Below are positions 1 through 64,000 of a stretch of DNA of 64,000 bases, piece by piece. Made by a program: the position numbers and the translations under genes. The DNA comes from Calothrix sp. C42_A2020_038. GTDB lineage: Bacteria; Cyanobacteriota; Cyanobacteriia; Cyanobacteriales; Nostocaceae. Under the pieces are notes generated by a model. It saw nothing but the letters and a program-made list of their open reading frames with translations. It had not been told where the DNA came from and did not search any database. How positions within the stretch are numbered: position 1 is the stretch's first letter; every line of letters starts with the position of its first letter. The DNA lies in the NCBI GenBank assembly GCA_015272395.1, contig JACYLQ010000001.1, positions 310,001 through 374,000 of the forward strand, written 5' to 3'.

Positions 1-96
1 ACCAAAACACATTACAAATGCAAAAAAGTGCAAATCATCGTCAAAGTAGTAGTAACTTAATAGACACCATTAAAATTCTAGGAACAAAATAGAGCT

Positions 97-129
97 GCGG
101 CGCCACAATAAGTTAAGATAAGGCGCCGC
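97..129. terminator. GC-rich inverted repeat downstream of integrase
   Basis: GCGGCGCC (97-104) and GGCGCCGC (122-129) form a perfect 8-bp inverted repeat with a 17-nt AT-rich loop. It overlaps the stop end of the leftward recombinase gene, so it could act as a transcription stop. Each arm carries the GGCGCC palindrome that is over-represented throughout the window. There is no clear T-run on either side, so terminator function is only inferred. Confidence 0.4.
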
Positions 130-1571
130 TATGTAAAAAATTCCAATTGGTGTTTAATTAAGATAGCTTTTAAAGTTTGATTTTCAGCTTCTAACTCTTT
201 GATACGTTCTTTCATAGCTTCTTTACTCATTCCAACACTGTTAATAACCACTTCCTTATAAATTTCTAAATTGGCATCTTCACTCATCCAACGCTGATAA
301 GTTTTTGTATGTTCGTTAACGGTATGTCCCATATAGTCAGACATCGTTTTAATGGGAACTCTTAAACGGTGTCCACGTATAGCGTATGCATGACGCAGGT
401 CATAGGGACGAAAGTTTAAGTTAACGGTTCTAAACCGATTGTAGAGTTTAGCTGTTTGATTTTCTAAAGTACCACCAAAAACAGGCACCTTAATATTTTT
501 TAAATCAAATAATTCCACCCAATGAGGATATAAAGGGGGAACACCACAGTTACGTTCTCCTGTTTTAGTTCCTTGTGTTAAAGTGGGATTTAATCTAATC
601 AAATGGAAAGTGTTACTAGGACTGATAAAAGCTTCTAAGTCCAAAGCAAACAGTTCATGGGGTCTTAAACCATAAGCTGCTAACATTCCATAAGCCCACT
701 GCCATTGTTCAGGGTACGTAATATTTTCTTTACTAGAATACCGAGAAAGCGGTGCCCCAATTAAATCAAATCCTGCAATAATTTCGTTATCAGTAGGAAT
801 TCTTCTAAGAGTGGGATTTGGATTTGGAGTAGCATATGCGACAATTTGTTTTGCAACATCGATACCACAAAAATCAGCAAATTTCTTTAATTGCCAAGAC
901 AAGTAAAAACGCGAAGAAGTGTTTGGTTTTGTCTTTTTGAGGGCAGTTTCTATTGCTTCGAGAGTAAGAGGTTGATCTTGGGGTAATTTCTTGAGGTGAC
1001 GTAGGTAGTGACTTTCCCAAGTGCGTACTCCCTGACGGTTATGAGTATGAGTTTTCCAGAAAGCTTGTTCATATTCTTCAATGAGTTCAGAAATCAATTT
1101 TGCAGGCTTTACGACATCTAATAGTACTTTCTGGGCCTGTTTCCCTAAGAGTTCAGGAGTCCATTGAAATTGCTTAGTAATCAATAGTAAATCTAACTCG
1201 CGCGCTTTTGCAACGGCAGCTTTCAAACCAACATCATTTGCTGTAAAACCAAGAGAAATAGTATACTGTTTGTTAGCACTTCCATTTTTACCAATGTCTC
1301 CAGGCTTGCAGGGAAAGGTACCTTGCAAACCAATAGATTTAGGACTAGTTAACTTAATCTTAACTTTAACCCTCTCAAGAATTAATGCAGAATTAGCCAG
1401 TTGAACCGAGTGCTTCATACGCAAATACTCACGTTCTAACTTGACATACTCATCTGATGCTGGAGTTTTAGCTTTCCACTGCTTCCATTTTTCAGGTGGA
1501 TACTTCTCAATAGGAGTATTATCCCATTCAGCCTGACGAGGGTCATATGTACTAATAGATAAATTAGACAT
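129..1571 (-). CDS. Tyrosine recombinase / phage-type integrase
   Basis: This 480-residue protein should cut and rejoin DNA at a specific site through a phosphotyrosine intermediate. The C-terminal third carries the family's catalytic pattern: the first Arg in GLRPHELFALD, then YDLRHAYAIRGH (His/Arg box), MGHTVNEHTKTY with the second His, and the nucleophile Tyr in TYQRWM. The N-terminal half is a SAM-like core-binding region. A short coiled coil (KEAMKERIKELEAENQTLKAIL) ends the protein and may help multimer formation. The ATG at 1571 is the first good start. With the ParA/RHH pair nearby it suggests plasmid or integrated-element DNA. Related cyanobacterial proteins are often called site-specific integrases; the target site is not visible here. 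Confidence 0.8.
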   Translation of the reverse strand: MSNLSISTYDPRQAEWDNTPIEKYPPEKWKQWKAKTPASDEYVKLEREYLRMKHSVQLANSALILERVKVKIKLTSPKSIGLQGTFPCKPGDIGKNGSANKQYTISLGFTANDVGLKAAVAKARELDLLLITKQFQWTPELLGKQAQKVLLDVVKPAKLISELIEEYEQAFWKTHTHNRQGVRTWESHYLRHLKKLPQDQPLTLEAIETALKKTKPNTSSRFYLSWQLKKFADFCGIDVAKQIVAYATPNPNPTLRRIPTDNEIIAGFDLIGAPLSRYSSKENITYPEQWQWAYGMLAAYGLRPHELFALDLEAFISPSNTFHLIRLNPTLTQGTKTGERNCGVPPLYPHWVELFDLKNIKVPVFGGTLENQTAKLYNRFRTVNLNFRPYDLRHAYAIRGHRLRVPIKTMSDYMGHTVNEHTKTYQRWMSEDANLEIYKEVVINSVGMSKEAMKERIKELEAENQTLKAILIKHQLEFFT

Positions 1572-1580
1572 AGAATCAAC

Positions 1581-1688
1581 TTACAGCAACTTTCAAGTTA
1601 GTTAAATGCAGCCGAGCGCTCAAGGATGCCGACTCCACAACAGTTTAATTTTAATCTATGTACCTTCCGCCACCTAAAAACAGCTGTA
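1581..1688. repeat. Dispersed ~109-bp element, family A, copy 1
   Basis: The sequence starts with TTACAGCA and ends with a degenerate TGCTGTAA-like end (CAGCTGTA). It is closely similar along its length to 42340-42448 and, inverted, to 57327-57417. Shared internal blocks include ACTCCACAACAGTTT and AATCTATGTACC. There is no coding capacity. Defined ends and several scattered copies suggest a miniature mobile element or a mobilised structured repeat. It fills much of the gap between the integrase and the lipoprotein gene. Confidence 0.65.
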
Positions 1689-1928
1689 TATACTCAAATA
1701 AGTCGAGATAGATATTATTTGATGGAATGATGTGAAGCCAACACACATAAGTATAAGTGTGTAGGTAAAATATTGGCAGGATAAGGGGTAGAGATAATAC
1801 AGCAGATGAAAACGAAGGTTACCCTCTTTCCTAGTTTCACTATTGAAGACAAAATTTAGACGGAAAGTTTACCCTCCATACTGAAGTTAAATGTTAACTC
1901 CCAAGGCAGCAGGAGAACGTGCAAATCT

Positions 1929-2612
1929 ATGAAAGTCGAAAAAAAACTTATTGTTCCTTTACTCATTGTGGCGGTAGCAGCTAGCCTTAGTAGCTGTGCA
2001 TCAAACCCAAATGCGAGTAATAATATTGCTGAAACGCCTTTGACAACGACACCTAGTGCAGAACCAACACCAACACCAGATATTCCTACAGTTACTCCAA
2101 CTCCAACCGAAACAATAACAGCAACACCATCACCAACTGCTGAGGTACCTTCTCCTAAAACAACTTCATCACCCTCCGCGAGTGTCAAACCTGAAAAGAA
2201 AGCACCAGCAAAAACAACTTTAAGCTATAATTCTGTTCCCTTTGCAACAGAAACACTTAGTGGCAAAACTACTGATGTAACCATATATACTAGCGATAGT
2301 CAGTGTCAAGAACATGTACCTAAAACAACAACAGTACCAGCGAATGAACCTATTGCAGGTGCGGTAGGTAGAGCATTAGAAGGACATGACAGTGGAGACT
2401 TTAGCTTATCTGGATATCGTGTCAATGTTAAAAATGGTGTCGCGACTGTAGAGTTAAGAGTTTCACCTAACTCAAAACGGTTACTAAGTTCACTTTCAAG
2501 TTGTGAAAATTTTTCTTTATTTGGTAGCGTTCGCAAGACTTTAACAAGTAATAGTCAGTGGAAAATTAAAGATGTTCGTTTCATAGAAAAAGGACAAGAA
2601 ATAGTTTTTTAA
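1929..2612 (+). CDS. GerMN-domain lipoprotein
   Basis: The 227-residue protein begins with a basic residue run, a hydrophobic segment and the lipobox LSSC (Cys about residue 23), so it should be lipidated and exported. Residues ~30-90 are a Thr/Pro/Ser-rich spacer with TPTP and PSPTAE repeats. Residues ~100-227 look like a GerMN domain, with the pattern VTIYTSDSQCQ, EPIAGAVGRAL, NGVATVEL and a late GSVRKTL block. Cyanobacterial homologues are usually labelled spore germination/sporulation proteins although these bacteria make no endospores; the real role is unknown and probably envelope-related. The antisense reading frame across the Thr/Pro repeats is a composition artefact. Confidence 0.75.
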   Translation: MKVEKKLIVPLLIVAVAASLSSCASNPNASNNIAETPLTTTPSAEPTPTPDIPTVTPTPTETITATPSPTAEVPSPKTTSSPSASVKPEKKAPAKTTLSYNSVPFATETLSGKTTDVTIYTSDSQCQEHVPKTTTVPANEPIAGAVGRALEGHDSGDFSLSGYRVNVKNGVATVELRVSPNSKRLLSSLSSCENFSLFGSVRKTLTSNSQWKIKDVRFIEKGQEIVF

Positions 2613-2678
2613 GTAAACTTAGAGTATGTGGCGCCACCCATCATAATTCCACGAAAAGTGGCGCCACAATTAAATAAA

Positions 2679-2739
2679 TTACAGCAGTTTTGAGATGAGT
2701 GAGGTACACTGTATTTAACCAACTTGAAATTTGCTGTAA
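2679..2739. repeat. Internally deleted copy of dispersed family A
   Basis: The sequence runs from TTACAGCA (2679) to TGCTGTAA (2732-2739). Its right part (CTGTATTTAACCAACTTG and following) matches 57387-57417 closely, but the central block present in the longer copies is missing. This is the shortest of the four copies seen and has intact complementary ends. Confidence 0.6.
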
Positions 2740-2751
2740 TATCATGTTCGT

Positions 2752-3039
2752 TCAAGAATTGTTAGTAGCGTCACGCACCCTACTTTCTTCTAACCACTGC
2801 TCAACTAACTCGGCAATAATATCACTCATTTGTCGGTCTTGAGATAAAGCAGCAGTTTTCATTCTCCGATGTAACTGTTTTGGTAAATAAACAGTTGTCC
2901 GAATATAATTAGGGTCTGTACTCTTACTTCTAAAACCTAACTTGTCTTCCTCATGCGAGGACAACTCATCCCTCTGCTGACGACTACGCGCAGCATCAAT
3001 TAAATCATCAAAACGACTGACTTTTTTTTTATTACTCAT
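2752..3039 (-). CDS. Ribbon-helix-helix partition partner / CopG-like regulator
   Basis: The 95-residue basic protein has a ribbon-helix-helix core at about residues 47-86: TTVYLPKQLHRRMKTAA forms the strand plus first helix, and MSDIIAELVEQWLEE the second helix. The N-terminal ~45 residues are charged and probably disordered. It starts two bases after the parA-like gene ends, so the two are co-transcribed. In small plasmids such RHH proteins act as the centromere-binding partner of ParA and as autorepressor. The 9-bp repeats upstream of parA are candidate binding sites. Residues before the RHH could stimulate the ParA ATPase, as known for other ParB-type partners, but this is inference. Confidence 0.75.
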   Translation of the reverse strand: MSNKKKVSRFDDLIDAARSRQQRDELSSHEEDKLGFRSKSTDPNYIRTTVYLPKQLHRRMKTAALSQDRQMSDIIAELVEQWLEESRVRDATNNS

Positions 3040-3041
3040 AA

Positions 3042-3632
3042 TTATTCCAGTATTTCTTTACCAACTTCCACATAACTTCTCCAAGCAATCTTCGCATATC
3101 GGTCTTTAACAATGTTTACAGGCACTCCTTCTAACGCCGCATCTTGAAATACACTTAGCCGTCTTATACCTGTTGCAAATAATGGTAGTCCAAGACTTTC
3201 TAACGTAACGCGCGCTTCCTCCCCTGCTTTATTCGGATGTGGAGGAATCATAGTGAGTAATATTCGATACTTAGTTCTTAAACCTTTAAGGGCGCCAACC
3301 ATTTGTAAAGTAGCTGCCATTGCCATTGCATCAGGAACAGTAGGAATAACCAGTAAATCACATCCACGCACTAATGTTTTTAGCTCATTATGTGATGGGC
3401 GTGCAGGTGTATCAATCACAATATGCTCGTACAGTTTTGCCAAATTTACTCCTTGTTCCTCATCTGCAACTTTAAAAGGCAAACTACCACGGTTTGACCA
3501 GTCTAATGAACAACGGTTTAAATCACCGTCAATTAACAAAGTATCTGCTTTTGTTTGTAGATACGTAGCTAAATGTAGTGCAGTAGTTGATTTTCCAACC
3601 CCACCTTTAAATGCTGCTACTGTAACAATCAT
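3042..3632 (-). CDS. parA: ParA-family partition ATPase
   Basis: At 196 residues this is a short ParA/MinD-type ATPase. The deviant Walker A motif KGGVGKSTT lies at residues ~9-17, with the signature Lys, and Walker A' is TLLIDGDLNRC. A Walker B-like IVIDTPA follows near residue 73. There is no N-terminal helix-turn-helix, so it belongs with the short ParAs in which the partner protein does the DNA binding. ATP-driven dimers on nucleoid DNA segregate plasmids or other cargo. It is the first gene of a two-gene operon with the RHH protein. Chromosomal orphan copies exist, so this alone does not prove that the window is a plasmid. Confidence 0.85.
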   Translation of the reverse strand: MIVTVAAFKGGVGKSTTALHLATYLQTKADTLLIDGDLNRCSLDWSNRGSLPFKVADEEQGVNLAKLYEHIVIDTPARPSHNELKTLVRGCDLLVIPTVPDAMAMAATLQMVGALKGLRTKYRILLTMIPPHPNKAGEEARVTLESLGLPLFATGIRRLSVFQDAALEGVPVNIVKDRYAKIAWRSYVEVGKEILE

Positions 3633-3685
3633 AATTTTTACGAATTGCTACAGGAAATAATAACAGATTCGGCGCCTGTATGTAT

Positions 3686-3745
3686 AGATGTTTATATGTC
3701 TGTACTGATTTTAAACATCTAAACATTTAAACTTTTAGATGTTTA
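3686..3745. promoter_or_regulatory. Candidate centromere/operator repeats upstream of parA
   Basis: The 9-mer AGATGTTTA occurs at 3686-3694 and 3737-3745, and its complement TAAACATCT at 3712-3720, followed at once by the near match TAAACATTT (3720-3728). The copies lie in the ~240 bp before parA. Such clustered direct and inverted short repeats are typical of RHH-type partition sites that also serve as operators. Binding is inferred. Confidence 0.55.
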
Positions 3746-3794
3746 GCAAGACTTAAAAATAGTAATAACAGTTACTAAATTGCTGTTAAAATAA

Positions 3795-3833
3795 ACCTGT
3801 AGAGACACCTAAAACCTCAGCTTCTCTACAGGT
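3795..3833. repeat. GTAGAGA hairpin, dispersed family C
   Basis: ACCTGTAGAGA (3795-3805) and TCTCTACAGGT (3823-3833) are perfect 11-bp inverted arms. The same type of hairpin recurs at 24885, 35379, 50417, 57535 and 59613, always between genes. Here it lies between the convergent-side end of the GMC gene and the parA promoter region and may also stop transcription. Confidence 0.6.
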
Positions 3834-3872
3834 CTGTATTGTTAATGATGCGTGAAAGGACTTGAAAATATT

Positions 3873-5357
3873 TTAGAATGTACCAATTAAATGGTCTCCG
3901 ACTCGCAGAGCATTGGCAATAATAGTTAAGGAAGGATTTACAGCAGGGTTAGATGGGAAGAAACTACCATCGACTATATAAAGATTTTCGACATCGTGAG
4001 TACGACAGTCGAGGTTAAGAACCGATATTTTTGGGTCTTCTCCAAAACGACAAGTACCGCACTGATGTGCTATTACACCCAAAGGAGCCTCAGCACGAGG
4101 ATAAATACCGCGCGATAAGGGGTTGCCCATTGTTTTATCTACAGTTTTAAGTATATCTATCCAACGGTAAATTAAACGGTCGTGAGCTTCTGTATTATTG
4201 GGTGTGTAGTCTAAATACAATTTGGAATTTTTAATTCGCACTCTATTGTCGGGGTCGGGTAAATCTTCAGTTTGTAACCACCAACCAATGGAGCGAGTAG
4301 CTAGTTGTCGTAAACCGAAACCAGGTAGTAGTTTAGCTAAACCTGATAATAAAGGTGGGGACTCTGCAAACATCACATTTTGCAGTAAACCTCCTGTATT
4401 TTGAATACTGCCCATTGGGAAGGGGAAATTTTCATCTCCCCAGTAAAAATCATTGATGCTAAGGGTTTTTGGAAATGTACCTGAATTCGTTGTTGGACGA
4501 AGTTGCACAATAGAAGTCATCAGGTGTTTCATAAAATTACGTCCCACCTGGTCAGAACTATTTGCAAGTCCAGTAGGGTGTTTTTCGTTGTGCGAACGCA
4601 GTAGTAAAGCTGCCGTATTTACGGCGCCGCAAGCTAGTACTATAATGTGGGCAAAAAACAAATAGGATTGTGTACCAATTTGTACCTCAACAGCTTTAAC
4701 TTCGTTGCCACTTGGGTTTGTATGTAAACAGGTGACAAGCGCATCAGTTTTCAAAGTAACATTAGGATAATCGTAAACACTACCTATACCTTGCACTTCA
4801 GACTTTAACCCCAAAGGTAAATGGGATGGATGTAATCCGAGTTTAGCCACAACATCACTTATTTCTTGTATTTGAGGTTCGTGACTAACTGCTGGAGACA
4901 AATACTCTTGGGAATGAGGTGGTTCAGTAGGGTCTTCTCCAAATTGACCACCCACATTGTAAAGTTTTTCAGCTTCGTTGTAATAAGGTTCCAGGTCTTT
5001 GTATTTAATTGGCCATTCAGGAGAAAAACCAATTTGATGTTGCACTTGTTCAAAATCTTTTTCACGCAGTCGCAACAGTTCTCCGCTGTAAGTTTTAGTG
5101 TCACCACCAACTGCATAACTCGTCTGCGGAAAAAATGGTTCTCCTTCTTTGTCATACCACTCTTCACTAGCACGGTAACGTTCTTTCTTAAAAACTTCAC
5201 CAGCTTCAAAGTTTTCTTCCTCTGACAAAAAACTTCCACGTTCTAGAATTAATATTTTCTTACCAGTCGGCGCCAGTTTTTGCGCCATTGTTCCTCCACC
5301 GGCACCAGTACCGACTATTATCACGTCATAATGTTGGTCATCGATAATCATAGTCAT
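3873..5357 (-). CDS. GMC-family FAD oxidoreductase
   Basis: The 494-residue flavoprotein begins with the dinucleotide fold DVIIVGTGAGGGTMAQKLA followed by LILERG. It ends with the GMC C-terminal block: a His in VIAHQCGTCRFGEDP, DGSFFPSNPAVNPSL and NALRVGDHL. GMC enzymes oxidise alcohols, sugars or sterol-like substrates using FAD. No signal peptide or membrane segment is seen. It is the last gene of the leftward oxidase operon, 71 bp after coxC, with a small hairpin in between. The setting suggests that it feeds electrons into the quinone pool used by the oxidase, as membrane-linked GMC dehydrogenases do elsewhere. The substrate cannot be read from sequence. Confidence 0.85.
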   Translation of the reverse strand: MTMIIDDQHYDVIIVGTGAGGGTMAQKLAPTGKKILILERGSFLSEEENFEAGEVFKKERYRASEEWYDKEGEPFFPQTSYAVGGDTKTYSGELLRLREKDFEQVQHQIGFSPEWPIKYKDLEPYYNEAEKLYNVGGQFGEDPTEPPHSQEYLSPAVSHEPQIQEISDVVAKLGLHPSHLPLGLKSEVQGIGSVYDYPNVTLKTDALVTCLHTNPSGNEVKAVEVQIGTQSYLFFAHIIVLACGAVNTAALLLRSHNEKHPTGLANSSDQVGRNFMKHLMTSIVQLRPTTNSGTFPKTLSINDFYWGDENFPFPMGSIQNTGGLLQNVMFAESPPLLSGLAKLLPGFGLRQLATRSIGWWLQTEDLPDPDNRVRIKNSKLYLDYTPNNTEAHDRLIYRWIDILKTVDKTMGNPLSRGIYPRAEAPLGVIAHQCGTCRFGEDPKISVLNLDCRTHDVENLYIVDGSFFPSNPAVNPSLTIIANALRVGDHLIGTF

Positions 5358-5386
5358 TCCTCAGAAAGTAGAGTTAATGTATTAAT

Positions 5387-5428
5387 GGTGCGTGAGGTAA
5401 AAACAAATTTTGAATAGGGTCACGTACC
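5387..5428. repeat. GGTGCGTGA hairpin between coxC and GMC gene
   Basis: GGTGCGTGA (5387-5395) and TCACGTACC (5420-5428) are near-complementary. It belongs to the same family as hairpins at 13507, 17568 and 20064. Its position just after the coxC stop suggests partial termination or mRNA processing before the GMC gene; this is inference. Confidence 0.45.
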
Positions 5429-6010
5429 TTACTGCCACAAATAAATCAAGCTAAACAAAATAATCCAAATTACATCTACAAAATGCCAAAACAAAGAAGT
5501 AGCAGATACACCAAAATGTCCTTTATCATAATTACCTGGCAAGAAAGAACGAATCAAAACCATCAATTGTAATAACACACCAGTCAACACATGGAGTCCG
5601 TGGAAACCTGTTAATAAATAAAACGTTCCACCATACACCCCAGATGTAAAACCAAACTGAAGTCCTTGCCATTCCACAGCTTGACCATATAAAAAGTAAC
5701 TACCCATAACAGCTGTCAGAAATAAAAATAGACGAAAACCCCACAGTTGTTTACGCGCGAGGAAAAGTTCAGCAATGTAAATAACAAAGCTACTAGCTAC
5801 CAAAACAATGGTATTAATTAATGGTTCTTTGACTTCTAAACCTTCTACTCCTATTGGCAACCAATTCAGTGTTGTAGTTTTGTAAACAATGTATCCCGCA
5901 AATAAACTCAGAAAAATAACGCTTTCAGAAAGTAGAAATACGATGAAGCCAAACATGCTATTGGCTTCTTCATCGTGGGAAGTATGTTGTATATGCTCTG
6001 TTGTTTCCAT
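5429..6010 (-). CDS. coxC: Cytochrome oxidase subunit III (alternative oxidase)
   Basis: The 193-residue integral membrane protein has about five hydrophobic segments, matching the short bacterial subunit III. Typical blocks are FLLSESVIFLSLFAGYIVY with its buried Glu, the central GGTFYLLTGFHGLHVLTGV, and a closing LFWHFVDVIWIILFSLIYLW. Subunit III stabilises subunit I and its proton uptake path. It lies 84 bp after coxA on the same strand. In cyanobacteria with several oxidases this belongs to the coxBAC set; membership of the ARTO/cox3 type comes from subunit II. Confidence 0.88.
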   Translation of the reverse strand: METTEHIQHTSHDEEANSMFGFIVFLLSESVIFLSLFAGYIVYKTTTLNWLPIGVEGLEVKEPLINTIVLVASSFVIYIAELFLARKQLWGFRLFLFLTAVMGSYFLYGQAVEWQGLQFGFTSGVYGGTFYLLTGFHGLHVLTGVLLQLMVLIRSFLPGNYDKGHFGVSATSLFWHFVDVIWIILFSLIYLWQ

Positions 6011-6094
6011 TGTAAATATTTGAATTAGAGATTTGAATATGTATTGAACCGCGAAGGTCGCAAATTAAGAATTTCTTTGCGACCTTTGCAGTTA

Positions 6095-7750
6095 TTATTT
6101 CAAGTTGGCTGCATTAGATACTAAAGGTTCGTTTTTCCCATAACCGTAGGGTTCTGAGACAACAACCGGAATTTCTTCAAAGTTTTCTACGGGTGGAGGT
6201 GAAGCAACTAACCACTCCAACCCTATTGCTCTCCAAGGATTATCACCCACTTTTTTACCATTTACACAAGAACTGACCATGTTCAAAATAAATGGGAGTG
6301 TGGACATTCCGAGTATAAATGCTCCAATACTAGCTATCACATTCCAAAACGCATACTCTGGGTCATAGGAAGCAACCCGACGTGGCATTCCTTGTAAGCC
6401 CAATGGATGCATCGGGAAAAAGTTTAAATTGGCGCCAATAAAAGTCAAGACAAAGTGTAGTTTCCCTAACCCCTCATAATACATACGTCCAGTCATTTTA
6501 GGGAACCAATGATAAATAGCAGCATACACTCCCATAACAGTGGCGCCGTAAATGACATAGTGGAAGTGACCGACAACAAAATAAGTGTTATTAACGTGAA
6601 TATCAACGGGAACTACAGCCAGCATAATACCTGTAATACCCGCAAATACAAACATAATCAAACCACCCAATGCAAATAGCATCGGAGTGTCAAGCCGAAT
6701 TTTACCACCCCAAATCGTTGCTACCCAAGCAAAGACCTTAATTCCAGTGGGAACGGAAATTAACATTGTGGAAAACATGAACAACATCCGCATCCAACTA
6801 GGGGTACCACTTGCGAACATGTGGTGTACCCATACAACACCACTCAAACCTGTGATAATTAGGGATGAAATCGCAACTACTTTGTATCCAAATAACGGCT
6901 TACGCGCATAAACTGGAAAAATTTCCGAGAAAATACCAAAAATAGGTAGTATAATTACGTAGACTGCAGGATGTGAATAAAACCAAAAGAAATGTTGATA
7001 GAGTACAGGACTACCACCTTTGGCTGAATCAAAGAATGCTGTACCAAAACTGAGGTCACACAGTAGCATTACTGCTCCAGCGGTGAGTGCAGGTAGTCCA
7101 AATAACTGAATAATTTGAGCGCTAAGAACAGTCCAAACATATACAGGCATTCTAAATAATGTCATTCCCGGTGCCCGCATTTTAAAAATGGTAGTAACAA
7201 AGTTAACACCACCCATTATTGAAGACACACCCGATAAAGCCACAGCGAGCAACCAGAGAAATTGACCATTAATAAAATGGCCAGTAGGGTTTTGTAAACT
7301 CACAGGAGGATAAGACCACCAACCTGCTTGTGCAGGTCCCCCCGGTAAGAGAAAACTTGCCATCAGGATAATACCAAATACTGGCACCATCCAAAACGCG
7401 ATCGCATTCAATCTGGGAAATGCCATGTCACGGGCGCCTATCATTAGTGGTACAAGGTAGTTAGCCAGGCCAGCCAAAACAGGAAACGTCCATAAAAATA
7501 ACATGACTGTACCATGCATGGTAAACATGGCATTATATACAGTGCGGTCTACCAAATCAGCTTCTGGTGTTATTAACTCTCCCCGAATAATCATGGCGAA
7601 AATGCCACCGACAAGGAAGAATATAAATGATGTAACGATATATTGAATGCCAATTACTTTATGGTCAGTGCTGAAACTAAAGTAAGTTTTCCAAGTTGTT
7701 AAAGGTGGATGATGTTGAGATTGCTCTTGGATATTGTCTATTATTGTCAT
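6095..7750 (-). CDS. coxA: Cytochrome oxidase subunit I, heme-copper type
   Basis: The 551-residue, ~12-helix catalytic subunit reduces O2 at a heme-CuB site. Visible ligands are His79 in TMHGTVML (low-spin heme), His260 in FYSHPAVYV with Tyr264 of the His-Tyr pair, the CuB histidines in VWVHHMF, and VVGHFHYVIYGA near the C-terminal heme ligands. The usual HPEVY glutamate of A1-type oxidases is replaced (HPAVY) and preceded by Tyr-Ser, the pattern of A2-type heme-copper oxidases. It starts 2 bp after the coxB stop, so translation is probably coupled. The adjoining subunit II lacks CuA, so the likely electron donor is quinol. Confidence 0.92.
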   Translation of the reverse strand: MTIIDNIQEQSQHHPPLTTWKTYFSFSTDHKVIGIQYIVTSFIFFLVGGIFAMIIRGELITPEADLVDRTVYNAMFTMHGTVMLFLWTFPVLAGLANYLVPLMIGARDMAFPRLNAIAFWMVPVFGIILMASFLLPGGPAQAGWWSYPPVSLQNPTGHFINGQFLWLLAVALSGVSSIMGGVNFVTTIFKMRAPGMTLFRMPVYVWTVLSAQIIQLFGLPALTAGAVMLLCDLSFGTAFFDSAKGGSPVLYQHFFWFYSHPAVYVIILPIFGIFSEIFPVYARKPLFGYKVVAISSLIITGLSGVVWVHHMFASGTPSWMRMLFMFSTMLISVPTGIKVFAWVATIWGGKIRLDTPMLFALGGLIMFVFAGITGIMLAVVPVDIHVNNTYFVVGHFHYVIYGATVMGVYAAIYHWFPKMTGRMYYEGLGKLHFVLTFIGANLNFFPMHPLGLQGMPRRVASYDPEYAFWNVIASIGAFILGMSTLPFILNMVSSCVNGKKVGDNPWRAIGLEWLVASPPPVENFEEIPVVVSEPYGYGKNEPLVSNAANLK

Positions 7751-7752
7751 AA

Positions 7753-8652
7753 CTAACTTTTGGTACTAGGATAATTCACTATTGGTGGTGTAGCAGGCGC
7801 CACAGTTACCCAACCTTTAGAAGATTCTTTATTATGCTTTTTGTATTCGGCAAAAGCTTGATTGTATGCTGGTGTAGGTTCACGTTTTGCTGCAGCAGCT
7901 AACCAGTAACTGAAATCTTCTGGTGTTTCTACAACTACATCGGTTTGCATAGCTGCAAAATAAGTACCGCTAAATTCTGAATCTCGAAGACGGTATTTAC
8001 CTACACGTATAGGAGTAAATTCAAAATCTATCGTTTGTTGAGGGATAATATCTTGCTTTAATCTAAAAGCTGGAATATAGAACCCGTGGATAACATCTGT
8101 TGAAGTCAACTTTAAGCGTACTCGTTGGGCGTTAGGTAAATGTAATTCCGTACTAGTTACATTTGCATCTGGATAACGAAATTCCCACGACCACTGTTTT
8201 GCAAGAACTTCAACCTCAGTCATTTTTTTTGCTGTATCTACAGGAGCGGCTTGAGCGGACTGCATTCCAATTGTATGTAAATGTTCCATTGGGCCGAGAA
8301 TAGCCATTTGGTCATAGACTTGATAACTGTAGGCGCCAATCCACAAAACTAAGAAAAATGGAATTGCTGTCCAAACAATTTCTAAGGTGACGTTTCCTTC
8401 AATTGCTGGGCCATCACTCATATCATACTTACCCGCGCGTTGAAACAAGATAGAGTAGATAAGAGTTCCAGTGACTCCCACAAAAATAAAAGTACCTATT
8501 GTTACCAAAAAGCTAAACAAATCATCAATGAGTACAGCTTCTGCGGTTGCTTGTGGTGGAAACCATAATTTAGAGATATTTCCCATCCATAAGCTAATAC
8601 CAATCAAAGCTAATGTCACAATACTCAAAGTTAGAATAGTGCGAATTTTCAT
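7753..8652 (-). CDS. coxB: CuA-less oxidase subunit II (ARTO type)
   Basis: The 299-residue protein has an N-terminal hydrophobic segment, two more membrane helices (~42-70 and ~92-112) and a periplasmic/lumenal cupredoxin domain. Normal subunit II carries CxExCxxxHxxM for CuA. Here residues 224-235 read DSEFSGTYFAAM, so both cysteines and the second histidine are gone (Asp224, Ser228, Phe232), while Glu226, Met235 and the earlier His189 (VIHGFY) remain. It therefore cannot bind CuA. This is the known hallmark of cyanobacterial alternative respiratory terminal oxidases (ctaCII/cox3), thought to oxidise quinol. It sits between a DUF2231 gene and coxA. Confidence 0.9.
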   Translation of the reverse strand: MKIRTILTLSIVTLALIGISLWMGNISKLWFPPQATAEAVLIDDLFSFLVTIGTFIFVGVTGTLIYSILFQRAGKYDMSDGPAIEGNVTLEIVWTAIPFFLVLWIGAYSYQVYDQMAILGPMEHLHTIGMQSAQAAPVDTAKKMTEVEVLAKQWSWEFRYPDANVTSTELHLPNAQRVRLKLTSTDVIHGFYIPAFRLKQDIIPQQTIDFEFTPIRVGKYRLRDSEFSGTYFAAMQTDVVVETPEDFSYWLAAAAKREPTPAYNQAFAEYKKHNKESSKGWVTVAPATPPIVNYPSTKS

Positions 8653-8679
8653 AATTTTATTCTCAATTTCCCATTCCCA

Positions 8680-9285
8680 CTACTTCAATATTGCGTTCAC
8701 ATCTTCACCCATTCGCAGCAACCGCGAAGCAGTATTGTGAACACCAAATTCACCTGCTAAATGGGCGCCTAATGTACCATGAAGGTACATAACAAACATT
8801 ATTACCAACCCAACAACTAAGTAACTCCACTGAACTTGCTGCCCTCGGTCTTTGCGCCAAACATAACGCTGAAACCCTCTCCAAATCGTCATTACAACAA
8901 TTAGGGTCAATAAAACAACACCACCAACTCCGTGCCAAAGCATAGTCTCAAAAGCTTGCATTCCCCAAGCACTTTTAACATCTGCGGGTGGTTGTGCCAA
9001 CATAATTTCATAAAAGCCTGATGCGACTGTAAAAAATGTCACAATACCAGCAGCAAGCATATTATACCAACCGACATCAAACAAGCTCGCGCGGGTAGCA
9101 GGGATAGCTAAAAACTTAAAGACGGGTTTTTCTAATACGTAAAAAACACCAACAATGTCAAAAGCAATGGCAACAATAAATAAACCCAATGTTAAATGAA
9201 CTAAATTGGGATGAATAGGTATTGTATAGGGTAATCCATTGGCGCCTAACTGTGATTTAATTTGGTCAATCAACTCATAATTCAT
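8680..9285 (-). CDS. DUF2231 membrane protein, second of pair
   Basis: The 201-residue protein has about four to five membrane segments. It has the DUF2231 start pattern (PYTIPIHPNLVHLTLGL) with conserved His residues, a central MLWHGVGGVVLLTLIV and a final YLHGTLGAHLAGEFGVH. Its start overlaps the stop of the first DUF2231 gene by 4 bp, and coxB follows after 27 bp, so it is firmly in the oxidase operon. The function of DUF2231 is not established. Paired membrane histidines make a heme- or quinone-related role in this operon conceivable, but that is speculation. Confidence 0.75.
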   Translation of the reverse strand: MNYELIDQIKSQLGANGLPYTIPIHPNLVHLTLGLFIVAIAFDIVGVFYVLEKPVFKFLAIPATRASLFDVGWYNMLAAGIVTFFTVASGFYEIMLAQPPADVKSAWGMQAFETMLWHGVGGVVLLTLIVVMTIWRGFQRYVWRKDRGQQVQWSYLVVGLVIMFVMYLHGTLGAHLAGEFGVHNTASRLLRMGEDVNAILK

Positions 9286-9785
9286 TGCAGAACCCCCTGT
9301 TTAATAGCTTCTACAACAGGTAATGTATGTAAACCATAAACCCAGACTAATTTATCTCCAAGATAAACTTGGAAAAAAACAATGACACTTAAAATTAATC
9401 CAACAGCAAGATAAGAAGTAGGTAATTTGAAAGGGTCACGTAAACGTATAATGTAGCGCCATCCAGTGATAGCAGCAATAATTCCTGAAAGTGACCAACC
9501 AAGTAAAGTATGTAAGTTTAATACAGGCTGTACAGATTTATATGCCAATGCTAAACCAGCTTCGATTTGACCAAATATAATTGCAATAAAAATCGAAACT
9601 GTAGCAAAACACATATTCCACCAACTTACCTCATAAAGGCGATAATTACGAGTTGCAGCACCCACAAAATCGCACACAACGGCAAATAAAACCATTGCAA
9701 TTACAAAGTGAACAACAATGGGGTGTATTGTGTCAGGATACGGCAAATTGTGTTCATTCAGAGGTGGAAGTAGATTTTCAAACAT
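9282..9785 (-). CDS. DUF2231 membrane protein, first gene of oxidase operon
   Basis: The 167-residue protein has four hydrophobic segments and the DUF2231 N-terminal signature YPDTIHPIVVHFVIAM. Further histidines lie at LNLHTLLGW and YGLHTLP. It is a paralogue of the following gene, which it overlaps by 4 bp, so the two probably form a heteromeric membrane unit. A good ribosome site (GAGGAGAAT) lies just before the ATG at 9785, and the upstream 230 bp should hold the operon promoter. Similar small membrane genes precede the third cox cluster in heterocystous cyanobacteria as far as I recall; this is from memory and not checked. Confidence 0.75.
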   Translation of the reverse strand: MFENLLPPLNEHNLPYPDTIHPIVVHFVIAMVLFAVVCDFVGAATRNYRLYEVSWWNMCFATVSIFIAIIFGQIEAGLALAYKSVQPVLNLHTLLGWSLSGIIAAITGWRYIIRLRDPFKLPTSYLAVGLILSVIVFFQVYLGDKLVWVYGLHTLPVVEAIKQGVLQ

Positions 9786-10021
9786 TGAATTCTCCTCTAC
9801 ATATGTTTTAGTCTAATCAAAATTAATTATTTTTTTACATTTACCCTTGTTTATAGACAAGTTACAGAAAAAAATATCCTTAGTAGAACTCCTTGTAAAG
9901 ATTACCAATTGAAAATTAAGGCATTGTTAATGAACAAGGTGCATGACAAAAAACGTAGGATGCGTAGCGCACGTCTGTTATTATTCATTCTAGATTTATA
10001 CGTAGTGTTACACACATCACA

Positions 10022-11053
10022 TTATGATTCTGGATTAATACATAGGGTTATATAATTAAGACTATCGGGGTTCCATGTATAATCTGCCATATCACAAGGC
10101 CAGGTAACATCTTCAGCAGAAGCAATTTCTAAAATACCCTGATAAAGCTTATTATACAAAGCAGGAAAATCACCAATTTGAATATGATTTTTGATAAAAG
10201 TTTGACGTAGAAGTTGGGTCGAATACATCATGTTGTGAGCTTCAAAACTACCTTGTGGAAATATACGGGGGAATATTAAAAACTTAATATCCTCTCGCTG
10301 TTGTCTAATTGCTCTTTGTGGTGTAATTCCAAGTTTTTCAGATACAGGGTCTCCCTCAATATAAACCATAATATAGCTTGGACCTTTTACCCATTGCGGA
10401 TAACCATTTCCAAAAGCAAACACATTGATGAACTGACTCGCACGTTTTTCCCACCTCAGTTCCTGGACACGGCGCCCCATAAAATCAAACATGAGAGCAT
10501 GAGCATCAACAAATTTCTTTTTCGCAACCCTCAAACCTCTAGCAAGCAAAATTGTTCCGTGACTATCACCAGATAAATTTAGAATGATATTGTTGGTAAG
10601 GGCATAATTAACAAGAATCGCAGTATTACCAATAACTGGACTACCCGATAAATTCAAACGGTCTAAACCTGCATTTATCCAATCAAGATATCGATTAATA
10701 AAACCCAGAATTGGATTTCTCTTCAAATAAGACGAATTATTCAAATTAGCAATCCCAGTTAACAAGGTATGTGCATACCTCCGACTTCTCTTAGAAGACT
10801 CGCTTTCACGTTGCCCTAAGCCAGAAATAAATACAGCATATAGTTCTTTTTTACTGTTTTCCGGATAATACACAACTTCACTTGTAATAATACCAAACGG
10901 GTCTGGTGACACAATCACATCAGTAAAGTCAAATATTTGGCCAGTTCCTGGGTTCTGTAAATGCCCATCGAATCTTTTATCAGGAAATAAAATTTCCAAG
11001 GGCCAGCGCCACCACCTCGGTCTTACCTGTCTTATTTTTTCTTTGCTTTTCAT
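10022..11053 (-). CDS. Putative alpha/beta-hydrolase-fold protein of unknown substrate
   Basis: I do not recognise a named family for this 343-residue protein. Around residue 165 is LNLSGDSHGTILLARGL, a nucleophile-elbow pattern (G-D-S-H-G) placed after a hydrophobic strand. A later Asp in YIEGDPVSE and a His in FEAHNMMYS stand where an acid and base would complete a catalytic triad. The N-terminus is rich in Trp/Arg (RPRWWRWPLEILFP) and could touch membranes, but there is no signal peptide. It is monocistronic, with the oxidase operon about 240 bp downstream on the same strand. A lipase- or esterase-like activity is inferred from the elbow only. Confidence 0.5.
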   Translation of the reverse strand: MKSKEKIRQVRPRWWRWPLEILFPDKRFDGHLQNPGTGQIFDFTDVIVSPDPFGIITSEVVYYPENSKKELYAVFISGLGQRESESSKRSRRYAHTLLTGIANLNNSSYLKRNPILGFINRYLDWINAGLDRLNLSGSPVIGNTAILVNYALTNNIILNLSGDSHGTILLARGLRVAKKKFVDAHALMFDFMGRRVQELRWEKRASQFINVFAFGNGYPQWVKGPSYIMVYIEGDPVSEKLGITPQRAIRQQREDIKFLIFPRIFPQGSFEAHNMMYSTQLLRQTFIKNHIQIGDFPALYNKLYQGILEIASAEDVTWPCDMADYTWNPDSLNYITLCINPES

Positions 11054-11290
11054 ACTTATTGCTTATTATACAAGTTGAATTGGAGTATTAAATTCTTCCG
11101 TCAAAAATAAAGTATACCTTTTTCGTCAATGAAAGCAAAAAACAGTAGATTTACTGTTTTTTTCCGAAATTAATTACAACGAGTTTGGTTTTATATATGT
11201 AGCTAAGATTACCTTTACAGCTTATAAAAGTAAGCATCCGTATATAAATTAAGTGAATTAACTAATTCTACAAATAAAGGAAATTCTATT

Positions 11291-11554
11291 ATGTCAGACT
11301 CAACTAGAAACTTAACACCCGAATTAGAATCAGCAAATACAGCACCTGAATTTAATCTCAAAAAAGCCGTTGTCAAAAACTGGAAAACAACTACCGTAGG
11401 TTTAGTAATTTCTTTTACTGGCTTTGTATCATTCTCGCCGACTCTGTTTGGTGGAGAACAGACGCCTTTTGTACAAGTATGTAGATATGTGACATCCGGT
11501 GGACTAGCAGCGTTAGGCATTAGCTCGAAAGACTACAACACAACAGGTCGCTGA
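11291..11554 (+). CDS. Small holin-like membrane protein
   Basis: The 87-residue protein has a charged N-terminal third and then two hydrophobic stretches, VGLVISFTGFVSF and TSGGLAALGIS. The arrangement NWKTTTVGLVISF ... GLAALGISSKDYNTTG resembles a family of small phage- and bacterium-encoded proteins, sometimes called holin-like, that end in an AKD-N-TG motif. A ribosome site (AAAGGAAA) precedes the ATG. A strong hairpin follows the stop codon. Function is unknown, and lysis activity should not be assumed from this alone. Confidence 0.5.
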   Translation: MSDSTRNLTPELESANTAPEFNLKKAVVKNWKTTTVGLVISFTGFVSFSPTLFGGEQTPFVQVCRYVTSGGLAALGISSKDYNTTGR

Positions 11555-11567
11555 AAAACCAAATGAA

Positions 11568-11597
11568 AAAGCCGTGAAAAAAATGTTTCACGGCTTT
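11568..11597 (+). terminator. Rho-independent-like terminator
   Basis: AAAGCCGTGAAA (11568-11579) and TTTCACGGCTTT (11586-11597) are perfect 12-bp arms with a 6-nt loop, 14 bp after the stop of the small membrane protein gene. The short T-run inside the right arm suits an intrinsic terminator. Confidence 0.75.
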
Positions 11598-11900
11598 GGG
11601 TGTGGTGTGAGGAGCTTAACTAATTATGATGATACAAGCTGTTTTCAGGGGTGGCACACCTTGTAACAATTTTGGTAACGAGATTTTTTTGATAAATAGT
11701 ACTATGTACTACTTCTCCACTGTGGAGCGGGTATCCCAGCTGTAATCAGTCTAAATTATCCGGAACAACAAAAAATTGAGTTGTAGTAAAAGATGTTCCT
11801 GAAAAACAAGGAGCAAAATGCATAAGACAGAAAACCTAGAACTATACAAGTAATAGAAGGGTTAACACCCGGACAGCTAAAAATCATTAGGAAAACTACC

Positions 11901-12188
11901 ATGACATCCTTTACTCAACTCCAACCGCAAAACGATATAATCTTTCCTATCCGTCAATTACTAGAATCCATCGAAGTCAAAAACTCGAAGCTAGCACACT
12001 TTCTTTGTAAGCTGATTCCTTCTCAATGTCCATTTGAACGTGATGTAGTAGTATTTGGCAAAAAACTATTTCATATTCCACCAATGTGTAAACTTAATCC
12101 ATTCTATGAACAAGTTGTTGGTTTACGCTTCAAAGCACTATGTTACCTTGCTGATGTATGTGGTGAAGACGTAACCGCTTACTGCTAA
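11901..12188 (+). CDS. Mo-dependent nitrogenase C-terminal domain protein
   Basis: The 95-residue protein matches the small cyanobacterial family named after the Mo-dependent nitrogenase C-terminal domain. It has the cysteine-containing core LIPSQCPFERDV, FHIPPMCKLNPFYEQ, VGLRFKALCYLAD and the end CGEDVTAYC. Five Cys residues are spread through it. Despite the family name, these proteins are stand-alone and have no proven role in nitrogenase; genomes of diazotrophic filamentous strains often carry several. The gene is monocistronic and followed at 12376 by a hairpin. Identification is strong; function is open. Confidence 0.8.
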   Translation: MTSFTQLQPQNDIIFPIRQLLESIEVKNSKLAHFLCKLIPSQCPFERDVVVFGKKLFHIPPMCKLNPFYEQVVGLRFKALCYLADVCGEDVTAYC

Positions 12189-12375
12189 TCTTTCACTTGA
12201 TTTTAAGTTGAATTTCATTTAATCTGTATAATCATATTTAATTTAATTAGCAAGTTGAAAGCACCTCTACAAGCTATACCTTGCGTGCGCCAACAATATT
12301 TGATTTAGTTTATTTACATTCATAATGGAACTGGTATCATTACTAGTTCCATAAAGGTAATTTAACAGACTCAAT

Positions 12376-12408
12376 CTTAGACCCCCTCTCTTATAAAGGG
12401 GGTCTAAG
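12376..12408. terminator. 12-bp perfect hairpin
   Basis: CTTAGACCCCCT (12376-12387) and AGGGGGTCTAAG (12397-12408) pair perfectly around a 9-nt loop. It lies 190 bp after the nitrogenase-domain gene. There is no T-run directly after it, so it could be a terminator or a repeat end. The next bases begin a family B repeat fragment. Confidence 0.5.
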
Positions 12409-12470
12409 AGGATGTTTTAAAAGTATCAATCTTAACGCTCGAACCTAACCCCTAACCCCTTATTTCCAGA
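12405..12470. repeat. Dispersed family B fragment
   Basis: TAAGAGGATGTTTTAAAAG followed by TATCAATCTTAACGCTCG and an AACCTAACCCCTAACCCC stretch is almost identical to 57415-57470. Its first ~20 bases also match both ends of the ~106-bp element at 35433-35540. I see no gene between here and the response regulator; the rest (12471-12831) is very AT-rich. Confidence 0.55.
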
Positions 12471-12831
12471 TGCAGGAAGGGGAACAAGAAAACAGGGGTT
12501 TCAAAGCCTTTTGATTTTAGATCATATCGGTCATATTTAGTTTATACCGCGCATACAGCGCGCAAAGATATCTAAAAACGGAACATCTCATAATAATTTT
12601 CTGGAGATGTGTAATATAGGCATATATTAGTTAATTAATTCAATATCGAAACAATTCTTATGAATTACTTTCAGATTATGCTTGTATAATCTGAAAATAT
12701 TAATGTTAGTAATAATCATGTAAATAATATAACATGGAAGTTCATTAAAAGATCAATAAAAGGTAAAAAATATTGCAATAGATTCCGAAAAATTTTCTTA
12801 TTTAGTACACAAAAGAACCGTGAATAAATCG

Positions 12832-13506
12832 ATGACAACCCACATATTATTGGTAGAAGACGAAATTAAACTAGCTCGGTTTATAGAAATGGAACTGGGG
12901 TATGAAGGGTATAAAGTGACAGTGGAGCATGATGGAGTTACAGGACTGAGTGTAGCGCGCGAATCACAACCCGACTTAGTAATAGTAGATTGGATGTTAC
13001 CGGGATTATCAGGGTTAGAAATTTGCCGTCGGTTGCGAACAACAGGCAACCAAGTACCAGTAATATTATTAACAGCAAAAGATGAAGTCAGTGACCGAGT
13101 AGCAGGAATGGACGCAGGAGCAGATGATTATGTAGTTAAACCATTTAGTGGAGAAGATTTATTAACACGAGTACGCGCGCATCTACGAGCAACGCAAGAA
13201 GTAGACCCCAACCTTTTAGAATTTGAAGACCTAAGTTTAAATCGGCGAACGCGACAAGTCAAGCGCAAAGATAGAAATATAGATTTAACAACAAAAGAAT
13301 TTGATTTACTTGAATATCTAATGACACATCCGCGACAAGTAATTTCGCGCGATAGAATCTTAGAATCAGTTTGGGGATACACCTTCATGGGAGATTCAAA
13401 CGTCATCGAAGTATATATTCGTTATCTCCGTCTCAAACTCGAAGCAGAAAATGAAAAACGTTTAATACACACAGTACGTGGCATTGGTTACGCATTACGA
13501 GAGTAG
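12832..13506 (+). CDS. OmpR/PhoB-family response regulator
   Basis: This is a two-domain regulator. An N-terminal receiver (about residues 1-120) shows the acidic pair LLVEDE, the phosphoacceptor Asp in VIVDWMLPG, the Thr in VILLTAKD and the Lys in YVVKPFS. A winged-helix DNA-binding domain (about 130-224) carries LTTKEFDLLEYL and VYIRYLRLKL and ends in HTVRGIGYALRE. The ATG at 12832 gives the usual MTTHILLVEDE start; a GTG 12 bases earlier is possible. The sequence style is close to the cyanobacterial NrrA/Rre37 group that answers nitrogen status, but this assignment is from memory. No kinase is adjacent. A hairpin follows the stop codon. Confidence 0.85.
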   Translation: MTTHILLVEDEIKLARFIEMELGYEGYKVTVEHDGVTGLSVARESQPDLVIVDWMLPGLSGLEICRRLRTTGNQVPVILLTAKDEVSDRVAGMDAGADDYVVKPFSGEDLLTRVRAHLRATQEVDPNLLEFEDLSLNRRTRQVKRKDRNIDLTTKEFDLLEYLMTHPRQVISRDRILESVWGYTFMGDSNVIEVYIRYLRLKLEAENEKRLIHTVRGIGYALRE

Positions 13507-13542
13507 GGTGCGTGAAAGCTTTTGCTCACGCTTTCACACACC
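13507..13542. terminator. GGTGCGTGAAAGC hairpin after response regulator
   Basis: GGTGCGTGAAAGC (13507-13519) pairs with GCTTTCACACACC (13530-13542), with a single mismatch and a 10-nt loop. It begins right after the stop codon and is the tightest member of dispersed family D. It probably ends the regulator transcript. Confidence 0.6.
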
Positions 13543-13683
13543 ACCAAAGATAAAAAAATCCTAAACCACCTTGACTCTCCAGCTAGCTGGAGAATTCATA
13601 ATAACATTAGTATCGTTTCTGAATACAGGTATAAATTTAAACATTAAATCAGGAACGCTACATTAGTTATTACCAGGGAAAAT

Positions 13684-15951
13684 ATGAAGAACACAACTTT
13701 AAAGCTATGCGGTATGAGTTGCGCTTCTTGTGCCAGAAACGTAGAAAAGGTAATTAGTTCAGTAAATGGAGTTAAAAAGTGTATTGTTAATTTTGGCGCC
13801 GAATTAACAACAGTAGAATATGACCCAAAAAAAACAGATGTCACAGCTATCCAACAAGCAATAGAAAAAGCAGGTTATTCTGCATACCCATTACAAGAAC
13901 AAAATCCGACAGCAGAACACTTAGAAGCTGAAAAAATTAGACAATCCAAAGAAACAAATGAATTAACCCGTAAAGTAATTATTGCAAGTGCCCTCAGTGG
14001 GATAATTGTGATTGGCTCTATACCAATGATGACTGGGTTACATGTACCTTTCATCCCTATGTGGTTACATGACCCTTGGTTGCAACTAATTCTAACAATT
14101 CCTATTCAATTTTGGTGTGGTTTCTCGTTCTATAATAATGCTTGGAAAGCATTAAAACACCGTACGGCAACTATGGATACCCTTGTTGTATTAGGTACAA
14201 GTGTAGCTTTCATTTATTCGTTGTTTCCGACCTTTTTTTCCAGCTTCTTTATTTCTCAAGGTTTCAAACCAGATGTATATTATGAAGCAGCAGCAGTTAT
14301 TATTACCTTAATTTTAGTTGGAAGACTTCTAGAAAACCGGGCGAAAACACAAACAGGGGAAGCTATTCGTAAACTTATTGGTTTACAAGCTAAAACCGCG
14401 CGTTTAATTCGTAAAGGGCAAGAAATAGATATTCCAATTGAAGAGGTACAAATTGGGGATATTATCTTAGTTCGTCCGGGAGAGAAAATTCCTGTTGATG
14501 GCGAAGTAATTGATGGCACATCCAGTGTTGATGAATCTATGGTGACAGGAGAAAGTATACCTATTAAAAAACAACCGGGTGATGAAGTCATTGGCGCCAC
14601 TATTAACAAAACAGGTAGCTTTAAATTCCAAGCAAAGCGAGTCGGAAAAGATACAGTTATTGCTCAAATAGTTAAGCTTGTTCAACAAGCTCAAGGTAGC
14701 AAGGCACCTATCCAAAGATTAGCAGACTCTGTAACAGAATGGTTTGTACCTGCAGTAATTGTAATTGCACTACTGACTTTCATAGTTTGGTTTAATGTCA
14801 TAGGTAATCTTAGCCTAGCTTTAATAACCACAGTCGGAGTTTTAATTATCGCTTGTCCCTGTGCGCTAGGTTTAGCAACTCCAACATCAATAATGGTAGG
14901 AACAGGAAAAGGCGCAGAACACGGTATTTTAATTAAAGGCGCCGAAAGTTTAGAACTAGCACACAAAATCAAAACAATAGTTCTAGATAAAACCGGAACT
15001 ATCACTGAAGGCAAACCTACAGTCACAGATTTTATTACCATTGACGGCACCGCAAACAATAATGAAATTAAATTACTACAACTAGCAGCATCACTAGAAC
15101 GTAACTCAGAACACCCAATAGCAGAAGCAGTAGTCAGATATGCTCAAACCCAAAATGTAAATACACAAAATGTAGAGACAGAAAACTTCGCATCTCTAAC
15201 AGGCAGTGGTGTACAAGGTATAGTTGATAAGCATCTAATACAAATTGGTACACAAATTTGGATGGAAGAATTAAGTATAAAAACTAAAGTTTTGGAAAAG
15301 GAAAAAGAACGCTTAGAATACCTGGGTAAAACAGTAATTTGCATTGCAGTAGATGGTCATATAAAAGGAATAATGGGAATTTCAGATGCAGTCAAACCGA
15401 CATCAAGCCAAGCGATAAAAGCATTGCAAAAATTGAGTTTAGAAGTAGTAATGCTAACAGGAGATAATTATCGTACCGCCACAACCATTGCTCGTGAAGT
15501 TGGAATAAAGTGTGTTTTAGCAGAAGTTCGACCTGAACAAAAAGCAGACACGATTAAAAAACTACAAAACAAAGGAAAAATTGTCGCAATGGTAGGTGAT
15601 GGTATCAATGACGCACCAGCACTTGCCCAAGCCGATGTGGGTATAGCTATTGGTACAGGAACAGATATTGCAATAGCAGCTAGCGACATTACACTTATTT
15701 CAGGTGATTTACAAGGTGTAGTAACAGCAATTCAACTAAGCAAAGCTACAATCCGTAACATTCGCCAAAATTTATTCTTTGCCTTCATTTATAATGTAGC
15801 AGGAATTCCAATTGCAGCAGGAATTCTCTTCCCCATTTTCGGCTGGTTACTTAACCCAATTATCGCAGGCGCCGCAATGGCATTTAGTTCAGTTTCAGTA
15901 TTAACAAACGCATTACGTTTACGTAACTTTTGTCCCAAAGTAATTGTATGA
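13684..15951 (+). CDS. Copper-transporting P1B-type ATPase
   Basis: The 755-residue protein moves monovalent copper across a membrane at the cost of ATP. It has one N-terminal heavy-metal domain ([13 protein letters not shown], the CxxC at about residues 11-14), eight expected membrane helices, the actuator motif TGES ([11 protein letters not shown]), the intramembrane metal site CPC in [13 protein letters not shown], the phosphorylation loop DKTGTITEG and the hinge [18 protein letters not shown]. Length and CPC fit CopA/PacS/CtaA. A ribosome site (AGGGAAA) precedes the ATG. In cyanobacteria such pumps supply copper to thylakoid plastocyanin and oxidase or export it; which applies cannot be told here. 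An ArsR-type gene lies convergent downstream. Confidence 0.92.
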
Positions 15952-16110
15952 GAGTATAGTTATAATTAACTAATTCAGTGGAGTAGGCATCCTTAACCAC
16001 TCCACAACTGCTTCAAATTAAGTCATATCAAATCCGTTTGTATCGGTATTATATATTTCTAACGCAAAGGGACGTAAAGTTTTTGAGCCAAGATTTTTTA
16101 TCATTCCAAT

Positions 16111-16527
16111 TTAAGGATTTAGCCTTAACTTTGATAACTGTTGCAACTGTTGACTTTGTTGTTCAACCTGAATCATTAAAGCATTACATACCAAATCACA
16201 TAACTCAAATAAAAAAGGATTGGCAATACGATAGTACACACAAACTCCTCGTTGTTCCCGCGCGACAATCCCAGCTTGGGTAAGTAGCTTCAGATGCTTG
16301 GAAACATTGGCTTGTCCTAATTCAGTTTCTTCAATAATTTCAGTTACATTTTTGGCGCCAGCTTTGAGGGAACAGACAATCTGAAGACGACTGACTTCCG
16401 ACAAAACCTTGAAAAAATCTGCCATCAGACTTAAAGCTTCGGGTGTGAGTTTGGAAATGCCATACTCATTCACTTGCTCATGAGCAGCAACGGATTTTTT
16501 AGACAACTTTGTTACCATAGAAGGCAT
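16111..16527 (-). CDS. ArsR/SmtB-family repressor, possibly thiol-based
   Basis: The 138-residue winged-helix repressor has the core MADFFKVLSEVSRLQIV and the recognition helix region LGQANVSKHLKLLTQAG followed by the wing GVCVYYRI. The classical alpha-3 metal box ELCVCDL is not present. Instead there is a Cys in the second helix (LQIVCSL), one in the wing, and Cys residues in FELCDLVCNAL. Cys pairs in those helices resemble persulfide sensors of the SqrR/BigR type, so redox or sulfide sensing is as likely as metal sensing. It is convergent to the copper ATPase and upstream of no obvious target; its operator is not recognised. Confidence 0.82.
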   Translation of the reverse strand: MPSMVTKLSKKSVAAHEQVNEYGISKLTPEALSLMADFFKVLSEVSRLQIVCSLKAGAKNVTEIIEETELGQANVSKHLKLLTQAGIVAREQRGVCVYYRIANPFLFELCDLVCNALMIQVEQQSQQLQQLSKLRLNP

Positions 16528-16708
16528 TCCACAAACTTAACTGTTCTAATTGTATTACTATATTACCACACGGTGTTGTAAGTTTGTGAGAGTAAATAAT
16601 TATTTTTTGAAGTCCAGAAGCTTGCGGTAAGGCAAGGACTGGATAATTGCTGCATTTGGTATGACAATACTGAATTTATACATCAAATCAGTAAAGTACA
16701 GTGCATCT

Positions 16709-17515
16709 TCATGAAAAAACGGTATAGGATTTTACGTACACTACATCACCAATTGAGATTGTTTTTCCTTCTTCAGAAGAAGGTACGCGCGTGTTGACTG
16801 CTAAACGATAAAAGTGATTGAAATGTGATTTATTGACCCATTGTGGTAAAGTTTGGCGCCGTTTTGCAACAAAAGTTTTTTGAAAGTTGGGTAGCTGCTC
16901 ACCAGTTTGAGAATTTCGAGTTACAACAACACAGCGTTGACAGGGGTTAACACCTATAAATTTTACATTTCCAATTTGAAAGTCAACAGTTTGCTCTGGT
17001 TCTGCAAATAAACAATCTTCCCAAAAAGCGGGTACACCTGATATTTCGATATTACTACGAAACCGTAAACGCACTTCTTCTACATCTAACTCAGGGTACC
17101 AGGAGGCAATAGCTTCAAGTGTTGCCGTGCTAATAATTGTTGGGCCAGGTGAAACTGTATCATCAGGAAATCCCATATCCAAGTTTTGGGTAATATATAT
17201 AGGAAAACCAAAATACTCACTCAGCCTATTTTCCAAGATTGCACGTTCATTTTGAAGATGAAAGGTAGCTTCGCAGACTTTAGGCAAAGACAAGCAAACA
17301 GTATTAGCATCAAGGTTAAACCGAGAGCGGATTGCATGGACATGTTGATTACGCTTACCATTAACAAAATTTCCTAAGTTATCAACCATAGCAAACTCAC
17401 GGTCGTATTGCAAGGCGCCGCTTTTAAGAATAGTTGCACAGTCAACTTCAACTCGATCTAAAGCCTTAATTGGATAAATAAATAGCTTTGATACATAAGG
17501 AACGATATTATTCAT
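16709..17515 (-). CDS. MOSC-domain protein (mARC/YcbX-like)
   Basis: The 268-residue protein has an N-terminal MOSC beta-barrel (VSKLFIYPIKALDRVEVD, about 1-110) and a MOSC domain (about 130-265). The Cys-bearing loop VNPCQRCVVVTRNSQTGE is where this family binds molybdenum cofactor through cysteine. Proteins of this layout act on N-hydroxylated or sulfur compounds using electrons from a reductase or a fused ferredoxin domain. No ferredoxin domain is fused here. The gene stands alone on the minus strand, ~180 bp before the ArsR gene. The substrate is unknown. Confidence 0.8.
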   Translation of the reverse strand: MNNIVPYVSKLFIYPIKALDRVEVDCATILKSGALQYDREFAMVDNLGNFVNGKRNQHVHAIRSRFNLDANTVCLSLPKVCEATFHLQNERAILENRLSEYFGFPIYITQNLDMGFPDDTVSPGPTIISTATLEAIASWYPELDVEEVRLRFRSNIEISGVPAFWEDCLFAEPEQTVDFQIGNVKFIGVNPCQRCVVVTRNSQTGEQLPNFQKTFVAKRRQTLPQWVNKSHFNHFYRLAVNTRVPSSEEGKTISIGDVVYVKSYTVFS

Positions 17516-17567
17516 TTAAAAACACACCCTAAGCGCACCATCAACATATTAAACTTTAACGGTCGAT

Positions 17568-17628
17568 GGTGCGTGAAAGCTATTACTATTAATCACAATT
17601 ATGAAACATTAGAATGCTTTCACACACC
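17568..17628. repeat. Family D hairpin between trpB and MOSC gene
   Basis: GGTGCGTGAAAGC (17568-17580) and GCTTTCACACACC (17616-17628) pair around a 35-nt AT-rich loop. Compared with the copy at 13507 the arms are conserved but the loop is unrelated, as expected of a mobile or arm-selected repeat. Confidence 0.5.
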
Positions 17629-17672
17629 GTACTATCGACATATTAGGTGCCTCAAAAAGGAGAGAGGTATAA

Positions 17673-18917
17673 TTACATTTGTAGATATTTGATAGCTGAT
17701 TGTACATCTTTGTCACCGCGTCCGGAACAGTTGATGACAATGCGAGGACTACCTGTAAGTTGAGGACAGAGTGTTTCTAAATAAGCTATGGCATGAGATG
17801 TTTCTAAAGCTGGAATAATTCCTTCTAAGCGTGATAAACGCTGGAAAGCTTCTAATGCTTCGGTATCCGTAACACTATAGTATTCCGCGCGTCCTATTTC
17901 TTTCAAAAAACTATGTTCAGGACCAACACCAGGATAATCTAAACCTGCGCTGATTGAGTGAGGTTCTATTACTTGTCCTTCCGAGTCTTGCAACAAGTAA
18001 CTCATCGATCCGTGAAGTACACCAACTCTTCCTTTTGTTAAAGTTGCGGCATGTTTATCAGTATTGACACCAAATCCTGCGGCTTCAACACCAATAATTC
18101 TAACAGTTTGCTCGTCGATAAATTCGTGAAACAATCCCATTGCATTGGAACCACCACCCACACATGCGATGAGGATATCAGGTAAACCACCCCATTTTTC
18201 TTTCGCTTGCGCGCGTGTTTCTTGTCCAATTACAGCGTGAAAATCACGAACCATCATTGGGTATGGGTGTGGTCCTGCAACTGAACCTAAAATATAGTGT
18301 GTGGTTTCTACATTTGTCACCCAATCACGAATTGCTTCAGAGGTAGCATCTTTAAGTGTACCTGTACCTGCTTCCACTGGACGAACTTCAGCACCCATCA
18401 ACTTCATTCTAAATACATTTAATGCTTGGCGTTCCATATCGTGAACGCCCATATAAATAATACACTCTAATCCAAAGCGAGCGCATACTGTTGCTGTCGC
18501 TACACCATGCTGTCCGGCGCCAGTTTCGGCAATAATCCGCTTTTTACCCATACGCTTGGCTAACAACACTTGACCAAGAGCATTATTAATTTTGTGGGCG
18601 CCAGTATGATTTAAATCTTCGCGCTTTAAGTAAATTTGTGGTGCTGCATCAGGACGAGCATAATGTGCAGTCAAACGTTCGGCAAAGTATAAGGGAGTCG
18701 CGCGTCCCACATAGTCACGTAATAATTGCTGCAACTCTTGTTGAAAGTCTGTTTCATGACGATACTGTTGATACGCAGTTTCAAGTTCAAACAGCGCAGG
18801 CATTAACGTTTCAGGTACATACTTACCTCCGAAACGCCCAAAACGACCTTGAGCATCAGGACGTTGTAAAGTTTGGTTGAGGTTGATGGGTGTAGTGGTC
18901 ACAACTGTTGTTGACAA
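17673..18917 (-). CDS. trpB: Tryptophan synthase beta subunit
   Basis: The 414-residue PLP enzyme joins indole and serine to make tryptophan. It opens with the conserved [18 protein letters not shown]. The PLP lysine lies in [14 protein letters not shown] (about residue 105), the phosphate-binding glycines in [10 protein letters not shown], and the C-terminal cofactor Ser in [11 protein letters not shown]. Length is typical of TrpB1, which works with TrpA. No other trp gene is adjacent, the usual scattered arrangement in cyanobacteria. The ATG at 18917 agrees with family starts. Promoter and attenuator signals are not evident upstream. Confidence 0.95.
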
Positions 18918-18958
18918 TTACGGAACGACCTCAATTATAGAACAGCATGGAAGAAAGG

Positions 18959-19176
18959 CTATTGAGATTCTAACCAAGATTCCAAATCTGCCAGACTGCT
19001 AAAATCAAGCAAAGCCTCAATCAAGTTTTCCAGAACAGGTAAGGATAAGCTGGGAATTCGCGCGCGTGTTTGTGATGAAATTTCTTGTTGGAAACGCTTG
19101 TTTAAAAGCTTCTTGCTCACGTCCTTCTTCCTTGGCTTCTTGATAAACCCTAGTTTCCTGCAATGTTATTCTCCTT
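18959..19176 (-). pseudogene. Remnant of Rpn/PD-(D/E)XK family gene with DUF4351 tail
   Basis: On the minus strand, a piece reading EAKEEGREQEAF near 19105-19150 is followed, after a frame change, by LLNKRFQQEISSQ and then LIEALLDFSSLADLESWLES with a stop at 18959-18961. The last part is the DUF4351-type C-terminus found in cyanobacterial Rpn-like, transposase-associated nucleases. The two parts are in different frames, and the N-terminal nuclease domain is missing. This is a decayed gene. It occupies much of the gap between trpB and the SUI1 gene. Confidence 0.7.
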
Positions 19177-19252
19177 TTCTGGTTTTCAACACTAAAATCA
19201 GATTGTTATATAATATCTATGTCTGTCCGAAATGGAGACTTAAATACAGCTA

Positions 19253-19419
19253 AAAATATCGAACGTTTCGTTCGGATATAGCAATCAGCTCTACCGTGTC
19301 AGCCTGTGGAGTAGATAAACCAGATAGTAGTCATACTGTCACTACCGTAAAACAGGAAGTAAACACTAAAACAAACTTTTTGCAGAGCAACGATGGGGAC
19401 TTAGCACGAACCTGGTTAT
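19253..19419 (+). pseudogene. Possible lipoprotein relic before SUI1 gene
   Basis: A frame without a start codon reads AISSTVSACGVDKPDSSH and stops at 19417-19419, overlapping the SUI1 start. SSTVSACG looks like a lipobox end. It may be the tail of a lost lipoprotein, or chance; the call is weak. Confidence 0.25.
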
Positions 19420-19765
19420 GACAAAGAAAGGAAATCCTTCAGAAAGCAGTTTTGCTTGGCGCGAATTTGGTGATGGTAGTAACTCGGCAGCGTTTGAAAG
19501 ACCTGTAGAGGAATTACCTACCGAAAAGCAAAATTTGCGTATTCAAGCTACGCGCGCAGGACGTAAGGGTAAAACTGTAACTGTTATTACAGGGTTTCAG
19601 TCAAAACCCGAAACTTTGCAAGCATTATTAAAACAATTAAAATCACAATGTGGTACAGGTGGCACGCTTAAAGATAATGAAATTGAGATTCAAGGCGACC
19701 ACAAACAGAAACTTCTCGAAATATTAATTAAAATGGGCTATAAAGCCAAAATTAGTGGTGGTTAA
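19418..19765 (+). CDS. SUI1/eIF1-family translation factor
   Basis: The 115-residue protein has a flexible N-terminal ~45 residues and a SUI1 domain: RKGKTVTVITGFQSKP, the loop LKSQCGTGGTLKDN, then EIEIQGDHKQKLLEILIKMGY. In eukaryotes and archaea, eIF1 checks start-codon choice. Bacterial members (YciH type) bind the 30S subunit and affect initiation fidelity, though most bacteria live without them. The gene stands alone. The ATG at 19418 follows a stop of an upstream relic and no strong ribosome site is visible, so a leaderless or weakly translated start is possible. Confidence 0.88.
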   Translation: MTKKGNPSESSFAWREFGDGSNSAAFERPVEELPTEKQNLRIQATRAGRKGKTVTVITGFQSKPETLQALLKQLKSQCGTGGTLKDNEIEIQGDHKQKLLEILIKMGYKAKISGG

Positions 19766-19893
19766 CTTCATCAAAGTACGGTTTCCCGAATATTGAACGG
19801 AATCAAATCATCTAACATTGATATTAACCTAGTAAGTGTTAATAAGATGGCTTCCAGACTAATTACGGCGCCATCAATCTTTAGGAGGATGAG

Positions 19894-20052
19894 ATGGATT
19901 TAATTCGGGTTATCTGTGCTATATTCTTACCACCGCTAGGTGTGTTTTTACAAGTTGGTATAGGTATTGATTTCTGGATTAATATATTGCTGACGCTTTT
20001 TGGCTATATTCCTGGTATAGTTCATGCAATTTGGGTTATTGCCAAGAAGTAA
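19894..20052 (+). CDS. Pmp3/YqaE-family small membrane proteolipid
   Basis: This 52-residue gene begins at an ATG directly preceded by an ideal ribosome site (TTAGGAGGAT, 19881-19890). The product has two hydrophobic helices with the family pattern AIFLPPLGVFLQVGIG and NILLTLFGYIPGIVHAIWVI. It closes with two lysines. Pmp3/YqaE proteins sit in the plasma membrane and are linked to salt and membrane-potential stress in yeast and plants. A family D hairpin follows the stop. I am confident of the family; the physiological role here is inferred. Confidence 0.9.
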   Translation: MDLIRVICAIFLPPLGVFLQVGIGIDFWINILLTLFGYIPGIVHAIWVIAKK

Positions 20053-20063
20053 ATAGTTTTTAT

Positions 20064-20124
20064 GGTAGGTGAAAGCAATTTAATATCTTGTTTAATTAAT
20101 TGACTGTAATGGCTTTCACCCACC
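20064..20124. repeat. Family D hairpin after Pmp3 gene
   Basis: GGTAGGTGAAAGC (20064-20076) and GCTTTCACCCACC (20112-20124) pair around 35 nt. It starts 12 bp after the stop codon and may work as a terminator. Confidence 0.5.
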
Positions 20125-20897
20125 TTGTCCATGAATTTTGATGAAAATAATTTTTAAGTAAGTGCCATTCAACCTATAGTTGAATGGCACTACGATAGAA
20201 TTTCAACACAACAATCAGATTTGTCTCTTTGCGTATTATCAAATGTATTTTGGCGCCATGAATACCTTTAAAATAAATACCTTGCTTAAGTATAAAATTT
20301 AAACAAGGTAGATTGCATATATATGGCGTTGAAAATGATTTAGCTTTTTACCGTATAGGAAACTAATATTGTTAGTTAATATATAGTATTACCAATATCA
20401 ACCTGATTGTCATTCGTAATTATATTGAATTAAATTCTTATTTTCGATTTAGCTATACGTATAATTACCGTGTAATATATTTTTCGCATCAACGTAAGTA
20501 ACATTTGGAAACAGCTATAATTTATGTTTATAATAATCAATCGTTATTTCGCAATATAGTATTGAAATTACCTTATAGAAAAATTACAAGCTTATTAAGA
20601 TTGTTGTCCAAGTATTTATTTAATTTACATATAGACATGACTGTGTTGATTGAAACTTTTAAAGCATAGAAAGAGTCCAGAAAGATAGAACTAATCTTTA
20701 TAAATTATTTATGAAGAGTATTTATCAAAATCAAATTTTATAAATGATATAATAAAAGTAAATAACAATGGTGTTAACAAGCGAATTGAGCTTGTCTAAG
20801 GAAATAGTCTTTTCAGTAGATGTTGACTGCTTGTTAATATCAATACAGTTACAGCATGTTTGATATACATGTTTTCTCTAGTAACAGGAGATTAGCG
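20125..20897. other. Long AT-rich intergenic stretch
   Basis: This ~770 bp has no convincing reading frame, tRNA or hairpin family member on either strand. A single GGCGCC lies at about 20253. It is strongly AT-rich and may hold the promoter of the small gene at 20898. I see nothing else I can support. Confidence 0.5.
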
Positions 20898-20969
20898 ATG
20901 ATTGAAACAGTTATTTTTCTGGCGGGGTACATAGCATTTTCAGTAATGTTTGTTGCTAGCGTCGAATAG
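20898..20969 (+). CDS. Candidate 23-residue single-helix membrane peptide
   Basis: An ATG at 20898 follows a clear ribosome site (ACAGGAG, seven bases before it). The frame gives MIETVIFLAGYIAFSVMFVA and three more residues, then a stop at 20967. The whole peptide is one hydrophobic helix flanked by Glu on both sides. A hairpin follows 50 bp downstream. I do not recognise it; it is not one of the photosystem or cytochrome b6f small subunits I know. The ribosome site and clean helix argue that it is translated, but length makes chance possible. Confidence 0.45.
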   Translation: MIETVIFLAGYIAFSVMFVASVE

Positions 20970-21019
20970 CAAATAGATTCTGTAACGCGAGCATTTCAAA
21001 TGCTGAGTCAATATAAGCG

Positions 21020-21050
21020 ACCCCAGGCTTAGGTAAAACTAGTCTGGGGT
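21020..21050. terminator. Bidirectional terminator between small gene and nifJ
   Basis: ACCCCAG (21020-21026) and CTGGGGT (21044-21050) form a GC-rich stem, followed on the plus strand by TTCAATTTCT. It sits between the ends of the small plus-strand gene and the minus-strand nifJ, where a shared stop is expected. Confidence 0.6.
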
Positions 21051-21058
21051 TTCAATTT

Positions 21059-24000
21059 CTATTCTGATTGCATAACTTGACGCGCGGCAAGATACTCATA
21101 CATTTGCCAACGAGTGTTAACTTCTGCTTGTGCTTCATCGAGTAAGCGTTTAGCTAGTTCAGGTTTAGATGAGGAAAGTATTTTGAAACGATTTTCTTGA
21201 TACATAGACTTTTCTACAGGCTGTTTGGGTTTTCGCATATCCAATAACAAAGGGTTTTTACCTTGTTTGAGTAAGTCAGGATTATAACGGTATAGCAACC
21301 AACGTCCTGACTCAACAAGGTTTTTTTGATGATTCATTGCTGTAGTCATGTTGATACCGTGGGCAATACAATGGCTATAAGCAATAATGAGTGATGGACC
21401 GTCGTATGCTTCTGCTTCGAGAAATGCTTTGAGTGTATGTTCATCACGCGCGCCCATCGCTACGCTCGCTACATATACATTGCCATAAGTCATTGCTATT
21501 AACCCCAAATCTTTTTTCGCGGCAGGTTTACCACTAGCGGCAAATTTGGCAACGGCGCCTTTAGGTGTTGATTTAGATGATTGTCCACCAGTATTGGAAT
21601 ATACTTCCGTATCCATAACCAGGACATTAACATTACGTCCGCTAGCAAGCACATGGTCAAGTCCACCAAAGTCAATATCATATGCCCAACCGTCACCACC
21701 TACTATCCAAACACTTTTACGCACAAGATAATCAGCAAGGGATTTTAGGTTTTCGATGCTAGAAGATTTTGGATTTGCACGTACTAAATATTGTTTCAAT
21801 AATTCGACACGCGCGCGCTGTTCGTAAATATCTGCTTCTGTTTTCTTTTCAGCGTTTAAGATTGAGGTAATTAACTGAGTGATATTTTCATCTTTCCCCT
21901 TTAGGTTTTTCTCTAGTTCAGCTAGAAGTTGTGCTGCATATTCGGCATGTTTATCTAAAGAAAGACGAAAACCCAAACCAAATTCAGCGTTATCTTCAAA
22001 TAAGTTATTTGCCCAAGCTGGACCCCTACCTTCGGCATTAGTTGTCCAAGGAGTAGTCGGTAAGTTTCCTCCGTATATCGATGAACACCCAGTAGCATTG
22101 GCAATCATTGCCCGATCACCAAACAACTGTGTTAATAATTTTAAATAAGGAGTTTCACCGCATCCAGAACAGGCGCCTGAAAATTCAAACAACGGTTCTT
22201 GAAGTTGCTGTTGACGAATTTGGTTTAATTTCAATTTAGTACGGTCGGGTAATGGTAAGTTTAAAAAGAACTCCCAGTTTGTAGATTCTTGTTGACGCAA
22301 AGGTAACTGTCGTTCCATGTTTATCGCTTTGCGCTCAGGTTGGGCTTTATTTCTCGCTGGACAAACATCAACGCAGATACCACATCCTGTACAATCTTCT
22401 GGCGCCACTTGAATAGTAAATTTTTCACCAGCAAAGTCTTTGTCTTTGGCATCGGTTGACTTGAAACTTGTAGGTGCTTGCGTTAATTCTTTTACATCAT
22501 AAATTTTACTACGTATAGCTGCGTGCGGACAAACTATAACACATTTACTACACTGAATACATACATTAGTATCCCATACAGGTATATATTCTGCCACGTT
22601 GCGCTTTTCCCACTTTGCAGTACCAGTTGGAAAAGTACCATCAGCAGGTAATGCACTCACAGGTAAATTATCCCCTTCCCAAGTCATCATTTTACCAAGA
22701 ACATCGCGGACAAACTCTGGTGCGCTGATTAGATTTTGGGTTTTTGATTTTTGATTTTGGACTAAGGTTAAATTAGGGATATCTACTTTTTGTAAATTAT
22801 TTAGGGTGTTATCAACAGCATCTAAGTTTTTACGAACAACATCGGCGCCTTTTTTACCGTATGTCTTTTCAATAGCTAGTTTAATTTTTGCGATAGCTTC
22901 CTCTTGGGGTAATACACCAGCTAAAGCGAAGAAGCAAACCTGCATAATTGTATTAATGCGTCCACCCATTCCGCTATCACGGGCAACTTTGTTAGCGTTA
23001 ATTACATATAACTTTAACTGCTTGTCTATAATTTGCTGTTGCAGTTCCACACTCATGTGTTCCCAGACAGAAGTAGCATCATGAGGACTATTCACCAAAA
23101 AAGTGGCGCCAGTGGCTGCGTCCTTGAGAATATTGACTCGTTCCAAGAAAACCCATTGATGACATCCAATAAAATTGGCTTTATCGATCAGGTAAGTCGA
23201 ACGAATAGGTTCAGATCCAAAACGTAAGTGGGATACTGTCATCGAACCTGATTTTTTAGAGTCGTAAACAAAGTAGCCTTGAGCATAATTATCAGTCCCT
23301 TCACCAATGATTTTGATTGAGTTTTTATTGGCGCCAACAGTTCCATCAGAACCAAGTCCGTAGAACATCGCCCGAACTACTTTGTCTGACTCAGTAGAAA
23401 AGTTGGTATCATAAGGAAGTGAAGTATGACTGACATCATCGTTGATACCAACAGTAAAGTGATTTTTCGGTTCAGAGTCTGCTAGGTTCAGAAAAACAGC
23501 TTGCACCATTGCGGGAGTAAATTCTTTAGAAGATAAACCGTAGCGACCACCGAGTATTTTGGGATAATTTGACTTAGACCAAGCTTCGTGAATTGCAGTC
23601 ACAACGTCTAAATAGAGAGGTTCTCCCGCACTTCCAGGTTCTTTAGTGCGGTCAAGAACTGCGATTGATTTTGTAGTATTAGGTAATGCTTCTATAAACT
23701 TTTTCACATCAAAGGGACGATATAACCGCACTTTTACAACACCAACTTTTTCACCACGCGCGTTCAAATAATCTACTGTTTCGTGTACTGTCTCACATCC
23801 TGATCCCATGATAACTATGACTCTTTCTGCATCACTGGCACCGTAGTATTCATATATTTTGTAATACCTGCCAGTGCGTTGTCCAAATTCATCCATTACT
23901 TGCTGGACAATATCTGGACATGCTTGATAATAGGGGTTGGCAGCTTCGCGCGACTGAAAATAGACATCAGGGTTTTGTGCTGTACCACGTATAACTGGAC

Positions 24001-24634
24001 GGTCAGGAGTGAGTGCGCGTGAACGATGGGCAAAAATTAAATCTTCATCAATAAGAGCTTTTAAATCATCATCTTGTAATAGTTCGACTTTTTGCACCTC
24101 ATGAGAAGTTCGGAAACCATCAAAGAAATGCATAAAACTAACTCGTGCTTTCAGAGTTGCAGCTTGAGCTATCAAAGCAAAGTCATGTGCTTCTTGCACT
24201 GATGCCGAACATAACATCACAAACCCAGTTGCGCGCGCAGCCATCACATCGCTATGGTCGCCAAATATTGACAATGCATGAGTCGCAAGTGCCCGTGCTG
24301 CAACATGAATTACAGCACTTGTTAATTCCCCAGCTATTTTGTACAAGTTGGGTATCATTAATAATAACCCTTGTGATGAAGTAAAAGTTGTTGTCAGTGA
24401 ACCTGCTTGTAAGGCGCCGTGTGCAGCAGCAACAGCTCCTGCTTCGCTTTGCATCTCAACAACGGTAGGCACAGTTCCCCACAAATTAACACGGTTATCA
24501 GCAGACCAAGCATCAGTCCACTCACCTATTGTTGATGAAGGTGTTATTGGGTAAATGGCAATAACTTCATTCAAACGGTAAGCAACACGGGCAACCGCTT
24601 CATTTCCGTCAATAGTGGCAAATTTTTTACTCAT
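21059..24634 (-). CDS. nifJ: Pyruvate:ferredoxin (flavodoxin) oxidoreductase
   Basis: This single-chain PFOR of about 1191 residues oxidises pyruvate to acetyl-CoA with reduction of ferredoxin or flavodoxin. It shows the N-terminal domain (ATIDGNEAVARVAYRLNE), two 4Fe-4S ferredoxin motifs (CIQCSKCVIVCPHA and CTGCGICVDVCPAR), the extra cluster Cys in FSGACSGCGETPY, and the thiamine-diphosphate fold GDGWAYDIDFGG ... MDTEVYSNTGGQ. I choose the ATG at 24634, with AAGAGA upstream, over the TTG at 24655. In cyanobacteria NifJ supports nitrogen fixation and dark or fermentative electron supply. An in-frame insert (QNQKSKTQN) encoded by short AAAATCAAAAATC-type repeats near 22735-22765 separates two domains. 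Confidence 0.95.
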   Translation of the reverse strand: MSKKFATIDGNEAVARVAYRLNEVIAIYPITPSSTIGEWTDAWSADNRVNLWGTVPTVVEMQSEAGAVAAAHGALQAGSLTTTFTSSQGLLLMIPNLYKIAGELTSAVIHVAARALATHALSIFGDHSDVMAARATGFVMLCSASVQEAHDFALIAQAATLKARVSFMHFFDGFRTSHEVQKVELLQDDDLKALIDEDLIFAHRSRALTPDRPVIRGTAQNPDVYFQSREAANPYYQACPDIVQQVMDEFGQRTGRYYKIYEYYGASDAERVIVIMGSGCETVHETVDYLNARGEKVGVVKVRLYRPFDVKKFIEALPNTTKSIAVLDRTKEPGSAGEPLYLDVVTAIHEAWSKSNYPKILGGRYGLSSKEFTPAMVQAVFLNLADSEPKNHFTVGINDDVSHTSLPYDTNFSTESDKVVRAMFYGLGSDGTVGANKNSIKIIGEGTDNYAQGYFVYDSKKSGSMTVSHLRFGSEPIRSTYLIDKANFIGCHQWVFLERVNILKDAATGATFLVNSPHDATSVWEHMSVELQQQIIDKQLKLYVINANKVARDSGMGGRINTIMQVCFFALAGVLPQEEAIAKIKLAIEKTYGKKGADVVRKNLDAVDNTLNNLQKVDIPNLTLVQNQKSKTQNLISAPEFVRDVLGKMMTWEGDNLPVSALPADGTFPTGTAKWEKRNVAEYIPVWDTNVCIQCSKCVIVCPHAAIRSKIYDVKELTQAPTSFKSTDAKDKDFAGEKFTIQVAPEDCTGCGICVDVCPARNKAQPERKAINMERQLPLRQQESTNWEFFLNLPLPDRTKLKLNQIRQQQLQEPLFEFSGACSGCGETPYLKLLTQLFGDRAMIANATGCSSIYGGNLPTTPWTTNAEGRGPAWANNLFEDNAEFGLGFRLSLDKHAEYAAQLLAELEKNLKGKDENITQLITSILNAEKKTEADIYEQRARVELLKQYLVRANPKSSSIENLKSLADYLVRKSVWIVGGDGWAYDIDFGGLDHVLASGRNVNVLVMDTEVYSNTGGQSSKSTPKGAVAKFAASGKPAAKKDLGLIAMTYGNVYVASVAMGARDEHTLKAFLEAEAYDGPSLIIAYSHCIAHGINMTTAMNHQKNLVESGRWLLYRYNPDLLKQGKNPLLLDMRKPKQPVEKSMYQENRFKILSSSKPELAKRLLDEAQAEVNTRWQMYEYLAARQVMQSE

Positions 24635-24884
24635 AACGTGTGTTCTCTTAAGCAACAGCCAATAACACCGAAAAAATTACAACACTTTTGAAGTGATAAT
24701 TTTTTGACCATTACTTAATATTTTTGATGTTTCAGTATCAATATTCTGTTACTAGCCGACATCATAATTCTTAATAAATGTTATTGATGGTGACCACATC
24801 TAGCGTTCACTTTAAGATAATGTCAATTCAACTACACATATTTTGACTATATCCAAGTTTATGAAGTTGCACCAAATAAATTCT

Positions 24885-24912
24885 GTAGAGAGGTGACATG
24901 TCATCTCTCTAC
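24885..24912. repeat. Family C hairpin
   Basis: GTAGAGAGGTGAC and GTCATCTCTCTAC pair with one mismatch. Just after it, near 24925-24957, is TACAGCGCATCTTCAT and AACGGTAT, which is repeated in diverged form at 16696-16726. The remaining gap between nifJ and cheB (24635-25065) shows no gene. Confidence 0.5.
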
Positions 24913-25065
24913 GGGCGGAAATACAGCGCATCTTCATCAAGAAACGGTATGACCTACGAGAAATTATTTATACCACAAAAACTAATGATATAGACAACTA
25001 CAAAATTCCCAACTTCTCAAAGACGTTGAGAATCTGAATACCTCAAAATTAATGATACAGAAACC

Positions 25066-25629
25066 TTACCATGAACAAAGTTTGACTAGGAAAGAAGCAA
25101 TATCTGTTAGAGTGATAACTTTTGCTTGTGGAACTGCGGTAATTGCAGAATTGGGCATAGTGTTACAAATTGCAGTTGTTGGTTCTTGAACAATAGTAAA
25201 ACCACCATAGGCTTGAATTTTTGCTAACCCTTGGGCGCCGTCATGATTTGCACCTGTTAGAATTATCCCAATTAATCGCTCCTTATATGCCTCTGCTGCT
25301 GTTTCAAATAGAACATCTATTGATGGTCGTGCGTAACAAACAGGCGCCTCTATCGATAGAGCAAAATGTCCAGGTTCGACAAGTAGATGATAATTCGCTG
25401 GCGCCAAATAAACCATACCAGCTATAATCTCTTGCTTATCTTCTGCCTCAACAATAGGTAGTAAACTATATCTTTGTATAGTATCAATTAGTTGGTTATT
25501 TGATGAGGTGTGTCGGTGCTGGACAACAGCTATAGCTACAGGCAAATTTACTGGTAAATTTGACAGAATAACTGCAATTGCTTGTAAACCTCCTAACGAT
25601 GTACCAATTACAACTAGCTCATATTTCAT
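25066..25629 (-). CDS. cheB: CheB-type methylesterase domain protein
   Basis: The 187-residue protein is a free-standing CheB catalytic domain, which removes methyl or amide groups from chemoreceptor glutamates. The expected triad is visible: Ser in VIGTSLGGLQA, His in VVQHRHTS and Asp in ILTGANHDGAQG. The receiver domain normally fused in front is missing, so phosphorylation control must come from elsewhere. It overlaps the preceding cheR gene by 4 bp. No chemoreceptor gene is in the window. A PAS-kinase gene lies just upstream in the same direction, recalling CheB/CheR/PAS/kinase fusion proteins of other bacteria. Confidence 0.88.
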   Translation of the reverse strand: MKYELVVIGTSLGGLQAIAVILSNLPVNLPVAIAVVQHRHTSSNNQLIDTIQRYSLLPIVEAEDKQEIIAGMVYLAPANYHLLVEPGHFALSIEAPVCYARPSIDVLFETAAEAYKERLIGIILTGANHDGAQGLAKIQAYGGFTIVQEPTTAICNTMPNSAITAVPQAKVITLTDIASFLVKLCSW

Positions 25630-26462
25630 GACGCAACCCTCCGAAACAGTTTATTCTGTTTATCCAACACCTCATACTTATGTTCGTGGGTTATACCTAG
25701 CAGTGATTCCTGTTTACCCAATCCTAAAATACCAAATATTCTAAGACTTTTATATAATAAATTGTGAACCTGATTCTGAAGATGGTAATTAAAATAAATT
25801 AAAACATTGCGACACAAAATGACATTAAATTCGTTAAAAGAAGAATCAGTGACTAAATTATGTACTGAAAAAACAATATTTGCTTTTAAGGATGGTACAA
25901 ATGTAGCACTATTATAATCAGCAGTATAGTATTCTGAAAAAGCTTTTTTACCTCCAGCTAATTGATAAAGTTTTGTATACTCTTGCATTGAGCGTAAAGG
26001 ATAAATGCCAATTTTGGCTTTATGTACAACTTCCTCATTAATATCAGTCGCATAGATACGACAACGATGATAAAGACCTTCTTCTGTCAGCAAAATAGCC
26101 ATCGAATATACTTCTTCTCCAGTAGAACATCCAGCGTGCCATATACGAATAAACGGGTAAGTTCTTAGTAGAGGAATAACCTTATTTCTAAAAGAAACAT
26201 AAAAGCTAGGGTCACGAAACATTGTAGTGACATTAACAGTTAAAGCCAATAAAAAACTTTCAAAACATTTTCGATCATGCAATATCTTTTCCTGTAAACT
26301 AGAAACATTATTTAAATTTTCTGACCGAACAATATTCAAAATGCGGCGCTTGAGTGAAGCCATCGCATAATTACGAAAATCAAAACCATAGTAACGATAT
26401 ATTCCTTCAAGTAATAGTTGAATTTCAATATCTTCAAGCTCATTTGGATGTGATTGATACAT
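25626..26462 (-). CDS. cheR: CheR-type protein glutamate methyltransferase
   Basis: The SAM-dependent enzyme methylates receptor glutamates. The N-terminal all-helical CheR region holds YRYYGFDFRNYAMASLKRRI. The catalytic domain carries TTMFRDPSFY, the SAM motif IRIWHAGCSTGEEVYSMAILL, IYATDINEEVV and the late ILCRNVLIYF. I take the ATG at 26462 (MYQSHPNELED) rather than the TTG ten codons earlier. Its stop overlaps the cheB start (ATGA), so the two enzymes are translationally coupled. Without receptors nearby, the target may be a kinase or receptor encoded elsewhere. Confidence 0.9.
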   Translation of the reverse strand: MYQSHPNELEDIEIQLLLEGIYRYYGFDFRNYAMASLKRRILNIVRSENLNNVSSLQEKILHDRKCFESFLLALTVNVTTMFRDPSFYVSFRNKVIPLLRTYPFIRIWHAGCSTGEEVYSMAILLTEEGLYHRCRIYATDINEEVVHKAKIGIYPLRSMQEYTKLYQLAGGKKAFSEYYTADYNSATFVPSLKANIVFSVHNLVTDSSFNEFNVILCRNVLIYFNYHLQNQVHNLLYKSLRIFGILGLGKQESLLGITHEHKYEVLDKQNKLFRRVAS

Positions 26463-26658
26463 AATAGAAATAGATATTAATCGGATACGCAAAAGCCATT
26501 ACAATCAATCAGATACATGATTTTAGTGCTTTCACGCACCATTGATATAAATTATAACTAACTATTCCTCACTCTTTGATATTTGAGAGGAGTTGGGGAA
26601 GAGGTTTTAAGGTAAGGGTGTGAGTGCGTTAAAAATTTTTTTGGTACTATGTACCCTA

Positions 26659-29016
26659 CTAATTATATTTAAGCGCTGTAATATCACGATTAACTGGCGC
26701 CGGATGTTTATCATTCAGTTTAATAGGTAACTTAATTGTAAAAGTTGCACCTTGTCCTTCACCTGGACTATCTACATACACTTTACCACCATGCATTTTT
26801 ACAATATTATCTACAATAGCTAAACCTAACCCTAAACCACTAAATTTACGAGTTTTGCTACTATCCGCTTGACGGAATACATCAAATACATAAGGCAAAA
26901 ACTCTGGATTAATTCCAATTCCGTTGTCAATCACTTGAATTTGAGCATAATAAATTGACTGTAAAAACTCATTCCGCTCTTCAACAATAGATAAATTTAT
27001 TTTCACTTCTCCATCTTTCGGCGTAAATTTGATAGCATTTTCAACAAGATTACTAATGGCTTGCTGCAAACGCATCGAGTCACCTTCAATCCATAATTGT
27101 GAGTTTATATCAGATTGAATCATGCTAATGGGTAAATAAGATTTAGATTCTATACTATCATGACAAATATCAACTGGTTTGAAATCCAAAATTTCAAATT
27201 TTAAATCAATAGATTTTTGATTTGCAGCTTTGTTTAATGAATTGATCACGATCTTAATGGTATTAACTAAATTCATCGGACATGAAACTAAATGTAATTT
27301 ACCTTGGAGAATGCGAGAAAAAATTAATAAGTCTTCAACAAGTTGCTTTTGTTTGTGAGCATTACGTTCAATCGTTTCTATGGCTATAGCTTGATTTTGT
27401 TCTGTCAGTTTTTTACGCTGAAGCATTTGGGCAAAACCCAAAATTGAGTTGAGAGGAGTTCTTAACTCATGGGAAACAATTCCTAAAAATTCATCTTTAG
27501 CACGGTTGGCATATTCTAATTCGATAGCATGTTGCCGAAGTTGCTTTTCTAACTGTTTGGATGCGCTCAAGTCAGCAACAAAACAAACCCCACCTTCTTG
27601 AAAGTTATCAAAACTTGCGGCGCCAACTAAAACTGAAACATGCGACCCATCTTTACGTATGTACTCTTTTTCATATGGTGTACATACACCGCGAAGCAAA
27701 ATTTCTTGCTTAGCTTGTTCATATTTAAACCGATGTTCGGGTGGTGTTATATCTTGTTTTCTAATACGCCCAATTTGTATGTCTTCTGTAGTGTAACCAA
27801 TTATATCTAGGTACGCTTTATTAGCCTGAATAATTTCCCCATCTTGAGAAAAAAAACTGATTCCAATCATGTTGGAATCAAAGATATATCGAAATCGAGA
27901 TTCGTTACGCTTGCTTTCTGTGATATCTAATAGTACACCATCCCAAAACCTACTACCATCTGGTTGACGATTGCAACGCGCGTTTGCTTGTACCCACTTA
28001 ATCTTACCAGAGGGGGTAATAAAACGCCATTGATAGTGCCATTGTGGATTTAGTTCAGATTTTAAAGATTTGCGAAAAGCTTTTATATCGTGAGGGTGAA
28101 TTGCTCGCCAAATTAAACTCGGATTTGTTTGAATTTTATTCGATTCAATTTCACATAACTCTAAGCAACCAGAACTAATATATGTAAACTGATTACAATT
28201 ATTAACACCTTGGTAATATTGAAAAATTATACCAGGGATATTACTTGCTAAATTGGCGAGCCTTTTTTCAGAAGAACGCAAAGCTGACTCTATTTGTTTC
28301 TGTTCAGTTATATTTCTAAAATAAACTGCTAAACCCTCTTGAAAAGGATAAGCATGAACTTGATACCATATCTCATTAGGAACTGTGATAGCTGCTTCAA
28401 AAGTTACAGAGACTTGCGTCTCCATTGCCTGTCGGTACTTTTTTTCAAATTCAGTTCCCACAAGTAACGGACACATTTCCCATATTGATTTACCTAATAC
28501 ACTCTCAAGCGAATCTTGTAATATTCCGCGCGCAAGACTGTTCATGTAAGTAAACCGCCATTCTCGGTCTAGCGCAAAAAAACCATCAGTAATACTCTCT
28601 AAAATATTGAGTTCTTGCTGTTTTCTTTGTTCCAACATGTTTTCCGTAACTTTGAGCTTATGCAAAGTTTCATTTGCACGAACTGTGGCATTACGTAACA
28701 TCTGACATGAGAAACTAATCAAAATTCCTTCAGAAATGAATATACCTAATCTAATTGAATTAGGTATATCAAGATTGAATGAATAAATCGGGAAAATAAA
28801 AAAGTAACGACTAGCTATTGCAGCCAGACTGGTGGCAACCAAACCAACTCTTATACCACCATACCAGCTGCTCAAAATCACCGCTCCAGGAAATAGAAGA
28901 AACGGAGAATCACTAAGGTCAACAAATAAGCTTAGTATTAACATCAGCATTAATGCCAATGCTACAGATATTAAAGCAAAGATGTAAAAAAAGATACTTA
29001 AGCTTCTCACATACAT
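26659..29016 (-). CDS. Membrane PAS-domain sensor histidine kinase
   Basis: The 785-residue protein starts with four membrane helices in a DUF4118/KdpD-like arrangement (about 8-110). PAS domains follow at about 135-240, 250-370 and 375-490 with PAC-type endings such as ITPSGKIKWVQANA and YIRKDGSHVSVLVG. The HisKA H-box is FLGIVSHELRTPLNSILGF. The ATPase domain shows LVENAIKFTPKDG (N box), QVIDNGIGI and FSGLGLGLAIV (G boxes). It should autophosphorylate and pass phosphate to a regulator encoded elsewhere. cheR and cheB lie ~200 bp downstream on the same strand and may be co-transcribed. Confidence 0.88.
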   Translation of the reverse strand: MYVRSLSIFFYIFALISVALALMLMLILSLFVDLSDSPFLLFPGAVILSSWYGGIRVGLVATSLAAIASRYFFIFPIYSFNLDIPNSIRLGIFISEGILISFSCQMLRNATVRANETLHKLKVTENMLEQRKQQELNILESITDGFFALDREWRFTYMNSLARGILQDSLESVLGKSIWEMCPLLVGTEFEKKYRQAMETQVSVTFEAAITVPNEIWYQVHAYPFQEGLAVYFRNITEQKQIESALRSSEKRLANLASNIPGIIFQYYQGVNNCNQFTYISSGCLELCEIESNKIQTNPSLIWRAIHPHDIKAFRKSLKSELNPQWHYQWRFITPSGKIKWVQANARCNRQPDGSRFWDGVLLDITESKRNESRFRYIFDSNMIGISFFSQDGEIIQANKAYLDIIGYTTEDIQIGRIRKQDITPPEHRFKYEQAKQEILLRGVCTPYEKEYIRKDGSHVSVLVGAASFDNFQEGGVCFVADLSASKQLEKQLRQHAIELEYANRAKDEFLGIVSHELRTPLNSILGFAQMLQRKKLTEQNQAIAIETIERNAHKQKQLVEDLLIFSRILQGKLHLVSCPMNLVNTIKIVINSLNKAANQKSIDLKFEILDFKPVDICHDSIESKSYLPISMIQSDINSQLWIEGDSMRLQQAISNLVENAIKFTPKDGEVKINLSIVEERNEFLQSIYYAQIQVIDNGIGINPEFLPYVFDVFRQADSSKTRKFSGLGLGLAIVDNIVKMHGGKVYVDSPGEGQGATFTIKLPIKLNDKHPAPVNRDITALKYN

Positions 29017-29163
29017 TACACTGCTTTAAATGGGATACTATGTTTTTTATATAATTAAATTTATATCTAAATAGAATTTGAAGCGCAATTATCTAAGGGA
29101 AGGTATCATACGTACCACTAAAGTCATACAACTTCAGCCAATGGTCTTAGACTCGAATTATTT

Positions 29164-29580
29164 CCAATTCTACAGGTATAGTTCAAACTCGTCGAGTTAG
29201 CGCTGGAGATTTAGTACAAACAGGTGGAGAAATAGTTAGTCTTGTTGCAAACTGACCCAGGCGCCAGGGCAACAGAAGTGGAAGATTTAATGGAAGAAGG
29301 CATGGACTATGACTCTTCAGTTTATCAAGCCACAAAAGACCGTTTGCGAGCTATTTTCATGTCTGCAATGAATAGTGTGTTAGGAATGCTACCACTTGCT
29401 GTTGTACCTGGACAAGGTGCCGAGTTATATCAAGGTTTAGGTATTGTTCTCACAGGGGGATTACTGTTCTCAACAATACTAATACCCACGGTCGTACCAG
29501 CATTAATGGGTTTAATACACGATCTATCAGGTAAGAGAATCAAAAAGAATGTGAAAAGAGAATTGGCGCCGAATATTTAA
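29164..29580 (+). pseudogene. Scar of an RND efflux operon (adaptor tail plus permease tail)
   Basis: The plus strand first encodes STGIVQTRRVSAGDLVQTGG and EIVSLVAN with a stop at 29253-29255. That is the end of a barrel-sandwich part of a membrane-fusion adaptor. In a shifted frame overlapping this stop begins TDPGARATEVEDLMEEGM, leading into RLRAIFMSAMNSVLGMLPLA and GQGAELYQGLGIVLTGG, the final helices of an RND permease, ending at 29580. Thus most of the adaptor and nearly all of the ~1000-residue permease are deleted, with the two remnants joined. No function is expected. The TTG-started 112-codon frame is not a gene in its own right. Confidence 0.75.
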
Positions 29581-29626
29581 AACCTCTTTAAAATCCCTCC
29601 CCTTGGAAAGGGGAGAGGTCAGGGAG

Positions 29627-30814
29627 TTAAACAGTATACCAACCAACAGGAGTAGTAGTTGTGGCAGTGCTAGTACCATCAGCAGACCAAATCATATTCT
29701 CTCCTGTTTGGCTATTATGCCAGAACAATTCAGTTCTACCGTCGCCGTTGAAATCACCTAAACTAGATTTCCATTCAGTACCAAGCGATGGTAAAGAAGT
29801 TTGAGTTGCTGTGGCACCATTCATAATCCAACCTACGTTTTCGCCGGTAGCTTCATTACGCCATAACACGTCAATTCTTCCATCACCATTATAGTCACCG
29901 AAAGAATAGTTCCAATTATTGCCTCCACCTTGTGTAGGTAATTGAGCAGCGGTGACAGTGGTGCCATCCATTAACCAAGTTATATTTTCACCAGTATTGG
30001 TATTATGCCAGAAAATATCAGTTTTCATGTCACCATTAAAATCGGTAGCAGAAACTTGCCATTCTGAACCTGGAGCGAATGAATCTAATGCAACTCCATT
30101 TACTTGAGTACCGTTCATTAACCACAAAGCGGTTTCACCAGTACTTTGATTGTGCCAGAACAGATCTGTTCTACCGGTACCAGTAACACTAACGATGGTG
30201 GATTTCCAAGCAGTATCGGTTGTTGCCAGCATTGCGGCTTCAACAACATTGGCGCCATCCATTATCCAGACAGCATTTTCGCCAGTTTGTTTATTGCGCC
30301 AAACTAAATCACTTTTGCGGTTCCCATTAGTATCACCAACAGTGAAATCCCAATTGCTATCAACTGTTGCAAGTTCGGTAATAGAAACAACATTCCCACC
30401 ATCCATTATCCAAGCTTCATTGGCACCGGAATTTTGATTGCGCCAAACTAAATCAGTTTTACCATCACCATTTAAATCCGAAATTTTAAAATCCCAATCT
30501 GCACCACGTGAAGGTAAAAATGCACCTTGAGGACTGGCGCCATCCATCAACCAAATAGCGACTTCACCTGTTTGCTCATTACGCCAAATTTTATCAGTTT
30601 TACCATCACCATTAAAATCAGGGTTAATAGCTGCACTGCTGAAAATTAAATTGGGATTAGGGTTAAATCCTTCAGCATTGACAGAATCTGAGGAACCATT
30701 TAGACTCGGAACATTATTTGAGTATAAACCTTCATCAAAACTATTTTTACTCTGAGTATATATCGAAGCACCAACACCAGTAGAAAGCTCTGTGGATTTT
30801 GTCGATTCAAACAT
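29627..30814 (-). CDS. Seven-repeat FG-GAP/VCBS beta-propeller protein
   Basis: After ~65 low-complexity residues, this 395-residue protein consists of seven ~47-residue repeats. Each has a DFNGDGKTD-type calcium loop, then a W(R/H)N..TGE block and a WLMDG-type turn. This is the FG-GAP/VCBS layout, expected to fold as a seven-bladed propeller. Repeats 3-5 have weakened metal loops (DTNGNRKSD, SVTGTGRTD, DFNGDMKTD). No signal peptide is seen, and export, if any, would need another route. A hairpin-like CTCCCC/GGGGAG lies just downstream (29598-29618). Homologues are common in cyanobacteria as extracellular or surface proteins; the ligand is unknown. Confidence 0.82.
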   Translation of the reverse strand: MFESTKSTELSTGVGASIYTQSKNSFDEGLYSNNVPSLNGSSDSVNAEGFNPNPNLIFSSAAINPDFNGDGKTDKIWRNEQTGEVAIWLMDGASPQGAFLPSRGADWDFKISDLNGDGKTDLVWRNQNSGANEAWIMDGGNVVSITELATVDSNWDFTVGDTNGNRKSDLVWRNKQTGENAVWIMDGANVVEAAMLATTDTAWKSTIVSVTGTGRTDLFWHNQSTGETALWLMNGTQVNGVALDSFAPGSEWQVSATDFNGDMKTDIFWHNTNTGENITWLMDGTTVTAAQLPTQGGGNNWNYSFGDYNGDGRIDVLWRNEATGENVGWIMNGATATQTSLPSLGTEWKSSLGDFNGDGRTELFWHNSQTGENMIWSADGTSTATTTTPVGWYTV

Positions 30815-31230
30815 AGTTAGAATTTGTCAACAGTGTTCACCCATCCTTTTTATTATTTATTTGCAATTAAAATTGTTAGTTAAGAACATAGACAGCCTTT
30901 TTCTAATTTTTATATATATTTAAATTGTTCTGTAATAACATTGTTTAACGTTCAAATATTTAAATTAAATTTATAATGTTTGGCAGAGTACCTGAAGGGG
31001 TGACAATACAGGGTAAAAAACTTGATTTGTAAGGGATGTTGTAAAAAAGCTCTCTCAGTATACGCTGTGAATAGATAATAAACGGCACCGAGAGAGTGGT
31101 ATGAGTTCTGATTTAAGAAAATCTGATCATAGTACTAAAACACTATTAATTAGCGATCACACTGTGCCAGTTGCGTAAGTCCTGATACAGTATGCAAGCG
31201 AATAGTACTTGCGAAGAACCCATATGATGT
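30815..31230. other. Intergenic stretch, no gene supported
   Basis: It contains the start region of the FG-GAP gene and the downstream end of the GAF kinase. A 25-codon frame at 31101-31178 follows GAGAGAG and encodes no recognisable peptide. Nothing else is convincing. Confidence 0.4.
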
Positions 31231-34200
31231 TTAACCAACCTGACGAGTTGGAATTTCGATGACAAATTCGGCGCCTTTGCCTGGTTGAGATAAACAGTAA
31301 AGTTTACCATGATGTTTGTCTGTGATAATTTGATAGCTGATGGAAAGCCCAAGTCCAGTACCTTTACCAACTTCTTTGGTCGTAAAGAACGGGTCGAATA
31401 AGCGTGAAAGACATTCTTCCTTAATGCCAAGTCCATTATCCGCAATACGAATTTCAACCCAGTTTTTGTCCAGTAAGCAAGTAGAAATTTTTATTTTACT
31501 AGGGTTATTTTTGATATCATCAAGTGTTCGATGTTTATCTTTTTCTTCTAAAGCATCAATCGAATTGGATAACAAGTTCATGAAGACCTGGTTGAGTTGA
31601 CCTGGGTAACATTCGATAAGTGGCAACTGGTCATAGTCCTTTTCAATCTGAATACCAAAACAATCAGGTGATGGTTTTAGGCGGTTTTGCAAAATCATTA
31701 ATGTACTATCAATGCCTTCATGGATATTTGCATCTTTGTATTCAGCCTCATCGAGACGAGAGAAATTTCGCAAGCTAGCAACAATTTCCCGAATACGTTC
31801 AGTACCAACCTGCATAGATTGAAATAATTGGGGTAGGTCATTAAATAAAAACTCAAAGTCTGCTTGCTGCAAAAATTCCTGCATTTCTAATGGTGCTTCT
31901 GTACTATAGTATTTTTGATAAATTTCTACAAAGCGAAGTAAATCTTGAGTGTATTGATGAGCGTATATTAAATTGCCATGAATAAAGTTAATTGGATTAT
32001 TAATTTCATGAGCAACTCCTGCAACAAGTTGTCCAAGACTTGCCATTTTTTCAGCATGAACAATTTGCATTTGCGCAGTACGTAATTCATTCAAGGTCTG
32101 AGTCAGCTTCTGAGCTTCTTCTTGGGTTGGTCTAAGCAAGCTTGCTTGTTGGAACAAATTAGCCTGTCGTAATGCAACACTAAGTTGAGCGGCGACTTGG
32201 GTAACAAACTCCAATTCAGCTTCTTCCCACTGGCGCGCGCGAGTACATTGGTGAATGCATAATAATCCCCATAGTTGATTTCCTTCAGTTAAAGGCATGA
32301 CAATTTGTGCTTTGACTTGAAAACGCTCAACTAAGTCACGATAAGGTAATTTCGATCCCACACTTTTGATATCAGACATAACTTCAACTTGTCCTTGGCG
32401 ATATTGTGATGCATACTGTTCGCCAAAACTAGAGTCTTTGACTTTTAACCCTAAAGCAGACTCAAACCTCGGTAGTACATCTTCTGATATAAACTCTCCA
32501 CTACAAAAATCTGTATCGGTGTCAAAGCGAAAAATTCCGACTCGTTCAACTTTGAGGGACTTCCGTACTTCCTGGACAGCAGTTTTAAAAATTGTTTCCA
32601 AATCAAGTGATTCACGAATTTTGGCAACTACATCGAATAAGATTCGGCGTTGTTCCGCAGCTGTTTGCTGTTCATCGGCACGAGTGCGCGTTTCTGCAAA
32701 GGCTTCTGAACTTTGAATCGCGACCCCCATTTGGTTAGCCACCTGTTCTAGAAATTCAACTTCGACATTATCCCACTGACGTTTCTCGGAGTGTTGGTAA
32801 GCAGCTAATAAACCCCAAAGATTTTGACCTACAAAAATTGGTGTCAATACATAAGCACGAATCTTGAACTGCCGCAAAATATCCACATGGCAGCGGGAAT
32901 GTCCAGCAGTATAAATATCTGTAACAGCAAAACTTTCATTATTACGGTAACGTCCTCCATTTGTTTCTTGAAGATAAGTATCTTGCCAGACCAAATTTTT
33001 ACCAAAGGGGTTAATGCTATCCCATTGCGGTTCTACCATGCCAAAATTACTAACAAATTCACCGCTCCAGTCTTCATTAAAGCGATATACAGCAACCCGC
33101 TCAACTCGCAAAAGTTTGCATACTTCCTGGCAAGTGGTTTTTAAAATTAAATCTATGTTCAGCGAAGAACGAATTTTACTAACGACTTCGGTTAATGCTC
33201 GCTGCCGTGCGATTGACTCTTCTAAAGCAAGAGCTTGCTGTTTAGACTGTGTTAAAATCTCAGCTTGTTGAATTGCAACTCCTATTTGTGCCCCTACTTG
33301 TCCAAGAAACTCAACTTCATAATCTAGCCATTGACGCGGCGCCGAGTGTTGGTAAGCTGCGATTAACCCCCATAGTTTGGGGCCAATAAAAATAGGCGCC
33401 AAGGCGTATGCACGAATTTTGAATTGCTCTAAAATTTCAATATGACAGCGCGAATGCCCAGCAGTATAGATATCTGTAACCGCAAAACTTTCATTATTAC
33501 GATAACGCCCACCCTTGTTTTCCTGTAAATAAGTATCTTGCCAAACTAGATTTTTACCGAAGGGGTTGAGATTCCCCCACTGCATTTCTACAATACCAAA
33601 ATGACTAATAAACTCGCCACTCCAGTCATCATTAAAACGGTAAACTGCTGCTCGTTCTAACTTCAATAATTTACAGACTTCTTGACAAGCTGTATCAATA
33701 ATAAAGTTTGTATCTAGGGAAGAACGAATACTTCCCACAACTTCCATTAAAGTGCGTTGTCTTGCAACAGAGTCTTGTAATTCTGCTGTTCGTTGTTTTG
33801 TTTGTTCTAAAATTTCTACTTGTTGTATTGCTATACCAATATAGCTAGCTGCTTGTGCGACAAACTCAACTTCCATAGGATGCCACTGTCGAGGTGCCGA
33901 GTGCTGATAAGCTGCCATTAAACCCCATAATTTGGTGCCAACGAATATAGGTGCAATTGCATATGCACGAATTTGAAACTGTTCCAATACTTCGATATGG
34001 CAACGCGCGTGTCCTGCTTCATAAATATCAGCAACCGCAAAAGGTTCGTTTTTACGGTACCTTCCACCCTGAGTTTCTTGTAAATGCGAATCACTCCACA
34101 CCAAGTCTTGCCCAAAAGCAGTTAATGTATTCCAAGGCGCCTCTGCATAGCCAAGATGATTGATAAAGCTGCCACTCCAATCACTACTAAACCGATATAT

Positions 34201-34395
34201 TGCTACCCGCTCTATCTGGAGTAACCGACAGATATCTTGACAAGAAGTCGAACAAAGAGCCTCTAAGTTAATGCTAGCGCGAATCTTAGCTAAGATGCGG
34301 GCTAGTATTTTTTGATACTCGATTGTCAAATTTAGTTGCTTTTGACATTCTGGCAAGTCTAATTCATGTGATAGGGCACCGTAGCTATTTGTCAT
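31231..34395 (-). CDS. Triple cyanobacteriochrome GAF sensor histidine kinase
   Basis: The 1054-residue protein has four GAF domains (about 30-195, 215-380, 400-565, 585-745), a coiled linker and a kinase core with H-box LVAGVAHEINNPINF (His796), N box LLSNSIDAL and G boxes IADNGLGI and GTGLGLSIS. GAF1-3 share W-x-D (W100/D102, W285/D287, W470/D472), the LQE..GGRYR stretch and Cys-His in GHxRCH (C132, C317, C502). These are the marks of red/green cyanobacteriochromes: the bilin-binding Cys with its His, plus the Trp and Asp that set red absorption. GAF4 lacks the Cys (SKLPYRDL) and should be bilin-free. There is no membrane segment. It lies divergent from the bacteriocin genes. Confidence 0.88.
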   Translation of the reverse strand: MTNSYGALSHELDLPECQKQLNLTIEYQKILARILAKIRASINLEALCSTSCQDICRLLQIERVAIYRFSSDWSGSFINHLGYAEAPWNTLTAFGQDLVWSDSHLQETQGGRYRKNEPFAVADIYEAGHARCHIEVLEQFQIRAYAIAPIFVGTKLWGLMAAYQHSAPRQWHPMEVEFVAQAASYIGIAIQQVEILEQTKQRTAELQDSVARQRTLMEVVGSIRSSLDTNFIIDTACQEVCKLLKLERAAVYRFNDDWSGEFISHFGIVEMQWGNLNPFGKNLVWQDTYLQENKGGRYRNNESFAVTDIYTAGHSRCHIEILEQFKIRAYALAPIFIGPKLWGLIAAYQHSAPRQWLDYEVEFLGQVGAQIGVAIQQAEILTQSKQQALALEESIARQRALTEVVSKIRSSLNIDLILKTTCQEVCKLLRVERVAVYRFNEDWSGEFVSNFGMVEPQWDSINPFGKNLVWQDTYLQETNGGRYRNNESFAVTDIYTAGHSRCHVDILRQFKIRAYVLTPIFVGQNLWGLLAAYQHSEKRQWDNVEVEFLEQVANQMGVAIQSSEAFAETRTRADEQQTAAEQRRILFDVVAKIRESLDLETIFKTAVQEVRKSLKVERVGIFRFDTDTDFCSGEFISEDVLPRFESALGLKVKDSSFGEQYASQYRQGQVEVMSDIKSVGSKLPYRDLVERFQVKAQIVMPLTEGNQLWGLLCIHQCTRARQWEEAELEFVTQVAAQLSVALRQANLFQQASLLRPTQEEAQKLTQTLNELRTAQMQIVHAEKMASLGQLVAGVAHEINNPINFIHGNLIYAHQYTQDLLRFVEIYQKYYSTEAPLEMQEFLQQADFEFLFNDLPQLFQSMQVGTERIREIVASLRNFSRLDEAEYKDANIHEGIDSTLMILQNRLKPSPDCFGIQIEKDYDQLPLIECYPGQLNQVFMNLLSNSIDALEEKDKHRTLDDIKNNPSKIKISTCLLDKNWVEIRIADNGLGIKEECLSRLFDPFFTTKEVGKGTGLGLSISYQIITDKHHGKLYCLSQPGKGAEFVIEIPTRQVG

Positions 34396-34689
34396 AAGTA
34401 TATTGGGTAAGGGTTTGACTGCGATATATACATTGTTCCCATATATATTTCAAAAATTACGCTGAGTTGATGAAATTAATGTCCAACTTTAGTACGACTC
34501 TTTTCGATGGAGAAAAGCTGTGTTGTAATCCCAACGTTTGTCCGATGTGTAATACGAAGTCAAATTTCTATTATGTACTCATGAAACGAAAACAAACGCA
34601 GCCAGAAAACCAAAATTACTAACAGGTTTAATGACTGCAATATCTCAACTACACAATCGTACAATTACACAACTAAGGAGTTACATATC

Positions 34690-34938
34690 ATGTCTAACGA
34701 AATCAACACCACCGCCATTGAACTTTCTTTTGACGAACTCGACACTGTTGCAGGTGGTTTAGCTATCAGCTTAGGTGATGTTCAAGGTTTTGCTTCAGAT
34801 GCATCAAATACCTTCTCACAGAAAAATTTAGCAGTTGGTCAGCAAACATTTGCAGGACCAGGTGGTAGCTACACCGCTTCCTTAACAAATGTTCAAGATA
34901 TCTTTAGTAAAGCTGGTCAAGCAATTGCTGCTAAGTAA
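34690..34938 (+). CDS. Double-glycine bacteriocin-like precursor, copy 1
   Basis: The 82-residue peptide has a short acidic leader (TTAIELSFDELDTVAGG) ending in Gly22-Gly23, the site cut by C39-peptidase ABC exporters. The ELSxxELDxVxGG pattern is that of cyanobacterial CTB/NHLP-like precursor families. The predicted mature part, about 59 residues, is rich in Ala, Gly, Ser, Thr and Gln and has no Cys, so it should not be a lanthipeptide or disulfide peptide. A strong ribosome site precedes it. The next copy is identical. The processing ABC transporter is not within the window. Bioactivity is inferred from gene context. Confidence 0.8.
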   Translation: MSNEINTTAIELSFDELDTVAGGLAISLGDVQGFASDASNTFSQKNLAVGQQTFAGPGGSYTASLTNVQDIFSKAGQAIAAK

Positions 34939-35025
34939 TTAATCCAAATTGGGTAGGCGCCCTACCTTTCTATATAAATTCATTTTCCCTAAATACACAA
35001 TTACACAACTAAGGAGTTACATATC

Positions 35026-35274
35026 ATGTCTAACGAAATCAACACCACCGCCATTGAACTTTCTTTTGACGAACTCGACACTGTTGCAGGTGGTTTAGCT
35101 ATCAGCTTAGGTGATGTTCAAGGTTTTGCTTCAGATGCATCAAATACCTTCTCACAGAAAAATTTAGCAGTTGGTCAGCAAACATTTGCAGGACCAGGTG
35201 GTAGCTACACCGCTTCCTTAACAAATGTTCAAGATATCTTTAGTAAAGCTGGTCAAGCAATTGCTGCTAAGTAA
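35026..35274 (+). CDS. Double-glycine bacteriocin-like precursor, copy 2
   Basis: This gene encodes exactly the same 82 residues as the gene 336 bp upstream, with the same ribosome site and upstream 29 bp. Duplication would raise dosage of a structural peptide rather than add diversity. A perfect hairpin follows at 35297, suggesting that both copies form one short transcript separate from the third precursor. Cleavage after AGG would free a peptide beginning LAISLGDVQ. Confidence 0.8.
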   Translation: MSNEINTTAIELSFDELDTVAGGLAISLGDVQGFASDASNTFSQKNLAVGQQTFAGPGGSYTASLTNVQDIFSKAGQAIAAK

Positions 35275-35296
35275 TTACAGCGATTTTCAACCTAAA

Positions 35297-35321
35297 CCCT
35301 CTTCCCTACAAGGGAAGAGGG
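35297..35321 (+). terminator. Terminator after duplicated precursors
   Basis: CCCTCTTCCCT (35297-35307) and AGGGAAGAGGG (35311-35321) are perfect 11-bp arms with a 3-nt loop, 20 bp after the stop of copy 2. It probably ends the precursor transcript. Confidence 0.65.
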
Positions 35322-35378
35322 AATATTAAAGCCCAAAGCCTAATAATGTTTCACAAAAGCCTTAATACAAATACAGAC

Positions 35379-35413
35379 CTGTAGAGACACGTAAAACCGA
35401 AGCGTCTCTACAG
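35379..35413. repeat. Family C hairpin
   Basis: CTGTAGAGAC (35379-35388) and GTCTCTACAG (35404-35413) form a perfect 10-bp stem. Its flanks resemble the copy at 3795 (GACACxTAAAACC in both loops), so the two share more than the stem. Confidence 0.6.
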
Positions 35414-35432
35414 TATTCGTTTGTATTGCCAT

Positions 35433-35540
35433 TAAGAGGATGCTTTAAAAGTATAAAAATAATATTTGACCCTGCCCTGGAATCGGCGCCGAGAGGATTC
35501 TAAGGACTATTAAGATTTATACTTTTCAAACAACCTCTAA
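35433..35540. mobile_element. ~106-bp MITE-like element with ~21-bp inverted ends (family B)
   Basis: The left end AGAGGATGCTTTAAAAGTAT (35435-35454) is the near complement of the right end beginning TATACTTTTCAAACAACC (35518-35538). The flanking TTA/TAA bases extend the symmetry. The interior has no coding capacity. Left-end homologues at 12405 and 57415 are followed by a different interior. Size, terminal symmetry and dispersal fit a non-autonomous miniature transposon. No transposase is in the window. Confidence 0.6.
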
Positions 35541-35665
35541 CGTGAAATGTAGTAAGACCTCGCAGAAGAGAGGTCTATCGCATAAGTCCCAATCCTCACG
35601 AAATATTCTATTCTTAGAACCCATTCATCTTGATATATCAACTATCTATTCAAATCAAGGAAAAA

Positions 35666-35956
35666 ATGCCCAACGAATTTGATGATATGGAGACTAACCC
35701 TTCCCCAATTGAACTTTCTCAAGAAGAACTAGATGGAATCTCTGGTGGAATCAGTATATTTGTATCGGGTTCGATGTTTGAGAGGAGAGATGTTTTTGCA
35801 CAGCAGCGAAAAGGTTCACGTCGAAGAGGTAGTTCTGTTTTTGCTTCTTCGCACATATTTTCGTCGGCATTTCAAATTATTGGTTTAGGTTTGAACTCTC
35901 CAGGTGATGTGATGAATTTTTTTCGAGGGATATTTGGGTTTTTTGGTAGAAGGTAA
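35666..35956 (+). CDS. Cationic double-glycine precursor peptide
   Basis: The ATG at 35666 follows CAAGGAAAAA and gives 96 residues; an earlier in-frame ATG at 35630 has no ribosome site. The leader SPIELSQEELDGISGG ends at Gly27-Gly28, matching the leaders of the duplicated precursors. The remaining ~68 residues are unlike them: basic (QRKGSRRRGSS) with an amphipathic hydrophobic-cationic end (NFFRGIFGFFGRR). There is no Cys. It is 20 bp before the cyclic-nucleotide-domain gene and probably in an operon with it and the secretion gene. A membrane-active peptide is plausible but unproven. Confidence 0.75.
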   Translation: MPNEFDDMETNPSPIELSQEELDGISGGISIFVSGSMFERRDVFAQQRKGSRRRGSSVFASSHIFSSAFQIIGLGLNSPGDVMNFFRGIFGFFGRR

Positions 35957-35976
35957 ACGATTAGGGAGTTATTACA

Positions 35977-37065
35977 ATGTCAGAAGTCCTACTCAAGGAA
36001 CTTAGCAATCAAGATATTGATTGGATGTTAGCGAATGGACATCAACTAGAAGTTGCATCAGGGCAGGTTTTAGTAGAACAAGGTCAACCACTTGATAAAT
36101 TATACATTTTACTTGATGGTGCCTTGACAGTTGTGCTACAAGCTGGTGAGAACCCATTAGGTCGTGCTTTTGCAGCGTTAGAGGGTGGAATATCAGGCAG
36201 AGAAATCGTGCGTTTGGAGAGTGGAGAGATTGTAGGAGAAATTCCTTTGGTAGAAAATTTGTTACCTTCTACTACTATTTGTGCAAAGAAAAAATCTTTG
36301 GTTTTAGCTATTCCCAAACCTCAACTTGTTCAAAAACTACAACAAGACTTAAATTTTGCTGCGCATTTATATCGAGCATTTGCTGTTATACTTGCTGATC
36401 GTCTTCAGCAAATGATGCAAGAACTAGGACACAGTACAGTGATTTTGAGTAAACCGCAGTTGCGTGAAGCTTTAATAGTATTTGCGGAGTTGCATGATAG
36501 TGATATAGATTGGTTAATTGCTGCAGGACAAATTCAACTGTTTCCGGTAGGTTCAGTATTAATTCGTAGTGGTAGGCCAACTGAGGCACTACATATTTTA
36601 CTCGATGGCGCCGTGGCATTGAATGCTTGTGAAGATAATGGCAATACACTTGCGCGCGCTTTTTCTAATTTAGAAGATAGCAAACAAACAATGGAGCGGG
36701 AGTTGGGCAGATTATCGCGTGGAGATATTGTTGGTGAAACACCTTTTATTAAAGCTCAAACTGAAGCTGTAACGGTTAAAGCTGTAAAAGACTCACGGGT
36801 ATTATCGGTTCCAAAGTGGCGACTATCTGCAAAGTTGCTGCACGATGTTGGTTTTGCTGTTCGATTTTACCGCGTTTTGGCTATTATCTTAGCCGATAAA
36901 CAAGCTGCTCTTGTTCAGCGTTTGGGATATGGTCGGTTAACTTATAGTAACGGTCAGTCTTTGGATAATTCTTTTGCCAATGAACTTAATAATTATTCGC
37001 TTACGCAAATGGGACTTGCTGGCGCCCGTTTTGATTGGATGTTGAAGAGAATTCGGGTTGAATAA
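35977..37065 (+). CDS. Tandem cyclic-nucleotide-binding-like domain protein of bacteriocin cluster
   Basis: The 362-residue protein has two Crp-type sensor domains (about 1-160 and 165-325). They carry the repeated pattern VLVEQGQPLDKLYILLDGAL / VLIRSGRPTEALHILLDGAV and GEIVGEIPLVEN / GDIVGETPFIKA. The phosphate-binding cassette should contain Arg-Ala or Arg-Ser after these; here the residues are LPSTT and EAVTV, so nucleotide binding is doubtful. No helix-turn-helix is present, so it is not a transcription factor. Such proteins accompany NHLM-type bacteriocin export genes. A role in gating or assembling the exporter is inferred. The next gene starts 29 bp later. Confidence 0.78.
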   Translation: MSEVLLKELSNQDIDWMLANGHQLEVASGQVLVEQGQPLDKLYILLDGALTVVLQAGENPLGRAFAALEGGISGREIVRLESGEIVGEIPLVENLLPSTTICAKKKSLVLAIPKPQLVQKLQQDLNFAAHLYRAFAVILADRLQQMMQELGHSTVILSKPQLREALIVFAELHDSDIDWLIAAGQIQLFPVGSVLIRSGRPTEALHILLDGAVALNACEDNGNTLARAFSNLEDSKQTMERELGRLSRGDIVGETPFIKAQTEAVTVKAVKDSRVLSVPKWRLSAKLLHDVGFAVRFYRVLAIILADKQAALVQRLGYGRLTYSNGQSLDNSFANELNNYSLTQMGLAGARFDWMLKRIRVE

Positions 37066-37094
37066 GAAAGTCGAAAAATTAAGGAGAACAATAA

Positions 37095-38549
37095 ATGGTT
37101 ACGCAACAAAATACTCAGAAAAATAAAAATAATTTATTTCGTCAAAAAGCTTTAGATAAGGTTGCTTCTCCAGAACAACTTGACCAATTGATCAAAGTTA
37201 CTAGCCCAAAACGCTGGTTCTCTTTATTTGCACTTGGCGCATTAGTTATTGGTGCTGGAACCTGGAGCGTATTAGGAGAAATACCCGTTGTTATTACAGG
37301 TAGAGGAGTATTAGTTTACCCTAGTAAAGTCGTAACTGTACAAGCATCTAACCCAGGACGTATTTTAGATTTGAAACTTCAAGTTGGCGATACAGTTAAA
37401 AGAGGCCAAGTTGTAGCAACACTTGACCAGTCAGAGTTACGCAAACAACTGCAACTGTCGCATCAGAAACTAACACAGCTAAGAATTCAAGACCAAACTG
37501 CAAATACAGTCCAAATACAACGTTATGCTGTTGAAGAAACAGCGATTGCTCAACAGCGTCAAACTTTACAACAAAGTCTACAAACAGTACAGTCACTAAC
37601 CCCGGTGTTACGAGAAAAAGGATTAGAAGTTCTCAAACGCGAACGCGCAAATTTACGTGAACGGTTAGCAATAATGCGCGGACTACAACCAACTTTAAAA
37701 CAACGCTGGGGGGAACGCCAAAAACTTTTTCAACAGGGCGCCGTTCCTAAAGACATGGCACTGAGCGCACAACAAGAGTACCTCAATGCTAAAGCGCAAA
37801 TTAACGAAGCTGAATCACAGTTAAATCAAATCGATGTCAAGGAAGCTGATGCTCAACGACAATATCTTCAAAACCTGAATCAAGTTAACGAAATACAAAC
37901 ACAGTTGAAAGCTCTAAACAGTCGTCAAGCTGCTCAAAAAGAACAAGATTTTATAACTGCTACTAATCGTAAAAAAGAGATTCAAGAAACCGAGCGTTTG
38001 ATTGCTCAATTAGAATTACAGCTACAAAAAAGTAGCCAAATTATCAGTGATTATACAGGAACTGTTTTAGAAGTCACAGCAAAACCAGGACAACAATTAG
38101 AACCAGGTGTCGGGATTGGTACGATTTCGGCACAAGAATCATCTGCAAAGCTAGTTAATATTGTTTTCTTACCAGTCAGCGAAAATAAAAAAATCAAGAC
38201 TGGTACACCTTTACAAATCACACCCTCTACTGTGAAACGCGAAGAATTTGGTGGCATTGAAGCAAAAGTTACCAAAGTTTCCGAGTTTCCTGTGACTCAA
38301 CAAGGTGTAGCCAGTATAATTGGTAATCCAGATATTTTACCTGGTGTCCTTGATAGAGGTCCTCAAATCGCTGTTTACACAGAACCATTGCTTGCTTCCA
38401 CACCAAGCGGTTACAAATGGTCATCTTCCTCTGGACCACAATCCAAAATCACACCTGGAACCACAACAACAGTCAGAATAACTGTAGAAAAGAAAAAACC
38501 TATTGAGTTTGTCTTACCTATCCTCAAATCCTGGACTGGGGTCAGTTAG
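37095..38549 (+). CDS. NHLM-type bacteriocin secretion protein (HlyD family)
   Basis: The 484-residue periplasmic adaptor has a cytoplasmic N-terminus (~42 residues), one membrane helix (WFSLFALGALVIGAGTWSVL) and a lipoyl-like half-barrel (VTVQASNPGRILDLKLQVGD and TVKRGQVVATLDQ). A long helical hairpin follows, about residues 120-315, rich in Gln/Glu. The second half-barrel contains YTGTVLEVTAKPGQQLEPG. Adaptors of this kind bridge an inner-membrane peptidase/ABC exporter to the outer membrane. A good ribosome site (AAGGAG) precedes the ATG. No ABC transporter follows, so its partner must be encoded elsewhere. Confidence 0.85.
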   Translation: MVTQQNTQKNKNNLFRQKALDKVASPEQLDQLIKVTSPKRWFSLFALGALVIGAGTWSVLGEIPVVITGRGVLVYPSKVVTVQASNPGRILDLKLQVGDTVKRGQVVATLDQSELRKQLQLSHQKLTQLRIQDQTANTVQIQRYAVEETAIAQQRQTLQQSLQTVQSLTPVLREKGLEVLKRERANLRERLAIMRGLQPTLKQRWGERQKLFQQGAVPKDMALSAQQEYLNAKAQINEAESQLNQIDVKEADAQRQYLQNLNQVNEIQTQLKALNSRQAAQKEQDFITATNRKKEIQETERLIAQLELQLQKSSQIISDYTGTVLEVTAKPGQQLEPGVGIGTISAQESSAKLVNIVFLPVSENKKIKTGTPLQITPSTVKREEFGGIEAKVTKVSEFPVTQQGVASIIGNPDILPGVLDRGPQIAVYTEPLLASTPSGYKWSSSSGPQSKITPGTTTTVRITVEKKKPIEFVLPILKSWTGVS

Positions 38550-38582
38550 TTTCTATGTACTTAATTGCTACTTTTGTTGGGT

Positions 38583-38598
38583 GGGCAAGCTCTTGCCC
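38583..38598 (+). terminator. Compact hairpin after secretion gene
   Basis: GGGCAAG (38583-38589) and CTTGCCC (38592-38598) form a tight stem 34 bp past the stop codon of the secretion gene. The next gene is convergent, so a terminator here is expected. The same GTGGGCAAG type of motif is common in cyanobacterial spacers. Confidence 0.5.
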
Positions 38599-38617
38599 GT
38601 CCTTAGAACATGAAAGT

Positions 38618-38839
38618 TTAATCTTCACTCCATTTCTCATTCGTTAATAAATCAATAATTTTATCTCGTAGTAAAAACTCGTTTTTCTCTAGCTCAAGTT
38701 CTACGCAAACCCATTCACGATCAGGAATAAATTTGCATAAAACATAAATGGGTTCGTTGCGTTGAATAACTCCTTTGTTTACTAATTCACGAGCTTCCTC
38801 TTTGATAACTTCTATGTCGTATTTAACAGCAGTACTCAT
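38618..38839 (-). CDS. DUF4327 family protein
   Basis: The 73-residue protein fits the cyanobacteria-specific DUF4327: VKYDIEVIKEEARELVNKG, a middle PIYVLCKFIPDREWVCVELEL and a final LLRDKIIDLLTNEKW. It is acidic and likely a small globular alpha/beta fold. Ribosome site GGAGGTCAAAT lies before the ATG. No function has been established that I know of. It is convergent with the bacteriocin secretion gene. Confidence 0.85.
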   Translation of the reverse strand: MSTAVKYDIEVIKEEARELVNKGVIQRNEPIYVLCKFIPDREWVCVELELEKNEFLLRDKIIDLLTNEKWSED

Positions 38840-39001
38840 ATTTGACCTCCAAATTTGACAAAAGTTAGAAGCAAATAATACATAAAAAAGGGTTTATAAA
38901 TGCCCAAACATATGAATATTATTTGAGATTTTTGACTTTTGACTTTTAATTTTTTAACAAGCGTGATTATTTATTCAATATTATATACTAAAACTAGTGA
39001 A

Positions 39002-39667
39002 CTAGTTGGAGTAGCTTGCAAGCGCTAGCCTTGACTGATTGAGTAGATAATTAACTTCTTCATCACTAACTTGTGAAAAATCCTCATATCTCATGCCAAC
39101 ATTGTAAAAAGGCTCTGGTGTAATTAAACACACTACTTGATCAACTTCAGCTTTCAAATCTTCGTAAACTGCTAATGGTGCAACTGGAACTGCAAGTACG
39201 ATTTGCTTAGGATTTTCTTGTTTCAAAATACCAATAGCCGCGCGTATTGTCGAACCTGTAGCAATTCCATCATCAACCAAAATAATTCTTTTACCTGATA
39301 AATTTGGGTAAGGAAGGTTCCCACGATATAAAGATTCTCGACGTTTGAGTTCTAACAATTCTTTTGTAGCAATCGCATCGATTGTTTCAATTGTGATACC
39401 AAGCTCATTAATAATACGGTCATTTAAAATGCGAATTCCATCCGAAGCGATGGCTCCTATTGCCAATTCTTCGTATCCAGGTAGACCAAGTTTTCGGACA
39501 ATACAAATATCTAGAGGTAGATTCAATTTTTTGGCAATTTCGTATGCAACAGGTACACCACCACGAGTTAAACCGATAACAATCGTATCTGCTTTATCAG
39601 CATAATCTGTTAGTTTTGTGGCAAGCATTTGCCCTGCTTGGGTACGGTTACGAAATATAAATGTCAT
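39002..39667 (-). CDS. Phosphoribosyltransferase-domain protein
   Basis: The ~221-residue PRTase fold protein has the PRPP loop RIILVDDGIATGSTIRAA (about residues 125-142), preceded by the flexible-hood region and followed by VLAVPVAPLAVYEDLKAE. I take the ATG at 39667, preceded by GAGGTG, over the GTG three codons earlier. Similar stand-alone proteins in cyanobacteria are not part of known nucleotide salvage operons, and the base or other acceptor is unknown. Just upstream of the downstream gene end (38929-38955) is a GACTTTTGACTTTT-type short repeat. Confidence 0.8.
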   Translation of the reverse strand: MTFIFRNRTQAGQMLATKLTDYADKADTIVIGLTRGGVPVAYEIAKKLNLPLDICIVRKLGLPGYEELAIGAIASDGIRILNDRIINELGITIETIDAIATKELLELKRRESLYRGNLPYPNLSGKRIILVDDGIATGSTIRAAIGILKQENPKQIVLAVPVAPLAVYEDLKAEVDQVVCLITPEPFYNVGMRYEDFSQVSDEEVNYLLNQSRLALASYSN

Positions 39668-39987
39668 TGTTATCACCTCAAATATACTTAAACTGGCTCG
39701 GATAAGTATTTATTACATTTTAGCTTGCCTTTTTCTAATACCATCAACAAGCTAATTCATCCAGTATCTATAGTATGGTAAAAACTTGAGGAACTTGTGA
39801 GCGTGCTATGTTATCAAAAATGAAAACTATGGACAATTTATGATTACTAGTGGTTCATGTCAAAAGTAACTATAGTAAGGGACTTGCAAAAATTTAATTC
39901 TTCCGGAATGTGGAATGGGCATCCTTGCTCGTTCCATAGGTATTATTTCTTCATTTAAGTTTTCAATTTCTTCCTTGGATACCAACT
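39668..39987. other. Intergenic stretch with palindrome-like fragment
   Basis: It holds the promoter region of the phosphoribosyltransferase gene. It also holds, near 39905-39945, a GTGGAATGGGCATCCTTGC motif followed by CGTTCC, related to the centre of dispersed family A. No gene is seen. Confidence 0.4.
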
Positions 39988-40179
39988 TTAGTGTACCTGT
40001 AACCAATCAAAAATTTGGTCTAACTGATTTAAAGTTATAAGACCGTACTGCCAAAGAATCATTGGTAACAAATTAAGAGTTTGCTCTGGGTGTCGTAATG
40101 CCAATTGCAAATCAGTAGCTGAAATTGCTAGGTCTTTTTGCAAAAAATTAAGAAATTCTTTTATTTTAATCGTTTCCAT
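39988..40179 (-). CDS. DUF2949 family protein
   Basis: The 63-residue protein belongs to the small cyanobacterial family DUF2949: FLNFLQKDLAISATDLQLAL, then LLPMILWQYGLITLNQLDQIFDWL. It is predicted all helical. The family name is confident, the function unknown. It follows the alcohol dehydrogenase gene on the same strand with a short gap. Confidence 0.8.
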   Translation of the reverse strand: METIKIKEFLNFLQKDLAISATDLQLALRHPEQTLNLLPMILWQYGLITLNQLDQIFDWLQVH

Positions 40180-40245
40180 TATTACACTATTTATTAATGC
40201 TGTATCGTCAGCTTATGTCAGAAATTTGAGGAACTTGTGAGGAAT

Positions 40246-41232
40246 TTAACTTATTACCAATACGGCAGCACCAGAAATTTTACTGTTACGTAAGGATGCT
40301 AAAGCTTCGTTGGCTGCAGTTAGGGGAAAAGCTTCAACTTCAGTGTGAATTGGAATTTGAGGCGCCAATGCTAAAAATTCTTCTCCATCCTGCCTAGTTA
40401 GATTAGCTACTGATCTCAATACTCGTTCTCCCCAAAGAATTTCATAGGGAAATGAAGGAATATCACTCATGTGAATACCAGCACAAACTACCACTCCTCC
40501 TTTACACACAGCTTTTAAGGCAGCAGGAACAACAGAGCCAACCGAGGCAAAAATTATGGCTGCATCTAAAGGTTCTGAAGGTAATTGATCAGAACCACCA
40601 GCCCAAACGGCGCCTAAGCTACGAGCAAATTTTTGACCTTCAATATCGTTAGGACGAGTAAAAGCAAATACTTGACGATTTTGGTGGCGTGCGACTTGAA
40701 CCAAAATATGAGCAGCGGCGCCGAAACCATAGAAACCAATATTTTTAGCATCTTCTACCATTCGGAACGCTCGATAACCAATCAAGCCAGCGCATAACAA
40801 GGGAGCAGCTTGTAAATTGGGGTAGTCTGGCGGAATGGGAAAACAGAAACGCTCATCAGCTACTGTGTATTCGGCGTAGCCTCCGTCAATTTGGTACCCC
40901 GTAAATTGGGCATCATCGCAAAGATTTTCTTTTCCTGTTAAACAATAACGACAATGGTTACAAGTATTACCAACCCACGGAACACCAATTCGTTGCCCAA
41001 CTCGAAATTTTGTAACTTTTTCCCCAATTTCAACAATAGTACCAACTATTTGATGACCTGGGATTAGAGGTAGTTTGGGATTTGTCAATTCACCGTCAAT
41101 TATATGTAAATCTGTTCGGCATATACCACAGGTATGTACTTGAATTAATACTTGGTTGGAATTGTAATTAGGTAAAGGTAAATCAACAAGTTGTAGTGGT
41201 TTCCCTGGTGTATGCAAAATCATTGCGCGCAT
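40246..41232 (-). CDS. Zinc-dependent alcohol dehydrogenase
   Basis: This medium-chain dehydrogenase has ~328 residues. Catalytic zinc ligands appear in CGICRTDLH and GHQIVGTIVEIG, and the structural zinc cysteines in CNHCRYCLTGKENLC. The Rossmann motif is IGFYGFGAAAHILVQVA, a variant with Ala where GxGxxG is usual. I choose the ATG at 41232 because GAGGATT lies nine bases before it and the product then begins MRAMILHTPGKPLQL as family members do; a longer frame to 41316 adds an unlikely tail. It probably oxidises or reduces small alcohols/aldehydes with NAD(P). Confidence 0.88.
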   Translation of the reverse strand: MRAMILHTPGKPLQLVDLPLPNYNSNQVLIQVHTCGICRTDLHIIDGELTNPKLPLIPGHQIVGTIVEIGEKVTKFRVGQRIGVPWVGNTCNHCRYCLTGKENLCDDAQFTGYQIDGGYAEYTVADERFCFPIPPDYPNLQAAPLLCAGLIGYRAFRMVEDAKNIGFYGFGAAAHILVQVARHQNRQVFAFTRPNDIEGQKFARSLGAVWAGGSDQLPSEPLDAAIIFASVGSVVPAALKAVCKGGVVVCAGIHMSDIPSFPYEILWGERVLRSVANLTRQDGEEFLALAPQIPIHTEVEAFPLTAANEALASLRNSKISGAAVLVIS

Positions 41233-41327
41233 ATATTTGTAATCCTCAAAGCATGTTGTTTTTAGGAATTCAGATTCCGGACGAGAGCAAAAAAAGCCGG
41301 AAATCTTGCCAGCCAAAAATTACTACT

Positions 41328-41450
41328 TTAATAAACGGGATGGGCTGTTATTAACATCCAAATTAATAGAAATATCAGCAACACACTAATTTTGACGATT
41401 ATATATGTAACACTGTCTGGTACTGATAAGTGTTTGATTAGGTATTGCAT
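41328..41450 (-). CDS. Candidate 40-residue membrane protein upstream of alcohol dehydrogenase
   Basis: The minus-strand ATG at 41450 is preceded by an excellent ribosome site (AGAGGTGAT). The product starts MQYLIKHLSVPDSVTYIIV and continues with a 17-20-residue hydrophobic helix (ISVLLIFLLIWMLI), ending AHPVY. It lies ~95 bp before the dehydrogenase on the same strand, so both may share a transcript. I recognise no family. Confidence 0.5.
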   Translation of the reverse strand: MQYLIKHLSVPDSVTYIIVKISVLLIFLLIWMLITAHPVY

Positions 41451-41609
41451 AAATTATCACCTCTACTAGTCAAGCTTCAGTCAGCAAAATTAACTAGCTT
41501 ATGCTTTTAGCTATATTTATTTTCTCGCAAAAATTAATACTGAGTACATTTTTTCAGATAAATTTACTTATGAGTTACCCCACCTAAAGTTGTTATCTTG
41601 CTGTAAAAT

Positions 41610-42065
41610 GTGCATAACATTAATAAACCTGTTATGCAGCCTGACGAATGGATACACCTCAACCCAGCAGAAAACAATATTGAAGCACAGGAGACTAATT
41701 CCGAAACAGGTACGCTATCTAACACCTCTTGGCAACTTGTGAAATTTAAGAAGGGTGATAGAACTATGCTGGCACCAGATGACAAGGGCAAGTATACGAT
41801 AACTTTCCATGCTGATGGTAAGTTGAACGTGCGAATTGATTGTAACCGGGGGCGTGGCGCCTGGAAATCACCTGAATCTAATCAGCTTCAGTTTAGTCCA
41901 CTTGCACTTACGCGTGTTAAGTGCCCACCAGGTTCTCTCCATGATTTCATTGTTGAAAATTGGGAGATAGTGCAATCGTACACATTTAAAGATGGTCATC
42001 TGTTTCTGTCACTAATGGCAGATGGTGGTACTTACGAATTTGAACCCCTCCCACCCCTTGTTTAG
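41610..42065 (+). CDS. META/HslJ-like domain protein
   Basis: The 151-residue protein carries a META domain: SWQLVKFKKGDRTML, then YTITFHADGKLNVRIDCNRG and LTRVKCPPGSLHDFIVENWE. The pattern of NTSWQL, a D-C-N-R turn and a C-P-P-G block is diagnostic. META domain proteins (HslJ in E. coli) are usually envelope proteins with a signal peptide. Here only ~28 hydrophilic residues precede the domain, and the frame opens at GTG 41610 without a ribosome site. The gene may have lost its signal sequence or may start at ATG 41634. Function is unknown. Confidence 0.72.
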   Translation: MHNINKPVMQPDEWIHLNPAENNIEAQETNSETGTLSNTSWQLVKFKKGDRTMLAPDDKGKYTITFHADGKLNVRIDCNRGRGAWKSPESNQLQFSPLALTRVKCPPGSLHDFIVENWEIVQSYTFKDGHLFLSLMADGGTYEFEPLPPLV

Positions 42066-42339
42066 GATGGCCAAAACTAACCCAGTTCATCACAGGTTAA
42101 CTGGTTTTGAACGCACCCCAACTAATTGCAAAACCAAGAGAAACCACAGTAAATCGTTGCTGCGCATTTTTATACTGGTTTCGCTAACCCTACCTAAACT
42201 TCGTTATAGGTAGGGACTGCGCTCAACATTTTTGTTCAAATTACATAAAGGTCTCCATAAATTGTCAACCGCACTATTGTATATCTGCGTCAAAAAAGCC
42301 TATACGTAATTATAGATTTGGTGCCATTGAATATCAAAA

Positions 42340-42448
42340 TTACAGTAAATTTCAAGCTGCTTAAATACATCTGAACGAGCAAGGATGCTCGCTCCACAAC
42401 AGTTTGATTTTTATCTATGTACCTCCCACAACCTAAAAACTGCTGTAA
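42340..42448. repeat. Dispersed family A, full-length copy
   Basis: It opens with TTACAGTA (42340) and closes with TGCTGTAA (42441-42448), and matches 1581-1688 along almost its whole length. It ends 15 bp outside the HtrA-like gene's stop side and fills a third of the otherwise gene-free interval 42066-42432. Confidence 0.65.
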
Positions 42449-43725
42449 CTTCCTGGTACTTCTTCAGGAATAATATCAAGCACTAACTTTTGATTACGAC
42501 GCACGATAGTAATATACGCGCGTGTCCCCACTTGTTCATGTGTTAAGAATTTGTGTAGTTCGTCAACACTACCAACTGGTTGACTGTTAAAGCCAACTAG
42601 CACGTCTCCCTCTTGTACTCCTGCTTTCTGGGCTGGACTATTCGGTTCGGTTGAAATTACCAGAATTCCACGATCTTTACTGAGTTTGTGGAATAAAACT
42701 AAACGCCTTGGTAATTCAACGTTTTGCCCACCGATACCGATGTAACCGCGTCGAACTCTTCCATCTCTAAGTAATGCGGGAATCACTATTTTTGCTGTAT
42801 TGATTGGTACAGCAAAACATAATCCTTGAGCAGAAAGAATCACCGCTGTGTTAATTCCAATCACTTCACCGTGGGTAGTTACTAGTGGTCCTCCTGAGTT
42901 ACCTGGGTTAAGTGCTGCATCGGTTTGAATCATATTATCAATCAACCGACCAGAACGACTTCTAAAGGAGCGTCCAATTGCACTGATTACACCACTAGTT
43001 ACCGTCGCTTGGAACCCGTAAGGATTACCAATTGCAATTGCTAGTTGACCAACCCGTAACGATTCGGAGTTACCTAAACGTGCGGTAGTTAAGTTAGGTG
43101 CATTTATTCTGATTACAGCCAAGTCAGTATGGGGGTCATCTCCAATTAGCTGGGCGCCATAATTACGACCATCAGAAAGTGTCACCTCTATTTTGCTGGC
43201 ACCACTTACTACATGTGAGTTAGTCAGAATATATCCATCTGGGGTAAAGATAAATCCAGAACCGTTACCCTGTAACTCTTGTGTGTATGGATAGTTACGG
43301 TTACGCCCAGTAACCTGCCGTTGCACGTCGATGTTAACAACTGCTGGACTTACTTTTTGAACAACACTAATCACTGCTTGTGAATAAGCATCTAGTAGCT
43401 GTTCATCAGAAGAAGGTGTTTGTCCCACTCCACTGCTATCATGCGCGAAATAATCGTTTGACACTTGTCGCAGATTTCCTATCAAGTCTGCCGCTCCTAT
43501 ACTGACACAGTGAAAAGAGAGTTTTTGTTCATTTTGGACTGGCGCCAACAAAACTGTTTTCTCGACCTTGTTTCTTCTAGTTTGACAGAAAACGAAGACG
43601 GATAAAAATACCAAAACGTGACTGAGGCGTAAAAACCTCAAGGTGGCTTTCAACACGAAGCCTGAAGTACGGATGGGGGGTGCTGTGTGCTTTTTCCTCA
43701 AGGGTTTTCTGCCTACCTTCCTCAT
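42433..43725 (-). CDS. HtrA/Deg-type serine protease with PDZ domain
   Basis: The 430-residue protein has a membrane anchor or uncleaved signal near residues 33-48 (RLSHVLVFLSVFVF), a trypsin-like domain and one PDZ domain at the C-terminus. The triad is visible as His in ILTNSHVVSGA, Asp in PHTDLAVIRI and Ser in ALNPGNSGGPLV. The PDZ shows GVQEGDVLVGFNSQPV. Deg proteases degrade or refold damaged envelope and lumen proteins. Cyanobacteria have three paralogues (HtrA, HhoA, HhoB), and I cannot say which one this is. The exact start is uncertain because the N-terminus is long and basic. Confidence 0.88.
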   Translation of the reverse strand: MRKVGRKPLRKKHTAPPIRTSGFVLKATLRFLRLSHVLVFLSVFVFCQTRRNKVEKTVLLAPVQNEQKLSFHCVSIGAADLIGNLRQVSNDYFAHDSSGVGQTPSSDEQLLDAYSQAVISVVQKVSPAVVNIDVQRQVTGRNRNYPYTQELQGNGSGFIFTPDGYILTNSHVVSGASKIEVTLSDGRNYGAQLIGDDPHTDLAVIRINAPNLTTARLGNSESLRVGQLAIAIGNPYGFQATVTSGVISAIGRSFRSRSGRLIDNMIQTDAALNPGNSGGPLVTTHGEVIGINTAVILSAQGLCFAVPINTAKIVIPALLRDGRVRRGYIGIGGQNVELPRRLVLFHKLSKDRGILVISTEPNSPAQKAGVQEGDVLVGFNSQPVGSVDELHKFLTHEQVGTRAYITIVRRNQKLVLDIIPEEVPGSYSSF

Positions 43726-43735
43726 AACGCACCCA

Positions 43736-43758
43736 ACCTCCCCAATATTTGGGGAGGT
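43736..43758 (-). terminator. Terminator after phosphoglucomutase gene
   Basis: ACCTCCCCAA (43736-43745) and TTGGGGAGGT (43749-43758) are perfect 10-bp arms with a 3-nt loop. They stand 27 bp after the leftward pgm stop and just before the protease gene. Confidence 0.6.
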
Positions 43759-43784
43759 GATTTGATGTGGGAAAAAAGGAGAAA

Positions 43785-45590
<1,806 letters not shown>

Positions 45591-45684
45591 CTAATGTATG
45601 CATTGAACAGTGGTGAAAGCTTTTACAACTAAAACCAAAAAACCTGACATTGCGCTGCGTAATCAAAATTAAGCAATATTTAGG

Positions 45685-46917
45685 TTAAGTTCTGATTAAT
45701 GTTTGATTTTGAGCAGTCTGAATTCGATTCTCCTGATAAATTTCAGCCCTGAGTGGGTTGTAAATCAATTCGTACCAAAAATGACCGACTCTAGTATCAA
45801 ATTCATTCGGTTGGTTTCGCATAAATAAGTGCAGGCACTTTGCGTACTTGCCGGGTAGCAAGCGCCATGAGAAATTGCTAACATTTCCCTCGTAAGGATG
45901 TTGTAGCGACTCGATATGCAGATTAGTTGCTAAACCATAAGCAGGATAAGGGGGTTCAGTAGACCCTAATGCAAACCAATCAGGTACAGGAAATACCTGC
46001 TCAATGTCTTGTGTATATCCCATGTTCATATGAGCAAAATATTCTAGTCCAAAGTTGAGAAAAACGACTTCTGGACTACCTGTGAGTTTGTCTTCTTCAG
46101 CCTTTGGCTTACCTTTGACGAATAATTCTTCAACTAAATAATCGGCGCCTGCATGTAAACTAATCACCCGGTATAGTTCGCATACTAAATGACGGTTGTA
46201 ACCTGTAACTGGGTCAGCACCCATATAGTCGAAAGGTTCTGATGCAATTGTAATACTCGTGCGTACAGAACCCTTGGATTGCGATACTAAACGGTAGGAA
46301 TGATTGTACAAATGAACTTGATAGTAAGGCGATTTTAAATCCGAAGCTCCTGGTAGACGAATTCCAGCCACCTGCATACAGCGTTTATCGGGATCTTGAC
46401 CTAACCACTGACCTCTTGCCGCGCGGAAAGGATCTAAAATTTCCTCTTGGTCAAGCTGGATACTTGTTGCAGAACCAGAAAACCAGTTGCGTTCATTATC
46501 TTCGGGTGCAGGTATCAAATTGAACCAGACAATTAAGCGACTGTTTGCGAGTCTAACTCCACGTTCTCGTCCATCTGCTCCATAAACTACCTCTAATGAT
46601 GACTCACTTAAATTTTGAGGCATTTGCCGGCCTCGGTCTAATTTAATGAAGCCATTTATAAGCATATCCTTTTCTGAGCCAGCTGGAATCGACTTTTGTA
46701 GAGAAAAAATCAAGGTGTCGCGCTGTGGGTCATCTGGGTCGATACAGTCTACTTGAGCATTTATCGGTGTGTGGGAAAGGTCACGCAAATCACTTAAGAC
46801 CAGTTCTTCTGGTGGGATGTTGAATTGTTCATAAACTGGTTGCCAAGGAAGGGTAACGATACCGCTTCGCGGGTAATTTGATGAATTAAAAACAGCTAAT
46901 AAATTAATGGATGGCAT
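45685..46917 (-). CDS. Uncharacterised conserved-looking protein, ~410 residues
   Basis: I do not recognise this family. I choose the ATG at 46917, preceded by GAGGGC; the 75 codons before it look unlike protein. The product begins MPSINLLAVFNSSNYPRSG, is mostly beta-rich and soluble, and has many aromatic and Pro residues. Segments such as SGIVTLPWQPVYEQFNIPPEE at the N-terminus and the order of Trp/Tyr in the middle suggest a beta-sandwich, possibly a carbohydrate-active or structural protein. No signal peptide, membrane helix or clear catalytic motif is seen. It stands between the threonine aldolase gene and pgm on the same strand. Confidence 0.6.
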   Translation of the reverse strand: MPSINLLAVFNSSNYPRSGIVTLPWQPVYEQFNIPPEELVLSDLRDLSHTPINAQVDCIDPDDPQRDTLIFSLQKSIPAGSEKDMLINGFIKLDRGRQMPQNLSESSLEVVYGADGRERGVRLANSRLIVWFNLIPAPEDNERNWFSGSATSIQLDQEEILDPFRAARGQWLGQDPDKRCMQVAGIRLPGASDLKSPYYQVHLYNHSYRLVSQSKGSVRTSITIASEPFDYMGADPVTGYNRHLVCELYRVISLHAGADYLVEELFVKGKPKAEEDKLTGSPEVVFLNFGLEYFAHMNMGYTQDIEQVFPVPDWFALGSTEPPYPAYGLATNLHIESLQHPYEGNVSNFSWRLLPGKYAKCLHLFMRNQPNEFDTRVGHFWYELIYNPLRAEIYQENRIQTAQNQTLIRT

Positions 46918-47197
46918 TGCTTTGCCCTCATTGTTAAGCTTTATGACTGAATTTATGTAATAGCTACGCAAGAACCAGCGCAAACGCAGGCTAACTTCGA
47001 TATCAACCCAATATATTCTGAGAGTAGAGAAAAAATTTGAGGAACTTGTGAAGACGCACGTGCAAAGATAAGTTGAACTCTTTTTCGCGGAATTCCCCGT
47101 TTCTGACATTCTCTTTGTTAAAATCTCTGAGGCAGACCACATGGTGATCCCTCCTCAACCCTCCCCTTGCAAACGGGAGGGTGGCAGGTAGGGTGTG

Positions 47198-48238
47198 CTA
47201 AACAATTGCTTTTTTTATATCATTAACCAACTCATCAATTCTTGCTTGAGTTGTATTCCAAGAACACATTAATCTGATGCCACCAATGCCAAGAAAACTA
47301 TAAAACAACCAGTTTCTCTCTCGTAAGTAATTAATAATTTTTTCTGGTAATTTCACATAAACAGCATTAACTTGTCGAGGATACATAATTTCAATGCCTT
47401 CTATTTTTAACAATTCATTTTCTAAATATTCAGCACATTGATTAGCGTGGCGGGCATTTTTGAGCCATGCTCCGGTTTCCAATAACCCCAACCAAGGCGC
47501 CGAAATAAATCGCATTTTGGAGGCAAGTTGTCCTGCTTGTTTACAGCGGTACGCAAAATCTTCTGCTAACTCTTTATTAAAGAAAATAATTGCTTCTCCT
47601 AACGCCATACCATTTTTTGTGCCACAAAAACACAATACGTCTACCCCTACTTTCCAAGTAATTTCGGCAGGGTTTTTATTCAAAGCAACTACTGCATTGG
47701 CAAAACGGGCGCCATCCATATGAATTTTTAAGTTATGTTTTTGTGCTAAAGAATGAATTGCCGCTAATTCATCAATAGAATATAGCGTTCCTAATTCTGT
47801 TGCTTGAGTTAGACTAATTACTTTTCGTTTAGGATAGTGAATATCCGCACGCTTTCCTAGTAACAGAGCTTCTATAGACTCTGTGGTTAACTTACCATTT
47901 GCACCGGGAGCAAGCAAAAGCTTAGAACCATTCGAGGTAAATTCAGGGGCGCCACACTCACTGGTTTCAATATGGGCATTTTCGTGACAAATTACACTGT
48001 GATAAGATTGACATAATGCTGCTAATGACAAAGAGTTTGCAGCTGTGCCATTAAAAACAAAAAAGACTTCGCAATCTATTTCAAATAACTCTCGAAAATT
48101 ATCTGACGCTCTTTGAGTCCACTCGTCGTTTCCATAAGCAGGAGCGCTACCCTGGTTTGCCTTGAGTGTATATTCTAATGCTTCCGGGCAAATTCCAGAA
48201 TAGTTATCACTGGCAAACTGTTCTAAATTAGAGTCCAT
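47198..48238 (-). CDS. Low-specificity L-threonine aldolase family
   Basis: The 346-residue PLP enzyme (fold type I) should split threonine or allo-threonine to glycine and acetaldehyde. Visible features are the N-terminal FASDNYSGICPEAL, the substrate/cofactor stretch FVFNGTAANSLSLAAL, HENAHIETSECGAPE, the Asp that holds the pyridine nitrogen in KIHMDGARFANAV, and the PLP lysine in CFCGTKNGMALGEA. Length and motifs match bacterial LtaE-type proteins. It is the first gene of a leftward run with the uncharacterised gene ~280 bp downstream. A CCTCCC/GGGAGG stem lies between them at 47156-47180. Confidence 0.9.
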   Translation of the reverse strand: MDSNLEQFASDNYSGICPEALEYTLKANQGSAPAYGNDEWTQRASDNFRELFEIDCEVFFVFNGTAANSLSLAALCQSYHSVICHENAHIETSECGAPEFTSNGSKLLLAPGANGKLTTESIEALLLGKRADIHYPKRKVISLTQATELGTLYSIDELAAIHSLAQKHNLKIHMDGARFANAVVALNKNPAEITWKVGVDVLCFCGTKNGMALGEAIIFFNKELAEDFAYRCKQAGQLASKMRFISAPWLGLLETGAWLKNARHANQCAEYLENELLKIEGIEIMYPRQVNAVYVKLPEKIINYLRERNWLFYSFLGIGGIRLMCSWNTTQARIDELVNDIKKAIV

Positions 48239-48319
48239 GTGTTTGTGATTTGGAGCTTGAGATTGACTAGGAAGCTGAAATAGGTGAAAGATGTAAAATT
48301 TGATTACTGCAATAGGTGA

Positions 48320-49357
48320 TTATTTTCTACGATTTCGCACTAATAAATAGACAAAGTAAGGTGCCCCAATAACAGCAGTGATAATTCCACAAGGAAGTTC
48401 GATTGGTGCAAAAATAGTTCTGCCAACAAAATCTGATAAAACTACAATCATTGCACCTACCATTCCTGCTACAGGTATCAAACCTTGATGAGTTCCACCT
48501 ACTAACTGGCGCCCGATATGGGGAGCAATTAACCCTACAAATCCTACAGCTCCGGCTGTTGCTATCGCAGCACCGGAAAGTGCTGCACTAATTAATAACA
48601 GTAGACTACGCTGCCATTCAACTTGACTTCCTAAACCTTTGGCAATGTCGTCTCCCAAATTCAGTATATTTAATTGTGGGGCTGTAAATATAGCTAAAGG
48701 AATAAATATGCATAGCCACGGTAGTAAGGAAAATACTTGTTCCCAAGTTCTGCCGTAAACACTACCCGCTAGCCAGACTAAAGCTTGACTAACATCATAT
48801 ATATTGCCAAACGTTACCATCAAGCTTGTAAATGCACCAGCGACAGCAGATATTCCTACACCAATCAAAATTAAACGAATTGGATGAGTTCCTCGATCCC
48901 ACGCGAGTATATATATCAATATAGATGTAATTAAGGCACCGCCAAAAGCTGATAAAGGCAAAAAACCCACTGGTACATTGGGTGATAGTACTATTAAACT
49001 GACTGCTGCCAAACTGGCGCCAGCGTTGACACCAATAATGCCTGGGTCAGCGAGAGGATTTCTAGTTAACCCCTGCATGATTGTCCCAGAAATAGATAAA
49101 GCCATTCCCACTAAACAAGCTGTGATAATTCGTGGTAAGCGTAAAGTGTTAATAACAAAAGCGTAGTCAGGATTTCCTGTGTCTATCCCCAACACCGTTT
49201 GAATAACTACTAGTGGTGGAGTTGGATACTCTCCAACTGAAGTGTTAATTACCATCGCCACCAAAGTTATTAGGGTTATAATTAGAAATACACTTGGAAC
49301 TTGACGCTGAAGGCGTAGCGATATACCCAGTGAAGAACGGAAAACCAAAGACTTCAT
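48320..49357 (-). CDS. FecCD-family iron-siderophore ABC permease, second subunit
   Basis: The 345-residue permease has about ten membrane helices of the BtuC/FecCD fold. Characteristic blocks are RLPRIITACLVGMALSISG, TRNPLADPGIIGVNAGASL, the ATPase-coupling loop region LGDDIAKGLGSQVEWQR, and GAVGFVGLIAPHIGRQLVG. It overlaps the previous permease gene by 4 bp, so the two probably assemble as a heterodimer importing ferric siderophore or a similar cofactor. No substrate-binding protein or ATPase gene is adjacent. The neighbouring exbBD and tonB genes support iron uptake. Confidence 0.9.
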   Translation of the reverse strand: MKSLVFRSSLGISLRLQRQVPSVFLIITLITLVAMVINTSVGEYPTPPLVVIQTVLGIDTGNPDYAFVINTLRLPRIITACLVGMALSISGTIMQGLTRNPLADPGIIGVNAGASLAAVSLIVLSPNVPVGFLPLSAFGGALITSILIYILAWDRGTHPIRLILIGVGISAVAGAFTSLMVTFGNIYDVSQALVWLAGSVYGRTWEQVFSLLPWLCIFIPLAIFTAPQLNILNLGDDIAKGLGSQVEWQRSLLLLISAALSGAAIATAGAVGFVGLIAPHIGRQLVGGTHQGLIPVAGMVGAMIVVLSDFVGRTIFAPIELPCGIITAVIGAPYFVYLLVRNRRK

Positions 49358-50376
49358 TTTTTGACCTTTGTTTTAGCTAAATAAACGAAAAACGGTGCCC
49401 CAACTACAGCTGTCATCACACCAACGGGTATTTCTTGGGGGCGAAGCACTAAACGAGCTAAAATATCTGAGGCTAAAAGTAGTGTGGCGCCAAACAAAGC
49501 ACTGTAGGGCAATATCCAGCGATAATCTACCCCAACTACAAACCGAACGATATGAGGAATAATCAAACCAATAAACCCTATTGCTCCAGCTACTGAAACT
49601 GCACTTCCTTCTAAAAGTAAAACGCTGACCGCAGCTAATATTTTTATCCACAGCGTTTGTTGACCTAAACCTTTGGCAATGTCTTCTCCCAAACTCATTA
49701 CAGTTATCTGTCGAGATAAGCCAAACGCCAATATCATACCTATAAGTATGTAAGGTAAAACCTGGTAAATAATATTTTCATCAATTCCTGCCAACGACCC
49801 AGCTAGCCAAAACCGAATTTCTTCTAGAGTTCGTTGGCTAACTATTAATACTCCTGTTGTCAAAGAAGCTAGTAAACTGCTAACTGCGGCGCCTGCAATT
49901 GTCAAATTCAATGGAGTTACACCGCTACGACCAAGTGAAGCCAGTAAATAAACGCTGACAACAGTAACACCAGCACCCAAAAATGCATACCAAACATAAA
50001 CGTTTGGTGTTGCAGCACCAAAAGCAAAAATTCCTAGCACTACAGCAAAGGCCGCACCTGCATTCACTCCCAAAATTCCTGGATCAGCTAATGGGTTATG
50101 AGTCACACCTTGCATAATTGCCCCCGCTGTTGCCATTGCTGCTCCCACCATAATTGCAATGATGGAACGCGGCAATCTCACGGTCTGGATGATTAAGTGT
50201 TCTCTAGAACCATCAAATTGTATAAAAGCATCAATAATTTGATTTAAGGGGATATCAGCGGCGCCGAAAGAAACGCTAATGATCAGACAAACCAGGAGAA
50301 CTGTAGCACCTAAAATTAAACCACTAACAGACATCAATGGATTCATATTTGTCGTTAGTGAAGCTGGTTTGTTCAT
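49354..50376 (-). CDS. FecCD-family iron-siderophore ABC permease, first subunit
   Basis: This 340-residue paralogue of the downstream permease has the same helix plan. Blocks include RLPRSIIAIMVGAAMATAGAIM, THNPLADPGILGVNAGAAF, SLGEDIAKGLGQQT and GAIGFIGLIIPHIVRFVVG. The gene order, permease-permease with a 4-bp overlap, is standard in siderophore uptake operons. About 110 bp separates it from exbD upstream on the same strand, with a family C hairpin in between, so the two pieces may be separate transcripts. Confidence 0.9.
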   Translation of the reverse strand: MNKPASLTTNMNPLMSVSGLILGATVLLVCLIISVSFGAADIPLNQIIDAFIQFDGSREHLIIQTVRLPRSIIAIMVGAAMATAGAIMQGVTHNPLADPGILGVNAGAAFAVVLGIFAFGAATPNVYVWYAFLGAGVTVVSVYLLASLGRSGVTPLNLTIAGAAVSSLLASLTTGVLIVSQRTLEEIRFWLAGSLAGIDENIIYQVLPYILIGMILAFGLSRQITVMSLGEDIAKGLGQQTLWIKILAAVSVLLLEGSAVSVAGAIGFIGLIIPHIVRFVVGVDYRWILPYSALFGATLLLASDILARLVLRPQEIPVGVMTAVVGAPFFVYLAKTKVKK

Positions 50377-50416
50377 AATTCTTAATTTTCAAAATAATAA
50401 TAATGTTAAAAAATGG

Positions 50417-50463
50417 TGTAGAGACGGGTTGCGTGTATTCTATGCTTACAGCGCGTCTCTACA
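50417..50463. repeat. Family C hairpin between exbD and permease genes
   Basis: TGTAGAGACG (50417-50426) and CGTCTCTACA (50454-50463) are perfect 10-bp arms. In this location it could separate the exbBD transcript from the permease transcript. Confidence 0.6.
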
Positions 50464-50484
50464 TTCCGCAACCTCAATGACATA

Positions 50485-50892
50485 CTACTGGGGGCTTTGA
50501 GTCGCAATAGCTAACCTGGCGCCTTTGACTTGACGCACTTTGTCCATAACCTTAACTATTTCACCATGTTCAACTGTTTTATCAGCATTAATTACTACAA
50601 CAGACTCAGGGTTTGCACCAACTAACGTCCGCACTTGTTCGGTTAAAGCATCAACTGTTGTCGGAGCCTTATTCAAGCTAATTTGGTTACTGGCATCAAC
50701 TGTAATAGTTATTTTTGTTGGAACTTGTGATTTCTGTGATGTTGCAGCTTGGGGCAAATTCACTGGCAAACCTTCTTGCCGAGTCAGGAAAAGCGTAGAC
50801 ATAATGAAAAAAGTCAAAATCGCAAAAATCACATCAATCATCGGCACAATATTAATTTGTGCTGGAATATCTGGGTCATCTTGTAGCCGCAT
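50485..50892 (-). CDS. exbD: ExbD/TolR-family energy-transducing protein
   Basis: The 135-residue protein has one membrane helix (MIDVIFAILTFFIMSTLFL) after a short cytoplasmic start. The essential Asp at about residue 19 (VPMIDVIF) is in place, which in ExbD carries protons through the ExbB pore. The periplasmic domain ends with GARLAIATQ. It overlaps exbB by 17 bp, so they are translationally coupled. Together with the divergent TonB it should power outer-membrane siderophore receptors. Confidence 0.9.
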   Translation of the reverse strand: MRLQDDPDIPAQINIVPMIDVIFAILTFFIMSTLFLTRQEGLPVNLPQAATSQKSQVPTKITITVDASNQISLNKAPTTVDALTEQVRTLVGANPESVVVINADKTVEHGEIVKVMDKVRQVKGARLAIATQSPQ

Positions 50893-51532
50893 AGGTCTTT
50901 TCCCCTCCCCGCTCGTAACGACGACGATAAAGTAGTTCTAACTGACCACCATATTCTTGTACAAACGCAATTTGGCGTTGATACAGTCCTCTAAACGTAT
51001 TAGCAAACATTAAAGTAAAAATTGCTACTACTAACCCTGATGCAGTTGACACTAGTGCCTCACTAATACCAGATGTGACATTACCGGCTCTGGAACCACT
51101 TACATCACCAATGTTGAGGGAAGAGAACGAGGTAATTAATCCTAATACAGTTCCTAACAAACCTAATAAAGGCGCCAGGGAAATAATTGTCTCAAATATA
51201 TTATTAAACCGCTTTAGAATCGGTATTTCTGCCTGTGCTTCACTTTCTAGCGCTAAACGAAACTCTTCTGGATTCGCACCTTCTAACTCCAGAGCGGAAA
51301 GAAAAATACGTGCTATTGGTAAATCTGTATTATTCCGTAATTTATCCATTGCACCAACTACATTATCCAAGCGATATAGATTTAGTACCTCCCGCACTAC
51401 TTTATTTTGACGGTGAGTTACTCGATACCAAAATCGGACTCGCTCAATAATTAGTGCGATTGCTACAACACTAAAACCCAGCAAGGGCCACATCACAATG
51501 CCACCAGCGGCAAATAAATTATTTATTCCCAT
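50876..51532 (-). CDS. exbB: ExbB/TolQ/MotA-family proton channel
   Basis: The 218-residue protein has three membrane helices: one near the N-terminus (MWPLLGFSVVAIALIIERV) and two in the C-terminal half (IISLAPLLGLLGTVLGLIT and LVVAIFTLMFANTF). The conserved Pro and Gly in LAPLLGLLGTVLG and the Thr-rich SEALVSTASGLVVAIF line the ExbB pore. The ExbB pentamer around ExbD uses the proton gradient to energise TonB. The start ATG at 51532 has GAGGAT unusually close before it. It leads the exbB-exbD pair, divergent from the TonB gene. Confidence 0.9.
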   Translation of the reverse strand: MGINNLFAAGGIVMWPLLGFSVVAIALIIERVRFWYRVTHRQNKVVREVLNLYRLDNVVGAMDKLRNNTDLPIARIFLSALELEGANPEEFRLALESEAQAEIPILKRFNNIFETIISLAPLLGLLGTVLGLITSFSSLNIGDVSGSRAGNVTSGISEALVSTASGLVVAIFTLMFANTFRGLYQRQIAFVQEYGGQLELLYRRRYERGGEKTYAATR

Positions 51533-51880
51533 ATCCTCAAGTCAGAATCTCAGGTTTGTTTAGGCTACCAGCTTTTTCGACAACTTAAAACATATTGTCA
51601 ACAAAATTTGAAACTAGCTGCAACAATGTGTCACTTCCACGTATACCATAATGACAGTAAGTTAATATTTTTTTCAAGTGGTATTTGTATCAATTGCGTG
51701 AAATTTTGGTATCCTAGCAAGAAGTGGCAAAATACAAATTACTTGGAACAGCTTTGGCTATGTTTATGTTTTTAAGTCATAAGTTCAGCCCTATGTAAGC
51801 TTTTTACTTTCTTCGTGTGTTTGACAAAGCGTAGTATATAAAGTTTGGTATCAAGTTGGAAAAGTGATTTAACTTCTTGA

Positions 51881-51910
51881 TTGACTTTTGTATTTAGATA
51901 ACTTTATACT
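51881..51910 (+). promoter_or_regulatory. Candidate sigma-70-type promoter for tonB
   Basis: TTGACT (51881-51886) and TATACT (51905-51910) are spaced by 18 bp and stand 34 bp before the ATG. I looked for a Fur box (GATAATGATTATC-like) in 51533-51943 and saw none, so iron control is not shown by sequence. The rest of this divergent interval is AT-rich without other features. Confidence 0.5.
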
Positions 51911-51943
51911 GAAAAGTCTAGTGAGAATTGGTAGCAATAGATT

Positions 51944-53827
51944 ATGAGCTTCTCCAACACTGCTTTTGAGCAACGTGAAAAAGAGTCAAAGGCTCTCAAA
52001 GGTTTTCTCGCTCTTAGTCTGATTGGGTCTTTAGGGATACATGTGGGCGTGTTAGCTTCTGGTATAGGTAATTATTTAGCCAGGGTGCCTAAATTAGATG
52101 AAGAACCCATCGAGTTCGCAGTTGTTGACACTCCAGAAGAGAAACCAGAGGTAGAAACCAAACCAAAGGATACTCCACAAAAAGCAGAAGCTCAGGATGA
52201 TGCCAAAGTATTAACAACAGCCAAGGCACCTTCGACTGAGGCAGTTGTCAAGACTGAAAGGATTCAAACACCAGTTAAGATCAATCAACCTCCGCAACCA
52301 GCACCAGTACCGCAAAAACAAGTAGTGGTGCCTCCTCAACCAGTGCAACAAATAGTTGAACCGCGCAAGCCAGTAGTTCGACCAGAAAAAGTTCAACCTA
52401 AAATAGTTGAACGCACGACAAATACGAGAAACACAGCTACAAAGGTAGAGCCACAGCGTCAAATAGCATCATCAAATACTAATCCGATTCGTAGTACTAC
52501 GAATAATACATCTGAAAAACCAGCAGCACCTGCCCAGTCAGCAAGTAATAGCAATGCTCTACGCGAAACACTTAGAGGAGTTAGAGACTCGCGTCAGGCA
52601 ACGGCAAGTAGTTCTGAAGGTTCGGGAACACCAGGTAATAGAGACACTGGAACTCGTGGTAGCGGTGCCCCAGGTACTAGCGTTTTAACTGGTGGTAGTG
52701 GTAGTACTGGACTAGCTGCTGGAAATAATGGTACAGGGGGTAGTGGTAGTACTGGTACTACTGGTACAGGTACGAGTGGTAGTGGAGAAACTGGTACTAC
52801 TGGTACTGGAACTGGTAGAACTGGGAATAATGGCGGTGCTGGTATCGCTGTTAACCCTGGTAACGCAGGTAATAGTAACCGTAATACAGAAGGTAGTGGG
52901 AATCGAGTGGCAACGGCACCAACTACTCCGAAGTTACCAAGTGTAGGAGATAATGAAGGTACTTCAAAGCGTGGTGGTGATGGTCGCGCTGCATGTCGTG
53001 AGTGTAATGTTAGATACTCAGAACGGGCGCGGCGCCGAGGTGCAGAAGGGCGAGTTGAGGTATCGGTTGACACAGATAGTCAGGGTAGAGTTACAAATGT
53101 AAGATTAGCTCGTTCGAGCGGGGATAAAGAGCTTGACGAAGAACACCTCAGACAAGCGCGCGAGTGGAAGTTAAAACCATCGGAAAGTGGAAGACAGGGA
53201 GTTAGTATTGCTACCGAGTATGCAATTTCTGGCTCAAGGCGTCATCGTGATGTGAGAAAGCGTCAGCAAGAGCGTGAAGAACGTCAAAGAGAGCGTCAAG
53301 TTGCAGCATCATCTAATAATGATTCAAGTACAGAAACACCCCCCACTAGACGTAGGCGTAGTTTAGAAGCATCGGCAAATACCACCAGTAGCGATGTTCC
53401 GGTATCATCAGGGAGAAGGCGCCGGAGTTTAGAAACTCCGCCACAAGCATCATCAACGTCCGAGTCAACCAGTAATAGAATAAATCGTAGTTTACGTCGG
53501 CAAACTGAAACCAGCAACGCATCTGCTGACAACACACCAAGACGAGCGCAACGTTCATCTTCAGAGGGTGAGTCGATCGGCAGACGTTTACGGCGCCAAC
53601 GAACAGAAACTACTACTAACCAAGAAGCACCAAGACGCACAAGCCAGGAAGTTACAGCAGACTCCAGAACATCAGGGGAAGCGTCTCCCACTCGAAGACG
53701 GCGCCGAAACTTGAATCAGCCATCTCAATCATCTCCAGCAACTTCATCTGGCGAGCGTTTGCGTGATGCTTTGCGCCGTAGTCGTGAAGCTGCTCCTGCT
53801 CCGGCGCCGAGTAGTGGAGACGAGTAG
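51944..53827 (+). CDS. TonB-like protein with Arg/Ser-rich C-terminal extension
   Basis: The 627-residue protein has a cytoplasmic N-terminus, one membrane helix (FLALSLIGSLGIHVGVLASG, about 21-40) and a Pro/Lys/Glu-rich periplasmic spacer (60-160). A Gly/Ser/Thr repeat stretch (225-320) follows, then a TonB C-terminal-like domain (about 352-430; EGRVEVSVDTDSQGRV, VRLARSSGD). In TonB this domain ends the protein and touches TonB boxes of receptors. Here ~195 further residues follow, made of repeated basic units (TRRRRSLEAS, GRRRRSLETP, GRRLRRQRTE). Divergence from exbBD fits a TonB role. The tail's function is unknown. Confidence 0.82.
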   Translation: MSFSNTAFEQREKESKALKGFLALSLIGSLGIHVGVLASGIGNYLARVPKLDEEPIEFAVVDTPEEKPEVETKPKDTPQKAEAQDDAKVLTTAKAPSTEAVVKTERIQTPVKINQPPQPAPVPQKQVVVPPQPVQQIVEPRKPVVRPEKVQPKIVERTTNTRNTATKVEPQRQIASSNTNPIRSTTNNTSEKPAAPAQSASNSNALRETLRGVRDSRQATASSSEGSGTPGNRDTGTRGSGAPGTSVLTGGSGSTGLAAGNNGTGGSGSTGTTGTGTSGSGETGTTGTGTGRTGNNGGAGIAVNPGNAGNSNRNTEGSGNRVATAPTTPKLPSVGDNEGTSKRGGDGRAACRECNVRYSERARRRGAEGRVEVSVDTDSQGRVTNVRLARSSGDKELDEEHLRQAREWKLKPSESGRQGVSIATEYAISGSRRHRDVRKRQQEREERQRERQVAASSNNDSSTETPPTRRRRSLEASANTTSSDVPVSSGRRRRSLETPPQASSTSESTSNRINRSLRRQTETSNASADNTPRRAQRSSSEGESIGRRLRRQRTETTTNQEAPRRTSQEVTADSRTSGEASPTRRRRRNLNQPSQSSPATSSGERLRDALRRSREAAPAPAPSSGDE

Positions 53828-53849
53828 TGAGTTGATTTGATTAAAATAT

Positions 53850-53881
53850 AATCCCCGCCGCACAACAAGCGGACGGGGATT
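53850..53881. terminator. Bidirectional terminator between tonB and vWA genes
   Basis: AATCCCCG (53850-53857) and CGGGGATT (53874-53881) pair, with an inner CCGC/GCGG stem. It is flanked by AT-rich bases and TGTTT, and lies between convergent genes. Confidence 0.7.
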
Positions 53882-53883
53882 GT

Positions 53884-54489
53884 TTAATCATTTATAGCAT
53901 TTAATAAAACTTCAGATAAACTCATATCTTCCATATCTTCCATTGTGATTGTGTCACAAATATCAAATTTGGCACCTGCACTTTGGAGTTCATCGTCAAG
54001 TATTTTCAAAAAACGTGTCGCTTGGGGGTCAGTACCAACTTGAATAAAGGAAATAGCTAATTCTTCATCGCGTTCCATTTGTCGAGAAGCTTCAATAATT
54101 ACTCGCATTACAGCTTTACGATCATCGGGTTCACCGTCTGTAACCACTAAGATTGTCTCACCGTTGGGTTTAGTCTGGTTTAGCTTCTTACGAGAAAAAT
54201 AATCATCAGTGGCATGTTTTAATACACCCGCTAAATCAGTAGTTCCGGAAGGGTCATTTTCCATGAAGATTTGCGATACTTTGCTTGATGTTACATTTTC
54301 ATATCGCTTAAATCTACCGGAAAACACGTAAATAGTAATTCCATCTGGGTCAAATTGCTCACACTTATTGGCAAGTGCAAAAGTTGATTCCTGGGCAGCA
54401 AACCAGCGGCTTTTACCACCCTTTTGGTCTGGTGTTGCCATACTACCGCTCTTATCTATGATTAATGTATAGTCACGATTTTCTAGCAT
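53884..54489 (-). CDS. von Willebrand factor A domain protein, copy 2
   Basis: The 201-residue protein is a single vWA domain. The metal-ion site is DKSGSMATP (Asp-x-Ser-x-Ser), with a further Thr in GTTDLAG and Asp in VTDGEPDDR. No signal peptide or membrane helix is present, so it is cytoplasmic. It is a close paralogue of the gene 32 bp upstream and ends alike (EDMEDMSLSEVL). Stand-alone cytoplasmic vWA proteins often partner with AAA ATPases or work in tellurium/stress-type clusters. No such partner lies beside it. Confidence 0.85.
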   Translation of the reverse strand: MLENRDYTLIIDKSGSMATPDQKGGKSRWFAAQESTFALANKCEQFDPDGITIYVFSGRFKRYENVTSSKVSQIFMENDPSGTTDLAGVLKHATDDYFSRKKLNQTKPNGETILVVTDGEPDDRKAVMRVIIEASRQMERDEELAISFIQVGTDPQATRFLKILDDELQSAGAKFDICDTITMEDMEDMSLSEVLLNAIND

Positions 54490-54520
54490 TTTTATCTTCC
54501 CCGATCATTAACTTGGTCAC

Positions 54521-55135
54521 TTAGTCACTTATTGCATTTGTTAAGATTTCCACGAGACTCATGTCTTCCATTTCATCGAATGTTACGGTGTCACAAATAT
54601 CAAATTTGGCGCCAACACCAGTCAACTGATCATCTAATGCCTTCAGAAATTTTGTAGCTTGTGGGTCGTTACCAACTTGAATTAATGAAATAGCCAACTC
54701 CTCATCCTGCTCCATTTGGCGAGAAGCATTAATAATTACTTCAAATACTGCTTTTCTATCATCAGGTTCACCGTCTGTCAGCACTATTATAGTCTCACCA
54801 TTGGGCTTGGTTTGACCTGAAGCTTTACGTTGGAAGTAATTATCTGTAGCATTTTGTAGTACCCCAGCTAAATTTGTAGTCCCTGCTGGGTCATTCTCCA
54901 AAAATATTTGCGCCACCTTTGCAGAAGTCACATCATCATAGCGTTTAAACTTCCCAGAAAATAAGTATACAGTAATACCATCTGGGTCAAGCTGTTCGCA
55001 TTTACGTGCGAGTGCAAGCGTAGACTCTTGCATTATTTCCCAACGACTTCTACCACCTGCTTGGTCAGGAGTAGACATGCTGCCGCTTTTATCGATAATC
55101 AATGTGTAGTCACGGTTACTTACCATGTTATTCAT
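54521..55135 (-). CDS. von Willebrand factor A domain protein, copy 1
   Basis: The 204-residue tandem paralogue of the following gene has identical order: DYTLIIDKSGSMSTPDQ, the GTTNLAGVL motif, VLTDGEPDDRKAV and TFDEMEDMSL. An alternative ATG four codons in (MVSNRDY) is possible. The first of two genes in one transcript; similarity suggests duplication followed by divergence. Metal-dependent protein binding is expected of the family; the target is unknown. Confidence 0.85.
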   Translation of the reverse strand: MNNMVSNRDYTLIIDKSGSMSTPDQAGGRSRWEIMQESTLALARKCEQLDPDGITVYLFSGKFKRYDDVTSAKVAQIFLENDPAGTTNLAGVLQNATDNYFQRKASGQTKPNGETIIVLTDGEPDDRKAVFEVIINASRQMEQDEELAISLIQVGNDPQATKFLKALDDQLTGVGAKFDICDTVTFDEMEDMSLVEILTNAISD

Positions 55136-55298
55136 ATACCTCTATTTATATCTAGAGTAGATATTACCCTGCTGTTCCAGTGTAACCGCAGGTGGGGTAT
55201 AAAGCATGGAGGAAAATACAGTCTCACAATTTCCTCATATTTTTGATTTAATCTCAAAATATAGATGACAAGCTAAAGCCTGACAGTGAGGACAACAT

Positions 55299-55622
55299 AT
55301 GCAAATTCCATTGCAAATTACTTTTCATAACGTTCAAGCGTCAGCATCTGTTGAAGAGAAAATAAAAGAGAATGTTGAAAAATTAGAACGTTTTTATAAT
55401 CGAGTGATAAATTGTCGGGTTACTGTTGATGCTCCCCATCGCAACCAGCGCAAAGGTAATCTTTATCATGTGCAAATCGACCTGACGGTACCTAATGGGA
55501 AGATAATTGTCAACCATAGTCCATCAGATGAAGCTAGTCATGCAGATATATATATAGCCATTCGTGATGCATTTGAAAACGCGCGCCGACAATTGCAAGA
55601 TTATGCCAGCTTGCAGAATTAA
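55299..55622 (+). CDS. Short ribosome hibernation factor (HPF/RaiA family)
   Basis: The 107-residue protein matches the single-domain HPF/RaiA fold: PLQITFHNVQASASVEEKI, then ERFYNRVINCRVTVDAP and AIRDAFENARRQLQDY. In the family a beta-alpha-beta-beta-beta-alpha fold binds the 30S decoding region and silences ribosomes. Long HPF has an extra C-terminal domain that is missing here. Cyanobacterial genomes usually also encode a long form (LrtA). It is followed 54 bp later by a small peptidoglycan-binding-domain gene. Confidence 0.88.
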   Translation: MQIPLQITFHNVQASASVEEKIKENVEKLERFYNRVINCRVTVDAPHRNQRKGNLYHVQIDLTVPNGKIIVNHSPSDEASHADIYIAIRDAFENARRQLQDYASLQN

Positions 55623-55676
55623 TATTCAGTAATAAGTAAAAGATTTGGTAGTTTTTTAAAATGATGAGGGATACTT

Positions 55677-55949
55677 ATGCAAGTTAAAACTTTATCAGTA
55701 AATGTAGTTAATACTACTGATATGCCAGTTTTAGAGCTAGGTTCTTGCGGAGAAGCTGTGAAATTTTTACAGATGTTACTTGTTGCTTATGGCTTTTTGA
55801 CTCGTGATTTTATTAGTGATGAGTTTAACGGCAGAACAGAGCTATCAGTTAAGAATTTTCAAACCGTTCATCGTTTGTGTGTGGATGGTATTGTAGCCAG
55901 TGAAACATGGCAAAAGCTAGCAGAAGTTGCAGCAGAACCCCATAATTAA
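55677..55949 (+). CDS. Peptidoglycan-binding-like domain protein
   Basis: The 90-residue protein consists of one PG_binding_1 domain: LELGSCGEAVKFLQMLLVAYG, then FNGRTELSVKNFQTVH and VDGIVASETWQKL. The three-helix repeat is complete, but there is no signal peptide and no catalytic partner domain. Such bare domains are frequent in cyanobacteria, often next to other small genes. It may be co-transcribed with the hibernation factor gene. Cell-wall contact is uncertain without export. Confidence 0.8.
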   Translation: MQVKTLSVNVVNTTDMPVLELGSCGEAVKFLQMLLVAYGFLTRDFISDEFNGRTELSVKNFQTVHRLCVDGIVASETWQKLAEVAAEPHN

Positions 55950-55959
55950 ATTAAATGGG

Positions 55960-56112
55960 GATTATCTTTACAGATGATGATTTCGCTGAATTACGAGACC
56001 ACAGTGTGGGAAGAGAAATTGATATATGAGCTTAAAATACTTACTTGATACCAATATTTTTTCAGAGCCATCACGTTTTGTGTCGGGGTTAAATCCCCGT
56101 TACAAAACGTAA
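55960..56112 (+). pseudogene. Truncated toxin-antitoxin remnant (VapC-like start)
   Basis: A frame ending FAELRDHSVGREIDI stops at 56027-56029. It overlaps the ATG (56026) of a frame reading MSLKYLLDTNIFSEPSRF and then a stop at 56110-56112. The second is the typical start of a PIN-domain VapC toxin with its first catalytic Asp in LLDTN. The frame breaks at a palindrome (TCGGGGTTAAATCCCCG type, about 56080-56100) that seems to have interrupted the gene. The ~130-residue toxin is lost, so the pair is inactive. The antitoxin identity is inferred only from the coupled overlap. Confidence 0.6.
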
Positions 56113-56240
56113 TTGCGAATTGTTTTAATTTCCCCTTCCGGGTTTGCAATCAGCAAAGCCCAGTGCTTCCATATCTATAAAACTCATGCTTTCACAAATT
56201 TTACAATAAATCTTTTCGGAACTGTAGGGTTGCCACATAA

Positions 56241-56963
56241 CTACTTTTTAAACATTTCCGGATGATGATTTTCCCAGAAGTTTAAGATTTCTCTACCTAT
56301 TTCCTGAGCGTAAAAATAGTGAAAAAAGTGATTTCCACTAGAATATTCTAAGAAAGAATCTCCTTGTTTATAACAAGTTAGCCACTCACGCAGCTTTGGT
56401 TCTGGTACTACTACATCATTTCTACTCCCACAAATCATTAACGGTACATCGGCGCCACCAGGTGGCAATTGCATGATATTTAGTATCGAATGTGTAGATG
56501 GAGTTTCTTCTAAAGCAGTATACAAAAAATTCGCTAATTGGTGTAATGTATAAGGAAGTTGACTACCAAAAAGACTCAGCACAGTATAAAACAGAACTTC
56601 TTCAAAGCTGGCATCGAAAAGCTGTCGTCGCCTATAGTAATAAGCGTGCCAAGTATTACCAGGTTCAAAGTCTACAGCTATTAGAGTTAAACTGCGAACG
56701 TATTGAGGATACTCACGAGCTAACATCAAACCGACTACGCCATTTATACCATGACCAATTAAATGAACTGGAGTGTCATGAAATTTTAAATAATCATATA
56801 GTAATTCTACAGGCGCCTGAAGATAGCTAGCTTCGTCTAAATTTTGCTGAAATTCCCAAACATTAACATCTACATATTGAGCAAAATAGTAAAGTAACGG
56901 TAAATCAAAACGCTTTAAACTCTGACATGTACTTACCCACAAAACATTAGAGAAACTAGACAT
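56241..56963 (-). CDS. Alpha/beta-hydrolase-fold protein lacking the canonical Ser
   Basis: The 240-residue protein has the alpha/beta hydrolase layout (PVHLIGHGINGVVGLMLAREYP) followed by SLTLIAVDFEPG, an acid region (ICGSRNDVVVPEP) and a base region (YSSGNHFFHYF). In active enzymes the elbow reads GHSxGG. Here it is GHGING (Gly72 at the Ser position), so the usual nucleophile is absent. The Asp and His are retained. Related cyanobacterial proteins I recall also have GHG there, so this could be a family trait rather than a lesion; either way, ordinary esterase activity is doubtful. Confidence 0.78.
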   Translation of the reverse strand: MSSFSNVLWVSTCQSLKRFDLPLLYYFAQYVDVNVWEFQQNLDEASYLQAPVELLYDYLKFHDTPVHLIGHGINGVVGLMLAREYPQYVRSLTLIAVDFEPGNTWHAYYYRRRQLFDASFEEVLFYTVLSLFGSQLPYTLHQLANFLYTALEETPSTHSILNIMQLPPGGADVPLMICGSRNDVVVPEPKLREWLTCYKQGDSFLEYSSGNHFFHYFYAQEIGREILNFWENHHPEMFKK

Positions 56964-57326
56964 GGTTGTATAAGCGTGAGCAAAATACTCACGTAATGTG
57001 TGAGGTACAACAAAGAGCAGATTTTATTCCTGAACAAACGATAACTTTTACAAATACAAACTAAAAACGAAAAATTACTTTATGAGCTTTGTTCTAACTA
57101 GTGGCTCGTGTCAACAGTTTTGGTAGTATAAATAATATCTTGTGGGTCAAGCATTATTGCTTAATGCCTGTGCTATTACCCACAATTAATGACACAGACC
57201 ACTCATACTAATATTATTTTAATTTAATTGACTGATGCTGATTGTTTTTAAATATACATCTGTAATTTTCTGTCTGTATTAGCTACAAATAGCATATGAT
57301 GCCCACAGTCATTATGTGTTGAGCTA

Positions 57327-57417
57327 TTACAGCAGTACATAGATTAAAATCAAATTGTTGTGGAGTGGGTATCCTTGCCCGCTCGACTGTATTTAACCAA
57401 CCTGAAATTTGCTGTAA
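57327..57417. repeat. Dispersed family A, inverted copy
   Basis: TTACAGCA (57327-57334) to TGCTGTAA (57410-57417). The complement of this stretch matches 1581-1688 and 42340-42448 but lacks ~18 bp near one end. A family B fragment begins at its very end, so the two elements abut. Confidence 0.65.
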
Positions 57418-57470
57418 GAGGTTGTTTGAAAAGTATCAATGTTAACGCTCGAACCTAACCCCTAAACCCT
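57415..57470. repeat. Dispersed family B fragment
   Basis: TAAGAGGTTGTTTGAAAAG followed by TATCAATGTTAACGCTCG and AACCTAACCCCTAAACCC is almost the same as 12405-12470. The region 56964-57598 otherwise holds no gene. Confidence 0.55.
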
Positions 57471-57534
57471 TCCCTTGTAGAATACTGAGTCGCGAATAGG
57501 AGTTAAGACTCCTCGTTTCGCAGAAATTGCTTGC

Positions 57535-57561
57535 TAGAGACGCAATTAAATCGCGTCTCTA
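57535..57561. repeat. Family C hairpin
   Basis: TAGAGACGC (57535-57543) and GCGTCTCTA (57553-57561) pair perfectly around AATTAAATC. It stands just outside the reductase gene's 3' end. Confidence 0.6.
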
Positions 57562-57598
57562 CGCGGTCTGGAATGAGGCAAAAACGTTATATGCATCT

Positions 57599-58480
57599 TC
57601 AAATCACAACGGATGTTATTGCTTCTAATTCTTCTTTGACTAATAAGGGTTTATACCCTAGCGAAAAGGCTTTCGTACTATCGAAAGATACATCAGCTGG
57701 TCGAGGCGCCGACATGATAACATCTTTTTGTTGACAGGATTTTAAGTTTGTATCGGGTAATTTAAACACTTCAACCATCAACTTGCCAAAATCGTAGCGG
57801 GATATTCTTTCTTTGCCACCAAGGTGAATAATGCCATGATACTTTTTTTCTATCATTAACAATAATCCCTGAGCGGCTGTCGTACCACTGATGGGAGTTC
57901 TAAATTCATCTGTAAATAACTTTAATTCTTTACCTTCTTGTAGTGTTTGTATAAATCCTTGCATAAAACTTTTTGCTGTAGGTGTTGCGGTGCCAAACAT
58001 TAATGGCATTCTACATACAACAGTATACTCATAGCGTTCTAACATTGCTTGTTCTGCTAGAACCTTTTGTTCACCATAGAGGTTTACGGGTTTTACTGTA
58101 TCAGTTTCTTTATACGGTGCATTTTTACCATCGAATACAAGGTCAGTTGATGTAAATGCACATGGTATGGAATAGTCAGCACAAAGTCCTGCTATATTTG
58201 CTGATGCTATTACATTAATTGCGTGGGACTCTTCAGGATGGTTTTGACAGTAATTTGGTTGAGAAAGTGCTGCTGTATGAATTACTGCATCTGGTTTAAT
58301 GGTGGTAAAGATTTGTTTAAGTTCTTGAAAGTCGGATAAATTGGCTTTGAATAAGCTGGCACCGTTCACTTCTAGCGCGTGTGAGTTATACGTACCGTAA
58401 ACTTCGTAGTCTTTACATCCTGCTTGGATAATATGCCACCCTAAAAAACCGCTGGCGCCTGTGATGAGTAATTTTTTCAT
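57599..58480 (-). CDS. dTDP-4-dehydrorhamnose reductase-like SDR protein
   Basis: The ~293-residue Rossmann protein begins MKKLLITGASGFLGWHII (GASGFLG nucleotide-binding turn); the ATG at 58480 fits best, with a longer frame to 58510 possible. It continues VIHTAALSQPNYCQNHPE, TSTDLVFDG, the YxxxK catalytic pair in NLYGEQKVLAEQAM, and RMPLMFG. This order is that of RfbD-type reductases, which finish dTDP-sugar synthesis, or of related SDR enzymes on other substrates. No other rhamnose genes are nearby, so substrate is open. Confidence 0.82.
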   Translation of the reverse strand: MKKLLITGASGFLGWHIIQAGCKDYEVYGTYNSHALEVNGASLFKANLSDFQELKQIFTTIKPDAVIHTAALSQPNYCQNHPEESHAINVIASANIAGLCADYSIPCAFTSTDLVFDGKNAPYKETDTVKPVNLYGEQKVLAEQAMLERYEYTVVCRMPLMFGTATPTAKSFMQGFIQTLQEGKELKLFTDEFRTPISGTTAAQGLLLMIEKKYHGIIHLGGKERISRYDFGKLMVEVFKLPDTNLKSCQQKDVIMSAPRPADVSFDSTKAFSLGYKPLLVKEELEAITSVVI

Positions 58481-58773
58481 AATCCCAATTTTATTTGATT
58501 TTGACTCCAACTTAATTGACTACACTTACTAACTGACCTAAGCGCTTTAAAATACTGAGAACAGTATATAATTCATTAGCTGGATTGAACAAATAGAACA
58601 AACGAGAAAATTAATTATTTTTTTATAACGCAAACAGTACAAGTTAGAAATTAACCCATGTAACCATTGTCGAAGCAAGTGTTTGGGAATTTAAATAGAT
58701 TTTTTACCCCACTAAGTACGTAAGAGCCTTTTTCCCGATACAGTCTAACTCAGACCCGATGAGTGATAAGGAT

Positions 58774-59547
58774 TTAGAAATCATCTGGTGATACGTTATA
58801 GCCACCGTATTCTTCCATATACTTAAGAATTGACGTTCCATACTCATCATGAGACGGTTGATTTTTTAACAGAAGGTCAGCAACTCCGTATGGGCCACGC
58901 AAATGTGCCCCTGCTAATATACCGGAGAGGCTAATAGTGATTGTTTTTGAAACACCTCTATCATTAAATGTCTTTTGCTGACCGAGGTAATTGTTGATAG
59001 ACTGTCCACCAGCAGCTAAAGCACCATTAACACGTTGTAAATTTAAGTTAAAAGCTTCACGAATCGCAGCTTCTTGTACATCACGTGAATTGATAAATTG
59101 TTCTTTGCTGTTGATACCTCTTTTTCCTGTCCAACTACCTCGCCAGTAATTTTTGTCGGCACCGTTTCCGTAATAAACATCAGCTTTATAGTAACCAAGG
59201 TCTATTAATAAAGGTTCGCCAAATTGGTACTTGCCCATAAAACCTAGTGTATTTTCAGAGGTATATTGTCTTGGGTCTCCTGATGGAAAACCTGACTCAA
59301 ACCCTCCCAGTGCTTCGAGCATACTTTGAAAATAGCCCTTATTGGCGCCACCACCTCCATTGTCAGGAGGTTTACCTTGCCCTGGAATAGTTAATACCAT
59401 TCCAACTTGAATCTGTTCAGGATTACCACCAATTACATTGCGATTAGCTTCATAAATTTCACGCCATCGATTGCCATCTCCATAGAATTTTTCGGCTATT
59501 TTTGATAGTGTGTCACCAGCTTGTACAGTATATGTTTGCGCTGACAT
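58774..59547 (-). CDS. LysM plus lysozyme-like protein without signal peptide
   Basis: I choose the ATG at 59547, with a perfect AAGGAGAAAATC before it, giving ~257 residues; the longer frame to 59727 runs into the neighbouring gene. An N-terminal LysM domain (residues ~4-55: [27 protein letters not shown]) binds glycan. A Gly-rich linker leads to a domain with [15 protein letters not shown] and [13 protein letters not shown], where the Glu could be catalytic as in goose-type lysozymes or transglycosylases. The protein lacks an export signal although its targets lie outside the cytoplasm, as do its CAP neighbours. It may be released by a non-classical route or act inside phage-like particles. 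Confidence 0.68.
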
Positions 59548-59612
59548 GATTTTCTCCTTCAATAAGCTACAGTTTTTTAGACGTATAGTTTCCCTAGTCA
59601 ATAAATTCCTGG

Positions 59613-59642
59613 TAGAGACGCTTCGGAACCGAAGCATCTCTA
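59613..59642. repeat. Family C hairpin
   Basis: TAGAGACGCTTCGG and CCGAAGCATCTCTA pair with a 2-nt loop and one mismatch (59613-59642). It separates the CAP gene from the LysM gene. Confidence 0.55.
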
Positions 59643-59677
59643 AGTCATTTCTGGTTAATGGTGTCTTTACGTAATCA

Positions 59678-60088
59678 CTACATGGGTGTGCCAAAAACTT
59701 GTGTCCAGTAATGTTTGTAATTAACACTACCTGTATCGTTAGCTAAGAAGTAATAACCAACTCCTATTTCCTGATATTCTGGGTTTAGAATGTTTTTGCG
59801 ATGTCCTGGACTATTCATCCATCCCCGAACAACATCTTCCGGAGTAGAACCACCTGCATAGATATTTTCTGCCGCGCGGGAGTATCGGTAACCTGTAGCT
59901 TTAATACGGTCAAATGGTGATGAATTATCTTTTGAATTGTGGCTAAAAAAGTCCTGCATTGCCATGTCTACACTATGTTTTTGAGCAGCTACAGCTAATC
60001 GACCATTGAATTTGAGAGATTGCAAACCAGCTCTCTGACGTTCGGCATTAGTAAGTTGTACAACACGATTAATGAAATCTTGGCTCAT
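59678..60088 (-). CDS. CAP/SCP-domain protein, copy 2
   Basis: The 136-residue protein starts at the ATG at 60088 behind AAGAGGTT, rather than the longer frame to 60151. It is a CAP domain: [18 protein letters not shown], the helix [17 protein letters not shown] with the metal/active-site His, AENIYAGG and [23 protein letters not shown] proteins are normally secreted; this one has no signal peptide. It is a tandem relative of the gene 44 bp upstream. Bacterial CAP function is poorly known; proteolysis or lipid binding has been proposed for the superfamily. Confidence 0.85.
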
Positions 60089-60132
60089 AATAACCTCTTG
60101 AATGTATAAACTAGAAAATTGATACGGTACTG

Positions 60133-60540
60133 TTACGGTCTGCCAAAACATTGTGTCCAGTAGTGATTATAATTCACATTACCTGTATCATTTGCTAGGA
60201 AATAATAACCGACTCCAATTTCTTGATAGTCTGAATTTAAGATATTTTTGCGATGTCCTTCGCTGTTCATCCATTGTTGAAATGTCCCTTCTGGAGTTGA
60301 GTTACCGACTGCAATATTCTCACCCACAAATGCTGATGGATAACCTTCAGCTTGCGCGCGTTGTGAGGGACTGCTTCCGTTTTGACTTTGATGATTAAAA
60401 AAGTCTTCCAACGCCATGTCTGTACTATGCTTTTGTGCTGCTGCCGCTAAAACCGGGTTAAATTCTAGTTTTGGTAAACCAGAAGATTGACGTTGAGCAT
60501 TAGTAAGTTCAACGATACGATTAATAAAATTATGGTTCAT
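60133..60540 (-). CDS. CAP/SCP-domain protein, copy 1
   Basis: The 135-residue CAP domain has the same plan as the next gene: [62 protein letters not shown] ribosome site (AAGAGGCTATT) precedes the ATG. There is no signal peptide. Both copies keep the two His and Glu positions of the CAP cavity. The pair plus the LysM protein forms a three-gene leftward cluster of wall- or surface-directed but leaderless products; an AraC-type gene lies just upstream. Confidence 0.85.
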   Translation of the reverse strand: MNHNFINRIVELTNAQRQSSGLPKLEFNPVLAAAAQKHSTDMALEDFFNHQSQNGSSPSQRAQAEGYPSAFVGENIAVGNSTPEGTFQQWMNSEGHRKNILNSDYQEIGVGYYFLANDTGNVNYNHYWTQCFGRP

Positions 60541-60831
60541 GGTTAATAGCCTCTTGAGTCAAAAACTGTTGAAATGATTAATCTTTCAAGCTCAAAGCCA
60601 TTCAGCTTAATCAATAGAATAAACAAAGCTAATTCAATTACACACTGAGAATTGGTGCTATATCGAATATTGTATTCTGTTAATGTCAGGTACATTCGCA
60701 GAATCTTTGTACCGCTTCTTGCATAATTTGTAGGCAGAAGTAATACCTTGCTTTATACCCATAGTATTCTTTGGTCATCAGACTGTAAATTAACTATTTT
60801 TGTAACTCATCAAAGCAATAGTTAATTATTT

Positions 60832-61362
60832 TTAGGTGCCGCTCAAGATATGGACACGTTGTTTATCTCTCCAAACACGAGGAGTATTTTGATAGTAATT
60901 ACGAAACTGGCAATAAAAATGATTTATATTTTGATAACCAATATCTAAGGCAATCTTCTCAACAGAATAATTTGTTTCTAAAAGTAAAGTACAAGCTTGA
61001 GCTATCCGACGCTCAATAATCCAATTATTCACTGTTTTACCAGTCAGGCGCCGTACTAAGTCAGTTAAGTAAGCCGACGAGTAGCCAACAGAATCAGCCA
61101 CTTGTTTCAAACTAATATTGTGATGATAATTTAATTCAATAAACTCGAAAACTTCCTTGAGTCGAGGTATAGATGGGAATATGAAATTTCTTGGATTATT
61201 TGGTTTTTGAGGTTCTAGAGTAGTTGGGAATTTTTGATTCGTTCGATGAACATGTACAGCGCCATTTTCTGTAATCATCACCTGAAACCCTGCTGTTTCT
61301 AAACATTTTACTAATAGCTCTTGAGTTTCAGGGTTAGCATCGCTTACTAAAATATTTGTCAT
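60832..61362 (-). CDS. AraC-family regulator with partial receiver-like N-terminus
   Basis: The ~176-residue protein begins at the ATG 61362, directly after AGGAGAAAA; the frame to 61470 adds an unlikely leader. Residues 1-32 (TNILVSDANPETQELLVKC, FQVMITENG) resemble the first strand, helix and second strand of a receiver domain, but the phosphoacceptor half is missing. Residues ~78-170 form an AraC DNA-binding domain with two helix-turn-helix units (LKQVADSVGYSSAYLTDLV and VEKIALDIGYQNINHFYCQF). It probably regulates nearby genes, perhaps the CAP/LysM set transcribed in the same direction ~290 bp downstream. Its signal is unknown. Confidence 0.82.
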   Translation of the reverse strand: MTNILVSDANPETQELLVKCLETAGFQVMITENGAVHVHRTNQKFPTTLEPQKPNNPRNFIFPSIPRLKEVFEFIELNYHHNISLKQVADSVGYSSAYLTDLVRRLTGKTVNNWIIERRIAQACTLLLETNYSVEKIALDIGYQNINHFYCQFRNYYQNTPRVWRDKQRVHILSGT

Positions 61363-61882
61363 TTTTCTCCTAATATTAACTGAGTTATCGCTTGATAGAA
61401 TCTCATCATTTGAAACCTCTTTGGCTTCAAATGTCATTATTAAGAAGGTATCCAGGTAGCAATAAGTCAAGTTGTATCACTGGCTAAATTGCTTTACACA
61501 TTTGCTATGTTAACTAAGCGTCACAAGTCGCTCTAATTATTAATCGTGTTGCTATGAACTTAATTATCTAAAATTTATCTGATGTTTTACAAAACTTTAC
61601 AATTGAATCCAAGTTTTTGTAAAATATTACCTCTAGCACATATACAGATAAAATTACATTACCCTAACGGGTACCTTTTTGGTAATATAACTACGTGCAA
61701 AAGTACTAAAAAAGTTTTTGAATACATCGGTAGCATACTTGGTTTGACAACCTATGCGCGATCGGATTTACCGCAGACAATATGTCACTGAAAAAATCAT
61801 TCTTGCGTAGTAATAATTCATGAATTACCACTACTTTTATTGGGTTTTGCGTAATTCCTATATAAAAAACAGCAATTTATAC
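61363..61882. other. Intergenic stretch, no gene supported
   Basis: This ~520-bp AT-rich stretch contains one 69-codon plus-strand frame (61582-61791) with no recognisable domain, no ribosome site and unusual composition, which I do not accept. Nothing else stands out. Confidence 0.4.
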
Positions 61883-63433
61883 TCACGCCCGAATCACCGT
61901 AATAGCCCGTTGATTTTCCGTCACCACAACCTGGGTAGATAACCGTTCTTCCATTGGTAGGGCATTTTTGCGTCTATCAAACACAAATAACCAACCTTCA
62001 TTCAATCCCAACCGGGCTAAATAGGATTCTAATTGCTCAATTCCTTCGTCTTGGGGGTCACGCTTTTTCTCTCGCCATACCTTTAACTCAATACCTAACG
62101 TAACACCTTTATAGCGTAAACATAAATCCATTCTGTCACTACCAATTGCATATTCCCGTTCCAAGGTTCCACCACCATTGACAACACGATGCAAGAAAGC
62201 CATTAATACGATATGGGGTGCGATTTCATGGTAGCCAGTACTACCTAATAATGGTTCTCCGTGCTGTCGCCAAAATTTGATAAAAGCTTCAAGTAAAGCA
62301 GCTTTATTTAATTCACCTTCGGCAGTTAACCAACTGGGACTAATGTGGGGTAAACTATCCTGGGTTCCTTGGACTAAAACACGGGGAATCACTTCGCGGT
62401 AAATCGGGTTAGCAATAACTAGTCCCCCCGCAGGATCGCGTCGCAATAATCCTAAATCGAGTAAATATTGACGGTCATCGTTGGGGGTATCGGGTAATGC
62501 TTGTCCGGATAAAATCGGCTCAATGATGGCTTTAACTCGTTTTTCTCTGAGTTTTTCTGCTAAGGAATCCAAATGAGTATCTTGACGGGAAATTAATATT
62601 TCCTTGGCTTGTAAAATATGTTCTTTGGTAATAGCAACACTTCTATCCCTAACCATTTTTTCCACAACTTCCTTGGCTAGAGCATTAACTAACCAAGGTT
62701 GTCCTTGAGTTAAATCAAAAGCTATTGCTGTGGCTTCTTCTGTAAAAATTTGTCCCGTCTCTTCTGTATGTTGCTGGTACAATTCTGCAACTTCTGAAGC
62801 GTTAAAATTTCTCAGAGTGATGGAACTAACTTTAATATTAAAAGGACTGGATGTATTTAATCTATCACTACCACCAGATGCAACTTTGTAATCCCGCACA
62901 TCCTGTAAGCCAATCAATCCTACCGACGAGGGAAAATTTTCTGGACGACTGCGATAACCATCCCGCAACTGTCGTAAAACCGAAATCAAGGTTTCGTCTT
63001 GTAAAGAATCAATTTCATCGATAAATAGTACTAAAGGACGGTTGAGTTTTTGTGACCAGGCTCTTAAACTCGCTCTAATTCTCTGCCCAGGAGCATTATA
63101 AACCCAAATTGGGGGTTGTAGTTCAGTCGGTAGAATATCCTCAATTGTATCGCGCCAAGTTTCCAGAATCGCTAATTCTGCAGCACTGGGGTCATGATTA
63201 AATGCACTTCCTACCTCCACCGATACCATTACTGCTGCATAGCGTCCAGTTGCAGTTAATTGTTTAGCAAGTGCCAGCATTGCCGTAGTTTTACCCGTTT
63301 GACGCGGTGCATGAACGACAAAATAACTACGCTGTTGGATTAGCTCCTCCAAATCTGGTAATCGCGTTGTTGGAGATAGCATGTAGTGGATATCGGCTTG
63401 ACAGGGACCTGCAATGTTGAACCAGCGAGACAT
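61883..63433 (-). CDS. AAA-like ATPase with C-terminal PD-(D/E)XK nuclease-like domain
   Basis: The 516-residue protein has a P-loop ATPase first: Walker A in HAPRQTGKTTAMLAL (about residues 38-52) and Walker B in PLVLFIDEIDSL, with a winged-helix region near 280-330. Its C-terminal ~95 residues contain SDRMDLCLRY and GIELKVWREK, the D...ExK arrangement of restriction-like nucleases, followed by QLESYLARLGLNEGWL. This AAA-plus-PD-(D/E)XK pairing is a widespread family in cyanobacteria and archaea, presumed to be linked to selfish or defence-type DNA. A WD40 remnant overlaps its start. Function is unproven. Confidence 0.82.
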   Translation of the reverse strand: MSRWFNIAGPCQADIHYMLSPTTRLPDLEELIQQRSYFVVHAPRQTGKTTAMLALAKQLTATGRYAAVMVSVEVGSAFNHDPSAAELAILETWRDTIEDILPTELQPPIWVYNAPGQRIRASLRAWSQKLNRPLVLFIDEIDSLQDETLISVLRQLRDGYRSRPENFPSSVGLIGLQDVRDYKVASGGSDRLNTSSPFNIKVSSITLRNFNASEVAELYQQHTEETGQIFTEEATAIAFDLTQGQPWLVNALAKEVVEKMVRDRSVAITKEHILQAKEILISRQDTHLDSLAEKLREKRVKAIIEPILSGQALPDTPNDDRQYLLDLGLLRRDPAGGLVIANPIYREVIPRVLVQGTQDSLPHISPSWLTAEGELNKAALLEAFIKFWRQHGEPLLGSTGYHEIAPHIVLMAFLHRVVNGGGTLEREYAIGSDRMDLCLRYKGVTLGIELKVWREKKRDPQDEGIEQLESYLARLGLNEGWLFVFDRRKNALPMEERLSTQVVVTENQRAITVIRA

Positions 63434-63700
63434 GGGAAGAGAAAGATAACGGACACTTTGAGTTTAGACGATTTGTTTTTAGATAATCTTCTACCCAATT
63501 ACAACTTAATACTAGTAGTTGTTTGACATCTAAGTTTTCCTGCCAATCCCATAAAATTACCGTACCTTCCCGACTAGCTAAAGCAATGATTTTGCTGTTG
63601 GGATTAAAAGCAACTGTGCGAACTGCGTTATTCAAGCTCGTAAAAGTTTTCAGGAAGGCGCCATCTGATTTCCAAAGTTTTAAAGAAACACTCCGTCTTC
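63434..63700 (-). pseudogene. WD40-repeat protein remnant
   Basis: The minus strand encodes SLKLWKSDGAFLKTFTSLNN leading into AVRTVAFNPNSKIIALASRE, GTVILWDWQ and NWVEDYLKTN. This is one full WD40 blade and the usual C-terminal tail of the large cyanobacterial WD40/NACHT proteins. It has no start and is cut off upstream by stops and sequence of no recognisable origin. The tail runs into the start of the AAA ATPase gene. It is the 3' end of a lost or rearranged gene. Confidence 0.68.
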
Positions 63701-63867
63701 AGGAAATTACGCAAAGGTATATATTTAGTTTTGCTTATGTCTACCACTATAACCATAGTAATATTAATATGCATTAGATTAAATCAATATTTATCATAAT
63801 TTATTGTAGCTGGAAACTGCTATAAGTTCTAAAACTATTATACTATTGAATACCATTGTGTAAGTTT

Positions 63868-64000
63868 TTAAACTACAAAATTCTCGATGATACTAATATC
63901 CACTAAGGCAATTTTAATGCTAAAAGTATCTCCCATAGAGGCGCCGAATTCTAGTTCAATTTTTTTATTATCATTTTTGGCTTTAGCTTCCAATAAAGCA
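63868..64000 (-). CDS. Partial gene, C-terminal 43 residues, unknown
   Basis: A frame open at the right edge of the window ends at 63868-63870. It encodes ALLEAKAKNDNKKIELEFGA and then FSIKIALVDISIIENFVV. The composition looks like real protein, but this is too short to identify. The interval 63701-63867 holds no feature I can support. Confidence 0.4.
   Translation of the reverse strand, partial: ALLEAKAKNDNKKIELEFGASMGDTFSIKIALVDISIIENFVV

What the first reader, a model, noticed from the sequence alone, without database searches (positions are those of the whole stretch)
31231..34395. Kinase with three tandem predicted bilin-binding GAF domains
GAF1-3 each have the Trp-x-Asp pair, LQE..GGRYR and Cys-His of red/green cyanobacteriochromes; GAF4 has lost the Cys. 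Three near-identical light sensors in one soluble kinase suggest cooperative or dose-dependent light sensing.
Basis: partly seen in the sequence, partly recalled or inferred. Interest (0 to 1): 0.7.

Follow-up and report, generated by a model that had tools for sequence, protein, structure and literature searches.

The report
Kinase with three red/green light sensors
A cyanobacterial signalling kinase carries three predicted red/green light-sensing domains in a row plus a fourth that has lost its pigment-binding cysteines; multi-sensor kinases of this sort are already known, but its relatives show how the fourth sensor was lost.

Summary
Window 31231-34395 (-) encodes a 1054-aa soluble histidine kinase with four GAF domains. 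GAF1-3 each carry W-x-D-x-x-L, GGRYR and a Cys-His exactly 32 residues after the Trp, the published marks of extended red/green (XRG) cyanobacteriochromes (CBCRs). They are not near-identical (53-70% aa identity); in orthologs each position is its own clade, so they are old duplicates. Trp, Asp and Cys are kept in 105 of 105 domains of 35 orthologs. The genome has heme oxygenases and PcyA, so phycocyanobilin should be available. "Cooperative or dose-dependent" sensing is untested; weak residue evidence leans towards colour sensing.

By motif and tree it is a former DXCF (two-Cys) CBCR, not a red/green domain that lost its Cys. Among the 35 orthologs, 9 keep both cysteines, 3 only the canonical one, 14 only the DXCF one, and 9, including the window, neither. 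Loss of the canonical Cys (always to Pro, 23 of 35) goes with a six-residue longer GAF4-kinase linker in every case, though this is one ancestral event. Best reading: a colour-sensing kinase whose output-proximal sensor became a blind relay. New member of a known kind; modest interest.

The parts
31231..34395 (-). Four-GAF soluble histidine kinase, 1054 aa
33820..34308 (-). GAF1 (aa 30-192), XRG red/green-type CBCR; Trp100, Asp102, Cys132
34000..34002 (-). GAF1 predicted bilin-attachment Cys132
33265..33753 (-). GAF2 (aa 215-377), XRG red/green-type CBCR; Trp285, Asp287, Cys317
33445..33447 (-). GAF2 predicted bilin-attachment Cys317
32710..33198 (-). GAF3 (aa 400-562), XRG red/green-type CBCR; Trp470, Asp472, Cys502
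32890..32892 (-). GAF3 predicted bilin-attachment Cys502
32155..32643 (-). GAF4 (aa 585-747), degenerate DXCF-lineage CBCR, both Cys lost
32425..32436 (-). GAF4 remnant of the DXCF motif, D-S-S-F (aa 654-657)
32344..32346 (-). GAF4 Pro684 in place of the canonical Cys
32128..32157 (-). Start of the GAF4-HisKA linker (aa 747-756), region of the six-residue extension found only in orthologs with Cys-to-Pro
31960..32055 (-). HisKA core, phospho-acceptor His796 (H-E-I-N-N-P)
31243..31599 (-). HATPase_c catalytic domain (N, G1, F and G2 boxes present)

Best explanation
A soluble sensor histidine kinase with no evident partner beside it. GAF1, GAF2 and GAF3 each bind phycocyanobilin through Cys132, Cys317 and Cys502 and switch between a red-absorbing dark state and a green-absorbing photoproduct (inferred from sequence). 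Each switch changes the helical linker to the next GAF; the array signals through GAF4 and a long helix into the HisKA domain and sets autophosphorylation of His796 (inferred). GAF4 descends from a DXCF two-Cys CBCR whose canonical Cys became Pro in an ancestor and which in this organism has no DXCF Cys either, so it is a blind structural relay (absence of both cysteines shown; relay role inferred). The output is probably a red/green colour readout summed over three sensors that may differ in spectrum or lifetime. The partner regulator is unknown.
For: Motifs WXDXXL + Cys, no DXCF, in GAF1-3, the published XRG definition (PMC11284453, passages). Best solved relatives of GAF3 are 6bhn (NpR6012g4), 3w2z (AnPixJg2, recalled name), its variant 5zoh and 5dfx (Slr1393 GAF3). 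Tree: GAF1-3 lie with these references (100/99), GAF4 with three two-Cys domains of the same genome (100/98). In 35 distinct orthologs Trp, Asp and Cys are kept in 105 of 105 GAF1-3 domains, beta2 Phe in 105 of 105 and helix Phe in 102 of 105. GAF4 Cys states and linker lengths. GAF4 still models as a CBCR GAF (pLDDT 89.0; best hits CBCR crystal structures). Genome holds 2 heme oxygenases by Pfam and 3 bilin reductases matching the models for PcyA, PebA and PebB. Kinase boxes present.
Against: No spectrum or kinase assay exists. The full-length model is poor (pLDDT 45.5), so helix continuity is not shown. Ranking of solved structures does not single out DXCF for GAF4: window GAF4's best are 6oap and 6bhn, and even the two-Cys GAF4 of L059 has three XRG chains first, with TePixJ 3vv4 sixth. 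The tree holds no TePixJ; its DXCF rows are own-genome domains named by motif, and three others with that motif fall outside the GAF4 group. Lower conservation of the GAF4 pocket is seen also in orthologs that keep both Cys, so it does not prove relaxed constraint; and Lys682, Pro684 and Glu690 are invariant in 21 of 21 Cys-to-Pro proteins, so GAF4 is not simply decaying. The two heme oxygenases match no NCBIfam model. No conserved neighbour was seen (by eye, seven loci).
Confidence: 0.7

Rival explanations
1. One reading: three equivalent sensors give cooperative or dose-dependent (light-intensity) sensing; the domains revert fast in the dark and report power.
For: Three red/green domains in series. 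Some red/green CBCRs revert in seconds and are called power sensors (PMC6121604, passages).
Against: The domains are not equivalent (53-70% identity) and each position is its own clade. The Leu of WXDXXL is as in AnPixJg2, listed as very slow: weak, and the paper is not consistent on AnPixJg2.
Confidence: 0.2
2. Spectrally split array: the three domains differ in peak, lifetime or bilin (phycocyanobilin against phycoerythrobilin), so the kinase reads a broader colour or time band than any one domain.
For: SPI1085, a four-GAF kinase, has adjacent red/green GAF2 and GAF3 with different photoproducts (PMC6121604, PMC9705869, passages). GAF1-3 are separate old clades. The genome has PebA- and PebB-type as well as PcyA-type reductases.
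Against: The tuning residues checked are the same in GAF1-3 of the window.
Confidence: 0.4
3. GAF4 still holds a bilin without the canonical Cys, non-covalently or, in the 14 orthologs with the DXCF Cys only, through that Cys.
For: Asp654 and Phe657 of the motif are each kept in 20 of 21 Cys-to-Pro proteins and the DXCF Cys in 14 of 21; the fold is intact. If the DXCF Cys was lost at the base of this clade, the 14 regained it, which would speak for use.
Against: The window protein has neither Cys. If regain is excluded, the DXCF Cys was lost three separate times after the Cys-to-Pro change (my reading of the tree).
Confidence: 0.15

Closest known systems
SPI1085 of Spirulina subsalsa (PMC6121604, PMC9705869, passages)
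   Same: Four GAF domains and a histidine kinase in 1046 aa; GAF2 and GAF3 are both characterised red/green CBCRs.
   Different: It also has a response-regulator domain; the passages read do not say what GAF1 and GAF4 are.
AnPixJg2, NpR6012g4, Slr1393g3 (XRG red/green CBCR domains)
   Same: WXDXXL and Cys-His; best solved relatives of GAF3.
   Different: Against NpR6012g4 and AnPixJg2, window GAF3 has two extra residues between beta2 and the WXD motif, and GAF1-3 of the orthologs form their own clade.
TePixJ-type DXCF CBCRs
   Same: GAF4 of 9 of 35 orthologs has both DXCF and canonical Cys; TePixJ structures are among the fold matches of window GAF4.
   Different: Window GAF4 lacks both Cys, and TePixJ is not its closest solved relative.
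CcaS with shortened GAF-kinase linkers (PMC5121610, passages)
   Same: GAF-linker-kinase layout; among eleven engineered linker truncations one reversed the light response.
   Different: CcaS is a green/red, membrane-anchored sensor and two PAS domains were removed too; here the linker change is natural and untested.

Membership tests
XRG (extended red/green) CBCR, GAF1-3 | WXDXXL motif | tested here: met
   WSDSHL, WQDTYL, WQDTYL; definition from PMC11284453 (passages)
XRG (extended red/green) CBCR, GAF1-3 | Canonical Cys for bilin attachment | tested here: met
   Cys132, Cys317, Cys502; 105 of 105 ortholog domains
XRG (extended red/green) CBCR, GAF1-3 | No second Cys in a DXCF motif | tested here: met
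   The motif positions read D-S-H-L, D-T-Y-L, D-T-Y-L
XRG (extended red/green) CBCR, GAF1-3 | Groups with known XRG domains in a tree | tested here: met
   100/99 branch with AnPixJg2, NpR6012g4 and Slr1393g3
XRG (extended red/green) CBCR, GAF1-3 | Binds phycocyanobilin and photoconverts red/green | not testable with these tools
   Needs expression and spectra
DXCF CBCR, window GAF4 | Both canonical Cys and DXCF Cys | tested here: not met
   DSSF and Pro684
DXCF CBCR, window GAF4 | Descent from the DXCF lineage | tested here: met
   Groups with three own-genome two-Cys domains (100/98) and with two-Cys orthologs. Caveats: no TePixJ in the tree, and solved-structure ranking does not single out DXCF
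Sensor histidine kinase (HisKA/HATPase_c) | H, N, G1, F and G2 boxes | tested here: met
   Pfam

The most novel reading that the evidence does not exclude
GAF4 shows natural retirement of the output-proximal sensor of a multi-sensor photoreceptor. One ancestral branch fixed Cys-to-Pro in GAF4 together with a six-residue lengthening of the GAF4-kinase helix, which re-set (perhaps inverted) the kinase's response to the remaining red/green sensors. Fourteen orthologs keep, or regained, only the DXCF Cys, which may hold bilin through C10 alone.
Probability: 0.2. Interest if true: 0.65.

Novelty: new member of a known kind. Interest (0 to 1): 0.4.

Why it matters
It gives a natural series (two-Cys, canonical-only, DXCF-only, none) in one otherwise conserved kinase, so the cost and compensation of losing a light sensor next to the kinase can be tested with real proteins. 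Three aligned red/green domains in one kinase also make a clean test of how serial light inputs add up.

Tried and rejected
Fixed 185-residue period as a special feature: rejected. In one search the commonest Cys-to-Cys spacing in non-ortholog loci is 183: 16 of 49 spacings by my recount of the printed rows. The script's own tally of 17 took one from the ortholog L109, because it counted L105-L113 as non-orthologs. Some orthologs depart from 185 by one to three residues. The two extra residues lie between beta2 and the WXD motif.

Recent duplication or gene conversion among GAF1-3: rejected. Each position is one clade (29, 29 and 29 rows; L105-L113 were not in that tree) and third-position identity is 43-47%.

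Conserved neighbours or partner regulator: none seen by eye in seven ortholog loci or beside the window gene.

Full-length structure: too poor to use.

Relaxed GAF4 pocket as proof of lost sensing: not clean, because two-Cys orthologs also show it. Three independent losses of the DXCF Cys: not forced; one loss and one regain also fits the tree.

Paper searches for tandem red/green kinases or DXCF loss; two searches found nothing. In their listings and the passages read I saw nothing describing this ortholog group, but the library lacks most subscription papers.

Full report
What is there. Window 31231-34395 on the minus strand is one open frame of 1054 aa. Pfam gives four GAF stretches, HisKA and HATPase_c. 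There is no transmembrane stretch. W-x-D-x-x-L with Cys-His/Tyr 32 residues after the Trp occurs exactly three times, at Trp 100, 285 and 470; 0 of 2000 shuffles of the protein held the pattern. His796 and the N, G1, F and G2 boxes are present.

GAF1-3. The published definition of XRG domains is WXDXXL, with canonical Cys typical and no DXCF Cys (PMC11284453, passages); all three meet it. A query covering GAF3 has as best solved relatives 6bhn (1.5e-55), 3w2z, 5zoh and 5dfx; 6bhn is NpR6012g4 and 5dfx is Slr1393 GAF3 by the titles, and the name AnPixJg2 for 3w2z is recalled. In a 131-row tree (rooted at the midpoint for drawing only) GAF1-3 and the XRG references form one side (100/99). Identities between the three are 53-70%, so 'near-identical' is wrong. 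Beta2 Phe (F77, F262, F447) and helix Phe (F140, F325, F510) are present; that these go with a blue-shifted (green) photoproduct is from PMC6121604 and PMC5240096 (passages), and their placement on this sequence is by my alignment and recalled numbering. The Leu of WXDXXL is Leu in all three.

Chromophore supply. The genome holds two heme oxygenase genes by Pfam (neither matches an NCBIfam model) and three bilin reductases that match the NCBIfam models for phycocyanobilin, phycoerythrobilin and 15,16-dihydrobiliverdin ferredoxin oxidoreductase above cut-off (gene names PcyA, PebB, PebA recalled). Phycocyanobilin, and also phycoerythrobilin, should be available.

Orthologs. Proteins with the same layout occur in 7 of 60 genomes, own included, at 72% identity or more over GAF1-3 (the next best matches there are paralogs at 46-53%); in 20 of 388 genomes drawn from the order (E <= 1e-220, own included); in 14 of 388 drawn from the class (E <= 1e-200, own included, 61-82% identity); these sets overlap. 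Nine named loci came from one pattern scan (Fortiea, two Nostoc, Calothrix parasitica, an uncultured Calothrix, Myxacorys, Pantanalinema, UBA11371, UBA11372). After dropping four rows identical over their last 900 residues to kept ones (L072, L073, L105, L107) and one fragment (L074), 35 distinct proteins including the window's remain. Trp, Asp and Cys are kept in 105 of 105 GAF1-3 domains. Each GAF position is one clade among 29, 29, 29 and 28 rows (made before L105-L113 were fetched).

GAF4. In the window it reads D-S-S-F where DXCF CBCRs have D-x-C-F, and Pro684 where they have the canonical Cys. In the tree it groups with three two-Cys domains of the same genome (100/98). With the two-Cys GAF4 of L059 as query, the best own-genome matches are the window's GAF4, then C38:368463 and C24:530948, which carry D-H-C-F and Cys-His. 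States in the 35: both Cys 9 (L025-L027, L056-L059, L109, L113); canonical only, D-x-H-F, 3 (L110-L112); DXCF only 14; neither 9 (window, L052, L054, L055, L062, L065, L071, L106, L108). On the tree of GAF1-3 plus kinase the 23 Cys-to-Pro proteins are one clade (94/89), so that loss needs to have happened only once. The rows without the DXCF Cys in that clade fall in three places. If Cys is never regained, that is three losses, and the different remnants (S or N; a one-residue deletion; S or Y) favour this; one early loss and one regain in the 14 needs fewer steps if they are one group, which the tree supports only weakly (43/12). The D-x-H-F rows fall in two places. The GAF4 model (62-row alignment, pLDDT 89.0) has CBCR crystal structures as best matches (first 6oap, 8.5e-19), so the fold is kept.

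Linker. The distance from the GAF4 Cys position to the kinase His is 113 residues in 23 of 23 Cys-to-Pro proteins and 107 in 12 of 12 others. Measured from the last LWGLL-like motif to the His in all fetched loci, distinct sequences give 82 residues 14 times (nine orthologs and five non-orthologs: L032, L033, L034, L047, L050), 88 sixteen times and 89 once (L003) (the pattern missed many kinases, some orthologs included). So the shorter register is shared with other GAF kinases. Since the 23 share one ancestry this is one coincidence on one branch, not 23. In engineered CcaS, one of eleven linker-shortened, PAS-less variants had the opposite light response (PMC5121610, passages), so the natural change could matter.

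Results against. GAF4 pocket segments are less conserved than those of GAF1-3 among the 21 Cys-to-Pro proteins (0.695 and 0.709 against 0.858-0.924), but also among the seven two-Cys ones (0.692 and 0.507 against 0.688-0.909). Lys682, Pro684 and Glu690 are 21 of 21, which suggests continued constraint. Solved-structure ranking does not single out DXCF: window GAF4's best are 6oap, 6bhn and 8k9o, and the two-Cys GAF4 of L059 has XRG chains first. PMC11284453 also notes that XRG domains can regain a DXCF Cys; the tree speaks against that here but holds no TePixJ. The 185-residue period is ordinary. The full-length model failed. Two same-genus genomes (G002, G006) carry the two-Cys version while the window's gene is closer to genes of other genera, so transfer, or old duplication with loss, is likely and the gene tree is not a species tree.

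How it likely works. Shown: motifs, lineage by tree, conservation, absence of both GAF4 cysteines, linker difference. Inferred: bilin binding, red/green switching, signalling through helices, relay role of GAF4, kinase output. The function in the cell and the partner are unknown; I rate red/green colour sensing above intensity sensing.

Verdict. The layout is a known kind (SPI1085 has adjacent red/green domains in a four-GAF kinase, PMC6121604 and PMC9705869, passages). What I add is the DXCF origin and loss of GAF4 and the matching linker difference.

Noticed in passing
window 34690-34938 and 35026-35274 (+): Two small ORFs encoding an identical 82-aa peptide; the first was scanned and matches the CTB family bacteriocin model NF038167. 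A recent tandem duplicate by its looks.
   Followed up: partly
window 35630-38549 (+): A third peptide just under that model's cut-off (31.7 against 32 bits), a bacteriocin-type transport-associated cyclic-nucleotide-domain protein (TIGR03896) and an NHLP secretion protein (TIGR03794) look like a peptide-export cluster.
   Followed up: partly
window 29627-30814 (-): FG-GAP repeat protein beside the kinase gene.
   Followed up: no
G000:C38:366831-369536 and G000:C29:2729-5575: Two more multi-GAF CBCR proteins (1238 and 1337 aa open frames): the first has two tandem DXCF-type GAFs, and three GAFs of the two proteins carry an insert with a Cys before the D-T-Y-L motif.
   Followed up: partly
GAF4 of L022-L024, L051, L053, L060, L061, L063, L064, L066-L070: GAF4 has the DXCF Cys but Pro for the canonical Cys, a combination I did not see described in the passages read.
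   Followed up: partly
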